A DNA stretch of 64,000 nt from Periplaneta americana (lineage: Eukaryota > Arthropoda > Insecta > Blattodea > Blattidae): contig NC_091127.1 of assembly GCF_040183065.1 (NCBI RefSeq), positions 23,740,391-23,804,390 on the forward strand, given 5' to 3'. The notes beneath the pieces were generated by a model that was given only the letters and a program-made list of their open reading frames with translations, made no database searches and was not told the origin of the DNA. Of the stretch, positions 1-64,000 are shown one piece after another (the stretch's first letter is position 1; every line of letters begins with the position of its first letter). Made by a program: the position numbers and the translations under genes.

Positions 1-980
1 TAACAAAATACACTGGCCAACCTAACAAAATATTCTACTGGATCCTCATATATTTCTCCTGATTTTGTTAGCGCTTTCATCTTTCTTTCCCTGTACAGTT
101 TTCCTAACATTACTGAAGAATGATCTTTCATCATTACTGATATTTTGAGACACACCAAACAACAAAATACACTGGCCAATCTAATAAAATGCTCTACTGG
201 ATCCTCATATATTTCTCTTGATTTCGTTAGTGCTTTCATCTTTCTTTCCCTGTACAGTTTTCCTAAACATGGCTGAAGAATGATCTTTCATCATTACTGA
301 TATTTTGAGACACATGTACAGTTTTCCTAACATTAGTGAAGAATGATCTTTCATCATTACTGATATTTTGAGACACACTGTACAGTTTTCTTAACATTAC
401 TGAAGAATGATCTTCAATCATTACTGATATTTTGAGACAACAAAATACACTGTACAACCTAAAAAAATTCTCTGCTGGATACTCAGATATTTCTCCTGAT
501 TTAATTAGTGCTTTCATCTTTCTTTCCCTGTAGAGTTTTTCTAAACATGGCTGAAGAATGATCTTTCATCATTACTGATATTTTGAGCCACACCAGAGAA
601 CAATAAAATACACTGACCAACCTAAAAAAAAAATATCTACTGGATACTCATATATTTCTGCTGATTTCATTAGTGCTTTCATTTTTCTTTCTCTCTACAG
701 TTTCCCTAAACACAACTGAAGAATGATCTCTCAGTATTACTGATATTTTGAGACATACCAGAGAACAAAATACACCGCCCAACCTAACAAAATACTTTAC
801 TGGGTCCTCATATTTTTCTCCTGCTTTCATTAGTGCTTTCATCTTTCTTCCCCTTATAGTTTTCCTAAACATGACTGAAAAATGATCTTTTATCATTGCT
901 AACATTTTGAGACACACCAGAGAAAAAAATACACTGGCCAACCTAACAAACTACTCTACTGGATCCATATATATTTCTCC
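1..980. repeat. Minisatellite, ~160-bp unit
   Basis: Near-identical units recur with anchors TTTCATCTTTCTTTCC at about 77, 234, 514, 678 and 837, a spacing close to 160 bp. Between about 300 and 430 an inner 62-bp part (ATGATCTTTCATCATTACTG and flanks) is repeated extra times. A single diverged unit lies at 1313-1370. The array runs off the left edge. Confidence 0.85.
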
Positions 981-2441
981 TGGTTTTACTATTATTGCTA
1001 CAAGCTGAGAAAAAGGCCAATATCAGGAATGTCATTTATGAGTGACCTGTAGGTTGAGGTGCGTGGGCAATGAGGAAAGGTAACCTACTCAGCAAAGAGA
1101 TAATACTATTACGCATAAAAAAAATAAAGACTTAGCACTTAACACACTCACAATAAGAGCAGGTTACTGAATGAAAATGCACCAATATGTTTGGGTGATA
1201 TACACATGTCTGTGTACGAAGTCACATCTGTCCGTGCTTCACAATTAAGATAAAAGGAATACCCTCTGCTCTTCATATGTCACATGCCACCTCGTCAGCT
1301 TGTAACTATACCTTCATCTTTCTTTCCATGTACAGCTTTCTTAAACACGACTGAAGAAATGTACTTTCATCATTAGCGACAATTCTGTATATACTGCAGA
1401 ATTCTATGCAATGTCATACAATTTCCTCATAATATTAATTTTCATCTTTCTTCTCCTGCACTCAATTATTTTCGTAGGAAGGGTGGATCCCAGAAATCAT
1501 CTCCAAAACCTGCCACTGCTTTATCAGTGAAGTAAGACTTGTGTCCAAAATACGAAGAGTAATTACAAAATACATGCACCACATCTTTTTTTCTCTCTAA
1601 AGCTTTGCTATTTCTAAAATGTGTAGGCACATCCTTTATAAACATATGGGCAAAGTAATGTTCCATACATAACCCATCTCTCTCCCATGCATACTGGAAT
1701 ACTTTTTATAATAACACAATAAAGAAATAATCCTTAAACTGGTGGGCAATCTATTAGTTTATCAGAAAGGTGATATATAATCTGTGCCAGATCAGAGCAA
1801 GTCATCTCTATCCAATTTTCCAGGACTTTGAAGAACTCTTTCTTGTAGGAATATCAAAATAGCAGAGTCAGATAATTAAATTCAAAACACACTTGTTTAC
1901 GCATAGGCAGTCAGACAAGAAGTATGTTTTAGAATGTTGTAGTGAGGTTTCTTGACTGCACACCAGTTGCAGACTGTTTGCCAGCGATCAGGAATCCATA
2001 CTTACTTTCTTTTTGCTTTATTTTTTATTGTTCAATACTTCTTTCTTTTTACATTAATATGATATTGGTATCCTTTTACTGAATTTCACGTATGTTTGTA
2101 TATAATTCCTGTTTACATCAACCAACAAGATTCATAGCTTGGCACACGCGAAAAAATTGTTTAAAGACAAAAAAAAATGGCTGATCACTAGAAAATAATT
2201 TGAAAAGATACAGAGATTCGAACCTAGGTCCTTGCACATATTAGTCTACACTGTCATTGCCTGGCAACTTGAAGAATAATTCTATTCATTTCCCTCTCCC
2301 TGCATTTTTCAGACATCAATCTCTCTAAGTATTGATAAGGTGCGTGTAAGCATCACAGCAAATACAAGAAGATCATCCTATAGTACTGTGATCATTACCG
2401 ATTCTTCATTTCTGCCGTGACTATCAGCTAGTAAAGTACTA
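981..2441. other. Unassigned intergenic sequence
   Basis: Apart from one degenerate minisatellite unit at 1313-1370 I see no gene, TIR pair or convincing repeat. The short ORF at 1466-1666 has no recognisable protein. Confidence 0.5.
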
Positions 2442-3113
2442 CAGAGCATTCCAGCGATAAGTATTGGTTTATTCTTCGGCTGGGCAGCATGGTGCTTGAG
2501 CGACTGTCATCTACTGGGCCCTTAAACTCACAGCACTTCACCGAATTAAAACTTACATCCATATTTACTAACCATAATATGTTGTATTTAACATTAATTA
2601 TTATATGTTATATTAATTACAGAATTTGACAATAGCTGCTGGAAGTCTTGACCATTTGCGCTACACAGAGTTCACATAGCCATAAAAAGCCATCATTCAC
2701 ATTCTGGGTATTTTCAACAGGATAATGCAACTGCTCATACTGCCAATGCGTCTATGACAGAATTCAGCCGTATCTTTGGGTGGAGAATTATCAATAGAGG
2801 GTAATGGCCAGCTCGTATCCCAGATATAATACCGTTAGATTTTTATTTATGGGGAACACTAAAAACAAAGTGTATGCAAATAATCTTCACACAATTGACA
2901 ACTGAAAGATAACATTTGTGACGCAATAAGACAAATCAGTGCAGTGGAGCTTATGAACATGAACGATGGTTTTTTATAGCGATGTGAATTCTGTATAGCG
3001 CAAAATGTTCAACACTTCTCACGAAAATGAGCGTTTGCTCATATGGGAGTAAATTCTTTAATTTCTGTTTTACGTATATAATAGTTTTTTAATGTATATA
3101 AATAAATAAAATA

Positions 3114-4212
3114 CAGTAGAACCCCGATTATCCGTCACCCTATTAACCGATTGGCGGATTATCCGACTGTCTGTTTCTTGCGCTTCTTTTTCTTCAGAAA
3201 TAAATAACTTATATGAAGTGCTGTTTTGTGCAAGTAGATTCTACATGTTTTTGCTAGAGAGTCTTATTACAAGCCTTTATCGTTACACAACATTGTCTAC
3301 CGGTCAAATTGCCATTCTATAAATATAACTTGTATATAAAATGTCTTCCACAGATGATAACAAAAAACGTGTTGTGCTACATATCGAAAAAAATGGAAAT
3401 AATTGAATGGTTTGAGAAAGAGAAACTGTGGCTCATCTGGCATCACAATACAAGATTGGAGTTACAACTGTGCGATTTAATAAAAAAAAACAAGGAAAAA
3501 AGTGTAAAATATTACTGTATTTGCTCGCGTAATTTGCGCCCTCGCGTATTTTGCGCATGCTAATTTTTAAGGGATTATTTTGAACTTTATTTTTGCTCCG
3601 TGTATTTTGCACACACATTTTTCTCAGCGTAGTAGGGATTACGTACATATTTTTTTTCAGTGCAGTAGGGATTTTCCTTCCCTACAGTCCATCGTAGGTC
3701 ATTCACCAGCAACTGAAGTACCTGCTTCAGAAAGAAACACCAAAGTCCCGCTACTTTAACAATGCTTGTCCTTGGTAGAGACAAGTTACCGGTATAGAAA
3801 ATTAGCCCTACCGTAAATACTTACCTATACATATACTAATTGAGATAAACTCAGAACAGGACCTTTTATTTGAAAAATCCGTATATTTTACGCACCCCAA
3901 TTTTTCAGTGGCCAAAGTTAATTAATAAGTGCGCAAATTACGCGAGCAAATACAGTATGTAAATCTACAACATGAGACCTCCTTTATTCCTATCTTTCTT
4001 GAGACAGTCATTACAAAGGGCTTCCTTGCCTCTTAAAAACCTGTCGTTGACAACCAGACTTAAATTAGTGAATTTCTGATCCACTACATAGAGAGTTAAA
4101 TACAAGACCACGGAGGAAATTACAAAATCTTTCATTGTACAGATTATCCGATTTTTTCGATCAACCGTTCAGTCCATCTCCTTCATTACCACGGATAATA
4201 GAGGTTCTACTG
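3114..4212 (+). mobile_element. Tigger/pogo-like DNA transposon, internally deleted
   Basis: The termini are CAGTAGAACCCCGATTATCC and its inverted counterpart ending at 4212, flanked by TA (3112-3113, 4213-4214). At 3340-3500 the plus strand encodes a CENP-B-type helix-turn-helix start: SSTDDNKKRVVLHIEKKMEI, then after a frameshift VAHLASQYKIGVTTVRF. The rest of the transposase is lost. Confidence 0.8.
3515..3955. mobile_element. 441-bp MITE with 25-bp perfect TIRs, innermost of the nest
   Basis: The ends CTGTATTTGCTCGCGTAATT and inverse match perfectly, extended by the flanking TA at 3513-3514 and 3956-3957. There is no coding content. It sits inside the Tigger-like element. Confidence 0.8.
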
Positions 4213-4789
4213 TAATAATAAAAAACTTCCAGCAGCTACTGTCATGAGAGTGAGTACAAAATTCTGTAATTAATATAATATATAATAATTAATGTTAAAT
4301 ACAACATATTATCGTTAGTAAGTATGCATGTAAGTTTTAATTTGGTGAAGCGCTGTGAGTTTAAGGGTCTGGTTAACAGCGGTCGCTCAAGCACCGTGCT
4401 GTCCAGCAGCTGAAGAATAAACCGGTACTTATCGCTGGAATGCTCTATATAACACTAGAAGTGAAGGCGTCTAGTCAAATGTGAATGTTTTCTCTTAGCA
4501 GGATTAACAAACTGGAAGTGAACTGTCAGTACAATATGCCCACAATCTCAATATTGCCATTGAAGATTTAATTCTACATTTGGATTAAGCAGAAAAACAA
4601 TATATATCCATTGAGAATGTACTTATACATTATGAAATAATGAAGATATATAATAAAAAATAACTGAAACATATACGATGTTTCACATTTGAAATGGCTC
4701 CCAGATCGTAATTTTCAAATGTATGTGCACAGAATTAGCTTTTATAACATATGAATAAATCTATAGAACATGTAAAATTAAACATGTCT

Positions 4790-4800
<11 letters not shown>

Positions 4801-4842
<42 letters not shown>
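4801..4842. repeat. (TA)n microsatellite
   Basis: About 20 TA units. The surrounding 4448-6255 holds the presumed Gyf 3' UTR or flank and no other recognisable feature. Confidence 0.9.
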
Positions 4843-4845
<3 letters not shown>

Positions 4846-6255
4846 GACATAAAAATTACGCCAAACTATCTTTGCTGCAAACTGTTGAATTGATTTAGTT
4901 GATAGTCACAGATGTTTTACTTACTGGTGCATTGGGAAGTAGCTAAAAAGGTCAGACATCAATAGTCAAGTTATTTTTTCTTTTCATTTTTTTTTTTTTT
5001 TAAGGATAACTCATAACAACCAAGAATCATGATCTGAAAATATTTACAGGCCCCCCACCATCTCCGACGGAGGAAAAGTAAACAACAATAACAAAACTCC
5101 TGCATCATCATCCTCCTAGTTATTATTACAACGCTGCAATATCATACAACTATGTACAAGGTACAAAAGTAATGTTTTATGTTAAATTATTTCCAAATGT
5201 ACTGTATAACCGTAGTCTGCTAAACCTATAAAAGGCTCTCTCTTAGTAAGGCTTGCTATGTTTAAATAACACTTCTTTAAATCAATTACATATCTGCTGT
5301 GTTCAGTATTTCAGCAAAACGGCACAAAGATCAGAGCAAGTAATGAAACACTAAGTAGAAATGCACAGAAGAGCACCGTCTGCTTGTGCTACCTCGATAT
5401 CTCGCACAACAGCCATGCTTACACAATGCCACTTCATTTTAATACAATTCAGTTTTCATTTTGTAGTCACATCATGTGTCAGTGTAATAACTTACTATTC
5501 TATAGCTTATGTGCAAAGAGTACCAAAAAAAATAAATAAACCATAGAGTTAACTTTGAATTCTTCCACACAATTCCAGAGCAAATCTTGTTACATAAAGT
5601 ACGACAATGCAAACCACATATTTGTACCAATCAATTGAATAAAGAGTTCACTCAAATCATTTCCAACAGTAACAAGTGACACTGTATAAACATGGCATGG
5701 TAACAATACTACCATTAAAAATATTACTTCTTTTTTTTTTTTTATGGAGGTCAAACTGCTAAAAATTTCAGGAATGCTAAAACGGATGGAAAGGGAAATA
5801 TTTTTCAATTTACAGTATGTTTGTTTATATGTTACAACTTGTTAATTTGATTATCTGAGAAAAATCAAAAGAACGTTCTGCCTCACTATCTCTCCTGTCA
5901 TAACGAAACAGATTTTGAGTTCTGTTTCCACGACAATAATCACTATCAAGTTTTCTGCAGGCAGGATGAAATGTGTTACACTAGTTCACTTATGGGTGCA
6001 ACGTTCTCTAAGGCCGCATTCAATGTGTGAAGATATGAACAAAAAGAAACATATAAGCCAGAAATACTGCACACAAAATAATTACAAAATATCTCTTTTT
6101 AAAACGTGGCTGAAGGTTGCTTTCTCTTGCTCTCGCAGTATCACACACGACCCTCTCATTGTACTCACAGATTCATACTACAAGGAGTCTCTGTTGTGTG
6201 AATGACAGCTCCCCCTGTGTACTGGACCTCCTTGACGATCGTACTGGTGTGCCAC

Positions 6256-6381
6256 TCACATTCCCTCGCCATAGTCGCGATCCCCTACGTTGATTCGGTC
6301 CTGTGCTGCGGTCACATTGAAGCCCAGGATGCGGTTATCGACTCGAAACATCTTACTCTTCTTTGCCTTCTTGCCTTTGCC
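6256..6381 (-). CDS. Gyf: Gyf terminal exon w18 with stop codon
   Basis: 126 nt ending in TGA at 6258-6256. It encodes [20 protein letters not shown], then [21 protein letters not shown], aligning with the basic patch and LGFSV-type ending of vertebrate GIGYF. The acceptor is AATTTCCAG. The 3' UTR presumably continues below 6255. An ATTAAA on the minus strand at 5443-5438 is a weak candidate polyadenylation signal. Confidence 0.95.
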   Translation of the reverse strand, partial: GKGKKAKKSKMFRVDNRILGFNVTAAQDRINVGDRDYGEGM

Positions 6382-9300
6382 CTGGAAATTACAGGAAGTA
6401 AAAAGTGACATGAGTGAAGCAGTTACAAATTTATCATGACTTTTCCTACATCGTTCTGGAGAGATTGAAGCCATTTTCCTTCTCTCCAAAACATATTCTT
6501 TTGGAATATGCATTATATGTCTTTCTCGTGTTAAATTCTATCGTACCTGGTTAACATGTTTTGGTCTGTTGTGGGCCTTCTTCAGAACTGGCTGTTGCTG
6601 GTCTTGGCGCCTTTTGTTTTTTTTCCTGTGGGGGTGTGTTTGTGTAGTGTAATGTAGAGTCAAAGAGTGTGTGTGTTCTGAAATTGGGTTGTGTGTTGAG
6701 AATTTCATTTGGATGTGTTTTTGTGTGTCTGTATATTTCGTATTGTTCTAGAGTGTTTAGTTTCTGGCTTTTCGATTGGATGTGTAGAATTTCCATGTCT
6801 GTGTTGTTGTCTCTGTAGGTGTGGTTAGCATTTGTGACGTGTTCTGCATATGTGGATGTGTTTTGTAATTTTGTTATGGCTGTGATGTGTTCTTTGTAAC
6901 GTGTTTGAAATGATCTCCCTTTTTGTCCTATGTAGAAGTTGTTGCAGGTGTTACATTTCAGTATGAACCACACCTACAGAGACATCAACACAGACATGGA
7001 AATTCTACACATCTAACCAAAAAGCTAGAAACTAAACACACTAGAACAATATGAAATATATAGACACACAAAAACATATCCAAATGAAATTCTCAATACA
7101 CAACTCAATTTCAGAACACACTCTCTCTTTGACTCCACATTACACTACACAAACACACTCCCACAGGAAACAAAACAAAAGGCGCCAAGACCAGCAACAG
7201 CCAGTTCTGAAGAAGACCCATAACAGGCCGAAACATGTTAACCAGGTACGATAGAATTTAACACGAGAAAGACATATAATACATATTCCGAAGTTAAAAG
7301 TTGTGTAATCAAGATGTATATTCTTTTGGTTATACTACTGCAAAAATATTGTCATATTATCAGATTCTAAAGCTGCAATTCAGGCAATAGCATCCACCAC
7401 TTACCCCAAAATGAAGAAAAGCAAAGAAATACATTCTATGACTGAACAAATTTAAGAACTTCGGAAAAATTAGTTACGCAATGGATTCCAGCACATTGTA
7501 ATATAGAAGAAAATGAAAAAGCTGATATGTTAACTAAAAAAGCTCCAAAATGAAACAAAAAACAACTGCATTCCCTTATGAATTAATAAAACGAATAATA
7601 AAGAAGAAAATGAACGAAAATTATAATAGGTTGATGAATGAAAATTGTAAACTTAAGGAACTTTTGGAGAACTCTAATCAAATTCCTGAATTTCCTCGTA
7701 AAACCGCTGTTGCCATGTTTCAGTTCTTTTACTGGAAAAGCTTCACTGTTAACTCTTCAGCATTAGATACATATACATACAACTTTCTGGAATGCAAGCA
7801 AGGAAAGAAAAAGAAAAGATATGGACCAGGGAAGGGGAGAACACAACTTCGTATTTTATGAGCTTGAGTGCTTCAAAAGAAAAACAGAATGTGTTTTCCC
7901 TCTTACCCTTGTCACCACAGAATTCTCTTGATCGTAGATCAATGGTACTCAACCTCTGAGAGACCGCGGCCCGGTAAATTCTTTTCCATAAGATGAGGGT
8001 CCGGTCCCAACATATTTACTTGGATTTACGAGGTTTTCATGAGTGATATGCTTTTCCCTTTTTGTGAGAGAGGGGGACAGGGGGAGTGGAGAGAAGAGAG
8101 AGAAGGAGGGAGAGAAAGAGAGAGAGGGTATAGGGGAGAGAGGAAGGGTGGGGGAGAGCAAGGAGAGGGATGGGGAGGGGGAGGGGATGGGGACGGGGAG
8201 GGAGGGGGGAGAGAGAGAGAGAGAGGGAGAGGAATGTGTGTGCGTGCATGTGCATATTCGTACGATGGCAGTACCTTGACTTCCTGGAAGTCTGTATTAA
8301 GGGGGTTGACAGCAGGTGCAGGTATGCACATGTCGTCCTCTAGAGGCACTGCCCGCTGTGCACTCTTCCACTTAGATCGCCTCTCCAAGAATTGCCTTGC
8401 GAATTCCTGAGCTTCCTTTCCCTCCCCAAGATACAGCCGCACATAGTCCTTCACCTCATATGGCGATTCGATATCACGCAGGAAGCCTACAAACGTGGGT
8501 ACTGAAACACACAAGTCAAGTCAAGTCAAGTCATAGAGCCTGTTAAATATACTGTATTAAGAACAAACCACTCAGTTCACTCAACCAATTTAATCAAAAG
8601 TGGAAACAAAACTGATTTCATTAAATGACTAAACATCTAACAGTTCATTTAATCATTCACCTAATCATCAGCCAAGTGACTCAGATTAAATCTCAATCCA
8701 TTGAAATGAATATACACAAATACAGTGGTGACTAAAAGTTTAGAACATCTACCTAAAAATGCGTCTGGAAAATTTTAGGAACATACTGTATACTCAAATT
8801 GCACTCAAGAGACTGTAAAGAGTATATTTTTATGCACAAATGAAGGTTGGATTAAAGGTCGTGTGTATGAAATTCAAACTTCGATTAATTTTCTCACATT
8901 CTTTTATTAAATTAAACATTTTTAATTCTAGCAAATGATTAAAATTTTAATTAGGAACAGCAATAAATTTTGCAGTAATGTACTGAATCAGATGATGGCA
9001 TCACCCTAAAGAGAATTGTGACTGATTATTTTTCCCTTGTACTCTTCATTTGTATCTCTAATTCCTTCTCTTCATTTACCTCCCCTGATACCCATAATGT
9101 ATCCACTCCTAGACTAAGGAAAAAAGCTGGAAAGTGGACTCGTCATTCATAAGCACAAGGTTCAAGTTAGATGATTCTCGACATCAGTCCTGAAGTAGTG
9201 AGACATCTGGACACAGTTTTTCTGCTTACTATCACGTCAAGTGCACTACAGTAGAATTTCTCATATCCGACAAAGCCAGTGGCGGATAACTGGAAAATAT

Positions 9301-11576
9301 GTTTATAGGTTATGTAAAGACATACTGTACTGCACAAACATTTTTTCCATGTTGAAATTTAGTAATTTTCATATAAATATTTAAAAATAAAGTTTTAAAA
9401 TACGTACAATGTTTATTATTGTAATACATAATAGCATAAAAAATACTAAAAGTTTTTGTAACCTTATGACAATTTTAAATGGCAGCCATGTAATGTGAAG
9501 AGCTTGATGATTTGAACCTCTTTAACATATCTCTAATGTCTGCTTGTTTATAGCCTATATATTATCACTCGAATGAAACTTTTATGTGCTGTAGGAACAG
9601 AGAATTTCACACTTTCCTATTTAGACTCATTCAACACCCTTCGAAAAGGCCAAGTTCAAGTGGTAAATTTAAAGATATCGTCTCTGCGCATTGTTTGCAA
9701 GGCCCAACTAACAGCTTACTGACGCTACCAGATCTACTCCAGGGACATAATGGGTTTTTCAGTCTATTTCACGCATGAAAAATGTAAAGAATAAGCAAAA
9801 TATGCGGCATGTGCAATCCATGAAAACAACTCACATCTTCGTCCGACTTTTCTTTCGCATGAACGACTATTATCTTTTTTTGGCCTAGCCAAAAGTGCCG
9901 TTGTTTTGGTATTGCTGGTTATTTGGGTGCCGGGTACGAGGGATTTTACTTACTAATATTTCCTCTAACCTTCGAACCTATTAACATTCAAATAGATTTA
10001 GAAGAATCAGTTACAAAATCTGAAACTTCCAAACCTGTACTAAAAGCATTAGCATTAATAGATAGAACAATAGATACCCACCAGAAGAATGGTTACATAT
10101 CTACACAGATGGGTCTGCTATCGATAACAACTCAGGATCAGGAATTACGTGTGCGTTATTCTCATTTTATCAACCAGCAGGACATCATACAACAAATTTT
10201 GATGCGGAAATAATGGCTATTCATATCTCACTCCAACACCTACTGTACAGAATAGATGAATTTCAAAATGCTGTCATTCTCTCTGATTCTAAAGCAGCAT
10301 TATATGCAATAAATTCATATAAAATGTCAATCCAAATTAAAGAATGTCACAAAATGATCCAACAAACTTCAAAAACTACAGAAAAGAATTCAACTGCAAT
10401 GGATACCTGCACATTGCGGAATTGCTGGAAATGAAACTGCTGACTTTCTTGCCAAAAAAAAAAAGATTCCAATTTAATTCAGAATACAAATACAAGCCTA
10501 CCTTTTACATCCATCAAAAGACTAATTAAAAATATATATAAAATCAAGCAAAACCAAGCACTATGTACCAAAGGCAAAGATAAAAAACAGAGCATTTTAA
10601 TAATAAATAAAAAAAAAAAAAAAAAAAAAAAAACAAATTATTCCAGAAATCCCACGTAAATCTGCAGTAGCAAAATTCAGACTGCTTACAGAACACGATT
10701 ATTTGGCCAAACACTTGAATAAAATAGGAATTTACACAAAACCAAACTGCCCTCTATGCAACGAAGAAGAAGAAATGACTGAAGATAATCTACAAACCTG
10801 TGAAGTTCTACCTGATGGATCTACCACAGAGAAATATTGGAGAGCAAGAACGCTAATGGCTTCGTTGCCAAAACCCGGCATTAGATAACAACAACAACAA
10901 CACATTTCCTGCATTTAGTCTTCAGTTCTGTTCAGCAGTTTTCACAAAAGGAATAAATAACTCGAACAAATTAGGTGACAAGCATACTCACTGTCCACAG
11001 AAGACTGGAGCCCGCTCAGGGCCTTGTTGCACCACTGTGTGAACTCATCACCACGAGGCACATTCTGCTCGAACAGTTTCATCACTAGGGCCTCCTCTTT
11101 CTTGCTGCGAGTCTTACTGCTCCCAGTTTTCCCTGAAGAGTTGTTTCCAGCTGAAGTGCTCGCTGTCCCAGGCTTGGCTTTCCCAGTTGCCTTCCCAGCA
11201 GGTTTCACTGTACTAGGCACCACTTCGTCCCAGAAGCCAACTACACCTTTGTACACAATTTATCACATTTCATTATATAGCTACACCAACGACTTTTCAT
11301 GCTGGAGATCTGGATTGAAAATTCTGACAAATCCAAGTGGTATTTTGGTGAAATGAAGTGCTGGAGCAGGTTTCTAGGGTACTTCCCATTTTTCCATAAC
11401 ACTCGTTCACTATTTTATCAACTATTAACCCTATTTTATCAACTATTAACCCTATTTTATCAACTATTAACATCAATATAATGAAAAAGATTACTAAAAT
11501 ATACATGCATATGATAGAACTTGCTTAAGAAATTCTGCTGATGGGAGGGGGACGACGATGAAGGGACATCAATAAC

Positions 11577-11635
<59 letters not shown>

Positions 11636-14600
11636 GTTGACCAATATTTAAGTATCAGGAAGCAAGTTAATCTTATGATGCAATTATTCCAAGTAGTTAT
11701 AGTTCCTTTACTATATCTCTTCCTCGTGCAACGTCACAGTTTGCGGTGAGGGGAAAGAGAGATAACAGAATTTTGCAATGCTTTTTATGCTCAACCATGC
11801 TGATATGTAGTAATTATACACCTGGTAGCAGCCCTTTAATGGACCTCATTAAAGTACACCTATTCATTAAAGTTCAGGTGTTCCACCAATCAGAAAACAT
11901 CATTGTAGCAATATGGAAGCACAAGTATTGATTATTCTCGGATATGCAATCGAAAGACAACTAGCGAAACGTCATGGAGGCTGGAAATCCAATACTGTCG
12001 CAGAAGGTTATGTTCTGTTACTATAATAATTAGCGTTAATTGTAAATAATATTCAAATAAATTCAATTTGTCATCTCGTTTTTCAATGTCTAAATCAATT
12101 CCAAGGTTATATCAAGATTAATATTTATTTTACTCTCTAGATTATATCAAGGTCAATGACATTTGTTTCTCGGAAAAAATCAATACTTTCGCGTCTGCGC
12201 ACATCTCACAATTTATGAGATATTGCACAAGGTCAGTTCCGCTCCCCAGTCAGATAAGAATAATATGAATGCTAATCTTCTTCCTGCCAGTTTTCTTCCC
12301 TGTATATGTTCTCAATTTCAACATTGGACTGAGCAAAAGAATTCTTAGCAGTGAAAGAAATTTATGATAAAACCTGCAATAAGCCTATTTCTAACTTGGA
12401 GGGTACTGAATATGCAACGAAAAAAAAAAAAATTTCAGTTATGTTATGTTAGTGATAAATCCTTCCCCCCCCCCCCCCCAAATCTTTCAAGTACAGGATA
12501 ATGTGTTACTGCATGACAAAAGCAGAGTAATTAATACAGTATGTCCTGAGCAAGTGAAATGTTTCCATCATAAAAATCTTTCTCATTGGAATTTATGTAC
12601 AAGTAATGATTTATTTCTTAGGAGCAAATAAAAGCAAGCAATCCAAAATAACTAACGTTTTTGTAAAATAATTATAAGTTATTATTTAATGTAATGATGC
12701 TTTAAATGTCATTTCAATTATGTTTTTCTTATTTTTACTGTTTTTTTTTTCAGATCTCCATAAAAACGTATATGTGAAAATGAAGCTTTATTGCATTTGT
12801 CTTTATAAACAGCTGTGTCTACAGCAAGAAGAATGAACTGAAAGGTTTACATGCTTCAACATGCAGTATCCTTCATGTGTACACCCTATGGCTTGGTAGA
12901 CAGTAGGTTCGTTCCAACAAGCGGTTCATGGATCAGTTCATGTATGGTTCCTGTATCATCTTATGTGCATGCCTAGTTGAGCATCTGCTATGGGATTGAA
13001 ACTGGACTGGATGCTATTGGAACGCTTTCGCGAATCGTTATGTACTAAATCCAGAGATGCTATAACTGTGATCATCTTTGCTAAGAACGGGATGCTTATT
13101 ATTATCGTTTTGCAGCTAATTCTAATTGCAGAAAATAGAATTTCGATCATTTTCTATAAAAAGATGACAAAAAATGTGGAAGGCAAGAATTCCGCTAATT
13201 CAATGTCGTGTACTGGGGGACTCTCATCTAAAAATAGTTCTTTTTTTTTTTTAATTTTTAATATATGTACGTTATTTATTATACTTAAAGCTGCATGTCG
13301 AAATTGTAATTAACTATTTCAATACCCAAATAATTTCCATTCCCTTTCTTTTTGGCGAAAATTTAAATTAAATCTCTAGTTTTATTATTCGTCTGCACTG
13401 GCACTTTTCATCTTAACCTTATTGGTGTGAACAGTCGATCATGTCTTTCTTCAGTATCCAGGAGATGTTGGTGAGCTTATGCGCATGCGCGTCTCGCATA
13501 CTCTTCCGTACATGCCTCAATCCACGGACTATTTCTGATCATTCCGAACCCGTGTCAAAAGCTTGTTGGAACGCCCGACTGCAGTACATGTTTCCAGTTC
13601 AGGACTGGTTCGGATTGTGTTGGAACGCTTTTTCTGTACTGCGCATGCTCACGATGGTTACAGACGGTTCCTGACTGTTGTTGGAACGAACCTAGAGTTA
13701 AACTTAATGTCATTTAAAAAAACCATCTATTTTCATTATTTAACAATGCATACCTGTGGTTGCAGGAGCTGTGCTACCCCAAACTGTGGTTGTACCAGCA
13801 CCACTAGATGTCCAGGATAAGGACTGTGAAGCAGTTCCCCAAATACCAGCCGAAGGAGGCAGAGACACCTCCTTCTGCTGTTGTGCACGTTCAGCTCGTT
13901 CCCTTTCTTGCTGCTGAAATCAAAATGATACACTTGCAAAATCAATTGCAATTTGTGAAGGATTCACCCTGTTGGTAATACATAATATGTGAGGAAAAAT
14001 CAAACTTAGCTCTTCAAGCAACATTTAACTAATTTTAAAGCAAACAAAAAAAAATTTCTTTAACGATATGTATGTGACTATGGACATGGGTTCACCACTA
14101 CGACCCTGAAACCAAGATTCAAAGTATTGAGGGGAAACGTAAGGGTTTACCATCTCCTAAAAAATTCAAGGTGCAACCATCAGCAGGCAAGGTTTTGCTC
14201 TCTGTTTTTTGGAAGCCCAAGGTGTTATTTTGAGACTATTTGCAGAAAGAAGTCACAATAACAGACCTTTCTTCTTCTTTGGCACTACGGTCCTTATAGT
14301 CTAGCCTTGGCCTCCCTTAGGATCTTGGTCCATTCCTGTCCAACCAGAGCCTTCTGCCTCCATCTTCTCACGCCTAGTCTTTAAATCGTCCTCCACTCCA
14401 TCCAACCATCTTAGTTTCTGTCTGCCAATATTGCGCCTGCCTTCTGGTTTTGTGTTTAGAATCTTTTTTGGTATTCTCTGATCATTCATTCTGATTACAT
14501 GTCCTAACCATTCCAACCTACGGACTTTGATTTCAGCAACAATATCTGGAGATTTATATTGAGTTTTCAGTTCTGTATTATATCTAATTCTCCAGTGCCC

Positions 14601-17600
14601 ATTCTCATATTTAGGACCATAGATTTTCCTTAGAATTTTCCTTTCCCATGTCATCAGTTGTTGTTCCATTTTCTTCGACAGAGTCCAAGTTTCACTGCCA
14701 TAAAGCACAATTGGTCTTACGACTGTTTTATTAATGTAAGTTTTACTTTTTTACTTATGCATCTCGCTCTCAAAGTTTTGTTAAGGGCTCTCAAGCATCT
14801 ATTTCCCCCAGCAATTTTTTGCCTCATATCCGCATCTGCAGTGTTTTCTTGGGTAATTAGAACTCCTAAATATTTAAAAGAATCTGCTTCCTCATATTTC
14901 TGTCCATTTATTATAATATCTTTATTAAAAACGCCACTTGGTCTTATGTTTCTCATATATTTAGTTTTCTCTTTATTAATTTTTAACCCCATGTGCTCTG
15001 CTTCTATTTGAATTTGGGTTACTATTTCATTTAGCACTCCAAGAGATCTACTCATGACCACAATATCATCCACATAGGCCATGCACTGTCTGGTCCTATT
15101 AAATATGGTACCATTAAAATTTATATCAATATAACAGACCTTTAATATGCAAATTTAATTGAAAAATTGCTGGATGCTATCAAAGAGAAATGTTATGGTG
15201 AGTTGAAAGATTCTTTTTCACCAAGACTATGCTCCAAGTCACAAGTCCTTAGTTGCAATGGCTACAATTTCAACAGCAGGATTTGAATTGCTGGACCATC
15301 CACCCTATTCACCAGATCTGGCACCCAGAGACTTCAGGCTATTCCCAAAACTCAAAGAACACTTGTGTGGAATGAAAATTTCATCCAATAATGAAGTCAT
15401 ATAGTCTGTAAACCAATGGTTTGCAGAGGTTGGACAGCCCTTCTTCCAGGAAGCTGTGGAAATGTTGGAGCATCGTTGGGAGAAGTGTATTAAAGCAGAG
15501 TTTCTCAAACTTCTTTGAAGTGGGGACCAGTTTTTAAGTCAGAACAGTTCCGAGGACCATCTTACTCTTGTTCCCTTCGAAAGCAAATTTATCATTTTTG
15601 TAGTATATTTTAATATCAATATACTTCTATTTTAAAATAGAATTAATCAATTAAAATTAATTAAATTAAATTAATTTTATATCAGTATTAACTAATTAAG
15701 CTGATGTTAATAGAAGAAAATTCATTTTTGTTTCTTTAATAATTCAAGATTATTAGAGTTAGGATAATCTTTAACTTATTAACTAAAAGAAATAAGGTAA
15801 ATAAATGTTGGCACTCACATTAACGAAATGTGATGAGCCTGCCGATTCCTGCACAGTTCTATATTTGGGCGTATATTGGTAAGCTTAAGTCGGAGATCAT
15901 CACATATATCGAGTCGATTTTGGTAACCTACTTTATTTTTATTAGAGTTAGTGATGAAAACCCTTTCTCACACAGATACGTAGAAACAAACTGAATTATA
16001 ATCTATAAAAAACCATTGTATAGTTCACTGTGTTTTCTTTTCACTTGTGATGAGGTCCAGAAATTAACCATACCTTCCGCTTGGAATTTCATTTTAAGTC
16101 TGGTCTCATTCGAGAGTTCAATTCACTCAATGAAAGTTTGTTAGTTTCAATATCGCAATGAAAGTGATCACGAACCCATGAAAATTCGTCATATTTACTA
16201 GGAAAATAAGTTTCAAATTGTGACCTCAGAGTTATATTATTGGTGTACTAAGTACAGTACGTGACCATTTCAATGTGCAGACTGGGTGTAGGCAAAACTA
16301 TTAAGAAAGTCATAAATACATAAAAAGGTTCGGTCCTCTGTTATGAATTTGAGTGGTTCCTGGCTGGGTTACAGGGGCGGCGCCAGATGTGCAGGGAAAA
16401 GATGGCGAGAAACACCACGTTCATAGTGCTTTAAATCCCTCTTTTGTTGTTGAGAGTAGAGTGGGAAGTCAGTAGACGGATAGGGTAATATATTTAATAA
16501 AATGTCAGTACTGAGAGAAAAAGTGAAAGGCTATTGACATGCGTCATTTCCAAACTCTGAGATTTTCAGCTACAGAGTGATACACAATTCGTTTGAATTT
16601 TATTTTTTCTTCTGCCTTTTTTGAAGGATCACAAGGGCACCACAGGTGGTCCGCGGACCATAGTTTGAGAAACGCTGTATTAGAGGACTACGTGGAAATA
16701 TGAGGTATGATTTTTTTTTTTTTTTCAATTGTAAGTGAGTCAGAGGTACAGCATAGGAATCAACCCTCGTAAATCTTTCTAACAGGCAGGACTTCACTCC
16801 TGAGATGTAGGGTGTGAGTGTGCTTACAGTTTCGAGAATTTGCTAGGAATATAAGGCGAGAACTTGGCACAACATCCAAAAAGTGTAAAATCATGGGTGA
16901 CTGTTTAAAAGTTTTGCAACGGAATATTTATAATTACATACCTATCTCATCAGTCTGTAGAACTGTGATCTAATTACCTTAGCCAACTGCTCCTGTTCCT
17001 CAGCTTGTATCTCAGCAAGGGACTTGACTTTGCCTGCAGGCACAGGTTTGCGTTCTGCCCACTTGAGCTGGAGAGAGTTGTTATTGCCCTGTGCCTGTAT
17101 CTGTTGCTGTTGCTGCAGCTGTTGTTGTTGTTGCTGGTGGAGCTGGAGAAGAAGTTGCTGTTGCTGTTCCCGAAGCTCTCGCTGCAACATGAAAAATTGT
17201 ATTCACATACTCTATGCCTGAATTTATGAAAGAAGACACATTGTGGTTGTCAAGCTGCATAATATGTGTCTTTAAGTGCCGTTACTGTTATTCACTAATT
17301 TGTTTTGCCCTTCTGTCTTTCTACACTTGTAACAAATGAACTTTTTTTCATCATTTCAATTTTAAATAAATTCAATGTCGCTTATATTTTCAATAATAAT
17401 CTTATAGTGCGATAATTTTGTCAATCAGACACTTATCTGTGTAAATATTGCGCAATAGTAAGTTTCTTACTCTCCGTTTTTTTTTTTCTTTTTCATCTTG
17501 CATGTTCATCACTAGATGGACACATGATTTCTCTGTTTGCAGTTCCCAGGTTGCAAGAGAAAATCGCATTTAATCTCTTTAATCACACAGAATGCTAAAC

Positions 17601-18080
17601 ATATGTGTATCATAAATCTGAAAACATTACATAATCTTAAATATTTAACTTCGATATATCTATGTTGTTTGCTAATGCTCTGGATTTTGGATTTCTTCCA
17701 TTTTCCATCTAGCATCCCAATAGTACTTCATTAGTTGGATTGGTGTATCTTCTTGGATTTTAGTTATTGCTCGACACTTCGATACATTTATAAAAGTATG
17801 TAAACCATTATTTTAATAGCCAGGACCCTGTTGCATGATTTTACTAATATTATTATAATAAATTTACAAATTACTAATGCTAATAATTTCTGTTGCATAA
17901 TACCCATCAGTTTACTAATTTATTATTATTAATTTCCGTTAGAAAAATATTAAAAATTACAAGTTTGTTAGAGAACCATATCAGGTGTCATGGCCTCTTG
18001 GACTATAACTGTATATATCAGTGTCATGATAATCACGATGTGACTATAATAATCTGAATGGTAGTGAGTATAAATGCTGC

Positions 18081-18125
<45 letters not shown>

Positions 18126-21100
18126 TTGCTGTGTCTAATTTTTTTCTTTTGCAATGGTGAAGAGAGAAGAGCAACGAAAATTTAAACTGTGCATATTACA
18201 CAGAATTAAATGTAAAAAAATCTATATATTATTTAGCCGATTTAGCGACACATTAACCAAAGATGACAAAATTAATGGTTGGAAAGAAATAACTGAATAT
18301 GGAAAATCAATTTGAGCAGTTCTATTGTCTAGGAGGAGGCAGTGGTAAGTCTTCATCTAAAGGATTCAAAACTAGATAATTAGGCCGTGTCCCAAAGCTA
18401 TATTTACAGCTGAAGTAAACTAGGTAGTTGACTAAATAGCCGGATATGACGTCAGAAGTCATGATTCAAAGCTACATAATTTATAGGAAACAAGTCCACA
18501 GTAACTAGTGAACAAAAATACTTGCTTGACTGATGACTTGTACATTAAGCAAACATGGATGCCTCATCAGCAATTGGAGCTATGAAATCTGAAGATGCTT
18601 TGGAAGTAAACTACAGAACAATATGTTAACATTAACCTTCAACATTGACATTGCTACTCTGGTACCTTCTATACATTTTTTAAATATTGTAATATTTTAG
18701 GTTGTGATCTTTTTCACTTAACCCGTAATGAAACTGCACAGGGGCAATTTCTCAGGGCATGCTATGCTTGCGTGGACAAATTATTAGCAAAATTGAAGAT
18801 TTTTTTATATATATTTTTACAAAATATGATTCTTCAATTTAGACTACAGTTGACATTTTTACGTATTTCCAAATTATTAGCAAAATTGAAGATTTGTATT
18901 GTACATTTTTAGAAAATTTAACTCTTCAATTTGGACTACATTTGATATTTTTTCATATTTACAAATTATTAGCAAAACTGAAGATTTTTATTATATATTT
19001 TTACAAAATTCGATTCTTCAATTTGGAATACAGTTGACATTTTGGATATTTCCAAATTATTAGCAAAACTGAAGATTTTTATTTTATAGTTTTACAAAAT
19101 TAGACTCTTCAATTTAGACTGTAGTTGACATTTTTGTTAATTTACAAATTATTAGCAAAATTGAAGATTTTTATTATATATTTTTACAAAATTTAACTCT
19201 TTAATTTGAACTACAGTTGAAATTTTTGCATATTTCTGTATACTGTAATGATAGAAATATGCAAAATTGTCAACTGTACGGTAGTCGAAATTGAAAAGTC
19301 AAATTTTGTAAACAGAATTATCATAAAAATCGTCAATTTTGTTAATAATTTGTCCACGTCTGTACCATCCGCAGGTTTCACACCGCAAGTATCGCAAAGC
19401 TTGCTCGTTTCTCGGAGCTACAGGAAAGACGTAGAAATAGCGAGAATATGATGTGCGCGCAAGTGCCTTCCTCCTTGGTCCGTCCTAGGTGCACATGCTT
19501 CTGTTATGTGTTGTTTGAAGCTCTGGTCCGAGAGCTACACCAACGACTATTTAACGTTACCCAGAGCAGTATTGACAGCGGGAATGTGCTGTGATTTGCG
19601 AGTGCAATGTAATTGTATGAGCGGAATGCATGTGTTAGCTGCTGCATGTATTATTAATTCTTAAACATTAATTTGGAGTATTGCAATGAGTTCGGAATTG
19701 TGTGTTACTGAAACCTTATTATTAAATCCATTTTCCCGAAGGACTATTCAAGAGAAGACAGACATTATAGAGAATATGTGCGCTCGTTCAGTGCAGCTCA
19801 ATACAACAATGTGCACTGGTTGGCAGGATCGAAAAAAAAAACTAAATAAACTGTTTTGTTGGCCATTTTTGTTATATTATATCGAACTTCTACATCTGAT
19901 AAGCGAATATGATCCATGACTCATAATGATTTCATAATTATAAAATAAATTATTTATGTGGGTCTGATTATTTTTATTAATTATGAATTATATCCTCCCA
20001 TCTTCCCCTATGAATAAAAGAGCAAGCCTAACTTTCGTGACTAGCATTCGCCCCTGAAACTGCATTAGGACACTGCCTTCTTAATTCAGTGCTGCACTGT
20101 GATGTCATACTTTTGAGAAAAATAATCTATGAAGGCCACGAGTCAAGTATACATGTCCAAAGCTCTCTAGTGAAGTTTACTAGTCAGCTAGTTCCTAGTA
20201 ACTGTGTGTAGTATGGACTTGAGCTTTGAGACACGGCCTAAATCATGATTTAGTTTACTGTTATTGACTACAAAGTAACCTCACTAATAATCTGTAATAA
20301 TGGGTGAATGCAAATTAATAGAAAAACTAATAATATTAGTTTCAGTTTTGCAATGAGAGCTTCTAAATTTCACTAATAATATTAGCATTTTACTAGTAAT
20401 TTGTGAGTTTTCTTCTTAGCATTATGCAACAGAATTAATATTCTACAAATTACAAATCACAAGTAAATTTACTAATATTATTAGTTTGTAAATTATTACG
20501 CAGCAGAGCCCAGCAAGGTACTCCTAATATTATTAAAATATAATAAGATCCAGATAAATGTCAGGAGGTATCACTGTAAAACAGTACACTCTATTTTTTT
20601 TTCATGGAGTGCAGTTTCATAGAAAGGACTTTGCCAACAGACCTTCTACTGCGCCCTACTAATTGGTTGTCATAAATAATTGTCTTCCTTACTGTGACGG
20701 AAATCTTGTCTTCTCTTGTTAGTAACCACCAATCATAACCCTCGTTCAGAAGAATTGGCAGGCTCCCCTCAAATCCACGTGGAGGCAGAGTTACCGCATC
20801 TTTTTCAAATTCCAAGAATCCTGTCAGTCTCACTGTTTCATTTCGAAGGTCACCAGGATTATGGCAACTATGAAATGTTGAGACGAGGGGACAGGATGGA
20901 ATTGTCAGCGGTGTTTGTGTAGGAAGTTATAAATCTGTAAGTGGGCGTTCAAAGGAGCCACCGAATTGCACTCCTTGAAATAAAATAGAGTATACCCGTA
21001 AATACTCTTCCCAAAACTTCCTAAGAACCAGTCTCTAGCACTATACATTACATCTCATGACCAGCCTCATGGTCTAGTGGTCAGAGCTTCTGGCTATAAT

Positions 21101-24100
21101 TCATGAGGTCCCGGGTTCGATTCCCGGTTAGAGCACAGGAATTTTTCCTTAAAGGGGATTATTCCTGTGTTCGTCCATGGTCTGGAATTTAGGTTAAGTT
21201 TAGATTTAAGACCTCTCCTGGCACTACATTATCATAATCATCCTATCACAACATCGGGGTAATGTAACTCCATCTTCCAGGTGCCCCAACCTCAGAAGTG
21301 GGTTACAATTAAGCCACAGCCAGGAGAGAAGACCAGAAATGTCGAAAAGACAACTTGGTGGAATTGGATAAAAAAAAAATAAACATTACATCTCATTAAA
21401 TAAAAAAGATCAGATAATGATATGTTAGCAGCATAGAGCAACAAATCACACACACCTCCTTCTTCTCCTTCTCCTGTCGCTGGATGTCAGCAAGGCTGCT
21501 ACCCGACGTGCCAGGTGTCTGTTGGCTCCAAGGCGCTGCCTTTGCCCTCTGCTGCTGCTGCTCCTGGAGCCGCCTCAGGGCCTCTGTCTGGCGCCGTTGC
21601 TGCTCCAGTCGCCGCTCCTCCTCATCTTGCTGTTGTTTTTTGCGTGCCTGCTCTTCCTCCACCCTGTATGTGTACAATTGAAGCAAGTCATTTGTGTGCT
21701 AATGCCCAGAAACATAGGCCACTTAGTTCGTCAGAAACTAACCAGAGTGCACCACAAGTGTTGGGTCCACATTATACTCTAGATGAATGATGGAGGATTG
21801 TTGGGATGTCATAGGGGAACAGAGTACTACAAGAAAATCCTTATGTTACCTGGACCATGGGCTTGCCCAACACAAGTTACAAATTTAGGGCAGAGTGGGA
21901 TTTGAGCCTAGGTCCCCCTAACTTATAAGCTCAGACATTTCAATGCCTTCTCCAATGAGAAAGAATAATCACTGACAAAATTGGCAACCCTATCAATGAA
22001 CTGGACACAATTTTTAATAAATTCGACAGATATTGGAGAAAAAATGGGAGTATAAGGGTACAGTACATCAGTTATTCATATATTTCAAAAAGGCATACGT
22101 CTCGGTTAAGAGAGAAGTTTTATATAATATTCTTATTGAATTTGGTATTCCCAAGAAACTAGTTCGATTAATTGAAATGTGTCTCAGTGAAACATACAGC
22201 AGAGTCCGTATAGGTCAGTTTCTATGCTTTTCCAATTCACTGCGGGCTAAAGCAGGGAGATGCACTATCACCTTTACTTTTTAACTTTGCTCTAGAATAT
22301 GCCATTAGGAAAGTTCAGGATAACAGAGAGGGTTTGGAATTGAACGGGTTACATCAGCTTCTTGTCTATGCAGATGACGTGAATATGTTAGGAGAAAATA
22401 CACAAACGGTTAGGGAAAACACGGAAATTTTACTTGAAGCAAGTAAAGCAATCGGTTTGGAAGTAAATCCCGAAAAGACAAAGTATATGATTATGTCTCG
22501 TGACCAGAATATTGTACGAAATGGAAATATAAAAATTGGAGATTTATCCTTCGAAGAGGTGGAAAAATTCAAATATCTTGGAGCAACAGTAACAAATATA
22601 AATGACACTCGGGAGGAAATTAAATGCAGAATAAATATGGGAAATGCCTGTTATTATTCGGCTGAGAAGCTTTTGTCATCTAGTCTGCTGTCAAAAAATC
22701 TGAAAGTTAGAATTTATAAAACAGTTATATTACCGGTTGTTCTGTATGGTTGTGAAACTTGGACTCTCACTTTGAGAGAAGAACAGAGATTAAGGGTATT
22801 TGAGAATAAGGTTCTTAGGAAAATATTTGTGGTTAAGAGGGATGAAGTTACAGGAGAATGGAGAAAGTTACACAACGCAGAGCTGCATGCATTGTATTCT
22901 TCACCTGACATAATTAGGAACATTAAATCCAGACGTTTGAGAAGGGCAGGGCATGTGGCACGTATGGGCAAATCCAGAAATGCATATAGAGTGTTAGTTG
23001 GGAGGCCGGCGGGGAAAAAGACCTTTGGGGAGGCCGAGACGTAGATGGGAAGATAATATTAAAATGGATTTGAGGGAGGTGGGATATGATGGTAGAGACT
23101 GGATTAATCTTGCTCAGGATAGGGACCAATGGCGGCCTTATGTGAGGGTGGCAATGAACCTCCGGGTTCCTTAAAAGCCAGTAAGTAAGTATATTCCGAG
23201 TTACTATCATTTGTTAAACTAACATGTTAAATACATATTTGTTAATAATTTCTCTTAACTGAATTGACACTAATGGATTAACACGTCAATTCAATTTTTT
23301 TCCATAACTGATGGAAAACATGTTTAGTCAAATGTGAGTTTGTGTCATTCTGGCAAGTTTCTTGTATTGTCTATCCACTCTCTAACTGATGATATACAAA
23401 GAGAAACAAATCATATAAAGTGAAATTAGAATCCTCAACAGAATATATATTCCTGCATAGGAATTTTTGCAGCTAAATTTCTCATAAAAACTATGTGAAT
23501 GAAGTACTAAGTTGGGAACCATCCTATGACCATACTGACAAGTGCATTTACAACAGTCTTCTCCAGTTTTATTCTATACTAATTAATTATTAACACTGCT
23601 TTTTATGCCAACAGAAGTGGAATACATTTCACAAGTGTGTCAACATCACTGACCCCAATCTTATCAAGTAGCCAAATTTCTTGAACTTCGAATTGTAGCA
23701 TGCTAAATATGTGTAGATATGTTAATGTCAATCATATGTAACAATATGTGATATCCTCAATTATAGGTATTAACTATACATGTTAATTTAAATTTTAGTA
23801 AGTGGGAACCTGCCAGTGATACTTGACATTAACAATTTCTAAGAAAAAACAAGATTAACCTTCTTTTTTCTTCTTCCTCTCGTTTACGTTCTTCTTCAAG
23901 CTTCCGTTTCTTTTCTTTTTCTTCTTCTTTGCGTTTTCTTTCTTCTTCCTTTCTTCGTGCAGCTTCTTCTCGCTTTTGTGCAGCTCTTTCCTCCTCCAAT
24001 CTCTTTGCTTCCTGAAAAACAAGTTACAAGAAGCTCCATTTACTGAACTACAAAAAACAGTAAAATAAATAGACGAATAATGAGTCTACGGTTATGATCC

Positions 24101-27100
24101 TGAAACAAAAGCCTAGTCCTCCCAATGGAAGTCGCCTAAAGGTACGATCACACGTCACTACTTTTGCAGCGATGCAGTACAAAAAACTAACCAACTCTCG
24201 TACTGCGATGTGTGAACAACGGTGCAACCCGAAAAGTAGCAGATGCCGAACCTGCTGCCCGCTAATTTTTCATGCTGTGTGCAGCTTAAAAGTAGCGACG
24301 TGTGAACAGGATCTTAGGGTTGCAGCCGCAGCATTTTTGATATCGGCTTTGTTGAAACTTTTGCTGCGGTTGCGACCAGTGTTGCCACCCACATGTGCCA
24401 AAGATACTTTTATTGTTTGGATATATTTTAATGTTAGATTGATGAAAATAAATTATTTGTAACAGTTATTAAATGCATAACACAGTCTGAGCATATTTGC
24501 TGACGATATAATTCATTTCTTTAATTTTCCGTAGCGTAGTTTCAAACAGGAGGGTTGGCCAACACTGATTACGTGAATATGCTGTTGGTTATCATTTAAG
24601 TATATAGGCGTTTTTAGAAGCTTTATAGTAAAAATAATGCCAATTTCTGAATTCTAGTTAGGACAGAAAAGCAAATAATAGATAAGTAAGCTTTTGCATG
24701 AGTTTCTTAATAATGCGAACATGACCACAAAATGTATATTGAGAAGTCAACACGGAGATGGAAACCTGCAGCATGACTGCGGCTGCAAAAGTAGCGCCTT
24801 GTGTGTGAACAGACTCACAACCTCCAGTTGCAACTTTTGCTGCACTCGGGTTGCGCAGCACGAAAAGTAGCGTGCAGCACGCTATTTTTGGCTTACGTGT
24901 GAACACGACACGCAACTTTTGCAGCTGCAGTACAAAAGTTGCGCAGCAAAAGTAGCGACGTGTGACAGTACCTTAACTACTAAATGACTATGCATTATTC
25001 AAGTTTAATTTAATATATCTGCAAAAAGTGACAGAAAGATGCGAAAGTGAAACAAGTTTTTATTATACTTACTTCCTGTTGTCGTTTTCTCTCTGCTTCT
25101 TCTGCTAGTTTCCGTTTCTGTTCCTCCTCTTGCCTGAGTTTCTCCTCCAGCCGCCGTTTCTCTTCCAATCGTTTCCTTTCCTCCTCTTTGCGTCTTCGTT
25201 CTTCTTCTTTCTTCTCTTCCTCCAACTTTTGCATCTGTTCCTCCAGTCTCTGTTTTTCTGCTTCCTTTTTACGTAGTTCCTCTTCTAACTGCTTTCGTTT
25301 CTTTTCTTCTTCCTCTGTTCTACGCTGTGTTTCTTCTTGTTTCCTGCAAAAATTAACATAATACACACATACAGTATAATGCTTGTTTATTTGATGCTCT
25401 CATACTGCAATTGTACACACTGAAACAATGCATGTATGTGTCATAACTTTAGAGCAGACCTGCACAAGGTTTGCGCTCTCCGAGCCGGCTCACAGCTTAT
25501 GAGCAGAATGCAGATATTAGCTGCGCTCTGTATAGGATACTAGAAGAAGGTGTGATCTCGTACAAAATATACACAGAAGGAAGTACTATTACGAGTGCTT
25601 ATGAAATGAATTCCCGTTCAGTGTTTGCAAAACTATCTTGGACTATTATTAATTAATAAAGAAATATTTATTTCACAGCAGTAATAGAAATACTATAGCT
25701 ACTTAAATGTACAATATCATTTTGTTATATTTTTATTTATCAGTACATCAAAACGAGGTTTTATGCTGTTGGCAGCTGAAAGGAACAGTAGTCTACTGAT
25801 CGTAATGAAACATCAGTTACAGATGTTCGATGTTTGCCTTTATTAAAGTTGATTATAAAAAACAGTTGCTCACAAATATAAATGTTGAGCCAAACATAGC
25901 AATCATTTTCACAGCCAGCCTGTGTAGTCGTGGATATTATTGCTAATGTTTAGTCTTGCAAAACTCAACCAGGCTAGTAGTATTATTCGAACGATCTTTA
26001 GCCCTTAGGTCACATTGAAGATCAATAAGTTCGAGCTGTAAATCGTTAAATGTTATGTTCCGTCTTTAGATTCCTCCATACTGTACTGTAGCAGTAGGTA
26101 AGCAACGTGAAACAGTTACTGAGAATAGGCCTACACACTGCACTCCACTAGATAACTGAGTGGTCGTTACCCTCTCCTCTACCTATAGCAAATCTATGTC
26201 ATTCTGATGTATCTTCCTCTCCATTTCAGCGAGCGGTAAACACTGCTCTCCCGCTCCAAAGAAGCTCGCGCACTCGTTGAGTGCTGTTTGTGCAGGCCTG
26301 CTTTAGAATAATTATTAATTTCAGATATGGTCAATAAAAACCATCTTGACCTTGGACTCTGCTACTTTTGCAATGTCAAATTCTATTTCTGACTTTGAAT
26401 AAAATGGTAAGTCAGAAAGATGATTAGCCAAGATGTATTTTGATGTGAGCCAATAGATTTTGTGTATAGTGTTCTCATTCAGGGACAGGATTCCTTTATG
26501 TTTTGTAAATAACTACCACAAAACTCTCAGCTTTGTTTTCCTTCAGAAGAGTCATGCTAAGGATTTTGTTGTACTTATTCATCGATCGTTCTTAGATGGG
26601 TTTAAATAAAAAAAAATTTGGACCTATTGGCGAGCATGATATCCACTTCAACAAAGATGTTAAAATTCATATGTTGCACTAATCAAACATAATTCCACCA
26701 AAAAATAAACCTATAGTCCCGTCACTCTTATTTCCGGCAGCCAATCACGTTGCAGGTCGGCTACATTTAAACGTGTGCGTCTTATCATTAGCTGCTGATG
26801 ACGCTGCTGATGACGTTATGCACTTCCTAGGGCTCGATAAATACGTAATATAATCGCCCGCCATTTTGTCTCTTTCGCTACAGTTCACAGAAAGCACACG
26901 AGAACGTTATTTGCCGCTCAATTATTTGCTCAATTATAGTGCGTTTGATTTATTATCATAGGAGCTACGACATGATGTTTAACGGTGCGGCAAATAGATT
27001 CCTCGTCTGGTAGCCCAGCAATGAAAGAACAAAAATAGCGAACTTTATTATCTACCTAGACTTTATAGAGCCTTCACTTCCTAAGGTGTAAGCAAAGAGG

Positions 27101-30100
27101 AGGAGTCATGCCGGAAATAACAGCGACACGACTATAATAGCAGTAACCATAATCTGATATCTTTAAAGCTCGTAAAATTAGAGAGAATAAAGAGCAGAGA
27201 AAAGAACTACTAATGAAATGAGATTTACAAGAATAGCATCTCTTATACCGGAGTAACTGGCTTCATACTAGGGATGGGCGGTTATTGGGAAATAACCAGT
27301 TATCAGTTATTTTAAAATGAATTTAACCTGGAGTTAACTAATCAAGAATAACCTGTTATTAATTTTTTTTTAAATTATGAAGTTAGCAAATTAGTCAGGA
27401 AAACAAAATGAGAAGTTATTTGCACTATAAATCAAAGAACAATTTGCAATAAACTGTAAACCAACCAGACGATATTAAAAGAACATCATTAGATGCTGAA
27501 GATCAACAATGACATCCCTAAACAGAATACAAAAAAATAATAAGAGGTTATGGAATTGCATTTACTTAATTACTTCACTCACATTAGTGTTATAGGTAAG
27601 ATAAATAAATAATAACACAAATTGCATAATTTTTAAATTATGGTACATTTCGATGGGCTCTCTATTCTCCTATAACCAATAAATAGTGAAATCAAAGTTT
27701 CTCGTAGTTCGAAATACCTCCAGATATACATTATAAGCCAATCAGAGAAAATCAGCGATTAAGATAGGCATTTATTACTGACACTGAATCAGAGTCGAAT
27801 TTCATTTTGCCATCTATGAGCAGATGAAGTGAGTAAATTAGTAACTATACCCCATCCATGAATAGCCCATGAGACAATTTGTATACATGGCTGATTACAT
27901 AGAGTACAAAATAATAAAAAGAAACATATGATTCGATGTATATTTTAAAAAATATAACGGTCGTTCAGTTATTGTGGAAAATAACCAGTTATCAGGTGAA
28001 ACAGGCAAGCCAAAATAACCGGAATTAACCAGTTAACCATATGAAAATAACCAGTTATTTTTATCCATCCCTACTTCAAAAACCTGGTTTTACAAAACCA
28101 ATTTTATCGAATTAGTTTCATGTCTATCTCATATTATTGAAACTTCTTGAAGAAACTAATAAGCTTCATGGTCACTTAGAAATAGATTAAGCATTGCAAC
28201 ATGTCCCCGAACTTAACATTTCCAATGTTTCAGAACTACATACCGGTTCAATCATCAAAGAAAATAGGTTTGCCACCTACTCCAAACAACTGACTCATCA
28301 TCTTACCTTAGCTCATCCCGTCTCCTTTCTTCTTCTGCCCGTATCTGCTCCTCCTGCAACAAGAAAAGAAGAATATAACAGTACTTGTCCGCTCTCTCCC
28401 AGTGACAAACGTTCACTGTCACAACCACTCACCAGGATCTGCTGTTCAGTCTTGACGTCTTTCCCGTGCAGTTCCCACATGGAGGAGGGAGGCAGCTGTC
28501 CAGGGGGTGCTGTGGGCATCTGTCCCAGCCAATTCTGAGCTGTAAATGCCGCTGCGGCAGCTGCAGCAGCCGCTGGACCAGGTGACATGTTACCTCCCCA
28601 CACAGACTCCAACTGTGTCACAGACATAAAAGAGAACTTAATACAAGGGTGATTCAGAAAGTAAAAGCAAATATTCTCTTATTTTCGAGATAAAGTAGTA
28701 TTTGGAGACATAAATATGTCAGAAAGTTATTTATCATCTTCTTCTTCTTCCATCCCTTATTCTGTCAAGCGTCGGGGTAATCTCGGTCTATCCATCTCTG
28801 CCACTCCTGTCTGTTACTACTCAATCCCTTCATTTCTCCCACTGCCTTCCCACGTTTCTGTCCAATTCTCTCAATTCTATCCTCCCATGTTATACGTGGT
28901 CTTCCTCTTCCATATCTTCCTTCCACTCGCATTTCAAAAACCTGTTCCAAATCTCACTTTCTTTTTCCAATGCGGTCGTCATCGTACAGATCCGTCCAGT
29001 CTGAGGCTACGTTTAAATCTCTGAATCATTTTTACCTCCACATGGGTGATTAGCCCAGTGTGAAGTGGTTTGATGGGTAACCTTCCTATTGCTTCCATAT
29101 TTATATCCCCTGAAGGCAGGGTAACCAGTTATACCCCCAGGCAGTGGGTGTCCATTTTAGTCACCTCTTATGACAAGCATGGACTACGTTGGGACCATTC
29201 TTTAACCCCAGTCACCATAGGGGGTGTTATTTATCATCATAGATTAAACCGAAGTCTTGATCTGGTTACAAAGAAATAAAGGTGTTAGTTTACAAGTTGG
29301 GTCCCTAGTACAGGTTTGTGCACTGTATATGAGTAACCAATATCAACAAACTTGTCCACTGAAAACTGTACTTCATGGCATACAGCAAGTGTATGGGGAC
29401 AACAACAAAGTATCTGTAATTTTGTTAGTATTGGTATTCATTCCAACAACATTTTAAGTTAGAGACAATCAGGATTCAACTTGTAAATAATATTTTTTTT
29501 TACAAAATGTTTATACAGCCAGTGCTGACATACTGCGGAGAAGTTTTAATTACTTCACCTTTCATAAACGACATAGAATATGTTCAAAACCAAGCTCTAA
29601 GACTCATTACTGGAGGAATCAAAACAACTCCAATAGATTCTATGAGATTCCTCACTAATATTAACAGTATCAAAATGACAATACAAGAAAAAGCACTGAT
29701 TCAATATGAAAAACTTATCAGATTACCAGGAAACAATTGGTATTCATACAGTCCTCTCTGTAGATTGAAAACTCAAAAAAGTTTCATATCCATTGTTCAA
29801 GAATTAAAACAGAAAATCAATATCCCGAATTTAAAAGAAAACTTACAAATTAAACCAAACCCTTTAAGGGAACCAGGTAGTGATTAGAGGTCAAAAACCC
29901 GATTTTTAATTTTGTGTTTTAAAATAAAGTACAAAACTGTTCTTTAAAACAATATAAATATTATGGGGGTATTTCTGCATATAACTTAAGCCTTTTAAAT
30001 GATCTCTTTAAATTAGGCGGTGCATGTAGTTCATACATTCTTCTTTTTTTAAAATGCAGTTTTCCACAAGTTGACATTTTTCAAACTTAAGTGCATTTTT

Positions 30101-33100
30101 CTCTGAAACTACTGAATCAATTTACATGAAACTTTTACAGTGTTTTCTGCAGCCTGTGTTCTACATATTACACCTACGGGTTTAAGATTATCACACACAT
30201 AACACGAGAAAAAATGTATATAGATTGAACAAAATTATAAAAAAATGTTAAGCAAAGTTCAGTATTTTTTTCTGTTTCACTAGAGATGAAATATTTAACT
30301 AAATTTTGCTTTAGAATTTACAATACACATTACTAGATAATTTTAAAAAGTACAAGGCATATGAGAGAAGATTGTAGCAAGTAATGTGCACCTGAAGAAT
30401 CAGATACACTTAGCAACGTGGGAAAACACGTAATCAGTTAGGACCTTTCTTTTGCACTTGGATACGAAACTAATTAGTTGTCTTTTATACCACTTAATTC
30501 AAAATGATTGATTGTGTAAGCCTGGAAATTTTTATTCCATTCTGACCACTAGAAGCCTAGAAATACTGAACTAAACTTTTGTATTGAAATTTTTTAATCG
30601 CACAAGCACCACACCCAGCTCCCTTAACTCTATTAAATATAGAATATAATCTAAATTTAACAGAAGAAATACTGAAATCAGAAGTAAACACTGAAATACT
30701 GAAAAAATTGTCTTTAGAGACAGTTAATATTAGGTACCCTCCACAAAACTGGCTTCATTTATACACTGACGGATCCTTGATCTCCAGAGAACAAGGTGCC
30801 GGTGCAGGTGTTACGTGCTGTCTCTTCTCACTTTATAGATCACATGGATATGGTACAACAAGTTTTGATGGTGAAATCATTGCAATAAGTGAATGTCTCA
30901 GGAATCTTCTATGCCACATCAATAAATTTAGGAATGCAGTTATATTGTCAGACTCCAAAGCAGCTATTCTAGCAATCGTCTCTAAACACACACCTTCATC
31001 TCAAACAGCAGAAATAACTAAAATGCTCTCTCAATTAATATCACTCAATAAAAGAATTGTATTCCAATGGATACCATCCCATTGTAGAATCCTGGGAAAT
31101 GAGAATGCGGATACTTTAGCAAAGAAGGGCAGCACTGCTACTTACAGACCTGTTACTAAATCTACGTATTACTGTGTGAAGAGATTTATTAAATCTACAT
31201 ACTTAGACTTCAACAAACAAAATATTTGATAACACAATCTCAAGGGAAAAAATGGAACTCTCTGCATCATAATCCACAGTTAATTCCCGATTTACCACGA
31301 AAATCGTCTGTAGCTGCATTTAGATTGGCAACAGGCCATGATTGTTTGGCCAAACACCTGCATAGAATTGGAATATATCAGTCCCCTAACTGCCCATTGT
31401 GCAACTCAAACCAAGAAATTGATTCGGAACACCTCAAAATCTGTGCTTCATTGGCTGGTCATGATAATATCTTTGAAAAATATTGGAGTGCAAGAGGTCA
31501 AATGACTTTATTGTCAAACGCCTGGCATTAGAAAACAACAACATATTTATATAAATGACTTACCCTCCCAATTAGAGGAATCAAACATGAAAACAGCACT
31601 ATTTGCAGATGATATAGTTTTGTGGACTTCCGGATCTTACAGACATAGAGACAAAATTCAAAATTCTGCTCTTAAAGCTCTAAATCATCTACATGAATGA
31701 AATACATCAAATTTGATGACACTCAATTTAAGCAAAAGTAACTACCAAATATTTTCACACGGTAAAAAAGAAAGAGAATTCAATATCCAATACAATGGCC
31801 AACACCTTCCTAGGACTTATGAATCCAAATATCTTGGAGTTATTTTCGGTAGTAAGTTAACATGGAGCAACCATTTGAAATACATTTCTGAAAAAGCTCG
31901 TAAAAGATTCTCCCTTCTAAAGAGACTAGCAGGAAAGAAATGGGGATGCTCTAGGAATACTTTGAACACTACATACAAAATGTTTATACAGCCAGTGCTG
32001 ACATACTGCGGAGAAATGTTAATTACTTCATCTTTCATAAACGACATAGAATATGTTCAAAACCAAGCTCTCAGACTCATTACTGGTGGAATCAAAACAA
32101 CTCCAATAGATTCTATGAGATTCCTCACTAATATTAACAGTATCAAAATGACAATACAAGAAAAAGCACTGATTCAATATGAAAAACTTATCAGATTACC
32201 AGGAAACAATTGGCATTCATACAGTCCTCTCTGTAGATTGAAAACTCAAAAAAGTTTCATATCCATTATTCAAGAATTAAAACAGAAAATCAATATCCTG
32301 AATTTAAAAGAAAACTTACAAATTAAACCAAACCCTTTAACTCTATTAATATAGAATATAATCTAAATTTAACAGAAGAAATACTGAAATCAGAAGTAAA
32401 CACTGAAATACTGAAACAATTGTCTTTAGAGACAGTTAATATTAGGTACCCTCCACAAAACTGGCTTCATTTATACACTGACAGATCCTTGATCTCCAGA
32501 GAACAAGGTGCCGGTGCAGGTGTTACGTGCTGTCTCTTCTCACTTTATAGATCACTTGGATACGGTACAACAAGTTTTGATGGTGAAATCATTGCAATAA
32601 GTGAATGTAACAGGAATCTTCTATGCCACATCAATAAATTTAGGAATGCAGTTATATTGTCAGACTCCAAAGCAGCTATTCTAGCAATCGTCTCTAAACA
32701 CACACCTTTATCTCAAACAGCAGAAATAACTAAAATGCTCTCTTAATTAATATCACTCAATAAAAGAATTGTATTCCAATGGATACCATCCCATTGTAGA
32801 ATCCTGGGAAATGAGAATGCGGATACTTTAGCAAAGAAGGGCAGCACTGCTACTTACAGACCTGTTACTAAATCTACGTATTACTGTGTGAAGAGATTTA
32901 TTAAATCTACATACTTAGACTTCAACAAACAAAATATTTGATAACTGAATCCCAAGGGGAAAAAATGGAACTCTCTGCATCATAATCCACAGTTAATTCC
33001 CGATTTACCACGAAAATCGTCTGTAGCTGCATTTAGATTGGCAACAGGCCATGACTGTTTGGCCAAACACCTGTATAGAATTGGAATATATCAGTCCCCT

Positions 33101-34634
33101 AACTGCCCATTGTGCAACTCAAACCAAGAAATTGATTCGGAACACCTCAAAATCTGTGCTTCAGTGGCTGACCATGATAATATCTTTGAAAAATATTGGA
33201 GTGCAAGAGGTCAAATGACTTTATTATCAAATGCCTGCCATTAGAAAACAACAACAATATATGTTAGAAAGTTATTTATCATCATAGACTAAACCAAAGT
33301 CTTGATCTGGTCACAAAGAAATAAAGGTCCCTAGTACAGGTTTGTGCACTGTATATGAGTAACCAATACCAACGTGTCCATTGAAAACTATGCTTCATGG
33401 CATACAGCAAGTGTATGAGTGTGTTTACACAGAAAAAGTGAAAATATTCTGACCAGTCCACTTACTTTAAACACAACAATAATGGACCTATGATAGCAAT
33501 GATTGGTTTAGGATATATAACTAAACCAAACAGCATGAAAAAATAAATATGAGCATTGATCTCTAGTCCACTCTAAACTAAACCAATCTAAACTAATATT
33601 TCATGTACCAAAATACAAAACATTATATATGTACATGCTAGGGCCTATATTCATTTTCATTTTTGACGACAACAACAAAGTATCTGTAATTTTGTTAGTA
33701 TTGGTATTCATTCCAACAACATTTTAAGTTAGAGACAATCAGGATTCAACTTGTAAATAATAAGTTCATTATTTATTGCGTCAGTTGTTTCTTTGGATGT
33801 AATACTTCTCTCCTTCATGAGATTCTGTAATTAAACAATATATGAAGATAAGCACTTACCTTCATGCTAAAATATGCACCTTTCAATTGTTTATTTTTAC
33901 ATTACTGGATAATCAACAGTTGACCTAAGAAATCCATTTTTTCTTAGTTGTTATTATCCAGATTTCTGAACTGAATGTCACTTAGGATACTACCATCATT
34001 TTATAAAACTTGTTTTAATACATGCTGAAGCTTTAAAAGTTGTTGTTGTTTTCTAATGCCAGGCGTTTGACAATAAAGTCATTTGACCTCTTGCACTCCA
34101 ATCAGAGTGCTGCATTGGAGTTAAATCATTCGCTTGAACTCGGTGAGTGTCGCACCCTCAAGTGAGATACGCTCGTAATAAATAGAAGCACAGTACAAGG
34201 TCATCTCACCGACATGTCTTATCTCGTATGAAAGGCGACAGATAAGATACACATATGTTTTGCTCACACGGTAAAAATAAGACTTTATTTTCTGCGTTTA
34301 TGACAAACATTTAATGGAACAGCAATGGAACGTACCAAAACAGGAACATGAAGTTATAAATAAAATAGTATGAAAAACTTCGATATACAGTTATTATTGC
34401 TAATTAATAATTATTCAATATTTGATTTACCACATATATAATATGATAGGCCCATACATAGTGTTCCGCCTATATACTGCGACAATGTAGAAACATTTTA
34501 CAAAATATTATTGATATAGTAGTAGATTAATAACAATATTGGTACAGAGATAACGTCACAGAAAATATAATAAAACGAATAATCATGCTGCACAACTGTT
34601 ACAGACAGAAAGATTGATACACTAATTATTAGAG

Positions 34635-34684
<50 letters not shown>

Positions 34685-37600
34685 TACTAGAAAACTTGAT
34701 ACAGTTCTTGCATTATCATGATTGTGCTCTCCGTTTATAATAATTACATTTACATCCAATAACATCTGTCAGATGTGGCAAAAACAAAGTCACTACTGTG
34801 TGGAAAAAAAAACATTTACCTACAACATTTACATTACATTTTAAAGCAATTTTCGTAGTTGTACTATGGAGAGGTTAGTTAAACACTGCAAAGTTTTGAA
34901 ATGATAAACATCTATGATGTTACTACACAGTTCATCACTGTAACAAGAACGAATGTCTAACGCTCGGCTTGTACCGTTCAAGGATTTATCGCTCGTGACA
35001 ATTTTACCCATCATGCATGTACGCAAGGTATTCTCCATATTTGCTTTTCTATCTGCTTATCTGCCAAATCCTTGTTCTTCTATCTAAGAATAACATCCAT
35101 CTACAGTAGCATGCAAATTAATCCGAACACGACATATTTTTACATTTTCTGTCATTGTTGGCCTCACAGCTGCTCATACCGCTTTAATTGACATCTGTAG
35201 CACGTGTAATTCCATTGTTGGTCTGTCATTATTTTTTTTATAATATACGACATTTTGCCTGTCGTTTTGTACTTATAAGCATTTCAGTTGTGTTGAAGAC
35301 TTAATACTGCAATCCTGTGTGCATTCTGTCATCTTCACAAATGGATACAACTCCACAAAAAAGGTCTAAAATTATAACATTAGCAGAGCATTCTCCTATG
35401 ACACAGAGGCAAATTGCTGCAGAATGTCACATCGGTTTGGCTACTGTTAATTCGATCATAAAACGATACAGGGAGACTGGATCATCACACCCCAGAAAAA
35501 AGGAAACTGTGGCCGGAAAAGGAAGACTTCACCTGCAGATGATCGTTTGTCAGGAAAAGTAAACTAAATCCTACACTAACTGCTGTCGACTTAACCCGCG
35601 AGTTAATGGCTACCACTGGGGCGAATATTCACGTCACAACAGTGCGGCGTAGGCTTTTGGAAGCTGGACGAAGAGCTCGTAAGCCTATTAAGAAGCAACT
35701 GCCAACCCCTGTTATGTGCAAAAAACGCTTAATGTGGGCAAAATTACATCAACACTGGACAGTGAATGACTGGAAGAATGTACTTTTTTCCGATGAGTCT
35801 CATTTCGAGGTCCACGGCCACCGTGTTTCTTAAGTACGGAAAGGATCCGAAAAAGTAACAGCAGCTCATCTCCAACAAGCACCCAAATACCCCCCTAAAG
35901 TAATGTTTTGGGGTTGTTTTACACATGAAGGGCCTGGAGCATTAATACCTGTCAAGGGAATGATGAATTCTGACAAATATATTCACTTATTGGAAACCAG
36001 AATCGTACCCCAGCTGCAAAAATCATTTCCAGATGGCAGAGGTGTGTTCCAACAAGACCTGGCACCATGCCATACGTCTCGAAAAACTACAGAATTCTTC
36101 AACAAGAAGAATATTCAGGTACTCCCCTGGCCAGGCAACTCACCCGACATCAACCCCATTGAGAACTTGTGGTCAATTTGCAAATGAAGAATGCAAATAT
36201 GGATTGTTGTACAAAGGAGAAGATGATTTCTGCCCTCATTGGTGTATGGTTTCGCGATGAAGAAATGAAGAATATTTGTGGGAAATTAGTGGAATCCATG
36301 CCAAATCGTCTCAGAGCTGTTATTAGGAAAAAGGGAGGCCACATAGATTACCGAGGTATGTCTTAGATCCTTTTTTTATCCCGTTTGAGTGTTTTTGCAT
36401 AAGTAATTACGTTGTTCGGATTAATTTGCAAGCTACTGTATATGTACATATTTAGTTACACTGCAAGTGGGCAAGCACCCGGTGGCAGTGGTATACACAA
36501 TATAAACAATACACAATAAAATGATAAGCAATACACAATAAATTTACAATACACAATACAATTTTATACACAATACAATTTTATACACAATATAATTTAA
36601 CACAATAATAATAATAAAACATAAATAAAATCCACATGTGATGCTGCATTTATCTACTTAAAAATTAATAAAATTTGTCTTTAGTTTTTCAAATTGTTTT
36701 AACGTACCTGAGGCTTGGCAGCTTTGTTGCCCAGGTGTCTGATAAGCATCTGAATGGGGTTGGGTTCGCTCTCAGTCTTGTTAGCGGCACTGTCAGGTAC
36801 GGAGAGTGGCTGAGGATGGAGGAGGCTCTGGTGGGTTGTGTTGGGTGGAGGCTGTTGCTGCTGCAGGCCACCCATTTGCTGGATTAGTTGCTGTAGTGGT
36901 TCCAACACTGGGGCCTGTGATTGTGTGGGCGAGTGCTGACTGTCAGGCACGGACGTGGTTGGCACTTTGGGCTGTCACAAGGATCCATGTGTCAAATATC
37001 TACACCAGCAATACCCACAAAATACAATCACTAGCAGACTTCCTTCATGTGACTGAGCTGCTATATTTATTACAGAAACAAATCTTGATTATAGAGGCAC
37101 CTACAATGAAAGAAGCAAGTGTAAAATTCAGAATATGTTGTTGGTCCAATGCTTAGGCACTCGAAGTCACAATATGCAAAGTGCAAGATCATCAATACTC
37201 TATTCATATTTACCTTTCGATACAGAAAAACAATTTTTAGGGATAAATTTCACCAATCAACATTGTCAATTGGTTCAAAACTTAGTACACTGGATTCACT
37301 ATATTTCCGCACTTGTATCAGCTCTTGCTATAAATTTAAATTACACTCCAAATATCAATCGACTTGGGGTTTGCAAAAAAAAAAAAAAAACCAATCTCAA
37401 TACTCTGAAAGTAAACTCTGATTTCAATTTTCCCAAAAGGTTCCAATATTGTTCATATTATTCACTTGTGATAAGATATATTATTTAGCGATTTTAACAT
37501 TAAAAATAGTCCACACCTGTGGAGTAACGGTCAGCGCGTCTGGCCGCGAAACCAGGTGGCCCGGGTTCGAATCCCGGTTGGGGCAAGTTATCTGGTTGAG

Positions 37601-38683
37601 GTTTTTTCCGGGGTTTTCCCTCAACCCAATACGAGTAAATGCTGGGTAACTTTCGGTGTTGGACCCCGGACTCATTTCACCGGCATTATCACCTTCATAT
37701 CATTCAGACACTAAATAACCTAGATGTTGATACAGTGTCGTAAAATAACCCAATAAAATAAAAATAAACATTAAAAATAGAGAAGCTCTTTTAATAAAAG
37801 CTGGAATTTCTTCTTCTTCTTCTTCTTCTTCTTCTTCTTCTTCCGCCCCGTTTTGCTGTTAGGCGTTGGGTTCGCCTCGCTCCGTCCAGACTTCCACTCT
37901 CCAGGATTCCCGGTCCCTGCTCATTTTCTTCATTTCTGCCAATGTCTTGCCTCGCTTTCTTCCTATTCTTTTTCCTATTATTGTTTTAATGTTCCAGTTT
38001 CCAAATCTCATTGTCCTTTTCCATTCCGGTCGTCTCCTATTTAGTCTGTCCAGATCCGAGGCTATTATTGTTTCTTTGAATCGCTCTAACCTTCGAGTGG
38101 GTGATTAGCCCAACTTGAAGTGGTTTTATTTCAGCTTTCCTTCTCTTCCCCAGTTTTTGAGGTGGAGTCAGGGCATTTCCTCCCTGGCTCACTTGCTAAG
38201 GTTTTCCCGCCTTTACTCGGGTTGCTGACTGCGGTGGTTTCCCACTGGGCGATGGGGTCGCTACTTTCCTACGCCAACAGCTGGAATTTCAATACCGTAA
38301 ATCTAGACCAGGTATGCTCATTCTCTGATTCCCAATTACGTTCTGTAATCACAACCTTCGAATGTAGAGCGTGCTGTTCCCCATTCGAAGCTCGACGGAT
38401 GACTGCAGAAGGCAGTTCAAGTACTTAATAAACGCACGAACAGTGCGGGACAATGATACAATCAAAACCTTCTGTAAGCAAACAATCATTCCATACAGTG
38501 TGGGAGGAAGACTATTTTTCTTGTACGTTCGGTGAAAACGGAAAGTGTTTACTATATTGTAAGGTACTGTCAGGAATACTACTGAGCAACATAAAACTAC
38601 ATTATAGGCTCTGCTACCCAGCCAGACCATGTCGAAGTGACAGAGAAGCTGTTTTCTGTAATATAGCCTTTTTTCATATACCA

Positions 38684-38718
<35 letters not shown>

Positions 38719-41700
38719 GACCTATTATTATTACTATTATTATTGTTATTGTGGTGATTTTATTCCAGCAGAAATAGATATTTTGATAAAACAATTTTTT
38801 CAAGGGTGCAACGTGCACTACAGCTTCAAGAATTGAAAGCACTTCATGAAAGTGCCAAACACTGAAGAGAGTCGAACAATTCAGAGTCTATGTTTTGGAG
38901 CAAGTTAGCCTATGTAGTATGTTGGAAATTAGCTAAGGCACTAAAACCCTTCACGGATGCTGAACTTGTAAAGAGATGTATGGTGCCTGAACAAAATATA
39001 GTTAATTATGTACTGCAACAGTTCAAATGTGAATTCATAGAACATAGTTTTAGTGATTTTAGACGTATGGAGAGTGATATTAGTATTTTTGTTAATCTTT
39101 TCATAAATTTAGTACAATCCGTAAGAGTGCAGTTCCAGGACGAGTTAATTGATTTACTAAGTAACGTAGAATTCAGAACTAAATGCAGAGAATATGACTT
39201 GACAAGCATAGAATTATTTTAAAAATGAACAAAACTAAATATTACAAGATGAGCTTATTCGCTGCCACTATGTTAGCTTCCTTCGCCTCGACATATATGT
39301 GCGAACAGTTATTTTCGAGAATGAAGGTTACTAAATCCAAACATAGGTCCCGATTAACAGATGAGCATCTTTAGCGCATTACAGTAAATTCGTTGGAAAT
39401 AGATTCCCGATTACTTGCAGAAAAAAATGCAGATGTTTTATAGACCGCAAAGTAGACTATATGGTGGAATATGAAAATGATATTATCTATGATATTATTA
39501 TATCATAACTATATTAAATATATTAAATAATGTAATAACTGAATATTGCAGTGTATACTCTTTCCTTTTTCAAATTCAGTTTATTATCCGTATTTAAAAG
39601 AGTGTAAGAACTATGCCACGGGCGGTGCTGCAATGTACAATGCAATGTAGTTGCGGAGCCCAGTCCGTACACTGTGTGTGTTATGCAGAGCAGCATCATC
39701 CGTGTAATCGGGGCTTTTACAATTTTGAGCATACCTGATCTAGACTCTAGGAATGCCTTTACAGCTAAAAAACATCAGTTACATTGAAGTATGCAACTGA
39801 GATGATTAAGATGCTCACAGATCTCAGTAAGGAATCCAAGGTCGCTTATGGAATCCTCATTTTCTAGTTATAGAAGAGGGGTTTCCTAAAATAAATAAAC
39901 AGATAGGCAGACGAAAAAAAAAAAATCAATAAAATTATATTAATTATTAAATAATTATTAATTAATTATGCACCTAGTAAAGCATATTTTACTACATAAA
40001 AATCACCACACATCTCTTCATTCTATAACAAAAAATCACTTTCGCATTCCTTTTTAAAACTACATTTACGTGAAGATCTTGCAGTTTTGAACAGAGCAGC
40101 ATAACGGTATACTAGCTGTAGCATGTTCTGACACTGAGGCTTGTTGTTGACATTCGAACACACAATCAAATATCAGCGGTACTCCACACGCTGAGTAAAG
40201 GTTAAGTTCATGACATAATCTCAAGAATGCGAATCCAAGTTGATCATCACTGCTCTAAAGTCAAGAAGCAGGTGGAGGCAAAACTTTCTTGCACCTGGAT
40301 ATCTTATGTAGATAGTTCTAAGACATAGTAAGAGTGTAACTAAATTACTTTCTCAGAAAGTCATTAATTAGACTTTGATCTGAAAAGCAATGACTTGAGG
40401 ACAGTCATGAACTGATATAATTAACACGCTATTCAATATATAATCTACTACAAAATTCAATTACAGATTAGATGAAGATATCAATGTGAAAATAGTAAAA
40501 ATGTGTTCAAAAAATCTCAATGTGGTAGAATTTTAAAATATTTCTGATTACTATATATTCTACAATAAGGCAGATTACATATTCTACCTGGTGCAACTGA
40601 CTAAGGAGATGCATCACTGGGTTCTTGTGCGTGTGGGCAGCCATCTGTTGCATGAAGGGGCTGAGTCCTGGGTCAACAGGTTGTTGTGGTGGTACCGGCT
40701 GGCTCAACATCTGCTGCATGATCAGCTGTAGAACAGTAACATAAAGTATTAAGGACAGAATTTTAAAAATTAGATGGCCAGATATAATCACAAACTCAGA
40801 ACTATGGAAGATAGCAAATCAGAAAGAAATCACAATAGAAATCAAAAGACGAAAGTGGAAGTAAATAGGGCACACAATCAGGAAAGAAGATGGAGCAGTA
40901 GAAAGAATGGCTTTGGATTGGAACCCCCAGGGTAGTAGAACAAGAGGAAGGCCAAAAAATACATGGAAGAGAACAGTTTTGGAGGAAATTGCTACGGAAG
41001 GGAAAACATGGAGCGAAGTGAAGAAGTTGGCTACAAATAGGATCCGATGGAGGCACTTTGTGAATGCCCTGTGGTCCTCATGAGGAGATATAGGAGTTGA
41101 TTAAGAACAGATGTTAGCCAGCATGTCTTTATGATAAGTTGAAAGATATTAGGTTTAAATGAAAATGAATATTCTACCGGCTGTAAATTCATGATTATGA
41201 AAAGAGAACCTGAGTTTCCAGAGATATTTTATGATTACTTTATAACTATGTCCATTGCTTTTGCACCACTTCCTATTTCTCACTAATATTATAACTACCC
41301 AAAATATTTTTTTTATCCAATGCCACCAGGTTGTCTTTTCGACATTTCTGGTCTTCTCTCCTGGCCATGGCTTAGTTGTAACCCACTTCTGAGGTTGGGG
41401 CGCCTGGAAGGCGGAGTTACATTACCCCGATGATATGATAGGATGATTATGATAATGTGTGCCAGGAGAGGTCTTAAATCTAAACTTAACCTAAATTCCA
41501 GACCATGGACGAACACAGGAATAATCCCCTTTAAGGAAAAATTCCTGTGCTCTAACCGGGAATCGAACCCGGGATCTCATGAACTATAGCCAGAAGCTCT
41601 GACCACTAGACCATGAGGCTGGTCACTACCCAAAATATAAACACTCCAATTTAATCCTACCTGCTGCTGCTCAAGAGGTGACAGAGTGCTCCAGCGTTCT

Positions 41701-44700
41701 GTTTGTGACAGCTTCCCTGCCACAGCCTGCTGCCTGCAAAGCAAGCACACACACACGCACATCATAACCATTTTGCCCACCTCCATACCCAAAAGCAACT
41801 CTACTAAGTTTATGTATGTCAAATATATCTCTTACCTCAATTTTTCCATTATAATATTAAACAATACATAATACATTTTACTATACATAGGGCCAGTTGT
41901 ATAAAGCGTTTGAACCGAGATTAAGGGTTAAAATGGCCGCCAATCAAGTTGAACCAGATTTCCTGTTGTATAAATGCTAATCTAAGTTCATGTTACCTAC
42001 GAGGCGCGTCCATAAAGTAACTTTCCCACTCGTCCCACAGCTAGCAAACCATATGTTGCACGAAGCGACTGCGTGTACGTGATAGAGTAACGTCCTGGCA
42101 TACGCTAGCGGAACTTCCCGAGTGCTCTCAGTAGCTTCGTTGCATTGGTTGAAGATGGACGTTCCTATTCCAGCTCCCGCCACGTGTGAAGTGCGATCAG
42201 TGATAAAGTTTTTGAATGCACAGGCATAGCGCCGATTAAAATTTATCGTCAGCTGTGCCAGGTCTATGGGCAAGCAGATGGTGCGTTGCTGCTGTAGACA
42301 ATTTTCAGCAGGATGCCAAAATATGCATGACGAGGAGCGCAGTGGGAGGCCAACCATCATCACTGACGATCTTGTGGAGCAACGCACCATCTACTTGCTC
42401 ATGACCAGGACCTCCTATATTACCGGACCTGACACTGGCATCCAAGATGGCGGCCAGAAGAGGGCTTTCGTAGATTGCAAAGAGTTAAAATAAATACGGC
42501 ATCGATAAGATTATTTTAACAAAATTCTCAATGAAACAATAAATAATAAAGTTCCTTACCTACATAAATGAAGATAGTGCATTCAGTAACATAAAAATAA
42601 GCCTACATATACACCAATAATAAAAGAAAGCAAGTGATTAAAAGCTGCAATATGTTATTATATTAGGTCTAGGCCTATATGATTTTATATATGAATATTG
42701 GCAATTGCCCAATTGACTCTTGTAAAATTCAGATTTGTGAGGAAACAGAAGGCAGTAATACAATACTGAATAACTGCTACTTCAGGATTTAGGAAATCTT
42801 ACCTGAATTATACAAATAGATTTCATCAGCAACTGGAAATTATATAATATGGAGTCCTGTCTTCCTAGTCACTACACTTTGTCACTGTATTCACTGAGAT
42901 TGGTTGAAAATAAAGCTAGCTATTCACTGCGTACAGTTTAACACTGTGCCCACTGATGTTGATTTAGAATGATATGGTACTATTCACTGTAGTTTCTCAC
43001 TGTATCCACTTGTGTTGATTCAGAATGAAATGACACTATTCACTGTAGTTTCTCACAATATCCATTGATGTTAATTCAGAATGACACTATTCACTGTAGT
43101 TTCTCACTATATCCACTGATGTTGATTCAGAATGAAATGGCACTATCCACTGTAGTTTCTCACTATATCCACTGATGTTGATTCAGAATGAAATGACGCT
43201 ATTCACTGTAGTTTCTCACTATATCCACAGATGTTGATTCAGAATGAAATGACACTATTCACTGTAGTTTCTCACTATATCCACTGATGTTGATTCAGAA
43301 TGAAATGACACTATTCACTGTAGTATCCACTGATGCTGATTTAGAATGAAATGACACTATTCACTGTAGTTTCTTACTATATCCACTGATGTTGATTCAG
43401 AATGAAATGACACTATTCAGTGTAGTATCCACTGATGCTGATTTAGAATGAAATGACACTATTCACTGTAGTTTCTTACTATATCCACTGATGTTGATTC
43501 AGAATGAAATGACACTATTCACTGTAGTATCCAATGATGCTGATTTAGAATGAAATGACACTATTCACTGTAGTTTCTCACTATATCCATTGATGTTGAT
43601 TCAGAATGAAATGACACTATTCACTGTTGTATCCACTGATGCTGATTTAGAATGAAATGACACTATTCACTGTAGTTTCTCACTGTATCCACTGATGTTA
43701 ATTCAGAATGAAATGACACTATTCACTGTAGTTTCTCACTGATGTTAATTCAGAATGAAATGACACTATTCACTGTAGTTTCTCACTATATCCACTGATG
43801 TTGATTCAGAATGAAATGACACTATTCACTGTAGTATCCACTATATCCACTGATGTTAATTCAGAATGAAATGACACTATTCACTGTAGTTTCTCACTAT
43901 ATCCACTGATGTTAATTCAGAATGACACTATCACTGTAGTTTCTCACTATATCCACTGATGTTGATTCAGAATGAAATGACACTTTTCACTGTAGTTTCT
44001 CACTATATCCACTGATGTTGATTCGGAATGAAATGACACTATTCACTGTAGTATCCACTATATCCACTGATGTTAATTCAGAATGAAATGACACTATTCA
44101 CTGTAGTTTCTCACTATATCCACTGATGTTAATTCAGAATGACACTATCACTGTAGTTTCTCACTATATCCACTGATGTTGATTCAGAATGAAATGACAC
44201 TTTTCACTGTAGTTTCTCACTATATCCACTGATGTTGATTCAGAATGAAATGACACTATTCACTGTAGTTTCTCACAATATCCACTGATGTTAATTCAGA
44301 ATGACACTATTCACTGTAGTACCCACTGATGCTGATTTAGAATGCAATGCCACTATTCACTGTAGTTTCTCACTATATCCACTGATGCTGATTCAGAATG
44401 AAATGACACTATTCACTGTAGTATCCACTGTATCCACTGATGCTGATTTAGAATGAAATGACACTATTCACTGTAGTTTCTCACTATATCCACTGATGTT
44501 GATTCAGAATGAAATGACACTATTCACTGTAGTATCCACTATATCCACTGATGTTAATTCAGAATGAAATGACACTATTCACTGTAGTTTCTCACTATAT
44601 CCACTGATGTTAATTCAGAATGACACTATCACTGTAGTTTCTCACTATATCCACTGATGTTGATTCAGAATGAAATGACACTTTTCACTGTAGTTTCTCA

Positions 44701-47700
44701 CTATATCCACTGATGTTGATTCAGAATGAAATGACACTATTCACTGTAGTTTCTCACTATATCCACTGATGTTAATTCAGAATGACACTATTCACTGTAG
44801 TATCCACTGATGCTGATTTAGAATGCAATGCCACTATTCACTGTAGTTCCTCACTATATCCACTGATGCTGATTCAGAATGAAATGACACTATTCACTGT
44901 AGTATCCACTGTATCCACTGATGGTGATTTAGAATGAAATGACACTATTCACTGTAGTTTCTCACTATATCCACTGATGTTGATTCAGAATGAAATGACA
45001 CTATTCACTGTTGTATCCACTGATGCTGATTTAGAATGAAATGACACTATTCACTGTAGTTTCTCACTGTATCCACTGATGTTAATTCAGAATGAAATGA
45101 CACTATTCACTGTAATTTCTCACTATATCCATTGATGTTAATTCAGAATAAAATGACACTATTCACTGTAGTTTCTCACTATATCCACTGATGTTGATTC
45201 AGAATGGAATGACACTATTCACTATAGCTTATCACTGTAATATCCACTTATACATAGACCTACACAAGGGATTAGATAGGCTGTACAACTAAAAACAATG
45301 AAGAATTCACAGTTTGGAGAGCACAGCACTGTAATTTCTCACTGTATCCACTAATGTTGATTCACAATGAAATGACACTATTCACTATAACTTATCACTG
45401 TAATATCCACTTATACATACACAAGGGATTAGATAGGCTGTACAACTAAACACAATGAAGAATTCACAGCTTGGAGAGCACAGCAGCCTATTTTTTGAAC
45501 TTGGAACACTTTCGGTGGGTTTTATTTTTGTCTTTCAATGCCTGCTTTTCATTTTGGACCTTGCAGTAATTATTAATAAATATGTTGGTCAATACCTTGC
45601 TACAATTCACTGCTAGTTTTCTTACCACTGAGTTGTTTGTTGGGGTAAAATGTTCATAATGAATGCTTCTTGTCCACTTATCCCTTAAATCTTTATCTTT
45701 TGGAAACAAAAATACGTGTACAAACGGATTTTCTTTATCGTAATTCGATTTGCAACCTGGGACACTACATGTGCGAGGCATTTTAAGATGAACAACGTAA
45801 CACTTTCAAGCTTTGTTCTCTACGAAAACAATTTATATTAATTATAATGTCACAATTCTATTAATATATACTAACTTATAAACCCTTCAATGATTACACT
45901 AGCGGCAAATGATACAAGAAACACAATAAACATTCACATGAAGTACATACACTTTCACAGTTGCGTTAACCACTCTATTGTCCACCATGTTTGTTTACTT
46001 CCGCTTACAGTGTCAGGTCCGGTAATATAGGAGGTCCTGCTCATGACATTAGGCCCATAGACCTGGCACAGCTGACAAATTTCAACTGGCGCTATGCCCT
46101 GATCGCACTTCACACGTGGCAGGAGCTGGAATAGGAGTGTCCATATTCAACCAATGCAACGAAGCTACTGAGAGCACTCGGGAAGTTCCACTAGTGCATG
46201 CGCTATGCCAGGACATTACTCTATGACGTACACGCAGTCGCTTTGTGCAACATATGGTTTGCCAGCTGTGGGACGAGTGGGAAAGTTACTTTATGGACGC
46301 GGCTCATATCTTAATCTAACAAGCAAACAATCTGATGGAGGCAGATAAAGAAGTACTTATACAAATTTTGGTCACAAGACTACAATTAGAAGGGCTGTAA
46401 AAAATAAGTTCGCCAGGGGCTGTTCACAGAAAGAAAACACAATTTCATTAGACAAATTTATTGGCACAGACATAGAAATTATTGAGCTATTTTTCAACAT
46501 ATTCCCCACCGGAATTGAGACATATGTCGTATCATGGGATCGACAGACAAGTGCAGACAGTTGTCAAATGTTGATTCTGATCCCAGAAGGCTGACTTCTA
46601 CGACACAACAACAAAAAAATTGATACCATGGTATGACAAACGTCTTAATTCCAGTGGGTGATATGTTGACAAAAAGTGCAACAATTGCTGTATCTGTTCC
46701 AATAAATCTTTCCATGCAATTGTGTTTTTTTTCTGTAAACGGCCCCAGGGAAAATCACTTTCTGGACAGCCTCGTAATTGCTGTCGATTGGCCAAAATTT
46801 TTGTTATTAACATGGTAAAAGAAAAAAATTAACTTTTTTATCTGCCCCCATCAGAATGTTTGCTTGTAAGTTTATATTTAACTCTCGAATTTTCTACAAT
46901 TAATCTCCTTGAACTCAGATCAGAAGCATTCATATTTTATATTTAACCAGTTCTAAAGCATAAAGCAAGAATTTTCGTGTAACCTGTGTACAACAACTAT
47001 ATTGAGGTGAATTGTGTCTATTTTTAATTATAGTTATTTAAATAACATCATTTGAAGGTTGTGGAGTTTATTTTGGCAGAAGTGAGGTTATGGATATCAG
47101 TAATGAGGAATGTTAGACTACATCCGAAATACAAACGTCTATTAATGTTCATCATTTAAAAATAAACAAGCATGAAATTGTTAACAATTTAATGTATTTC
47201 GATGTTATGAAAATAAATAAAATAAATGTGTAAGTAATAAGAAATGAGGTAGGTATACCTTATCGAATAATTAACTATATCGCTTTAACCCTATATACTG
47301 TATTTTCTCGAATACCCGATGGCCTCGAATAAGCCCAGCACCACATTTAGCAAAAAAAAGTTCATATAAACATACGGTCAATTTTGTTTAGTCTTTTAGT
47401 TACAGTCATTGTTTGTGGTGTAATAATATCCGTGATGATAAAGTTTAATTTACAACTTCTGTACTCTTCATATGTATTTTGAGTGACATATTGGTATATT
47501 AGATATTCCATTAGTTCTTTATATTTTTCAGCCCTCAAGTTTCCCAGAAATTGTGTCACCATGCTTCGGAAAGTATTCCATGTTCATTATCATTTAACAG
47601 TGTTACAGAATGAGTCATTGAGGAGTTTACGGATCTGAGGGTCAATAAAAAATTCCCTCCTTGATTTTATTTCCAGTGGAAATTTACACAGAAAACATTT

Positions 47701-50700
47701 GAATGCATCTCTGTTTTGGCTCATAGCTTTAACGAATTTTTTCATTACCATAACAAAAGAGACAGCACTGTTTACACATTTACACATCATATTTAGGAAC
47801 AGCAGACAAAAATATCGCTCACAGAAAATTACATAGGATTTCACCACAACAGTGTGTGGAAAACTGAACAAAACATAAGGGAACACAGTAAAGAAAACAC
47901 GTTTTCACAAACAAGATCTTCAATAGCAACTGCCTAGTGTTGTTATGAAGCTCGCTTTGTCAGTGGTAAGTCAAGCTGGAAGTCTTAAAACGAATCCCTT
48001 CTTATTCAGGGGTGGTAAAACTATAGAAACCTTATATAATAATATTGAATTGGGCGAACCGTCTATATTTATCTAGTATATATTTGGATTAAACATTAAC
48101 GTTTTCGGCACTTATGTGCCATTTTCAAATGCATGGAATTGCCTTATTACATGTTGAAATAGATACACCTTATGTGTGTGAAATATATGGTGTGTACCCT
48201 TGATGATCTACCATCGTTTACAAAATAATATATAAATTAAATTAAAAACACTTGCTAATAATTAAAATCTATACTAATTTACATCTACAATAAAAGTCCC
48301 ATTGTTTTATGTGACAATATGGTTATCTTGAAGTTGTTATCACATGCAGTTCCTATATTTATTAAATTTTTTTTTTTTTTTTTGAGTTGCACTGTGTTGC
48401 ACATATTAAAATGTTAAAATTTGTTTGTTATATATTGACTTGTCAGAATGCTTCCTATGAGGTTTATGAGGAGGTTAGTTGTGTCTCTTCTGATGGCTCT
48501 ACTAGACGGGCTGATATCATCATAATTGATCGGCAGAAGGATAAGGGTGTCATTCTTGATCCCACAATCCGTTTTGAGATGCATGAGCAACAGCCACAAG
48601 AGGTATGTCGTGAAAAACAAGTCATATATGAGCCTTGTTGTCAGCATCTTGGAGCACAATACCACATTACACATTGGACAGTTTTTGGGCTCATGTTCTG
48701 TGCCCGTGGCACGATCCCACGTGAAACTTTAAATCAACTTAAACAATATAACATTTCTGATGCAACGATTGATGCCATAGGATCTCACGCGTTAAAATCA
48801 TCCTTAGCTATAATTAGTAATCATTTGTACCCAATAAAATTTTTATTGTAAATGATTTCCTACGTTTTCTTATCTTAATGTTTTTTCTTTTTCTTTCCAA
48901 GTGTCACAAAATTCTTTTGTTTACTTATTATTCTTTATGAATTGATTAGTAGGCCTATCGAACCCTTATTTAGGGCGGCTTTTGTTTATACAAATTATCT
49001 ATCAAGTGTTTTTAATTTAATTTATATATTATTTTGTAAACGATGGTAGATCATCAAGGGTACACACCATATATTTCACACACATAAGGTGTATCTATTT
49101 CAACATGTAATAAGGCAATTCCATGCATTTGAAAATGGCACATAAGTGCCGAAAACGTTAATATTTAATCCAAATATATACTAGATAAGTATAGACGGTT
49201 CGCCCAATTCAATATTATTATATTACAACGTGCTTATCGGAGAATCATACAAAATGAAAATATAGAAACCTTGATTTCGTATATTTATAAAGGACGAAGC
49301 ACATCCGGTCATATCGTATATTGCCAAAATCAGAACCAATTGACAAAAATTAATGTCATATTCGTGATTAGCAACCCAAATTTAGTAAGAATTGATTATT
49401 TTAATCTCCGAAGCATTTTCAGTGTTGACCAGTGTTACGAATAATATACTTCGGGTAAGGTTTCACTGTCAATACCTGAGGAGGAACTGCCTCTGGAGGA
49501 GCTGATACTGATACTGCTGCATGAGGAGGCTCTCTTGGTCCAGCCCTGAAGGTAATGTTGGTGTGGTGACACCTTGTGTCATGGTAGGTTGCACTGTTGT
49601 GGACACAGATGTAGACACTGTGTCCGCTGGCTGCAACATGAAACATAACCGACTTTTATCACTGATCCTACATCATTACAATCTTGCTATTTGTCCACGT
49701 AATGTGAGCTTGAAAAAACTCCCCCACACAAAACAATAAGCAGTGCATAAATTTCAACAGACGTATAAAAATCTTTCTGTGCACTTTTTTACTGCAAAAT
49801 TTCAATTTTTATTGTCTTTTCATTAGTCCCTTTATTTTAAAATACTGCAGAACCCCTTTTTAACGAATCTCTGAGGGTTTGCTTTTCTTTTCCTTAAAAA
49901 GGAGTTTACATAAAATGGGAAGAAAAGGCTAAATAAAATAACTACTGGGTGTTCAGTTCAAAGTGTGTCATGGCTTGTTGTATGCCGTCATGTGGCTAGT
50001 CGATGAGCCTAGAGAATTCAGTCTTCCTACACTTCTGCAGAGGCGTATTACCTATATGCCAGAGAAGTTGCCTAGCAAGTACGGCGTTCATTCTGAAGAG
50101 TACTTACCGATACATACGGTAACACCTGTAGTGGCAGGAATGTGAACTGTTTGGAAACACGTACTGAGGTGAGTTTTTTTGTTACTGTCGGGATATGTGG
50201 AGAGGGTTAAGACGATTACTTACGTATTTATTGACATTAACTTCGACGATCAACATGGACACGGAGCATTTGATTTGTATTGTAGAATGTTGCCGTACGC
50301 AACCAATGATAACAAATACCCTGCGTAAGACTTGCCCATGCAAAACACAGTTCGAAAGAGGTTATGGTAGCACACAGACTGTGCAGACCGCCATCTGTTG
50401 CTCTGACGTTCAAGTTATACCGTACACGTTCTCAAGTTCAGATTGAACGCCTTGATTAATAGGCAACTTCTCTGACATAAAAGCTGAAACTCGCTTCAAA
50501 TTGCTGACTCACAACAGTGACGTCATGACACACTTTGAAATGAACACCCAGTAGTCCTAGCATGTGTGTTATATACCAAACATCATAATGATTCAATCAG
50601 GACTATAATTACTAATTACAATACAATTCATTATAATATTTTCTGAGTCTTCAAATGGTGAGAGAGAGATGTTTTGCCTTTGGGCTGAACCCAAACCACA

Positions 50701-53700
50701 CTGAACCTGAACAATGAAAATTTATTTTTTCTCCTTCATTATTTCCCATAATGAAGTAATTGGCAAACCATCCTCTTATGCAATATGCGATAGTGTTATG
50801 AGGACTAGCCTCGACATTTATTATTATTTTCATTTTCTGTCTAATAGATCATTTCTTCCATTTAGTCGTAATTATAATGACGCATAAACAGTATAAACTA
50901 ACAAAATAAAGTTGGAAACAGGATCTACACAACTCACGAGAACAAAGCAATCACTGTGTGAAAGCAACACAAAGCAAGACTATAAAGAATGATAAAGAAT
51001 AATGCTGCCACATGGCACCATATTACAATCGACTGAGATGCACTACGGAATACGCTGGTAATATTGATTATTGAAAGTCAAATCAATATTTCGGACTTCA
51101 TTATCACAAAATCCATTTGAAAAGCATTCCTTAAAAGCAAGATTTTCGGAATATGAATGATAAGAACTTTCTTGTGTTAAATATTATTAATGTACCTTGT
51201 TAACATGTTTCGACCTATTTTCGGTCATCTTCGGAAGTGGTCGTTGTTGGTCTTGGCGCCTCTTGTTTCCTGTGTGGGTGCGTTCGAAGTGTAGAGTCAA
51301 AGAGTGTATGTGTTTTGAAATTGAGTTGTGTGTTGAGAATATCGTTGGGGTGTGTTTTCGTGTGTCTATATATTTCATATTGTTCTAGTGTGTTGAGTTT
51401 CTGGCTTTTTGGTTGGATGTGTAGTATTTCCATGTCTGTGTTGATGTCCTTGTAGGTGTGGTTGGCATTTGTGATGTGTTCTGCATATGTGGAGGTGTTT
51501 TGTAATTTTGTTGTTATGGCAGATCATTTCAAACACGTTCAAAGAACACATTTGAACGTGTTTGAAATGATCTGCCTGTCTGTCCCAGGTAGAAGTTGTT
51601 GTAGGAGTTACATTTGAGTTTGTATACGCCATAACAAAATTACAAAACACCTCCACATATGCAGAACACATCACAAATGCCAACCACACCTACAGAGACA
51701 TCAACACAGACATGGAAATACTACACATCCAACCAAAAAGCCAGAAACTCAACACACTAGAACAATATGAAATATACAGACACACGAAAACACACCCCAA
51801 CGATATTCTCAACACACAACTCAATTTCAGAACACACACACTCTTTGACTCCACGTTACACTACACAAACACGCCCTCACAGGAAACAAAACAAGAGGCG
51901 CCAAGACCACCAACGACCAGTTCCGAAGATGACCGAAAATAGGTCGAAACATGTTAACAAGGTACGTTAATAATATTTAACACAAGGAAGTTCTTACCAT
52001 ACATATTCCGAAGTGATACAGTGTTAAAAGATGTGCAATCAAAATGTATAACCAAGATTTTCGTTAAATTGGGTTTCCTTAAAAGCGGGGATTAATTACA
52101 TTATTCTTATGGTAATTTGACTGGGATGTAAGATTATTCTTTAAAAATAGGAATGTTAAAACAGGTTTTACTGTACACGAGAGAGGGAGAGGGGGAGAGG
52201 GAGAGGAGAGAGGGAGGGACGAGATAGAGAGAGGGGGGACAGGGGAGGGGTGAAGGAGTTGGAGAGATGCACAAAAAACATTCATGCATAAATATTTATA
52301 ATATTAGAGTTGACGGCAATTCGGAAGGCGATCGTCTGCAAGCATTTGCATTGAGAGAGACACTGAGCAAGGCAGCGCACAACAGTGCCATGTTGAACTT
52401 AACGCGCATATGCAATAGAAATTATCAAAAGAGAATAATGACCTTACCCGTTGATTACTGTAGGCATGACACCAAACAAAAAATCCTCTTTCCTTCACTA
52501 ACAATATTCTTTGTACGGTTATCAATCTCACACCACATCCTTCTGCAGTCGTTCCTTGCGTGTTGGCAATGTTGTAGCCAGCATCAAGATGGCCGGCAGC
52601 GTTCTGCTCGTCAATGTTTTTAAAATAATCATACACCTTAAACACTATTTTCCGTGCCTCCCTGTGCAATACTTGACTTTTTACAGTTTTTTCTTCCATT
52701 TATTTATCTTACATACACACAGTGAATGTTAGTTTTACTTATTCAATGTATTGAAACACTCACAAGCGAACAAACTTGGGAAGTACTTGTTATAGACTGA
52801 TTCCAATTAGTTCTACTGTTCAAGCTTGTGACGTCAAATACCAGAAATGCTATGGCGCATGTAGCAGCCGACCGCCTTCCAAAATGTCATCAACTGTACA
52901 AGAGCAAATTATTTTCCAAACAAAAAACAGCACTCATTTAGGAACCCCATACTGAATTGGGGAAGAACTCAACTTACAAATTAACTGATTATACTGCTGT
53001 GGGCTGATAAGAATTTAAGCACACAGAAGAATACCTACTTACTTACTTACTGGCTGGCTTTTAAGGAACCCGTAGGTTCATTGCCGCCCTCACATAAGCC
53101 CGCCATTGGTCCCTATCCTGTGCAAGATTAATCCAGTCTCTACCATCATATCCCACCTCCCTCAAATCCATTTTAGTATTATCTTCCCATCTACGTCTCG
53201 GCCTCCCTAAAGGTCTTTTTCCCTCCGGCCTCCCAACTAACACTCTTTATGCATTTCTGGATTCGCCCATATGTGCTACATGTCCTGCCCATCTCAAACA
53301 TCTGGATTTTATGTTCCTAATTATGTCAGGTGAAGTATACAATGCGTGCAGCTCTGTGTTGTGTAACTTTCTCCATTCTCCTGTAACTTCATCCCTCTTA
53401 GCTCCAAATATTTTCCTAAGAACCTTATTCTCAAACACCCTACCGTACTTAATTAATTTTAGTGAATATAGGAACTTACTTTGATTGGGGGGAATGTAGG
53501 GCCTGGCATGAAAGGAACTCGGCCCCAGAGCTTAATGAGATCACCCAACTGAGAGTAACACTCATCACAACTCCGCCTAACGAGAAGATTGAGTGTGAAG
53601 TATCCTGCACGGAACCACTCTGCCATCTCCCCAGACAGGAACGGACCTGCAAACATATAAAACACTTGCTGCTTCATATTCTATAATCAGAGTCTGCAGG

Positions 53701-55077
53701 ACATTTAAGGCCTCACAGACTCTCCGTCTTGATGTCAGTTTTGCTGCTCAGATCTAAGATTTCAGGTTAGATGGAACACAGAAGAGAACACATATATTCC
53801 GTTTTGTTGTCAGTTTTTTATTCAGTTTTCACGAATTATGCATGGAACAAGATGTTGGAAGAGCTTCTAATTGACACCGCTATAGTGTTAGCTTTGAGAT
53901 CAAAAGCTAAAAGGAAAGGGTAAGGTTAAAATGAGCGAAGGTATGGTTACTTAAACAAGGTAATCCCTCGCATATAAATGTACTGAAATATACACCTCAA
54001 CTAAAGTTTGGAATACTGCCGAAATGAGTATTCGGAGATACTTCATGACTCATTTACATAGGCACTTTGAGGCACCCGAGATCAATCCGAAGTGAATTTT
54101 AAGAAAAGTCCAAAAATTTCCAACATCTGATTTATGTAGTGATTTTTTCTATGCATTTTACACATCTGAAATAAATCATTTTGAAACTAAACCTTTCACT
54201 GTGTAAAGTTTTCAACCCAAACTTGCCAATGATGTCAATGATGTATATCACTGCCACCAGGTGCTTGCCCACTTGCAGTGTAAATAAATACATACATACA
54301 TTTATAACTCATTTTATAAAAAAAAAGTTACATAGCCCATTTTGATCTCGGGCGTCTCAATTATAACAACAAAGTTATATTCAATAGTGTTTACTACAGG
54401 TATGCTTTGTATTCGTATCCTAATCACGTGTCCATACCACTAGTCCTGTAGTATAGTCCGGATCAGCTTACTTAATACCGTAAGGGTGAAACCTAACCAT
54501 TTTTCCACTATTACTAAATACGTTAACGGATTATGGTGATTTTCTAGCTCTCAGGTTGAATTTTCTTTTACCAACTTAGTTTCGAATTTTGGGTACTGAC
54601 AAATACTACAACTGGCAGTTATTTTCTAAGTGTTATGTTGGAAGCAATGATTTCGGTTTACAGTAAAGCAAACTGATGAAAACACAAGTAACTTAAGTAA
54701 ATACATTTTTCAGTTACATCTCATGAATCGTAAACTCTTTAGTGAAAGCAGTAAATTTCATGTTGCCTGACAAAATAAATCGTATTATTAGATCATACTA
54801 ATCCTAATTATCAACATAATATGCGAGATGACCAAGAGAAAAATATAATATTTCATAAATAAATTATTGAACCATTTAGGAAACACCTTGTAACATAAAG
54901 ATGAGATGTAGTAAATAAGTAAAACATTGTTAATACTGTATTATGTTGTTGTTGTCTAGTGCCTTGCATTTGGCAATGAAGCCATTAGCAGTCGTGCTTT
55001 CCAATACTTTTGAACTGTAGTTTCTTCTGATCTTAATGCTTCACAGGTCTTCAAGTGGTCTTCATTCATTAATACTA

Positions 55078-55129
<52 letters not shown>

Positions 55130-58100
55130 TCAGTACGTAGCATTGTGATTTTACCCTCTTTGGTGATATCTGGTATTAGTTGCAACACTGAAGAGACGGT
55201 CAAATTAATCTTTTAGGAACTACTATTACGTGATCCTCATTATAGATGGTGCGTTGTCCCATATCAACAAACGCATTAGTCATTTTGTGTTCAGCCTTGC
55301 AGTGACATGCCACGTAGACGAATATAAACGTTTGAACTAATTCAGATAGTCGCTTGAATTTTATTATAATTAACATGAAAATCCATGATTTTATTTCAAT
55401 GTCATATGCATTTTAGTTACATCATCATAATATTATGGCAATACATTCAGATTTGATAATTCGCAAAAGTTGTAACGAATTCTATATGTAATAATTAATT
55501 ATTGTAATTTAACTTATAACTATAAGGGCTATAGATTTTAACAATCATACATATTTGCATTAGCCTATTTTATCAAGATCTAACATGTTCTATTTCATCA
55601 TTATTTATATACGGTATGTAACTTAAATATTCCAATTGACATGCACAAATTTTTACATATTGTATAATAATGCCTGAAGATGCCACTGAGGCGAAAACGT
55701 CCACAATAGAAATAACATTAAAAACAAATTATTATATGTTGTAAAATTTGTGTTTTAAGACATTTGAATGACACCATAAATCAAATTCTTTATATTGATA
55801 GATATGTTTTCGTTATCAAGATATTAAAAACGTTTTACACTCTCCTGTAAGATTGAATTTTTGGACATATGAGGTAGCTGTCCAACATGGTGTAAGTGCA
55901 TAAACTATATAACATTTACAGACATTCTGAATGATTTTGATTCAGATTGTTCTGAACTCAGCAGTTTGTACGGACTGAGAGACATTTCACATTGGTAAGG
56001 CTACACAGAAGTACACTCCACCAACATTTACTACAGAAAACATGACATAAGTTACTGTATGCAAAAATATGAGTAAGCAGAAAGGTTGCTAAAGAACTAT
56101 TTTTTCATGTACTTCCATAGAAATCTCAAAAACAGATTATAGGTACTTTGTCTTTATATTTCAAGATCAATCTCCTTAATGTATCCCACTGTTTGCTGAC
56201 AACATAAAGTCCACTACAGTCTATTTAGTTGTTCTTTTTCACGAGAAATGGGGGGTATTTTGATCAGTGTTCATTATAGATGCCTGTTGCTAGTAGCCAG
56301 AGTTGGGGTGTAGTCAATATATACTGCAGGGCTGTGTCTTCTGCAACTGATTTTAATTTACTTCTTTTGTGGTTTATGGATGAACAATATAAAAGAATGT
56401 GTTTCAGATATTCATCATGATTATTACATCACAGACAAGTAGGATTATCAGAAATGTGAAATCGATGTAGGTACAATTGTGTGACAATGTGACCTGTTCT
56501 GGATCTTGTTAAAAATGTTTGAACATGTCTGGGCAAGTTTTTGTACATTTCCAGGACATTTGGTTTCTTTTGTACAGAATGTAAAATTTTTCCTTTGTCA
56601 GAAGAGAGCCAATTGTTGATCCATAGGTTTGTAAAATGAGACTTTACTGAAGCAAAAGCATTGGATAGAGATATCACTTGAAGAGGTCTTGGTTGCAAAT
56701 ATGTTGCCTGTTTTGCAATATTATCGACTTTCTCGTTTCCAGGTATACCACAATGACTAGGTATCCACTGAAATGTTTTTTCCTTTGGAGTTCTCTTAGT
56801 TTACGTAGATGTTTCTGAATTGGAATAATTCTATGTGCATATAGGTTTGGTACATATTTAATTATATTTTCAAAAAAGTTTCATATCCATTGTTTAAGAA
56901 TTAAAACAGAAAATCAATATCCCGAATTTAAAAGAAAACTTACAAATTAAACCAAACCCTTTAACTCTATTAAATATAGAATATAATCTATATTTAACAG
57001 AAGAAATACTGAAATCAGAAGTAAACACTGAAATACTGAAACAATTGTCTTTAGAGACAATTAATATTAGGTACCCTCCACAAAACTGACTTCATTTATA
57101 CACCGACGGATCCTTGATCTCCAGAGAACAAGGTGCCAGTGCAGGTGTTACGTGCTGTCTCTTCTCACTTTATAGATCACTTGGATATGGAACAACAAGT
57201 TCTGATGGTGAAATCATTGCAATAAGTGAATGTCTCAGGAATCTTCTATGCCACATCAATAAATTTAGAAATGCAGTTATATTGTCAGACTCCAGAGCAG
57301 CTATTCTATCAATCGTCTCTAAACACACACCTTCATCTCAAACAGCAGAAATAACTAAAATGCTCTCTCAATTAATATCACTCAATAAAAGAATTGTATT
57401 CCAATGGATACCATCCCATTGTGGAATCCTGGGAAACGAGAATGTGGATGCTTGAGCAAAGAAGGGCAGCACTGCTACTTACAGACCTGTTACTAAATCT
57501 ACGTATTACTCTGTGAAAAGATTTATTAAATTTACATACTTAGACTTCAACAAACAAAATTTGATAACACAATCCCAAGGGAAAAAATGGAACTCTCTGC
57601 ATCAAAATCCACAGTTAATTCCCTATTTACCACGAAAATCGTCTGTAGCTGCATTTTGATTGGCAACAGGCCATGATTGTTTGGCTAAACACCTGCATAG
57701 AATTGGAATGTATCAGTCCCCTAACTGCCCATTGTGCAACTCAAACCAAGAAATGGATTCGGAACACCTCAAAATCTGTGCTTCATTGGCTGGTCATGAT
57801 AATATCTTTGAAAAATATTGGAGTGCAAAGAGGTCAAATGACTTTATTGTCAAACGCCTGGCATTAGAAAACAACAACAACATATTAAATATAGCCCCCT
57901 TGGAGTCAGTAAGTATGCAAATAGATTTTTCAGAAATTTGAGTATCACACTGAAGAGCAGCATCAATAGCTAGTAATTCAGTGTCAAGACTGGAGGAGGA
58001 TGAACATGGTATGAAATAACTTTCTTGATATTTTGGAATATAATACCCTGCTCCTGATGTCCCATTATTAGGATTTAGAGATCCAGTCTTTATATTTCAA

Positions 58101-61100
58101 ACAGTGAGAAAGTAAAATTTTAACTGAAGAAATACAGATCGAGACCTACCTTGCACCTCGCCCTGAGGGTCCCTGTAGAACCACTTTTCAGTGACTGGAG
58201 TCTGTTGCAGGGAGGGTGTCAGCTTGTCCTGCCCCTCCTCATCGTCCATCAGCTTGGCCACCAGGTCGTCAGCAACCTCCTGCATGTGATCCATGTCATC
58301 CTCGGACTTCTGCCGCCCAACAGCCAATGTCTGCGGTCTGACCTCCACTTTCGTCAGAACCCTGTCATGCTCACAGCCGTTCACTTCGCCACTGGCCACT
58401 GTAGGTCCCACTTTGAGTGTGTCGGGCTCCACACAATTACTCATCACATTATTAATACACGCAACAGAGTTTCCGGCAGTGAAGATCGAACTTGTACTAT
58501 CGGGTTTGCCCGAACTTGGAACTGAGTCACTACTGACACTCATCTTATCAGCAGAGGGCACTGGTTGAGAGGCAGGTGGGGGAGAAGTCTTCTTCATGCT
58601 AACGGGTCTCGTGTTCGTATCCAGTTGTGGTGGTTTCGAAGGAATTTTTGACACTTGGGAAGAGCTTGGTAATGTAGGAACACTGTTAACAAGTCTGTCA
58701 GCTGGTGCAGAATGACCTTCCACATCCAGGCTCCTTCCAGACTCTTCTCTGTCATGAGAATTGTTACTGTTACCTGATAACCAAACCAAAACAAATCTGC
58801 TACAATTTTTACCATAACGTTAAACATGCTTATAAAATCACAGATAAATATATTACATGTTTCCAAAGATGAACACTTATAATATCGCTGACTGTGATGA
58901 TATTGAACACAGAGTACATTAAAAGAAGAAATGTTATTTGCTATTCCGAGGATGAGGAAGAATAGAATGGGTAAAATCGTAATACAGCGAACGCTAAGTT
59001 CAGCCCACGACCCCTTTCCACTTTTCCCCTACAAGCTCCCAACACACTCTAGCGGGAAAGAGTGGAAATAGGGGTTTAGGGTGGGGGTGACATCTAGTGG
59101 AGGAAAGTGGAACAAAAAGAATGATTGCGGCATCTAGGAAGCAAAACAGGAACTTCGTCCTGCCACCCTCTGTCCCTCTCTCTCCAGCCTCTCCTTCTCT
59201 GTTCCTTGCTTCATGTATCTCTCTTTTTTTTTTCTTATGACTTCGCAGTGGATAGGATTCGAACCGGGTATGTTCCTAATGAAACGCTCGCACGCATTTT
59301 GGTCACGTTTTAGACCTCTCGGCTACCGAGGCTAGTTAATGGTAGAAGGGAAAATGAATCTATTTATGTTCAAGGGAACAACCGTAACGTATTGCAGAAA
59401 TACGATTGGTGCAAGGATTCATAGCGGGAGACAATGATGGAATGGCGTGGGGGGACAATGACCAAATAGCGTGGGTAGAAAGTGGCAGGCTTGTGAATTT
59501 AGCTTGGTAGGGGTTGACTGCGGGGGTGACATAAGTGTTAACGCACGCTGGTAGAGCTTCATTGTATCTGTGTCCAGCTTCGTGTACAGACGGAACCACG
59601 TGTCGTGATGAGCTGTACCGAAGAAGTGTACTTCTTCCTCAAATTGTGCAGGAAGAATTCGAAGGCGGATACTATATGGTACTGTGAGGAGCATGAATTA
59701 CAGCAGACGAGGCTCTGGTGACTATTGTGTTACTTCCAGGACAGTGCAAAGGTAACAGGTGAGTGTTGTTTTATGAAAAACCCACATTACATGTGGCTGT
59801 TGTCTAATGCGCCCTAATTTGTGCCCATTTGGTTGTGATGTGTTGTTGTCTAATGCGTAATTTGATTGTATTGTGTATTAGTACGTGTTAGTTCGAGAAA
59901 AAAACGTATTGTGTTGTAAAATATGAAATACATGTGAGGCGGTAGGCAGTGATCCACCAAAGCGGGACAGGTAGCAGAGCGAGGTGCCGAGTGGCAAGGG
60001 TGGGGATAACTTCCCCTAATGGCGTTCGCTGTTTCACGATTTATCCATATAATGTAATGTGAAGAACAAGATGAGGACAGAGACGGATGCTGCTTTTCCA
60101 CTTTCAATGGTTTCATAGCTTCACCTATATGTTTCTCATATTTCTACCCATAAATATTAAGAGTTCTGGGTTGATTAAAATTTCTGTGAAGTCATTTACT
60201 TCAATCGAGTCAATCCACTTCTTTAGTAGAGGATTTTGTAATGTTCATGATGACATAAAAAACATGACAGGAGTTTATGATTACAATTAAAGATAATGAA
60301 AATAATAATTATGATGAATAGTAATAATAGCTGCAGCAATAGTAGCAGATAAAAAAAGAAAAGATATGCATATTGACCCAAATCTAGTATGACATCAAAT
60401 GTAATAGTATGACCCAAGTTTCCGGATGATCTACAAGGGAAAAATAAAAATATCTCAATATACAGCAACCTGAATTTTGAACTATTATAGAATGAAAAAA
60501 CTTACAAACTTGAAGTATTCTTAAGTTTTCAGTTCCAGTCTTTAGCAACATCCTCTTCTGCTTATAACCCCCAGTTTTCATCATCGTCGTCATTTTAACG
60601 TCGTCTTCTTCCTTCTCCTATTGTCTAATCTAGTGAGCAGGTACTGGATTCTTCTTCACACTGGTAATCCTCCAACAAAATGTCATCCTTCCTGCCATCC
60701 AAGTTATTAGAAAAAACAGCACTTTTTGAAACTCTTCACAATTTACTGAATCAGTCAGTACAGTCAGTACATCCTATAAAGTAGACTTCTTTTATGAATG
60801 AAAAGGGCTAGGTTGAGATTATGAGTACAGTTTTCAGACGGCTGTTTTTATGCAAAAAAACATCATACTAGATTCGGGCCAATATTATAATATAAAGATA
60901 TGATTAAAACTTTACCCGTAGACCCTGGCATCCGTCTGCTAGGTCCAGTGCTTCCTGGATGAACCCGTTTGGTCCCAGAACTGTCAGAGAGCAGTTTAGT
61001 CCGAGACTCCCTTGAGTGGTTGCCGCTCCCTGTGTTGTCCTGATGTCAAGCAAACATAACATAAATCTTTACTGGAGAACAATAAAATTCATGTTATTTA

Positions 61101-63226
61101 TGTAATGTTATTACAATGAAACAAAACATGAAAATATACAATGAAATTATGAAAAAACAGTTCCACTGAATATCTTGTTAGTCAGACGTTCACCATACAA
61201 TATTTCATTGCATTTTATAGACATGTAAAAAAAAAACAGGATTTGAAACAAAAACCAAAAACCTGTATGTATGTTGACTAGCTTCAATATACTCATGCAG
61301 TTCACTACAAATTTTATGAGGAACAGACACATACATATTATCACATACTAGTATTTCTATAAGTTTGTTGTGGTTTATATGATCAAAAGCTTTCTTGAGA
61401 TCAATAAACATGTGTTTCTATATTAATTCCCGATTTTCTCTTTCAAAAGTTTCATTGTGAAGTATCCATCACAGCATGATCTCCCTTTCCTAAATCCATT
61501 CTGCTTTTCTCCTAATATGTTCTCACAATATCTATCTAACTTACTTACTTACTGGCTTTTAAGGAACCCGGAGATTCATTGCCGCCCTCACATAAGCCCG
61601 CCATTGGTCCCTATCCTGAACAAAATTAATCCAGTCTCTATCATCATATCCCACGTCCCTCAAATCCATTTCAATATTATCTTCCCATCTACGTCTCGGT
61701 CTCCCTAAAGGTCTTTTTCCCTCCGGCCTCCCAACTAAGACTCTATATGCATTTCTGGATTCGTCCATACGTGCTACATACCCTGCCCATCTCAAACGTC
61801 TGGATTTAATGATCCTAATTATGTCAAGTGAAGAATACAATGCGTGCAGTTCTGTGTTGTGTAACTTTCTCCATTCTCCTGTAACTTCATCCCTCTTAGC
61901 CACAAATATTTTCTTAAGCACCTTATTCTCAAACACTCTTAACCTATGTTCCTCTCTCAAAGTGAGGGTCCATGTTTCACAACCATAAAAAACAACCGGT
62001 AATATAACTGTTTTATAAATTCTAACATTCAGATTTCTTGACAGCAGACAGGATGTATAAGCTTCTCAACCGAATAATAACAGGCATTTCCCATATTTAT
62101 TCTGTGTTTAATTTCCTCCCGAGTATCATTTATATTTGTTACTGTTGCTCCCAGGTATTTGAATTTTTCCAACTCTTCAAAAGATAAATTTCCAATTTTT
62201 ATATTTCCATTTCGTACAATATTCTCATCACGAGACAATCATATACTTTGTCTTTTCGGGATTTACTTCCAAACCTATCTCTTTACTTGCTTCAAGTAAA
62301 ATTCCAGTGTTTTCCCTAATCGTTTGTGAATTTTCTCCTAACATATTCACGTCATCCGCATGGACAAGCAGCAGATGTAACCCATTCAATTCCAAACCCT
62401 CTCTGTTATCCTGGACTTTCCTAATAGCATACTCTAGAGCAAAGTTAAAAAGTAAAGGTGATAGTGCATCTCCTTGCTTTAGCCCACAGTGAATTGGAAA
62501 AACAACTGACAGAAATTGACCACAATATCTATCTAATTTGTTTTTTTTTTTTTTTAAATAAATAATGAAATTGAATACAACATCTATTTTATTACCTTGT
62601 ATGTGACCAGCTTATGTTATTATGTAAACAAATAAGTAATAATGACCACATTTTCACAAGACACATTAGGACTATTCAGAAGTAATAACTGGTCAGTTTA
62701 TCCCTCATTGCCTTTTGTTTTCGTTTACAATTAATCATGGCTACTTTACACGCAGTTAGGAGAAATAAAACGAGTCACATTCCAGTTGTCATTTATTTGG
62801 GTTCTCCCATACTGTTGTAGATCGCAGGAAGATGTGTTCCATGTCAGCAAGTTTTGTAAACGATCCTGTCCCATGTGGTGGTTTTATAAGAAATTATTTA
62901 ATGGCAATAGCACAGGGAAATAAATGGTCACGGGTGAAATTTCTGATTAGTGACTGACAAAAGAAAGGAGAGAAAATGCAGAGGCATAAATGGAAAAACT
63001 AGTCCTCTACATTGGCCAGTTGAATAAATACTGTGCAAATAGTGTGAACAGAACATGATTCATGACTCCTAATAATCATCAGCTAACCGTGGAAGCAAAT
63101 ACTACCCCTATATGTATTACGTACCTGTATACTAACTTCTTCATCTTCTGAAAAGCCTCCACCACCATGGAAAGCACCAGAAGCATCGAAACTGCCTCCA
63201 CTTTCACTTGGGTTTTCATTAGCCCT
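6256..63226 (-). CDS. Gyf: GIGYF/Gyf (GRB10-interacting GYF protein), 3' eighteen exons, 5' end outside window
   Basis: Spliced gene spanning almost the whole window; exons are listed separately. Proteins of this family bind the cap-binding repressor 4EHP and recruit decay machinery to repress mRNA translation in the cytoplasm. Seen directly: a GYF-domain signature ([12 protein letters not shown], then PF, then [11 protein letters not shown]) across w3/w4, a Glu/Arg-rich helical stretch in w10-w13, two LAEIQ/LADIQ-type motifs (w13, w14), the GFWDEV motif (w16), PTFVGFL and SPYEVKDY (w17), and a C-terminus with ILGFNV (w18). Order and motifs match animal GIGYF1/2. All 17 internal joins keep one frame with canonical splice sites, about 1155 codons in total. 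The N-terminal part, which carries the 4EHP-binding motif in the family, is not in the window. The one defect is a 2-nt shift inside w1. Confidence 0.95.
6497..7320. mobile_element. Palindromic Penelope-like element with GIY-YIG endonuclease
   Basis: Two inverted arms meet near 6966. The left arm reads on the minus strand (6973 to about 6500) and encodes the GIY-YIG endonuclease C-terminus of Penelope-like retroelements: [20 protein letters not shown], then KEHITAI and [12 protein letters not shown]. The right arm (6967-7256 and on) repeats the distal part of that sequence in the plus direction without the endonuclease core. Both arms end in the same 3' sequence (TTAACACGAGAAAGACATAT). The right arm is frame-damaged. 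It lies in the last Gyf intron. Confidence 0.8.
7340..7862 (+). pseudogene. LINE fragment, RNase H to C-terminal region
   Basis: [15 protein letters not shown] and [18 protein letters not shown] are RNase H motifs. Later [14 protein letters not shown] corresponds to the segment before the C-terminal zinc motif of the RNase H LINE family seen at 29.5-33.2 kb. It has several stops and frame changes. Confidence 0.7.
8065..8235. repeat. Purine-rich (GA/GGGA) simple repeat
   Basis: Nearly pure G/A on the plus strand, lying in the intron 40 bp from the w17 donor. Long open frames through it are low-complexity artefacts. Confidence 0.9.
8275..8501 (-). CDS. Gyf: Gyf exon w17, conserved C-terminal helical region
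   Basis: 227 nt. It encodes [20 protein letters not shown], then [21 protein letters not shown], the most conserved C-terminal block of the family. The acceptor is TGTTTCAG and the donor GTACTG. Open frames running past the donor into the purine-rich intron are artefacts. Confidence 0.96.
8723..9246 (-). pseudogene. Tc1-like transposon relic
   Basis: CAGTGGTGACTAAAAGTTTA at 8726 resembles a Tc1 terminus. On the minus strand at 9170-9118 the sequence reads [14 protein letters not shown], the first catalytic Asp motif of Tc1 transposases. The partner terminus is not found and the frame is broken. Confidence 0.5.
9247..9780. other. Single Tigger-like terminus and unassigned sequence
   Basis: CAGTAGAATTTCTCATATCC near 9249 resembles the Tigger-like TIR at 3114, but no inverted partner is visible before the LINE at 9.93 kb. 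The 64-codon ORF at 9584 has no recognisable product. Confidence 0.35.
9923..10905 (+). pseudogene. LINE fragment: RNase H and C-terminal CCHC
   Basis: Reads [35 protein letters not shown] (RNase H D, E and D), then after a poly-A tract [21 protein letters not shown] and a C-terminus [10 protein letters not shown]. It ends in (CAA)n at 10889-10902. It is a diverged relative of the 29.5-33.2 kb family, broken in at least three places. Confidence 0.75.
10992..11240 (-). CDS. Gyf: Gyf exon w16
   Basis: 249 nt. It opens with [15 protein letters not shown], has a Ser/Gly/Lys linker, then a helical segment ([13 protein letters not shown] and [19 protein letters not shown]) matching the conserved C-terminal region of GIGYF. 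The donor splits an Ile codon (A plus TA of w17), giving SSVDIPTFVGF. Confidence 0.95.
11408..11470. repeat. 21-bp tandem repeat x3
   Basis: Three copies of CTATTTTATCAACTATTAAC in the w15-w16 intron. Confidence 0.8.
11566..11634. repeat. (TAA)n microsatellite
   Basis: About 20 ATA/TAA units. Between here and 12.9 kb I see only AT-rich intron sequence with A- and C-homopolymers near 12420-12480. Confidence 0.9.
12904..13694. mobile_element. MITE with TAGGTTCGTTCCAACA termini
   Basis: TAGGTTCGTTCCAACAAGCG at the left and its inverse ending at 13694 form imperfect TIRs. The motif GTTGGAACG recurs subterminally on both sides (near 13018, 13565 and 13618). No coding capacity. It lies 60 bp from the w15 donor. 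Confidence 0.7.
13754..13913 (-). CDS. Gyf: Gyf exon w15
   Basis: 160 nt encoding [20 protein letters not shown], then [13 protein letters not shown] and [13 protein letters not shown]. The W-containing short motifs match the region before GFWDEV in the family. The acceptor reads TTTCAGCAG, a tandem NAGNAG site, so a form one Gln shorter (start 13910) is possible. The donor is GTATGC. Confidence 0.93.
14271..15130 (-). mobile_element. 5'-truncated LINE inserted in the mariner
   Basis: Minus-strand reverse transcriptase C-terminal half: [13 protein letters not shown] (YVDD catalytic motif), [25 protein letters not shown]-type motif and [12 protein letters not shown]. The target duplication ATAACAGACCTTT is at 14258-14270 and 15131-15143. 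The 3' end is an AAG-rich tail. The two parts are out of frame with each other. Confidence 0.85.
15496..16677. mobile_element. hAT-type non-autonomous element, 1182 bp
   Basis: Ends CAGAGTTTCTCAAACT and AGTTTGAGAAACGCTG are inverted repeats of the common hAT type. The 8-bp target duplication is TATTAAAG (15488-15495) versus TATTAGAG (16678-16685). No clear coding region. Confidence 0.85.
16978..17181 (-). CDS. Gyf: Gyf exon w14
   Basis: 204 nt, phase 0 at both ends. A poly-Gln helix ([20 protein letters not shown]) is followed by [19 protein letters not shown], the second LAEIQ-type motif. The acceptor is TGTTGCAG and the donor GTAATT. The Gln run is partly encoded by CAG/CAA repeats and may vary in length. 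Confidence 0.94.
17182..17822. other. Intron sequence, nothing recognised
   Basis: AT-rich part of the w13-w14 intron. Two overlapping 65-67 codon ORFs on opposite strands have no recognisable product. Confidence 0.5.
18085..18122. repeat. Poly-A tract
   Basis: 38 consecutive A bases within the outer shell element; possibly a retroposon tail. Confidence 0.8.
18381..20240 (+). mobile_element. DNA transposon with TAGGCCGTGTC termini and a ZMYM/hAT-like fragment
   Basis: TAGGCCGTGTCCCAAAGCT and AGCTTTGAGACACGGCCTA are inverted termini. At 19686-19919 the plus strand has a 77-codon ORF ([13 protein letters not shown], then [18 protein letters not shown]) that resembles the N-terminal WL..LFCWPCLLF block of ZMYM1-like hAT transposases. 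The rest of the transposase is absent. I could not define a target duplication. Confidence 0.55.
18771..19358. repeat. Foldback: five ~90-bp tandem units facing one inverted unit
   Basis: Starting with CGTGGACAAATTATTAGC, a unit of about 90 bp (AGCAAAATTGAAGATTTTTA and on to TACAGTTGACATTTTT) recurs near 18778, 18869, 18960, 19052 and 19144. It faces an inverted copy at 19254-19358 ending in AATAATTTGTCCACG. No coding content. Confidence 0.75.
21059..21382 (+). mobile_element. tRNA-derived SINE (family 1)
   Basis: The tRNA-like head has an A box TGGTCTAGTGG and B box GGTTCGATTCC, followed by a body (CTGGAATTTAGGTTAAG, CATCGGGGTAATGTAACTCC) and an A-rich tail. The target duplication ACATTACATCTCAT is at 21045-21058 and 21383-21396. 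The same family occurs at 41.3 kb. Confidence 0.92.
21456..21663 (-). CDS. Gyf: Gyf exon w13
   Basis: 208 nt. The end of the charged/Gln-rich helix ([18 protein letters not shown]) is followed by [15 protein letters not shown], a conserved short motif type in the family. The acceptor is CATACAG and the donor GTGTGT. Confidence 0.94.
22010..23190 (+). pseudogene. LINE reverse transcriptase copy with (AGTA)n tail
   Basis: From 22055 it reads [20 protein letters not shown], then [40 protein letters not shown] and [10 protein letters not shown], ending [10 protein letters not shown] and a frameshifted tail, with CAGTAAGTAAGTA at 3'. The motif A catalytic Asp is Tyr here and the next conserved Asp is Val, while YADD is intact. 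Sister copies are at 53.0 and 61.5 kb. Confidence 0.85.
23860..24011 (-). CDS. Gyf: Gyf exon w12, charged coiled coil
   Basis: 152 nt that continue the helix ([20 protein letters not shown] and on). It was too short to stand out as a separate ORF. The acceptor is TTTTTCAG and the donor GTTAAT; phase 0 in, 2 out, with Arg completed by w13. Confidence 0.92.
24137..24975. mobile_element. MITE with long TIRs and iterated AAAAGTAGCGACGTGTGAAC
   Basis: TAAAGGTACGATCACACGTC at the left mirrors GACGTGTGACAGTACCTTA at the right. Both arms carry several copies of a motif like AAAGTAGCGACGTGTGAAC and its inverse, so the arms can fold. No ORF of note. It lies between w12 and w11. Confidence 0.75.
25073..25343 (-). 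CDS. Gyf: Gyf exon w11, charged coiled coil
   Basis: 271 nt, almost entirely Glu/Lys/Arg ([17 protein letters not shown] and on to [13 protein letters not shown]), typical of the long single-helix or coiled-coil region of GIGYF. The acceptor is TTTTGCAG and the donor GTAAGT. The serine-rich reading on the opposite strand is an antisense shadow. Confidence 0.95.
25455..26300 (-). mobile_element. hAT element remnant
   Basis: The ends CAGACCTGCACAAG and TTGTGCAGGCCTG are inverted, with the 8-bp duplication CTTTAGAG (25447-25454) versus CTTTAGAA (26301-26308). The minus strand keeps pieces of a GTF2IRD2-like hAT transposase: [16 protein letters not shown] and [11 protein letters not shown], later [16 protein letters not shown]. 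Confidence 0.85.
26714..27134. mobile_element. 421-bp MITE with TAGTC...TTATTTCCGGCA termini
   Basis: TAGTCCCGTCACTCTTATTT matches the inverse of the right end AAATAACAGCGACACGACTA with few mismatches, flanked by TA on both sides. No coding content. Confidence 0.75.
27269..28073. mobile_element. hAT-type MITE with ATAACCAGTTAT iterations
   Basis: The left end TAGGGATGGGCGGTTATTGG is the inverse of the right end (TTTTATCCATCCCTA) with mismatches. The flanking octamers CTTCATAC and CTTCAAAA agree at 6 of 8. The motif ATAACCAGTTAT occurs at least five times near both ends. Confidence 0.7.
28307..28353 (-). CDS. Gyf: Gyf exon w10 (47-nt micro-exon)
   Basis: It encodes [15 protein letters not shown] plus two bases of an Arg codon and starts the charged coiled-coil region. 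The acceptor is GTTGCAG and the donor GTAAGA. Phase 0 in and 2 out fits both neighbours exactly. Confidence 0.9.
28433..28612 (-). CDS. Gyf: Gyf exon w9
   Basis: 180 nt, phase 0 at both ends. It holds LESVWGGN, a nine-residue Ala run, and [10 protein letters not shown], which corresponds to the IWEL-type motif of the family just before the charged helix. The donor GTGAGT opens a 79-bp intron, the shortest here; the others run from about 0.9 to 8 kb. Confidence 0.92.
28739..29225 (-). mobile_element. 5'-truncated LINE 3' end
   Basis: The minus strand reads [20 protein letters not shown] and [16 protein letters not shown], the C-terminus of a LINE polymerase, with an AAG-rich 3' tail. The target duplication GTTATTTATCATC is at 28726-28738 and 29226-29238. 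The duplicated segment at 33.26 kb shows the site without the insertion. Confidence 0.9.
29239..29491. repeat. Left copy of a duplicated segment
   Basis: Together with 28716-28738 it matches 33258-33764 at about 95% (AAGTCTTGATCTGG to CTTGTAAATAATA). The right copy has about 250 bp more in the middle (33418-33668). Confidence 0.85.
29502..31545 (+). pseudogene. RNase H LINE, copy A (truncated, interrupted)
   Basis: Starts in the RT thumb ([20 protein letters not shown]) and is interrupted at 29868-30623 by a piggyBac-like MITE. It continues with an open RNase H domain (30708-31229: [36 protein letters not shown], so the D-E-D-D set is present). It is frameshifted at about 31226 into the C-terminal domain with [18 protein letters not shown]. 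It ends GAAAACAACAAC. This organisation fits RNase H-bearing LINEs of the I/R1 type; the exact clade is not determined. Confidence 0.88.
29868..30623. mobile_element. piggyBac-like MITE, 756 bp, TTAA duplication
   Basis: Flanked by TTAA at 29864-29867 and 30624-30627. The ends GGGAACCAGG and inverse GGGAGCTGGG are imperfect TIRs. Copy B of the host LINE has the unoccupied site (CCCTTTAACTC at 32334-32342). No transposase ORF. Confidence 0.9.
31551..33257 (+). pseudogene. RNase H LINE, copy B (tandem to copy A)
   Basis: Begins [20 protein letters not shown] (RT motif with FADD), with a stop after LHE. It continues to the RT thumb (31713-32354), RNase H (32420-32746) and the CCHC end (33038-33244). 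Differences from copy A include DGS changed to DRS at the first RNase H Asp motif and a stop replacing Gln at 32743-32745. The 3' end has a CAACAA tail. Confidence 0.88.
33258..33764. repeat. Right copy of the duplicated segment
   Basis: Matches 28716-29491 minus its LINE insertion. It contains an extra 250 bp (33418-33668) with a small palindrome around TTGGTTTAGGATATATAACT. Confidence 0.85.
34036..34104 (-). pseudogene. 69-bp LINE 3' end
   Basis: The minus strand encodes [15 protein letters not shown]-like residues, a stop and a (CAA)n tail: a severely truncated insertion of the copy A/B family. 33765-34035 shows nothing else recognisable. Confidence 0.75.
34633..34683. repeat. (ATT)n microsatellite
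   Basis: About 17 units. 34105-35100 is otherwise unassigned AT-rich intron. Confidence 0.9.
35104..36438 (+). mobile_element. Tc1-like transposon, nearly full length, inactive
   Basis: The TIRs CAGTAGCATGCAAATTAATC and inverse have one mismatch in 25 bp and are flanked by TA. The transposase starts at 35341 ([19 protein letters not shown]), has the HTH ([20 protein letters not shown]), then [22 protein letters not shown] and [12 protein letters not shown], the DDE triad of Tc1 type. A frameshift near 35510, a stop after HGHRVS, and a break after LWSICK inactivate it. It lies in the w8-w9 intron. Confidence 0.93.
36455..36610. repeat. ACAATACACAATA tandem tract and a shared segment
   Basis: 36455-36500 (CACTGCAAGTGGGCAAGCAC and on) recurs inverted at 54248-54284. 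It is followed by AT-rich iterations of ACAATACACAATA/TTTTATACACAATA. Confidence 0.7.
36708..36971 (-). CDS. Gyf: Gyf exon w8
   Basis: 264 nt, 88 codons, phase 0 at both ends. It is a Pro/Gln/Ser-rich low-complexity segment starting [12 protein letters not shown] and ending with a predicted helix [18 protein letters not shown]. The acceptor is GTGACAG and the donor GTACGT. Confidence 0.9.
37510..37766 (+). mobile_element. tRNA-derived SINE (family 2)
   Basis: Head with GTAACGGTCAGCGCGTCTGG (A box region) and GGGTTCGAATCCCGG (B box), a body with TTTTTTCCGGGGTTTTCCCT and GGACCCCGGACTCATTTC, and an A-rich tail. The target duplication AACATTAAAAATAG is at 37496-37509 and 37767-37780. Confidence 0.93.
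37811..38278 (-). mobile_element. 5'-truncated LINE 3' end with (GAA)n tail
   Basis: Related to the 28.7 kb insertion (shared TGGGTGATTAGCCCA-type sequence). The (TTC)n tract at 37811-37843 is its 3' tail on the minus strand. The target duplication AGCTGGAATTTC is at 37799-37810 and 38279-38290. The coding remnant is degenerate. Confidence 0.85.
38309..39737 (+). mobile_element. hAT transposon remnant, 1429 bp
   Basis: The 8-bp duplication ATCTAGAC (38301-38308, 39738-39745) is exact. The termini CAGGTATGCTCA and TGAGCATACCTG are inverted. An internal ORF at 38890-39222 and its continuation read CLLQ-type helical sequence ([18 protein letters not shown]), then CEQLFSRMK-like and [10 protein letters not shown], the C-terminal dimerisation region of GTF2IRD2/EPM2AIP1-type hAT transposases. 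The N-terminal half is deleted. A (TTA)n tract is at 38683-38755. Confidence 0.88.
39746..40587. other. Unassigned intron
   Basis: AT-rich part of the w7-w8 intron. No ORF, TIR pair or known repeat recognised. Confidence 0.5.
40588..40725 (-). CDS. Gyf: Gyf exon w7
   Basis: 138 nt, 46 codons, phase 0 at both ends. It is Met/Gln/Pro-rich ([20 protein letters not shown] and on to HLLSQLHQ). The acceptor is TTCTACAG and the donor GTAGAA. No catalytic residues are expected here; it is part of the flexible Gln-rich middle region. Confidence 0.9.
40775..41105 (+). pseudogene. LINE polymerase C-terminal fragment
   Basis: The plus strand reads [20 protein letters not shown], then [33 protein letters not shown] and [14 protein letters not shown], typical of LINE C-termini. 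One stop follows KRRKWK. A different family from the others in the window. Confidence 0.75.
41308..41624 (-). mobile_element. tRNA-derived SINE (family 1), second copy
   Basis: Reverse orientation of the element at 21059. The target duplication ACTACCCAAAATAT is at 41294-41307 and 41625-41638. It lies 36 bp from the w6 donor. Confidence 0.92.
41661..41733 (-). CDS. Gyf: Gyf exon w6
   Basis: 73 nt encoding [20 protein letters not shown] followed by EQQQ. It continues the Gln-rich helix of w5. The acceptor is TTTGCAG and the donor GTAGGA; phase 2 in, 0 out. Confidence 0.92.
42885..45245. repeat. 56-bp satellite array with higher-order structure
   Basis: About 40 copies of CACTGATGTTGATTCAGAAT, then GAAATGACACTATTCACTGT and AGTTTCTCACTATATC. 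Short variants (CACTGTAGTATCCACTGATG) alternate with full units. Blocks such as GACACTATCACTG followed by GACACTTTTCACTG recur near 43.92, 44.13 and 44.61 kb, showing larger segmental repeats of about 217 and 482 bp. Confidence 0.95.
45215..45487. repeat. ~170-bp tandem duplication at the array edge
   Basis: CACTTATACATA through ATTCACAG(T/C)TTGGAGAGCAC occurs at about 45245-45310 and again at 45408-45484, with satellite-like sequence between. Confidence 0.85.
45626..45781 (-). CDS. THAP-domain exon 1 of a P-like transposase (partial)
   Basis: 52 codons beginning [14 protein letters not shown], then [20 protein letters not shown] and [12 protein letters not shown]. The C-x4-C pair and the FPKD..R..W block are the first half of a THAP zinc-binding domain, which binds transposon DNA ends. 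The exon ends at GTG followed by GTAAGA, a strong donor, where family members continue with a Cys-x2-His pair. That next exon is not found, so the finger is incomplete. The open frame continuing to 45488 is intron read-through. Confidence 0.75.
46380..46800. mobile_element. Second palindromic mariner: inverted 3' ends
   Basis: The minus-strand reading of the left half (CCAATAAATTTGTC and ATTGTGTTTTCTTTCTGTGA) is repeated in the plus direction at about 46700-46790. Plus-strand codons near 46630 give [10 protein letters not shown], a mariner C-terminal motif. No intact ORF. Confidence 0.6.
46801..48034. other. Unassigned intron
   Basis: No recognisable gene. Small ORFs at 47362-47562 and 47590-47886 (minus) have no known motif. 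TACTGTATTTTCTCGAATAC at 47297 resembles a TA-flanked transposon end, but no inverted partner is seen. Confidence 0.4.
48035..49222 (+). mobile_element. Element with ~215-bp inverted arms around a REL-endonuclease ORF
   Basis: 48035-48270 and 48990-49222 are near-identical inverted arms (TATAATAATATTGAATTGGG outermost). Each contains GGCACATAAGTGCCGAAAAC. TATAGAAACCTT occurs at 48022-48033 and again at 49259-49270, consistent with a 12-bp target duplication if the right end carries about 36 extra bp. The arms enclose the ORF at 48387-48851. Confidence 0.75.
48387..48851 (+). CDS. Restriction-like endonuclease (PD-(D/E)XK) fragment of a LINE-type polyprotein
   Basis: An open 154-codon frame. 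Key region: [20 protein letters not shown], then [13 protein letters not shown] and [29 protein letters not shown]. An RxADI strand followed by I-x-DP..RFE and a downstream K...Y resembles the REL endonuclease at the C-terminus of R2/R4-type site-specific LINEs, which nicks target DNA. No reverse transcriptase precedes it, and a T-run lies just upstream at 48367-48383. The start codon is arbitrary; the first ~25 residues may be non-native. The family call is inference from motif order. Confidence 0.6.
   Translation: MHCVAHIKMLKFVCYILTCQNASYEVYEEVSCVSSDGSTRRADIIIIDRQKDKGVILDPTIRFEMHEQQPQEVCREKQVIYEPCCQHLGAQYHITHWTVFGLMFCARGTIPRETLNQLKQYNISDATIDAIGSHALKSSLAIISNHLYPIKFLL
49476..49630 (-). CDS. 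Gyf: Gyf exon w5
   Basis: 155 nt, phase 0 to 2. It encodes a Thr/Val-rich linker ([15 protein letters not shown]) and a Gln-rich helix ([19 protein letters not shown]), matching the helix that follows the GYF domain in the family. The join to w6 makes Arg from AG plus G. Confidence 0.93.
49942..50554. mobile_element. MITE with 30-bp TIR CTACTGGGTGTTCA
   Basis: CTACTGGGTGTTCAGTTCAA and the inverse of TTGAAATGAACACCCAGTAG differ at one position over about 30 bp including CATGACACAC. Internal inverted blocks (GAAGTTGCCTA and TAGGCAACTTC) suggest longer folding arms. No meaningful ORF. Confidence 0.8.
51130..52045. mobile_element. Second palindromic Penelope-like element
   Basis: The left arm (minus, 51520 to 51140) and right arm (plus, 51630 to 52040) repeat the Penelope-like 3' region seen at 6.5-7.3 kb ([20 protein letters not shown], then [16 protein letters not shown]). 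The centre holds another palindrome at 51519-51569 (CAGATCATTTCAAACACGTT and inverse). Only traces of the GIY-YIG core remain. Confidence 0.8.
52180..52257. repeat. Purine-rich (GGGAGA) simple repeat
   Basis: Almost pure G/A on the plus strand, like the tract at 8.1 kb. Confidence 0.85.
52304..52699 (-). CDS. Possible transposase N-terminal HTH fragment
   Basis: A 131-codon minus-strand frame. Residues 1-70 ([20 protein letters not shown], then [17 protein letters not shown]) look like the N-terminal helix-turn-helix of an arthropod IS630/Tc1-type transposase (REI..V..FF, TAE..GVS.RTV.RI pattern). The remainder is low-quality and no catalytic domain follows. It could be a first exon or a chance ORF. 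Confidence 0.35.
   Translation of the reverse strand: MEEKTVKSQVLHREARKIVFKVYDYFKNIDEQNAAGHLDAGYNIANTQGTTAEGCGVRLITVQRILLVKERGFFVWCHAYSNQRVRSLFSFDNFYCICALSSTWHCCALPCSVSLSMQMLADDRLPNCRQL
53040..53455 (-). pseudogene. 5'-truncated LINE with (AAGT)n tail, next to the w4 donor
   Basis: Same family as 22.0 and 61.5 kb. The minus strand reads [34 protein letters not shown] and [19 protein letters not shown], interrupted by a stop between ORFs 53438-53247 and 53243-53061. The 5' end lies 24 bp from the w4 donor. Confidence 0.88.
53480..53646 (-). CDS. Gyf: Gyf exon w4, second half of GYF domain
   Basis: 167 nt. It completes the GYF domain ([17 protein letters not shown], then [18 protein letters not shown] and [10 protein letters not shown]). 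The GPF, the Trp and the GYF residues that form the proline-peptide pocket in this domain are all present. The donor GTAAGT is at 53474-53479. A LINE insertion ends about 24 bp further into the intron. Confidence 0.95.
53690..54945. other. Unassigned intron
   Basis: Only the 37-bp segment at 54248-54284 (GGTGCTTGCCCACTTGCAGT) is recognisable, being repeated inverted at 36.46 kb. No ORF of note. Confidence 0.5.
54946..55076 (-). pseudogene. RNase H LINE 3' end fragment
   Basis: The minus strand encodes [20 protein letters not shown], then [16 protein letters not shown], stop and (CAA)n. Closer to the 9.9-10.9 kb copy than to the 29-33 kb copies. Confidence 0.8.
55076..55130. repeat. (TTA)n microsatellite
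   Basis: About 17 units directly upstream (minus sense) of the LINE fragment. Confidence 0.9.
55131..56195. other. Unassigned intron with one hammerhead-like motif
   Basis: No ORF. 55673-55694 reads CCTGAAGATGCCACTGAGGC followed by GAAAACGTC, similar to motifs in the Penelope-like arms; it may be the end of an old retroelement. Confidence 0.4.
56200..58085 (-). pseudogene. Second RNase H LINE family, split by a nested LINE
   Basis: The minus strand at 58085-57890 reads [34 protein letters not shown] and [13 protein letters not shown] (RNase H). After the insertion at 56871-57882 it resumes with [12 protein letters not shown]-like and [30 protein letters not shown]. It is the remnant of one element in two pieces. 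Stops are present. Confidence 0.8.
56871..57882 (+). pseudogene. RNase H LINE copy D inserted in the other LINE
   Basis: Same family as copies A and B: from KSFISIV-like RT end through RNase H ([37 protein letters not shown]) to the CCHC end [18 protein letters not shown] and an ACAACAACAACA tail. A TGA replaces the Trp codon before LHLYTDGS, and there is a second stop at NVDA. ACATATTTAAT (left) and ACATATTAAAT (right) may be the target duplication. Confidence 0.85.
58150..58773 (-). CDS. Gyf: Gyf exon w3, linker and start of GYF domain
   Basis: 624 nt, the largest exon in the window. It begins [14 protein letters not shown], continues as a low-complexity Ser/Pro/Thr linker, then an acidic helical piece ([18 protein letters not shown]), and ends with the first half of the GYF domain ([14 protein letters not shown]). 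It is phase 1 at both ends, with acceptor TTATCAG and donor GTAGGT. The donor lies about 65 bp from an old LINE remnant. Confidence 0.95.
58973..60043. mobile_element. ~1.07-kb DNA element with AAATCGT..ACAGCGAACGC termini, carrying a SINE
   Basis: AAATCGTAATACAGCGAACG (58975) is mirrored by CGTTCGCTGTTTCACGATTT (60023). The interior is GC-richer than the surroundings, with no recognised protein. Class not determined. Confidence 0.5.
59240..59336 (-). mobile_element. tRNA-like SINE head (third type)
   Basis: The minus strand has CTAGCCTCGGTAGCCGAGAG (A box region) and, 60 bp on, CCCGGTTCGAATCC (B box). The spacing and boxes fit a tRNA-derived SINE promoter. No target duplication determined. 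Confidence 0.6.
60044..60915. other. Unassigned intron
   Basis: AT-rich. Small ORFs on either strand are short and low-complexity. No repeat recognised. Confidence 0.5.
60916..61039 (-). CDS. Gyf: Gyf exon w2
   Basis: 124 nt, phase 0 in and phase 1 out. It encodes a Ser/Gly/Arg-rich linker beginning [12 protein letters not shown] and ending MPGST. The acceptor is TCAG at 61040-61043 and the donor GTAAAG begins at 60915. The last base plus GT of w3 makes a Gly codon, giving the join PGST-G-NSNNS. Confidence 0.9.
61205..61523 (-). pseudogene. Reverse transcriptase fragment, motif A
   Basis: The minus strand reads [20 protein letters not shown], the RT motif A (catalytic D in DLKKAFD), from a LINE family distinct from its insertion at 61540. 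The rest of the element is gone. Confidence 0.75.
61540..62520 (-). pseudogene. LINE reverse transcriptase copy with (AAGT)n tail
   Basis: Third member of the 22.0/53.0 kb family. The minus strand reads [29 protein letters not shown] (YADD changed to HADD), [13 protein letters not shown] and [19 protein letters not shown], ending NLRVP. Exact duplication CACAATATCTATCTAA at 61524-61539 and 62521-62536. At least two frame breaks. Confidence 0.92.
62537..63124. other. Unassigned intron
   Basis: Starts with a poly-T run. Otherwise no gene or repeat recognised. Confidence 0.5.
63125..63226 (-). CDS. Gyf: Gyf exon w1 (frameshifted GSFDASGAF motif)
   Basis: The acceptor AG is at 63227-63228 and the donor GT at 63123-63124. 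The frame entering after one base reads [15 protein letters not shown]. The frame leaving the exon reads [18 protein letters not shown] and joins w2 correctly. Family members have an uninterrupted GSFDASGAF-type motif, so the two halves belong together. They are separated by two extra bases near 63180 (GCTTCTCTGGTG where GCTTCTGGTG would keep the frame). The other 17 exons are intact, so an assembly or sequencing error or a recent allele is more likely than an old pseudogene. Confidence 0.8.
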
Positions 63227-63859
63227 GCAACAATATAGACATAATGGTCACAACAAATCCAAGAAGATATTCAAATGATTCGACTGAAAAGTTAATCAAA
63301 TGTCATCAATAAAGAAAGGTAAGGGGAGTAATCTAATGTCTGGAAATTGGATATATGACAAAGTCATTTTCAAATGGTCCCAAATACAAATGAAAAAAAA
63401 AAATTGAGATCATGTGATGCTGCATAGGTGTTATCAAGTAGTGACTCACGTATCTCTTTCTCTTGTAGCAGGATATTTCAGTGCCATCAATGTCCTGGAA
63501 GGCATTCCAAAAAAATAAATGCAAAACCCATGTACTTAGATATTTTAAAAGTATTAACATAAATTAAAACTGTTTGCTCAAATTTAATTTATAAGTCAGT
63601 TGACTGGTTGGCTTTTAATTGTTATACTTTCCAATTAATTGAACCATTGGTCTCAGCTTAACTGAATGAAACATTTCCACTCCTTTCCACCAGATATCAG
63701 GATGACATCTGTTACTGCTAGTTGAGAACAGAAATGGCAGGCTGGATAATAGAATTTTGCCTTTATTAATATTTATTCGTGAACAAAGGATTATTTTACT
63801 GTAAATATAGTACAAATATAAAGAGTAAGACATATCCTTTAGTATCCTGAAGGAACAAG

Positions 63860-63995
63860 ATGACGCATGCCAAGAATCAGACGGCTGTATAGTGTGGAAC
63901 AAGATCTGTGCTCTCTGGGAAGAATAACATGAAGAAAGGAAGCTAGGGATAGGGATCAATGGAAGCACGTGGTGAAAGCAATCATGGCCTGAAGC
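63860..63995 (+). pseudogene. LINE C-terminal fragment at right edge
   Basis: The plus strand ends RDRDQWKHVVKAIMA and a stop, a common LINE polymerase C-terminal pattern. The upstream sequence is degenerate. Confidence 0.45.
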
Positions 63996-64000
63996 AGGAA

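Follow-up and report, generated by a model that had tools for sequence, protein, structure and literature searches.

A probable non-autonomous P-superfamily transposon of Periplaneta americana that retains a native 56-bp tandem array of variable length

We propose that the element at positions 42406 to 46039 of the 64,000-nucleotide stretch of Periplaneta americana DNA analysed here (the window) is a non-autonomous, internally deleted member of the P superfamily that has kept the tandem array native to its gene-bearing relatives, that this array turns over partly in place, and that it forms a putative cluster of THAP sites. We regard this reading, taken as a whole, as probable. The parts of the window copy are:

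42398..42405, left copy of the 8-bp TSD CTCATGAC
42406..42437, plus strand, left TIR, 32 bp, on the transposase gene's 3' side in gene-bearing copies
42438..42864, no strand given, left subterminal region
42865..45414, 56-bp tandem array, 2,550 bp or about 45 unit lengths (wraparound alignment)
45164..45485, 163-bp unit, made up of the 56-bp unit and about 107 bp more, present twice where the array borders on the gene
45488..45781, minus strand, 97-codon frame that the deletion created by joining the N-terminal part of THAP in frame to the C-terminus of the transposase
45623..45625, minus strand, internal-deletion junction, with about 2.6 kb of transposase missing (the "splice donor" of the earlier note)
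45625..45781, minus strand, remnant of the 5' transposase gene with part of the THAP domain
46008..46039, minus strand, right TIR, 32 bp, on the transposase gene's 5' side
46040..46047, right copy of the 8-bp TSD CTCATGAC

The ends of the window copy agree over 32 of 32 bp, in that CAGGACCTCCTATATTACCGGACCTGACACTG at 42406-42437 recurs without a mismatch, in reverse complement, at 46008-46039, and their identity stops there, so that the perfect 32-bp TIR claimed in an earlier note on this DNA holds. In addition, a repeat runs across the flanks, as is seen in a comparison separate from the search for inverted repeats within each flank. Many other copies are present in the genome, in which the TIR has 188 matches with at most one mismatch compared to none for the reversed control, and these matches are not due to chance. 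The 8-bp target duplication that the note described is also real, with CTCATGAC on both sides, but it is atypical for the family, in which 7 bp is commoner: an exact 7- or 8-bp TSD flanks 22 of the 26 copies with both ends (7 bp in 19; 8 bp in three, namely the window copy, L018, and L021), while one copy has a 7-bp TSD with one mismatch and three (L016, L020, and L041) have neither length. Short TIRs beginning with CA and a TSD of 7 or 8 bp are typical of the P superfamily, and this family has both.

The coding sequence of same-ended copies points in the same direction, and on this evidence the window element is a member of the P superfamily with a THAP/RNase-H transposase, the assignment made in the earlier note. 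Elsewhere in this genome L029, a copy of 4,063 bp, has both TIRs and a transposase gene that is only slightly broken, by one stop and one frameshift, while about 140 bp of the THAP region are missing from a second gene-bearing copy (L015). Copies with the same ends and a THAP transposase gene thus exist in L029 and L015, but none of the copies read is fully intact. L029 matches Pfam THAP (PF05485, E 1.9e-15), the TNP-like RNaseH domain (PF21787, 6.1e-7), and the P-element HTH (PF12017, 2.1e-4), and L015 matches the latter two (PF21787, E 9.8e-15; PF12017, 1.6e-4), with both HTH scores slightly below the Pfam cut-off and the PF21787 matches above it. Among PDB entries, L015 matches the P transposase (6p5a, E 0.0024) and L029 matches THAP1 (2ko0, E 3.1e-9). 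These copies therefore have the N-terminal THAP domain and the P-type RNase H-like catalytic region with HTH of the superfamily, while, as regards the GTP-binding insertion domain of the superfamily, the C-terminal frame of L029 has no Pfam match. The gene-bearing element measures about 4.06 kb, and its transposase gene shows no evident intron. The window copy itself retains a partial THAP on the minus strand (PF05485, E 9.4e-8) and is missing the RNase H-like and HTH regions, which lie in the deleted part. Its first 540 bp are 92% identical to L029, and the corresponding identity is 92-96% in those fetched derivatives that have this part.

The earlier note took the remnant of the gene for a THAP exon 1 that runs up to a splice donor, and of this reading the partial THAP stands and the donor does not. 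L029 reads on through the same point as ...NNSVVCIKHFDSDF... within one uninterrupted open frame, and the GTAAG of the window copy was produced by the deletion junction near 45623-45625. This junction is common to 22 of the 23 derivatives read. One copy, L034, has a deletion of its own, different from the shared one, and nevertheless groups with the derivatives in the tree (support 87, on a long branch), while the group that excludes L015 and L029 has a support of only 84. Either the tree does not cleanly record a single founder, therefore, or the ends have recombined, and our confidence in the preferred reading is reduced accordingly. The in-frame joining of the THAP N-terminal part to the C-terminus, which is seen in the window copy and in L018, raises the idea of a KP-like repressor maintained by selection. 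This is extremely unlikely, as the frame has decayed across copies, being open to the same end in just those two of the 23 derivatives (L012 and L019 overrun the usual stop and the remaining 19 terminate early), and the zinc-binding C-x2-H half of THAP has been deleted.

Taken by itself, the window copy reads as TIR, array, gene remnant, and TIR, and the earlier note took this to mean that about 2.4 kb of a 56-bp satellite had replaced the rest of its transposase, a model in which a pre-existing satellite would have invaded or replaced the inside of a P element. The array is real (2.55 kb), but the replacement is very improbable, as the array is already in the same 3' subterminal place in gene-bearing L029 (376 bp), L015 (251 bp, where the array alignment covered the first 1,300 bp only), and L031 (four units). 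In these three copies it comprises about 4-7 units, lies between the stop codon of the gene and the 3' TIR, and is present at one end of the element only, and hence it is not restricted to deletion derivatives. The gene was lost by internal deletion and the native array outlasted it. In a fourth gene-bearing copy (L030) no array is seen in the part read, which stops short of the left end. Another gene-bearing copy lies at C2:103293432-103298578. Nor was the 56-bp array seen in four loci with distant P-type frames (L036-L039); a 125-bp pair occurs in L036 and a 100-bp ATT-rich pair in L039, the only one of the four in which element ends were located.

The search for a free-standing satellite also argues against invasion. 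All 40 of the array regions scored, among 149 candidates from one array query, carry at least one element end and none is free-standing, and thus no outside source of the array is in view. The note had suggested that the transposon may be spreading a satellite seed, and had proposed to test whether the 56-bp repeat also occurs outside the TIRs; arrays are indeed carried inside the element, but an independent satellite did not appear among the scored regions. As other copies have very different arrays, movement of the element brings repeat arrays to new loci. One locus (L009) has a left end and array with no right end within its 10 kb.

Arrays of different length in other copies, a possibility raised in the note, are in fact the rule. 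In 18 of 19 derivatives the array measures between 310 and 3,554 bp, or about 5 to about 63 unit lengths, with the 792 bp of L020 being a partial figure as its alignment also covered the first 1,300 bp only and its array continues past a LINE insert. In the remaining derivative, L018, the array has gone and yet both ends and the 8-bp TSD are present. Of 100 left ends listed (121 in the genome), 85 could be paired with a right end, giving elements of 1,401-9,963 bp with a median of 2.19 kb. The window array (42950-45236 by TRF, 42.9 copies, score 3202) has internal duplications, in that a 241-bp stretch recurs 217 bp upstream with 99% identity and 481 bp downstream with 98%, and the 163-bp unit at its edge reaches a higher copy number in the clade of L022, L023, L024, and L027.

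Two copies, L040 and L041, are duplicates of one insertion whose flanks agree (120 bp were read on either side), and they differ by 39 mismatches over 3,009 alignment columns and, within the array, by indels of exactly 224 and 112 bp. Other duplicates occur in the C6, C15 and C11 clusters. The indels of L040 and L041 correspond to four and two units, and hence array length can change without transposition, with the caveat that misassembly of a tandem array could imitate such unit-step indels. Of 365 units, 140 have their nearest unit in another copy and 103 within their own copy, and 122 are tied. P elements form internal deletions through incomplete repair, and the wide variation in array length between copies at different sites might likewise suggest that length is altered mainly when the element transposes and the gap left by excision is repaired. 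We consider this unlikely as the main route given that the duplicates of a single insertion differ anyway, and gap repair may contribute all the same.

Each 56-bp unit contains four CACT cores, which are more conserved than the rest of the unit (0.960 versus 0.901; base-stratified p = 5e-5, block test p = 1.5e-4, rotation rank 1 of 56), where the p-values are guides only because the units are interrelated. The transposase site of the Drosophila P element is AT(A/C)CACTTAA, and the cores would be consistent with reiterated transposase (THAP) sites such as those of Galileo. Such putative secondary sites would explain why the array has been retained in 18 of 19 derivatives. A neutral passenger, by which we mean a functionless, unstable minisatellite older than the deletion in which the conservation of CACT is owed to chance in the descent of the units, is a serious possibility that falls somewhat short of an even chance. 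It accommodates the unit-step indels, the array-free L018, the relatedness of the units, and the finding that, beyond the array, CACT shows no enrichment in the terminal region at either TIR (p 0.13-1.0). It does not readily account for the CACT pattern ranking 1 of 56 rotations in four unit subsets and 2 of 56 in L014 alone, or for the absence among the 85 paired elements of any near 1.1 kb, the length expected of an array-free derivative, although longer elements such as L018 may lack the array. A P transposase would also have to act near the TIRs, where there is no CACT enrichment. More speculatively, each additional unit might add four putative THAP-binding cores next to the 3' end such that parasites with longer arrays win the transposase, which would make the array a mobile, self-extending satellite under selection at the level of transposition; we offer this as a tentative idea that is more doubtful than not.

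To our knowledge, the Drosophila P element has no tandem array, and we did not find the present family described in the open-access literature. The Drosophila P element has, as here, a THAP and RNase H-like transposase and internally deleted derivatives, with 31-bp TIRs and internal transposase sites adjoining them (PMC7776569); its TSD is 8 bp, while here it is mostly 7 bp and the gene read shows no evident intron. Galileo, a P-superfamily element of Drosophila, likewise has a THAP transposase, 7-bp TSDs, deletion derivatives, and tandem repeats of variable number near its ends (PMC3688188, PMC3573991), and its THAP domain binds sites within two of four Galileo-G repeats by EMSA (PMC3688188). 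However, Galileo repeats lie within long TIRs and those of subfamily F of D. mojavensis are about 210 bp in 2-3 copies, whereas here end identity is 32 bp, the array is one-sided with a 56-bp unit, and the longest array read has about 63 unit lengths. The family thus lacks the long, internally repetitive TIRs of Galileo. The foldback element Tetris (TIR-220) of Drosophila virilis also has variable tandem repeats within a DNA transposon, and its authors proposed that extra THAP-site repeats may first boost transposition, with bigger arrays then leading towards satellite (PMC4079207). The Tetris repeats are TIR-220 units within TIRs and no transposase-coding element was found, while here gene-bearing copies are known and no free satellite turned up in the part searched.

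On the preferred reading, the ancestor would have been a gene-bearing element, about 4.06 kb long, whose native array comprised about 4-7 of the 56-bp units. A founding deletion, of which the shared junction is the trace, took out about 2.6 kb of the coding sequence but left the array, and the derivatives would then have spread, presumably mobilised in trans by intact copies. The array would grow and shrink in unit-length steps, at least partly in place as the difference within one duplicated pair shows, perhaps by unequal exchange or replication slippage, and every jump would take it at its current length to a new site. That the array serves as a cluster of putative secondary THAP sites beside the 3' end is the least certain step.

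How satellites originate and spread is an open question, and internally repetitive mobile elements are a proposed source. One genome here provides a natural series that leads from gene-bearing copies with a short native array, through a shared deletion, to derivatives with about 5 to about 63 unit lengths. Single insertions that have been duplicated allow array change in place to be told from change at transposition, and CACT offers a sequence motif through which a possible reason for keeping such arrays can be tested.

The P-superfamily transposon in the window consists of the following parts.

42406-46039: element with perfect 32-bp TIRs, whose identity ends at base 32
8-bp TSD of this copy: CTCATGAC
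42950-45236 by TRF (aligned span 42865-45414): 56-bp tandem array
45164-45485: pair of 163-bp repeats
minus strand: frame with a partial THAP domain (PF05485, E 9.4e-8)

The element flanks (41998-42271 and 46053-46308) are inverted copies of each other (83% over 281 aligned columns), so the element sits close to the middle of an older palindromic repeat, and 20 residues of a left-flank frame presumably resemble a mariner transposase. Elsewhere in the window are a tandem array with a 92-bp period (18777-19236, 5 copies) and a 19-bp tandem pair, CAGAAGTAAACACTGAAAT, found three times (30661-30697, 32373-32409, and 56998-57034), perhaps in copies of one repeat.

Copies that still carry the transposase gene reveal how the window copy arose. 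The open frame of one of them, L015, used as a protein query, retrieved related frames (best 83 of 2,128 candidates scored), and the reference for comparison is L029.

C1:108789551-108793613: L029, a 4,063-bp element with both TIRs perfect and a 7-bp TSD

The transposase frame of L029 comprises, in order, THAP, a P-type HTH and an RNase H-like domain; it is interrupted by one stop and one frameshift, and no intron is evident in the genomic sequence. The second gene-bearing copy, L015 (8,518 bp with extra sequence), has an open 517-aa frame with P transposase matches and a THAP region lacking about 140 bp, while L031 retains the gene's second half, with no TIR within the stretch read. In all three, the 56-bp array lies directly beyond the transposase stop codon (376 bp in L029, 251 bp in L015, and four units in L031). 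The fourth, L030, has the right TIR and the gene, and no array occurs in the 6.3 kb read, a stretch not reaching its left end, which lies farther away at C16:169360256. About 22 kb at C1:108778230-108800222 holds three family copies, including L029 and an array copy, L035.

Similarity between the window copy and L029 extends from the right TIR up to element base 416 and resumes at L029 base 3,024, with about 2.6 kb of transposase absent from the window copy. The sequence across the join is CTCAGTGGTTTGC in L029 and CTCAGTGGTAAGAAAAC in the window, and thus the apparent splice donor, at which the earlier note had a THAP exon 1 ending, is the deletion join. This junction is common to 22 of the 23 internally deleted derivatives read. 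In L034 the deletion is another one, spanning roughly element bases 511-2,588. A tree built from the non-array parts and rooted on L029 separates the derivatives from L015 (support 84) and nests L034 among them (support 87, long branch). One deletion founder alone cannot account for that position; recombined ends or an unreliable tree might. The deletion joined the THAP part in frame to the transposase C-terminus, and the resulting frame of 97 codons stays open as far as the same end point in just two of the 23 derivatives (the window copy and L018), with L012 and L019 continuing past the stop and the remaining 19 terminating early, so that, judged from sequence, it does not look maintained.

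The family is numerous, with 188 TIR matches in the 3.23-Gb genome (≤1 mismatch) versus none for a reversed control, and 121 left ends (≤2 mismatches) and 105 right ends (≤3 mismatches). When the listed ends, 100 left and 100 right, were paired, they yielded 85 elements between 1,401 and 9,963 bp long (median 2,186), among them gene-bearing copies and others that carry further inserts; L020, for example, holds a LINE. TSD length is mixed: among 26 copies with both ends, a tally that counts L040 and L041 twice for one insertion, 19 have exactly 7 bp, one nearly 7, three, including the window copy, exactly 8, and three neither. Same-strand end clusters at C6:44.69-48.80 Mb (where L040 and L041 are the only copies read), C15:125.68 and 125.79 Mb, and C11:180.51 and 180.59 Mb are probably segmental duplications. 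A different P-type family, represented by L039 (C12:8800300-8805800; TIR CAAGGCTATCTCTAGTAAAGGCTG, 7-bp TSD ACTTGAC) and related matches, has about 31% transposase identity and several open frames; no 56-bp array was found in L039.

Array length varies widely among copies. Twenty copies beside the window, taken at 10 kb, were the best left-end matches after it among 40 listed (best 40 of 207 candidates scored), and hence the sample leans to window-like copies. Among the 19 derivatives with both ends, a set leaving out L009 (no right end) and L015 (gene-bearing), array length runs from 310 to 3,554 bp in 18, and L018 alone has no array. Lengths differ even within one clade (support 100), at 3,554 bp in L014 versus 310 in L016 and 470 in L028. 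Extra copies of the 163-bp unit occur in a clade (L022, L023, L024, and L027) described as young.

One array query gave 149 candidate regions, of which the best 40 were scored, and 34 of these fall inside paired ends. The other six have at least one element end each.

C3:67951129-67961128 (L009, a copy that is truncated or disrupted): left end followed by about 650 bp of array, no right end within the 10 kb read
L032: right TIR and parts of the left
L033 and L034: both TIRs
C3:81052870: left end
C10:32374441: left end and right TIR

Hence none of the 40 scored regions is a free-standing array, a count limited in that satellites can be under-represented in an assembly.

The flanks of L040 and L041 (C6:44.69 and 44.90 Mb) agree across the 120 bp read per side, and the two are therefore duplicates of one insertion, without separate moves. 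Besides 39 mismatches in 3,009 alignment columns, they show two indels in the array, one of exactly four units (224 bp) and one of exactly two (112 bp), other indels being ≤10 bp; array length can thus change without transposition, unless the assembly errs here. Within the window array, a 241-bp stretch matches a segment 217 bp upstream at 99% identity and another 481 bp downstream at 98%, both above the 95% of its closest counterpart in any other copy. Units differ on average by 0.122 within copies versus 0.188 between them, and of the 365 units 103 have their nearest unit in their own copy, 140 have it in another, and 122 are tied, a pattern that points to local growth superimposed on shared inheritance.

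The motif CACT was picked for testing because of the Drosophila P-transposase site, AT(A/C)CACTTAA. It occurs four times on one strand of the unit at uneven spacing (27, 7, 13, and 9), which argues against a simple sub-repeat; the number expected from dinucleotide shuffles, both strands counted, is 0.9 (p 0.002). Over 365 units the consensus match is 0.960 at the 16 core positions versus 0.901 elsewhere, and all four cores are kept in 221. Because units are related to one another, all these p-values are guides only: for conservation, 5e-5 base-stratified, 1e-4 copy-weighted, and 1.5e-4 in a four-block test (rotation rank 1 of 56), with subsets in agreement at 2e-4 without the window (320 units), 0.003 for the window only (45 units), 4e-4 without the window and L014 (257 units), 0.005 for L015 and L029 only (10 units), and 0.03 for L014 only (63 units, rank 2). 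CACT enrichment is absent from the terminal regions outside the array.

In the excerpts of the published accounts compared here, Galileo has P-superfamily ends with tandem repeats, in some of which the THAP domain binds sites (PMC3688188), and a repeat number that differs from copy to copy (PMC3573991), and the Tetris authors suggest that THAP-site repeats first aid transposition and that larger arrays then enable a satellite (PMC4079207). The present cockroach family is of this type and departs from these systems in three respects: its array is one-sided and adjoins a short TIR, its unit numbers span a wider range as far as those excerpts allow comparison, and its gene-bearing copies display the ancestral layout.
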